Assembly (NCBI GenBank): GCA_013330315.1
Contig: DUIO01000235.1
Span: 1-6,846, forward strand
Reading direction: 5' to 3'
Source of the DNA: Methanosarcina sp.
GTDB lineage: Archaea; Halobacteriota; Methanosarcinia; Methanosarcinales; Methanosarcinaceae
Length of the DNA: 6,846 nucleotides
Every line of letters starts with the position of its first letter. The first letter of the stretch is position 1. A program made the translations under genes and the position numbers. The notes under the pieces were generated by a model. That model made no database searches. It worked only from the letters and a program-made list of their open reading frames with translations, and was not told the origin of the DNA. Shown in pieces: positions 1 to 6,846 of this stretch.

Positions 1-278
1 AGAAATAAAGATTATTACGTTTGAAGGTTAGCACGAGTGAAACTGAAGGAATTAAATGGAGAATTCAGCTGTATTTAAAAAATATCTGGTTAAAGTAAAA
101 AATAAGCAAAGAATGCAAATAAACAAAAAATAAAAAAGCCAGATAATCAAAATAAAAGAAATAAAAATACAGGGATTGAAAAAGATAAAAAAGAATATAC
201 AAAATAATATATGAAAAAAATAAATATATAGAAGATGAAAAATAAAAAAGTAAGCGAATAAAGGAATACAAAAATTGT

Positions 279-312
279 TCCAGCCTGAATCACTACTTCA
301 AGCTGGATTTTT
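279..312 (+). terminator. Terminator-like hairpin followed by five T
   Basis: TCCAGC (279-284) pairs with GCTGGA (302-307), and TGAA (286-289) with TTCA (297-300). Only one C/A mismatch interrupts the stem, and the loop has 7 nt. The plus strand continues directly with five T (308-312), so the shape is that of an intrinsic terminator for plus-strand transcription entering from the left edge. On the minus strand the hairpin is followed by AACAATTTTTG, so it could also stop read-through from the TPR gene. Archaeal termination depends mainly on the U tract, so the role of the stem is uncertain. Confidence 0.45.
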
Positions 313-315
313 ATG

Positions 316-353
316 TTTTGCCGGTTGTAAGCCGGTTTCAATCTGAGGCAAAA
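316..353. other. Nested inverted repeats (CCGG stem-loop inside TTTTGCC/GGCAAAA)
   Basis: CCGGTT (321-326) can pair with AGCCGG (330-335), one G-T wobble included, around a GTA loop. Alternatively TTTTGCC (316-322) pairs with GGCAAAA (347-353). The two pairings share bases 321-322 and so cannot both form fully. The element lies 4 bp beyond the terminator-like hairpin and stands out as GC-rich in A-rich DNA. No function is evident. Confidence 0.3.
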
Positions 354-498
354 AATATAAAAAGTCTAAAAATTCAAAGAGTGGTGCCAGGATTCTGCTG
401 TGAATACACATCTTCTAACATCATTAATAGATGATTCTGAATGCCTTGATCTTTGGTTTAATTTTTTAACTATATTTTCCTGTTATATTTTTGATTAT

Positions 499-522
499 AC
501 CTGAACCTTTGATGAGTCAGGT
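499..522 (-). terminator. Possible weak hairpin after the TPR gene
   Basis: ACCTGA (499-504) and TCAGGT (517-522) form a 6-bp inverted repeat with a 12-nt loop, about 10 bp past the TPR stop codon. No clear T tract follows on the minus strand, so this is a weak terminator candidate. Termination may instead occur further downstream near 279-307. Confidence 0.22.
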
Positions 523-531
523 TAATTTAAC

Positions 532-1719
532 TTAGTCCAGAATAATCCAGGTTTCTGTCATTTTGCTTCCGATATCCGGGTCAAGCTGCATCGCTTTCAT
601 ATACTGAATTTTAGCTTCGTCAAAGCGCCTCATTTTTCTCATAAGCAGGCCGTAGCTGTAGTGGAGCGGAGGATAATAAGGATTGAGAGCGAGGGCTTTT
701 TTGTATTCTTCTTCTGCTTCCGAAAAGCGCCCGAGTTCTGCAAGAAGATTTCCATAGCTGTAGTGCCCTTCGGCACTTTCAGGGTCAAGACTTAAAGCTT
801 TTTTGTATTCCATTTCAGCTTCGTATCTTCTTCCGAAACGAGCAAGAAGGTTTGCATAGTTGGAATGGACCTTTGCATCGTTCTGGTCAAGGGCGAGGGC
901 TTCCATGTACTGTTCTTCGGCCTCCGAGACCCTGCCTTCCCTTGCAAGCAGATTTCCGTAATTGAAAAGGGTTCTCCTGTGCCTTGGGTTAAGGGAAAGA
1001 GCCTCCCTGTATTCGGCTTCGGCTTCCGAAGAGCGTCCGAGGAAAGATAGTAAAACTCCGAAATTATGGTGGAGACTAGGATCTTCAGGATCAAGCTTCA
1101 TTGCAAGTCTGTATTCTTTTTCGGCATCTCTGAACCTTCCAAGCTCAAAAAGCATGTTTGCATATCCGCCTCTGGCAGGAACATAATCCGGGTTACCGGA
1201 AAGGGCCCTCAAATAGCGGTCTTCTGCTTCTCTGAAGTACCCGTACTCAGTCAGGAGGTAGGCGTACCCGGCATTTGCTTTTACATTATCAGGCGAGGTT
1301 TCAAGCACGAATTTATATTCATTTTCTGCTTCCTCTATCTTTCCGAGCTCTAAAAGAAGTTCGGCATAAGCACACCTTACATCCGGGTTTTCAGGGTTTT
1401 CTTTCAGAATTTCAAGGTAACTTGCTTCGGCTTCGGGGGAAAAGCCCAGTACATGCGCTGCAGTGCCCAGTGCATAGCAGGATTCTTCACGGAGCTTCCC
1501 GGAGGCCTGCATCATGCAGACTTTTGCGAAAATATATTCTTCCATATGCATTTTTTGCTTTTTGCATGCACTGGAGAGGTCAAGCAGAAGTTCTGGGGGA
1601 AAAGATTTTTCTCTTGAATTTTCCATGGCGAAATCGGCTGCACAGGGTAGGTTTTTCTGTTCAGATCCGATTATCCCTATCACGTTATATACAAAGTCGT
1701 CAACTGCGTCAAAGTCCAT
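532..1719 (-). CDS. Tetratricopeptide (TPR) repeat protein, nine tandem repeats
   Basis: This 395-residue protein is probably a cytoplasmic protein-protein interaction scaffold; no signal peptide or membrane segment is visible. Residues 77-382 are nine consecutive 34-residue TPR units with no insertion between them, each carrying the pattern Y-x-x-L-L...G...EAE-x-x-Y-x-x-AL...P. The closest units are residues 247-280, 281-314 and 315-348, which share N-L-L-A and E-A-E blocks. Residues 1-76 are not recognised and may form a helical cap. The last 13 residues (from I383) lie outside the repeats. The ATG start is supported by GAGGTG at 1728-1733, 8 nt upstream. The gene stands alone with no co-directional neighbour in the window, so its partner cannot be inferred. 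The TPR assignment is firm; the specific role is unknown. Confidence 0.93.
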   Translation of the reverse strand: MDFDAVDDFVYNVIGIIGSEQKNLPCAADFAMENSREKSFPPELLLDLSSACKKQKMHMEEYIFAKVCMMQASGKLREESCYALGTAAHVLGFSPEAEASYLEILKENPENPDVRCAYAELLLELGKIEEAENEYKFVLETSPDNVKANAGYAYLLTEYGYFREAEDRYLRALSGNPDYVPARGGYANMLFELGRFRDAEKEYRLAMKLDPEDPSLHHNFGVLLSFLGRSSEAEAEYREALSLNPRHRRTLFNYGNLLAREGRVSEAEEQYMEALALDQNDAKVHSNYANLLARFGRRYEAEMEYKKALSLDPESAEGHYSYGNLLAELGRFSEAEEEYKKALALNPYYPPLHYSYGLLMRKMRRFDEAKIQYMKAMQLDPDIGSKMTETWIILD

Positions 1720-1805
1720 ATTTCCGGCACCTCAGAAGAATGGATGTTCTAAGTGGGGGGATTGTCAGTGTAACATCCGGAGTATAGTTTTACATTTAAT
1801 TGGAT

Positions 1806-1871
1806 ATATTAGTAAGTGAATATTGCGTAAGACTTTTTGACATAATATTAGTGTTTGAATAGTGCATAAGA
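1806..1871 (-). promoter_or_regulatory. Duplicated promoter-like module upstream of the TPR gene
   Basis: Two 27-bp direct copies, 1806-1832 and 1845-1871, match at 22 of 27 positions and start 39 bp apart. Both begin ATATTAGT on the plus strand and share TGAATA, TGC and TAAGA. Read on the minus strand, each copy ends in ACTAATAT, an AT-rich block that could act as a TATA element. The copies lie 87-152 bp upstream of the TPR start. They may be duplicated regulator sites or two alternative promoters; the proposal is inference. Confidence 0.38.
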
Positions 1872-2209
1872 GAGCCAGTATAATATTACAATTATCATAT
1901 AACACTCTATCCCTTTACAACGCAAAATAAAACAGTAATTGGATTGAACGACATCGTTTTCCTAAAAAAATAAATTCTGCAGGATAAAAATCAAGCAAGG
2001 GAAAGCAGAAGAATAATAAAAATAAATATTGGACTATAAAAACATAAAAAATGACACAATGAGCTAGAAGGAAAAATTGAAAATTAAATTAATAAAAATA
2101 CGAATGGAAAAGAAAAGCATATCGAATGATAGTATGGATGAGAGGTGAAAAGAATTAAAAAATTTCGAATAGGGTATAAACCGGAGGTTCAAAAATAATC
2201 TATCAGTAT

Positions 2210-2223
2210 TAAACTATAGTTTA
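2210..2223. promoter_or_regulatory. Perfect 14-bp palindrome
   Basis: TAAACTATAGTTTA is a perfect dyad. It lies in A+T-rich DNA where such palindromes arise fairly easily. It could be an operator, but no certain gene begins nearby. Confidence 0.22.
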
Positions 2224-2260
2224 TTACTTACCTTAGATTAGAGAACAAAGAACAGTTTAC

Positions 2261-2279
2261 AACCTCAAAAATTGAGGTT
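2261..2279. other. Perfect 8-bp stem-loop
   Basis: AACCTCAA (2261-2268) pairs perfectly with TTGAGGTT (2272-2279) around a 3-nt AAA loop. On the minus strand it lies about 130 bp beyond the stop of the possible small ORF at 2408-2560, so it might end that transcript. It could equally be an RNA structure on the plus strand. No U tract follows immediately on either strand. Confidence 0.33.
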
Positions 2280-2407
2280 ATTTAAAAAGAGGATATTAAA
2301 AGTCTCGGAATAATGAAAAAACCACTGAAAATTAAAGAAGATCAGAAAAATACACTGACAATTTTAGCCTTTTTTATATTTCTCGGATACGGATTGAGGA
2401 CTTCCCT

Positions 2408-2560
2408 TCAAGCCAGATACGAAACAATAAGCAGCCCTGCACCAGCTTCTATTGACGTTCCAAGAACTGACCCCATAGCCTGTGAACCCATTTGAGGGCC
2501 AGGGATAAAGCTCCCGAACAATATCTCAACCACTGCCCCAGTTTCGATTCTCGAAGGCAT
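2408..2560 (-). CDS. Possible small Gly-rich hydrophobic protein or gene remnant
   Basis: This 50-codon minus-strand ORF is not recognised as any family. It fills a GC-rich island (about 51% GC over 2401-2580, hand count) inside DNA of 20-30% GC, which suggests present or past coding selection. Its codon positions show GC of about 58, 50 and 42%, a coding-like order, and 20 of 50 codons start with G. The peptide is hydrophobic with regularly placed glycines (residues 8, 16, 21, 25, 30, 34, 40, 42) and could form one or two membrane helices. The ATG at 2558-2560 is the only upstream ATG, and the frame stays open upstream to 2681. The Shine-Dalgarno match (GGAAGG, 3 nt upstream) is poorly spaced. 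A truncated remnant is as likely as an intact gene. The opposite strand also has an open frame here (2313-2495, then a TGA and a further open stretch to 2728). Confidence 0.33.
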   Translation of the reverse strand: MPSRIETGAVVEILFGSFIPGPQMGSQAMGSVLGTSIEAGAGLLIVSYLA

Positions 2561-2578
2561 CCGCCTTCCAGAGGAACA

Positions 2579-2621
2579 CTCTTTTTGCCAGCTGCTCTTT
2601 TTGCCAGCTGCTCTTTTTGCC
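2579..2621. repeat. 16-bp tandem repeat, 2.7 copies
   Basis: CTCTTTTTGCCAGCTG occurs exactly twice (2579-2594 and 2595-2610), followed by a partial third copy (2611-2621). The unit ends in the palindrome CAGCTG. It begins right at the right edge of the GC-rich island and looks like a slippage-type duplication. Confidence 0.85.
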
Positions 2622-2687
2622 CGATTTTTACTTCCTAATCTGTATTTTTCATTTATTTTATTTTTCCTCTGGCCTTTTATTTATCCC

Positions 2688-2711
2688 GTTTCATCTGCTG
2701 TTTCATCTGCT
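2688..2711. repeat. Exact 12-bp tandem duplication
   Basis: GTTTCATCTGCT is present twice back to back (2688-2699 and 2700-2711). It belongs to the T-rich, repeat-prone stretch after the GC island. Confidence 0.8.
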
Positions 2712-2727
2712 TATTCCGTATTTGTTT

Positions 2728-2780
2728 AGTTTGTCTATTTAATCTATTTAGCCAGTTTAGTCTATTTAATTTATTTAATC
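2728..2780. repeat. Imperfect 26/27-bp tandem duplication
   Basis: The segments 2728-2753 and 2754-2780 both run AGTTT, GTCTATTTAA, TATTTA, differing by one inserted base and a few substitutions. A smaller CTATTTAAT-like periodicity lies within them. Confidence 0.65.
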
Positions 2781-3073
2781 TATATTTGTTCCGTTTTGTC
2801 GGTTTACCCGGATCTATTCAGTTTTACTCCCTACTCCAGATTTGAATCATAGATTACCAGGCAATCTGAAGTGAAAACCTGTATTTTTTAAGTGAATATC
2901 TATGTTTTTGAGTAAAATGATACTTGAAGTCAGGGTAAAAATTCTCCAGAAAGGTCTCTTTTATTATGAATCAGGTTCGGAAGAAATATTATCTAAAAAG
3001 GTCCAAAAAAACAATATATGAGAACTATACTCTCCTTATAGTCTGAAAATTTAAAATGAACCTGCTGTATCGG

Positions 3074-3141
3074 CGAAAATTTACCAACGAAATCTACCAA
3101 CGAAATCTGCCACCGACATAAATCCACCGATAAAAATTAAC
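3074..3141. repeat. Five degenerate 13-14-bp tandem units, each starting CGA
   Basis: The units begin at 3074, 3088, 3101, 3114 and 3128. The second and third are nearly identical (CGAAATCTACCAA and CGAAATCTGCCAC). The others keep the CGA start and, except for the last, a CCA-containing end. The array sits 85-152 bp upstream of fxsA and just ahead of a second array. It may be a set of regulator sites or relic slippage. Confidence 0.6.
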
Positions 3142-3150
3142 AGACACCCG

Positions 3151-3204
3151 GTAATTATTAAGTAACATATAAGTAATTATTAAGTAATTATAAGTAATTA
3201 TTAA
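3151..3204. repeat. Five 11-bp tandem units upstream of fxsA
   Basis: The unit GTAATTATTAA is exact at 3151-3161, 3173-3183 and 3194-3204. A variant, GTAACATATAA, sits at 3162-3172 and a 10-bp version at 3184-3193. The period is about one DNA helical turn, so repeated sites would face the same side of the helix. The array ends 21 bp before the fxsA start codon. Confidence 0.8.
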
Positions 3205-3208
3205 TTAC
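3194..3208 (+). promoter_or_regulatory. Possible TATA region for a leaderless fxsA transcript
   Basis: The last 11-bp unit plus its continuation gives TTATTAATTA (3199-3208), centred about 23 bp before the fxsA ATG. No Shine-Dalgarno sequence precedes that ATG. An archaeal TATA box at this distance would place the transcript start at or next to the ATG, which suggests a leaderless mRNA. This is inferred from spacing only. Confidence 0.35.
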
Positions 3209-3225
3209 TCTTAAAACTGATTGCT

Positions 3226-3630
3226 ATGTTTCTTAAACTCTTTTCCCTGTTTTTGATTATTCCCCTTGTGGAGATTTATCTCCTGGTCAGGATAGGGGGT
3301 ATAATCGGAGCTTTGAACACTGTTCTTGTTATTCTGATAACTGCAACCCTCGGAGCTTACCTGACAAAAAGCCAGGGCTTTCGGGTGCTCCGCCAGATCC
3401 AGGACGCAACAAGGCAGGGGTATATGCCAGGAAACGAACTCCTTCACGGCCTTTTTGTATTAATAGGAGGCTTTGCCCTATTGACCCCCGGCTTCCTGAC
3501 CGATGCCATAGGGTTTTCTATGCTTATCCCTCAGGTAAGGGAAGTATATGTAGGAATAGCAAAAGGGATCATAAGAAAAAAAATACAGCAAGGAAACCTT
3601 CAGATGCGAGTGTACACAGATTTCAGGTAA
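3226..3630 (+). CDS. fxsA: FxsA family membrane protein
   Basis: This 134-residue FxsA-family protein matches the usual family core. Hydrophobic segments span about residues 3-21, 26-46 and 72-102. Family hallmarks visible are P13-x-x-E16 in the first helix, G24/G28, the G43-A-Y-L then Q50-G51 stretch, G65-x-x-P68, and the P88-G-F-L-T-D93 motif followed by G96. The C-terminal tail (from K113) is basic and probably cytoplasmic. In E. coli, raised FxsA relieves exclusion of phage T7 by the F plasmid; the biochemical role is unknown, and phage relevance in an archaeon is not implied. There is no Shine-Dalgarno site before the ATG, and the 11-bp repeat array lies immediately upstream. The gene converges on lrgB, with only 11 bp between the stop codons. 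Confidence 0.9.
   Translation: MFLKLFSLFLIIPLVEIYLLVRIGGIIGALNTVLVILITATLGAYLTKSQGFRVLRQIQDATRQGYMPGNELLHGLFVLIGGFALLTPGFLTDAIGFSMLIPQVREVYVGIAKGIIRKKIQQGNLQMRVYTDFR
3576..3583 (-). terminator. U8 tract that may end the lrgAB transcript inside fxsA
   Basis: Eight A on the plus strand read as eight U in a minus-strand transcript, 58 nt beyond the lrgB stop codon. Archaeal RNA polymerase commonly terminates at U tracts. If used, the lrgAB mRNA would overlap the 3' end of fxsA in antisense. No hairpin is associated. Confidence 0.33.
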
Positions 3631-3641
3631 TTCGCAATTCA

Positions 3642-4352
3642 TCAAAATAATATCCCGAACAGGTAAAGCAAGAGCGGGGCCAGAAAAACTGTAATGAGAC
3701 CGGCAATCCCGATCGAAAGCCCGCTCATTGCGCCTTCCGTTTCTCCAAGTTCTATTGCCCGCGTTGTACCGAGAGCATGGGAAGCCGTGCCGATTGCAAC
3801 ACCGATTGCAACACTATCTTTTATGTGGAAAGAGCGGCAAATAAATGGGCCGAGCACAGCCCCTATTATCCCTGTTACCACAATTGCAGCTACCGTTATT
3901 GCAGGCAATCCACCTATCTGTTTTGAAATCTCCACTCCTATCGGGGTGGTCACAGATTTGGGAACAAGAGAATTGGTTATTACCTGGTCAAGCCCAAAAA
4001 GATTTGAGAAAATAAGAATGCTTGAAATGCCGGCAATGCAGCCTGCACTTATACCTGCAATTATGGGGAAGGCATCATTTTTTAGGAGCTGAATTTTTTT
4101 GTAAAGGGGAACAGCAAGGACTACGGTTGCAGGCCCGAGGAAGAAAGAAATATAGTCTCCTCCCAAGTTATAAGTCTCAAAATCTATCCTGAAATACAGG
4201 AGGAAGAGGATCACAAGCACCATACCCACAAGCAGGGGGTTAAAGACGGAAGAACGGGTTTTCTTATAGAAAAAGATGCCTATCTGAAAAGCAGCCATGG
4301 ATAAAAGAACCCCAAAGAGAGGTGTGCTAAGAAACTCGTTCATAAAATTCAT
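3642..4352 (-). CDS. lrgB: LrgB/CidB family membrane protein
   Basis: This 236-residue polytopic membrane protein has the length and layout of LrgB/CidB. Family blocks seen are G73-P-A-T-V-V-L-A-V-P-L-Y84, the P131-K-S-V-T-T-P137 motif, G161-x-x-G164...G168-P169, and the G188-T-A-S-H-A-L-G-T-T-R198 signature. About seven or eight hydrophobic helices are apparent. Known relatives act with LrgA in bacterial cell-lysis control and in uptake of pyruvate or related small acids, and the plant homologue PLGG1 carries glycolate/glycerate. The archaeal substrate is unknown. The gene follows lrgA after 7 nt. Its Shine-Dalgarno GAGGTG (4366-4371) overlaps the end of lrgA, 13 nt before the chosen ATG. 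An ATG three codons later is possible but lies 22 nt from that site. The two genes are almost certainly one operon. Confidence 0.93.
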   Translation of the reverse strand: MNFMNEFLSTPLFGVLLSMAAFQIGIFFYKKTRSSVFNPLLVGMVLVILFLLYFRIDFETYNLGGDYISFFLGPATVVLAVPLYKKIQLLKNDAFPIIAGISAGCIAGISSILIFSNLFGLDQVITNSLVPKSVTTPIGVEISKQIGGLPAITVAAIVVTGIIGAVLGPFICRSFHIKDSVAIGVAIGTASHALGTTRAIELGETEGAMSGLSIGIAGLITVFLAPLLLYLFGILF

Positions 4353-4359
4353 TTGCAGT

Positions 4360-4821
4360 TTAATTCACCTCTTCTACTTTTCTTTCGTTAATCTGAATTT
4401 TTTCATGTGCCTGAACTTCTTTTCTACTCCTTTTGACTTTATCTTTCTTTTCTCCGAAAAAAACCGGATTCATCGACTTTTTTCGGGTGAACCTTTTTAC
4501 AAATTCCACTGTCAGACCCGTAACGCCGAGGATAATTATTGTTGAGAGAATAGAAACCCAGAGAACCTCAGTCAATTTACCTTCAAGCACGGTAAAGCAG
4601 GTTATAAGGCTTACTCCCGCAGGAAGGAAGAAAAAAGCCAGGTTATCAAGAAGAAAATTACTCATCCGGTCTATCATTTCGAGCTTAATTATACCCGTGT
4701 ACAGGCTGATAAAAAGGATTAACATCCCCAGGATATTACCCGGAACAGGCAGCTCGAATGCCTTTTGAAGCAGCTCGCCCAGAAAGTATATGCTGAGAAT
4801 AATTGAGAATTGTTTTAGCAA
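4360..4821 (-). CDS. lrgA: LrgA/CidA family membrane protein with a long basic tail
   Basis: This is the first gene of the lrgA-lrgB operon and the partner membrane subunit. The core (residues 1-108) has four hydrophobic segments, the P25-V-P-G28...G32 motif of LrgA/CidA and the F63-F-F-L-P-A-G-V70 motif. Bacterial relatives are holin-like and oligomerise in the membrane; with LrgB some function in pyruvate uptake. The start is a TTG, chosen because AGGAGG (4833-4838) lies 11 nt upstream, no ATG or GTG occurs in frame near it, and the first internal Met (M33) would delete the first helix. Residues 109-153 form an unusual hydrophilic tail with 15 Lys or Arg in 45 positions, beyond the normal family end. 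The tail is predicted to face the cytoplasm if the positive-inside rule holds. Confidence 0.88.
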   Translation of the reverse strand: MLKQFSIILSIYFLGELLQKAFELPVPGNILGMLILFISLYTGIIKLEMIDRMSNFLLDNLAFFFLPAGVSLITCFTVLEGKLTEVLWVSILSTIIILGVTGLTVEFVKRFTRKKSMNPVFFGEKKDKVKRSRKEVQAHEKIQINERKVEEVN

Positions 4822-4832
4822 GGGCTTGTTTT

Positions 4833-4838
4833 CCTCCT
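4833..4838 (-). promoter_or_regulatory. Strong ribosome binding site that fixes the lrgA TTG start
   Basis: The minus strand reads AGGAGG here, a full Shine-Dalgarno core, 11 nt before TTG at 4819-4821. No in-frame ATG or GTG lies near it, so the site decides in favour of the TTG start. Confidence 0.65.
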
Positions 4839-4868
4839 ATTAATTGAAACTGGACTAAAGAAATCGAG

Positions 4869-4877
4869 TTATAAATA
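4869..4877 (-). promoter_or_regulatory. TATA box of the lrgAB operon
   Basis: The minus strand reads TATTTATAA, preceded by a purine-rich GGGAAGA that could serve as the TFB recognition element. Transcription would start about 25 bp downstream, near 4846-4848. That gives a leader of about 25 nt that contains the AGGAGG site. Confidence 0.5.
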
Positions 4878-4948
4878 TCTTCCCGATACTTGAAAAGTTA
4901 TTTACAGTGTACAGCCCGTTAATTAAACAGTAAATTCAACACACCGGT

Positions 4949-4972
4949 CCAGACTTTACGGCCCAGACTTTA
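4949..4972. repeat. Direct repeat CCAGACTTTA, 14 bp apart
   Basis: CCAGACTTTA occurs at 4949-4958 and 4963-4972 in the divergent lrgA/iscS region. It could be a regulator site pair or chance; nothing else supports a role. Confidence 0.4.
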
Positions 4973-5027
4973 AGAACTTAGAAGCAGCCAGAGCTTTCAG
5001 AAATTTAGACATATCAGAAAATCAGGG

Positions 5028-5054
5028 TTCCCGGAAATCTGGAGCGTCCGGGAA
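5028..5054. promoter_or_regulatory. Perfect 8-bp inverted repeat about 100 bp upstream of iscS
   Basis: TTCCCGGA (5028-5035) and TCCGGGAA (5047-5054) are exact inverted copies separated by 11 nt, a centre-to-centre spacing of 19 bp. The element could be a dimeric repressor operator for iscSU or, as RNA, a stem-loop. It is GC-rich in a more A+T-rich region, which makes chance less likely. Confidence 0.42.
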
Positions 5055-5090
5055 TTTGCAATATCAGGTACAAAATGAAGGTTTTTGAAG

Positions 5091-5117
5091 GGCACACACC
5101 AGGCACACAATAAATTC
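5091..5117 (+). promoter_or_regulatory. iscS promoter region: two GGCACACA repeats next to a TATA-like box
   Basis: GGCACACA occurs at 5091-5098 and 5102-5109, offset by exactly 11 bp, about one helical turn. The second copy runs directly into AATAAATTC (5109-5117), the best TATA-like block before iscS. Transcription would start around 5137-5142, leaving a leader of some 12-17 nt. Repeats of this kind beside the TATA box are typical places for an archaeal regulator to bind. The regulator is unknown. Confidence 0.42.
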
Positions 5118-5153
5118 ATATTGACCGAACTCCTATTTTCCTAGGGTGTTCTG

Positions 5154-6344
5154 ATGGGAGAAAACCGATTCGTATACATGGACCATGCAGCTACCACTTT
5201 CATAAAACCGGAAGTGATTGAGACTATGCTGCCTTTTTTGAGAGAGCATTTCGGTAACCCTTCTTCCCTGTACTCAATAGGTAGGGAAGGCAAAGAAGCG
5301 GTAGAAACAGCCCGGGAAAAGCTTGCAAAAGCTCTTGGAGCTAAATCTCAGGAAATTTACTTTACTTCGGGAGGAACGGAATCCGACAACTGGGCCGTTA
5401 AAGGCACCGCTTTTAACAGGCGAAAGAAAGGGAAACACATCATTACGACGCCAATTGAACACCATGCAGTTCTTTACCCCTGCGAATATCTGGAAACGCA
5501 GGGTTTTGACGTAACTTATTTGCCTGTAGATGAATACGGACTTGTAGACCCTGCAGAACTCGAAGCTGCAATAAGAAAAGATACTATTCTGATTTCGGTC
5601 ATGTACGCTAATAATGAAATAGGGACTATCGAGCCCATCCAGGAAATAGGGGAAGTTGCAAAAGAACACGAAATTCCCTTCCATACAGATGCCGTACAGG
5701 CAATAGGCAATATCCCTCTTGACCTTCAGGGAAAGGATAAGGACGTGGATATGCTCTCCCTTTCCTCACATAAATTCTATGGACCAAAAGGGATAGGTGC
5801 ACTCTATATTAGAGAAGGGACAGAAATCGACAGCTATATGCACGGGGGTGCACAGGAGAAAGAAAAGAGAGCTGGAACGGAGAACGTTGCAGGGATTGTA
5901 GGCATGGGAAAAGCAATAGAGCTTGCAACTGCAAACATCGAGGAGCACAGTGAAAAGCTGAAGAAAATGAGGGACAGGCTCAGGGCAGGAATACTTGAGA
6001 TTCCGGAATGCAGACTGAACGGGCATCCGGAGAAACGCCTTCCCGGGAATCTGAACTTTAGTTTCAAATATATAGAAGGGGAGTCTCTGCTGCTCATGCT
6101 TGACCAGATGGGAATCTGCAGTTCTACAGGCAGCGCCTGCTCTTCGGGCTCACTTGACCCTTCACATGTGCTGAATGCGATTGGAGTCCCGCCTGAGATT
6201 TCCCAGGGTTCTCTGCGCCTGACTCTTGGAGATGCAAACTCCGAAGGTGATGTCGATTATGTGCTCGAAGTACTGCCTAAAATTGTAGAGAGACTGAGGG
6301 CTATATCTCCATTTTATAAACCGGCAAGTGTATGCGAAAAATAA
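5154..6344 (+). CDS. iscS: Cysteine desulfurase IscS/NifS, PLP-dependent
   Basis: This enzyme removes sulfur from L-cysteine to give alanine and an enzyme-bound persulfide for Fe-S clusters or thiolation. The 396 residues match the full family length (class V aminotransferase fold). Visible motifs are D10-H-A-A-T-T, G34-N-P-S-S, S72-G-G-T-E-S-D-N79, E102-H-H-A-V with H104 stacking on PLP, N153-N-E-I-G-T, D179-A-V-Q182, S205-H-K207 with the PLP-binding lysine, G231-G-x-Q-E...R-x-G-T-E-N244, and the active cysteine C329 in G-S-A-C-S-S-G. All catalytic residues are present, unlike some archaeal IscS proteins that lack the lysine. The sequence style is closest, from memory, to Clostridia-type NifS. 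A partial Shine-Dalgarno, AGGGTG (5143-5148), lies 5 nt before the ATG. iscU follows after 29 nt, indicating one operon. Confidence 0.96.
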   Translation: MGENRFVYMDHAATTFIKPEVIETMLPFLREHFGNPSSLYSIGREGKEAVETAREKLAKALGAKSQEIYFTSGGTESDNWAVKGTAFNRRKKGKHIITTPIEHHAVLYPCEYLETQGFDVTYLPVDEYGLVDPAELEAAIRKDTILISVMYANNEIGTIEPIQEIGEVAKEHEIPFHTDAVQAIGNIPLDLQGKDKDVDMLSLSSHKFYGPKGIGALYIREGTEIDSYMHGGAQEKEKRAGTENVAGIVGMGKAIELATANIEEHSEKLKKMRDRLRAGILEIPECRLNGHPEKRLPGNLNFSFKYIEGESLLLMLDQMGICSSTGSACSSGSLDPSHVLNAIGVPPEISQGSLRLTLGDANSEGDVDYVLEVLPKIVERLRAISPFYKPASVCEK

Positions 6345-6362
6345 ATAAAAAGTGCATAGTGA

Positions 6363-6369
6363 GAGGGAG
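6363..6369 (+). promoter_or_regulatory. Ribosome binding site that fixes the iscU start
   Basis: GAGGGAG ends 4 nt before the ATG at 6374. This favours that start over the in-frame ATG at 6332, which would overlap iscS and add 14 residues not typical of IscU. IscU proteins commonly begin Met-Tyr, as the shorter form does. Confidence 0.6.
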
Positions 6370-6373
6370 TTTT

Positions 6374-6763
6374 ATGTATAATAAAAAAGTGATGGACCAT
6401 TTTATGAATCCGAGAAACGTGGGGGAAATAGAGAATGCAGACGGCATCGGAGAAGCCGGAAACCCTCACGGTGACCAGATGAAGATTTTCCTCAAAATCC
6501 AGGACAATAAAATTGAGGATGTAAAATTCAAGACATTTGGCTGTGCAGCAGCAATCGCGTCCAGCAGCATGGCAACGGAAATGATAAAAGGAAAGACCCT
6601 TGAGGAAGCCTGGGAACTTACGAACGAAGCAGTAGCTGAAGCGCTTGAAGGGCTTCCACCAGGAAAACTGGAGTGTTCTGTAGTTTCGAGAGAGGCCATT
6701 CACAGGGCAATCAATGATTACCGTAAAAACCAGGGACTTGAACCTCTAGCAGAGCAGATGTGA
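6374..6763 (+). CDS. iscU: IscU/NifU-N type Fe-S scaffold with altered cluster site
   Basis: IscU normally accepts sulfur from IscS and builds a [2Fe-2S] or [4Fe-4S] cluster on three Cys and nearby residues. This 129-residue protein is full length and plainly in the family: M1-Y...V6-M-D-H-F-M-N-P-R14, F52-K-T-F-G-C57, A62-S-S-S, and L94-P-P-x-K98. The cluster site is unusual. The usual P-x-C-G-D reads N30-P31-H32-G33-D34, one residue shorter with His in place of the first Cys. The third-ligand His-Cys pair reads E100-C101. C57, D34 and C101 remain, and G-C-G reads G-C-A at 56-58. The codons are intact, so a frameshift is not the cause. It may bind a cluster through His, bind zinc or another metal, or act only as a sulfur acceptor. 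It is the second gene of the iscS-iscU operon. Confidence 0.92.
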   Translation: MYNKKVMDHFMNPRNVGEIENADGIGEAGNPHGDQMKIFLKIQDNKIEDVKFKTFGCAAAIASSSMATEMIKGKTLEEAWELTNEAVAEALEGLPPGKLECSVVSREAIHRAINDYRKNQGLEPLAEQM

Positions 6764-6772
6764 AAAGAACAG

Positions 6773-6780
6773 TATAAAAG
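6773..6780 (+). promoter_or_regulatory. TATA-like box after iscU
   Basis: TATAAAAG is a good archaeal TATA match 10 bp past the iscU stop. It could drive a gene beginning beyond the window; an ATG occurs at 6839-6841, with AAGGTTGA starting at 6821. The gene itself cannot be judged from the few bases left. Confidence 0.3.
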
Positions 6781-6810
6781 CTTCGTAAACTGGAGGCTTG
6801 CTGTAGCAGC
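6778..6810 (+). other. Two adjacent hairpins after iscU
   Basis: AAGCTTC (6778-6784) pairs with GAGGCTT (6793-6799), with one G-T wobble and an 8-nt loop. GCTG (6800-6803) pairs with CAGC (6807-6810). They follow iscU by 14 bp, but no long T tract comes next. They may mark or stabilise the 3' end of the iscSU mRNA. Confidence 0.3.
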
Positions 6811-6846
6811 TCCCGGGTTTAAGGTTGAATGGATTCACATGAATTA

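Follow-up and report, generated by a model that had tools for sequence, protein, structure and literature searches.

The window analysed here, a stretch of 6,846 nucleotides from Methanosarcina sp. (GenBank assembly GCA_013330315.1, contig DUIO01000235.1), carries near its 3' end a gene pair, iscS3 and iscU3, with the following features:

5154..6344, + strand: iscS3, coding for a cysteine desulfurase of 396 residues (NCBIfam TIGR03402, 610.3 bits against a cut-off of 530.75)
5460-5462, + strand: codon of His103 of IscS3
5772-5774, + strand: codon of Lys207, the PLP lysine of IscS3
6138-6140, + strand: codon of Cys329, the catalytic cysteine of IscS3
6361..6369, + strand: purine-rich GAGAGGGAG, 5' of the iscU start codon, a likely ribosome-binding site judged from the sequence only
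6374..6763, + strand: iscU3, coding for the P-H-G-D IscU, 129 residues and a stop codon (Pfam NifU_N PF01592, TIGR03419, AlphaFold2)
6458..6475, + strand: GNPHGD motif, residues 29-34, in which Cys1 of P-x-C-G-D is gone, His32 is found and Asp34 is kept
6464-6466, 6467-6469, 6470-6472 and 6473-6475, + strand: codons of Pro31, His32 (CAC), Gly33 and Asp34
6542..6544, + strand: codon of Cys57, the second conserved Cys, kept (as in 343 of 343 aligned sequences) and equivalent by homology to Cys95 of human ISCU2
6653..6676, + strand: LPPGKLEC, in which Gly97 replaces the Val/Ile of LPPVK and Glu100 replaces His
6671-6673, + strand: codon of Glu100 (GAG)
6674-6676, + strand: codon of Cys101, kept, by homology the persulfide acceptor

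Translation of positions 6374-6760 gives LPPGKLECS as residues 94-102 of IscU3, and the alignment places the absent residue at the Cys1 column. Translation and alignment thus bear out the earlier note on this DNA, which had read a P-H-G-D motif with one residue lost at Cys1; translation likewise bears out its Glu100-Cys101 in place of His-Cys and its retained Asp34, Cys57 and Cys101. The span that it had assigned to the altered site, 6464-6676, coincides exactly with the codons of Pro31 through Cys101, and the partner IscS is complete, as claimed, with Lys207, His103 and Cys329 all present. Elsewhere in the window, the frames at 532-1719, 3226-3630, 3642-4352 and 4360-4821 belong to the TPR protein, FxsA, LrgB and LrgA families, and no gene is obvious over the long interval at about 1740-3225.

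By its family scores and predicted fold, IscU3 is an IscU homologue, though not necessarily a cluster scaffold. The protein scores 151.8 bits against the NifU_N domain PF01592 (cut-off 22) and 220.2 bits against TIGR03419 (cut-off 187.9), and AlphaFold2 predicts a normal IscU fold (pLDDT 94.0); against TIGR01999 (iscU) it reaches 131.9 bits, below the cut-off of 192.4, as does the canonical IscU2 of the same genome (156.1 bits). Three cysteines are commonly regarded as the hallmark of IscU. A published survey demanded all three of IscU homologues (PMC4440780), so that IscU3, its Cys1 gone, falls outside that definition, and the P-H-G-D proteins, together with those of a second class described below, D-G-D, would be excluded from the survey. 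TIGR03419, a scaffold equivalog family, is passed by the three P-H-G-D proteins that were scanned and by neither of two D-G-D proteins; as it still matches the P-H-G-D proteins, automatic naming hides their missing ligands. IscU3 shares with the clostridial-type IscU/NifU proteins of TIGR03419 the fold, the start of the protein, Tyr2, Asp34, Cys57 and Cys101, but lacks their Cys1 and His, and has Gly for the Val/Ile of LPPVK. The closest solved structure is that of the A. fulgidus IscS-IscU complex (4eb5), the IscU of which has all three Cys, whereas IscU3 is without Cys1.

The pair in the window is the same as the IscU3/IscS3 pair of M. acetivorans (MA3265/MA3264), for which H32, D34, C57, C101 and LPPGK are listed in Table 1 of Deere et al. 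(2020; PMC7585200). The passages of that paper on IscU3 call the change one of Cys to His and mention neither the missing residue nor Glu100, the work itself being on IscSU2 (PMC7585200). In the literature that we searched on Cys-less archaeal IscU, the His of IscU3 appears in PMC7585200 only.

The P-H-G-D copy is present and intact, at 84-100% identity, in 29 of 30 Methanosarcina genomes, and the copies from three genera, 34 genomes in all, every one read GNPHGD, two of these being genera of the family other than Methanosarcina (g4, one genome; g5, four genomes). Among the best 120 database matches, picked by similarity and not by motif, GNPHGD is found in all 62 of at least 81% identity, and those of 78% identity or less carry Cys1; two such searches were made of 5.8 billion proteins, each giving the best 120 matches with the 8000 best candidates scored. 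Chance or a base-calling error is rejected by the 62 of 62 close matches and the 34 genomes. Residue 100 is Glu in 93 of the 94 distinct aligned GNPHGD sequences and Asp in the other. A search for the DNA pattern GNPHGDxM[KE] in one genome per species (84,980 species) returned 21 loci, all iscU, with titles naming Methanosarcina (18), Methanosarcinaceae (1) or Euryarchaeota (2); one of these loci is cut at 41 residues, several come from genomes already counted, and exact patterns of this kind miss variants.

The P-H-G-D IscU of Methanosarcina is under strong purifying selection (omega 0.04). The median omega is 0.042 (33 sequences, 402 pairs), and those of IscS3 and canonical IscU2 are 0.077 (28 sequences, 343 pairs) and 0.047 (22 sequences, 214 pairs), pairs with dS outside 0.05-3 having been removed and dS being near saturation. 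Mapped on a 34-sequence tree, the codon of His32 has undergone at least seven synonymous changes and that of Glu100 at least six, with no amino-acid change at either. The conserved P-H-G-D clade with its own IscS that the earlier note had envisaged is found: all 29 Methanosarcina genomes with an intact P-H-G-D IscU also have an IscS of the IscS3 lineage, the iscS3 frame of one of them (G002) being interrupted by stops. That note had also proposed a specialised role for the altered protein, with which a selected role, in a conserved clade with an IscS of its own lineage, is in keeping.

The same genome holds another two iscU genes, both retaining the full set of three Cys (C164, GNAKCGD; C308, GSPACGD). 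Canonical IscU2 occurs in 21 of the 30 Methanosarcina genomes. Seven of the 23 genomes with a completeness of 90% or more lack it; six of these seven have the P-H-G-D IscU and IscU1 only, the seventh being G024. In the six, no Lys-bearing IscS other than IscS3 is both close and full-length; more distant IscS relatives (about 28-33% identity) are also present. The suggestion that IscU3 was a spare copy freed to diverge is at odds with these six of 23 genomes, as it is with Methanolobus, where a Cys-less IscU is nearly universal (see below). Relaxed selection on a decaying spare paralogue might explain the broken remnants of iscS3 and iscU3 in G024 (L053, L180), the interrupted iscS3 of G002 and the low detection of the pair in the M. 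acetivorans proteome (PMC7585200), but it is very improbable in view of the low omega, the site residues kept through synonymous turnover, the retention of the gene in 29 of 30 genomes and, again, the six genomes without IscU2. Decay is rejected save for G024 and the iscS3 frame of G002, and a motif unique to one strain with other signs of decay, which would have undone the earlier reading, does not fit the distribution. G024 is a near-complete genome with no other iscU match, and has SufB/D-family proteins; the loss of its iscSU genes indicates that the pair is dispensable.

The same two ligands are missing from a second lineage. A small Cys-less IscU is found in 26 of 27 genomes of Methanolobus (g11), the other one giving a weak match only, and in six of six genomes of g12, named from sequence as Methanomethylovorans; where a second IscU match is listed in Methanolobus, it is, by frame length, of the long IscU1 type. 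The motif in these D-G-D proteins reads GSTVDGD/GSTIDGD or GNPADGD, the last Cys is preceded by Arg, Lys, Asp or Asn (Arg in 62 of 95 sequences), and LPP[VI]K has changed in parallel, mostly to LPxGK. The best 120 matches of a profile search comprised 71 Cys-less proteins, 48 with Cys and one unreadable fragment. A D-G-D DNA pattern, which being exact misses variants, was found in 21 of 392 genomes of the phylum, all Methanolobus or Methanomethylovorans. The motif classes were fixed before any tree was built. A tree of 117 sequences places the P-H-G-D (34) and D-G-D (21) proteins in separate clades, each with 100/99 support in a tree of 56 of these sequences from which the motif columns had been removed, and the IscS partners (45 sequences) split likewise. 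With the motif columns removed, a single origin of the two classes is rejected by the AU test (p 0.0022). Thus, the D-G-D lineage lost the same two ligands independently, with Cys changed to Asp, and His mostly to Arg or Asp.

Loss of Cys1 and loss of the His go together. We aligned 343 distinct sequences, consisting of the database matches of 115-160 residues (out of 240) and our loci, with duplicate loci, fragments and the G024 remnant excluded. Cys1 is present in 153, and the His in all 153 of these; Cys1 is absent from 190, and the His is present in none of them. These sequences are best matches and not a census, and the coupling amounts to two evolutionary events, not 190. Asp34 is kept in all 343 sequences, as Cys57 is, and Cys101 in 342. 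Gly97 is found in all 94 P-H-G-D sequences, in 82 of the 95 D-G-D sequences (Asp in the other 13) and in P0190, a protein without Cys1 that lies outside both classes, and in none of the 153 with Cys1.

His32 itself may plausibly have arisen, as the codons suggest, through one in-frame deletion of three bases that turned CARTGY (Gln-Cys) into CAY (His), for example CAGTGC into CAC; the canonical IscU of g10 (L082-L084) reads CCC CAG TGC GG at the motif. His32 can be read as a by-product of that single deletion. If instead His32, or Asp in the D-G-D proteins, takes the place of Cys1, IscU3 would be a scaffold with altered ligands, holding a [2Fe-2S] or [4Fe-4S] cluster on two Cys and His, Asp or Glu. 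The preservation of His32 despite synonymous turnover and the intact predicted fold agree with such a scaffold, and so does P0177, a D-G-D class protein of an uncultured Methanomethylovorans with His at the Cys1 column, so that nitrogen or oxygen ligands may be favoured there. We nevertheless consider it unlikely, because the usual His is replaced by Glu100, because the Arg that precedes the last Cys in most D-G-D proteins is an improbable ligand and because the bridging [2Fe-2S] cluster is stated to depend on each of the three Cys (PMC8617193), a dependence that also makes stable storage of such a cluster by IscU3 unlikely.

Frataxin is the protein deficient in Friedreich's ataxia. In human ISCU2, the counterparts of Asp34, Cys57 and Cys101 are essential for persulfide transfer, and three variants retain 70-101% of wild-type persulfidation, C69S and H137A among them, each of these two assayed on its own and in the presence of frataxin (PMC11021402). 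The two Cys are kept from approaching each other by His137, which frataxin shifts away together with Cys69 (PMC11021402); keeping Cys35 and His103 (mouse numbering) off the metal has been described as two critical features of frataxin action (PMC8924461). An older study found that C69S abolished persulfidation, which is explained by lost metal (cited in PMC11021402). By alignment, the archaeal proteins keep the three residues that are essential in ISCU2 and have lost the two that are dispensable. No frataxin gene was found in 111 genomes of the family, E. coli being the only one of 14 control genomes to match. The C-terminal domain of HscB was likewise matched in none of the 111 genomes and matched in the E. 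coli control; the change in LPPVK may therefore only mean a lost contact with HscA.

We give an even chance to the view that IscU3 is an always-open acceptor that takes persulfide from its own IscS3 independently of frataxin. More tentatively, and at somewhat short of even odds, evolution may have twice removed the ligands that frataxin displaces, locking IscU in the frataxin-activated, sulfur-accepting state. The site of IscU3 would probably be like that of frataxin-bound human ISCU2, with Fe on the Asp and the middle Cys, the last Cys free and the other two ligands out, but with those ligands deleted or replaced in the gene itself, in a family in whose 111 genomes frataxin was not found. Persulfide would form on Cys329 of IscS3; by analogy with human ISCU2, Fe(II) would be held by Asp34 and Cys57 inside the IscS complex, and Cys101 would take the persulfide from Cys329 with no His to block the way and no Cys1 to shift. 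The last steps are the least certain: with two Cys left there would be no standard three-Cys [2Fe-2S] storage, and sulfide and Fe, or a short-lived cluster, might be passed on, perhaps shared with IscS or a second IscU. Free mouse or human ISCU requires the lost ligands to bind iron or zinc (PMC11021402, among other sources), and free IscU3 may therefore bind metal weakly or not at all.

The absence of frataxin alone fails to explain the two losses, since IscU2 of M. acetivorans, which has both ligands, also functions without frataxin (PMC7585200). The dependence of E. coli IscU on frataxin is due to the Met at its position 108, a residue also noted in M. barkeri and M. acetivorans IscU (PMC4440780). 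In our alignment, this column has Met in 23 sequences of the Cys class, Val in 94 of 94 P-H-G-D sequences, and Gly or Asn in the D-G-D class. Methanosarcina IscU2 (for example, L001) thus carries the Met of frataxin dependence in archaea with no frataxin match. IscS2 and IscU2 were the only proteins of their kind detected consistently in the M. acetivorans proteome, and deletion of iscSU2 resulted in less desulfurase activity and, with cysteine as the sulfur source, less persulfide (PMC7585200), so that IscSU3 is not the main route in this organism under those conditions.

The PLP Lys, the His and the catalytic Cys are kept in 12 of 12 sampled IscS3 proteins, that of the window included, and IscS1 has Thr for the PLP Lys and Asp for the His in five of five sampled; with its Lys, IscS3 sets the pair of the window apart from the PLP-less archaeal IscSU1 type. 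The two genes are not always adjacent: iscS3 lies away from iscU3 in G008 (L181), and its contig differs from that of iscU3 in G016 and G017, neither of which has an iscS 5' of iscU3. In G008, short tandem repeats (approximately CAGGGAGAGGTCTTAG) occupy the expected site of iscS3, 5' of iscU3 (L029). It is possible, though distinctly doubtful, that a cluster is held between Cys57 and Cys101 of IscU3 and the catalytic Cys of IscS3, in the manner of the A. fulgidus IscS-IscU complex. In A. fulgidus IscU, Cys1 serves as a ligand, which counts against this arrangement. So do the use of an IscU D35A mutant in the cluster-bearing archaeal complex and the report that A. fulgidus IscS has no desulfurase activity (PMC8617193), whereas the catalytic residues of IscS3 are complete.

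The gene immediately 3' of iscU3 codes for a RimK-family ATP-grasp ligase in five of five relatives scanned, the ligase also matching MptN (NF040720) at L113 and L182 (L114, L183 and L184 were scanned with Pfam only), and farther 3' at L113, the sole locus scanned there, lie a transglutaminase-like gene and truD. In both loci examined, genes for SUI1 and Nre lie beside the D-G-D iscSU. No scanned neighbour names a target, and the idea of an informative operon was rejected. IscU3 could also be a pure sulfurtransferase resembling SufU/SufE, which would relay the IscS3 persulfide to SufBC or to tRNA or cofactor enzymes with no iron chemistry; we regard this as improbable, as IscU3 scores 72.2 bits against the SufU family TIGR01994 (cut-off 92.5) and no scanned neighbouring gene is a known sulfur acceptor. 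The zinc site of SufU, moreover, uses the first Cys, which is gone in IscU3. SufB/D-family proteins are present in 30 of 30 Methanosarcina genomes and could be receivers from IscU3.

Relative to the literature searched, what is new is the coupled loss of the His, the fixation across the clade and the genomes without IscU2, as well as the second, independent loss and the correspondence with the ligands displaced by frataxin; the twofold loss and this correspondence had been missed by the earlier note. An IscU without Cys1 is thus fixed across a genus and beyond, and Cys1, the His and the valine of LPPVK have gone together, twice. If persulfide is accepted without frataxin, these proteins put the current model of frataxin action to an independent test, one carried out by evolution, and, being small, would offer a view of sulfur transfer uncoupled from the storage of a cluster. 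The same reading, if true, bears on the use of cysteine sulfur by methanogens that have no canonical IscU2.

Other forms of IscU were seen in the course of the survey. The IscU1 loci (L003, L097-L103, L109, L110) code for proteins of about 208 residues; the sole one scanned, L003, has FeS_assembly_P as its C-terminal domain. At positions 521-1945 of L091 (- strand), one protein joins an IscU domain (NifU_N, residues 2-123 in the part scanned) to an FAD pyridine-nucleotide-disulfide oxidoreductase domain (Pyr_redox_2, residues 134-425), and the IscS beside it has Asp at the column of the PLP Lys. Long open frames also occur in G031, G104, G106 and G109, L091 being the only one scanned.
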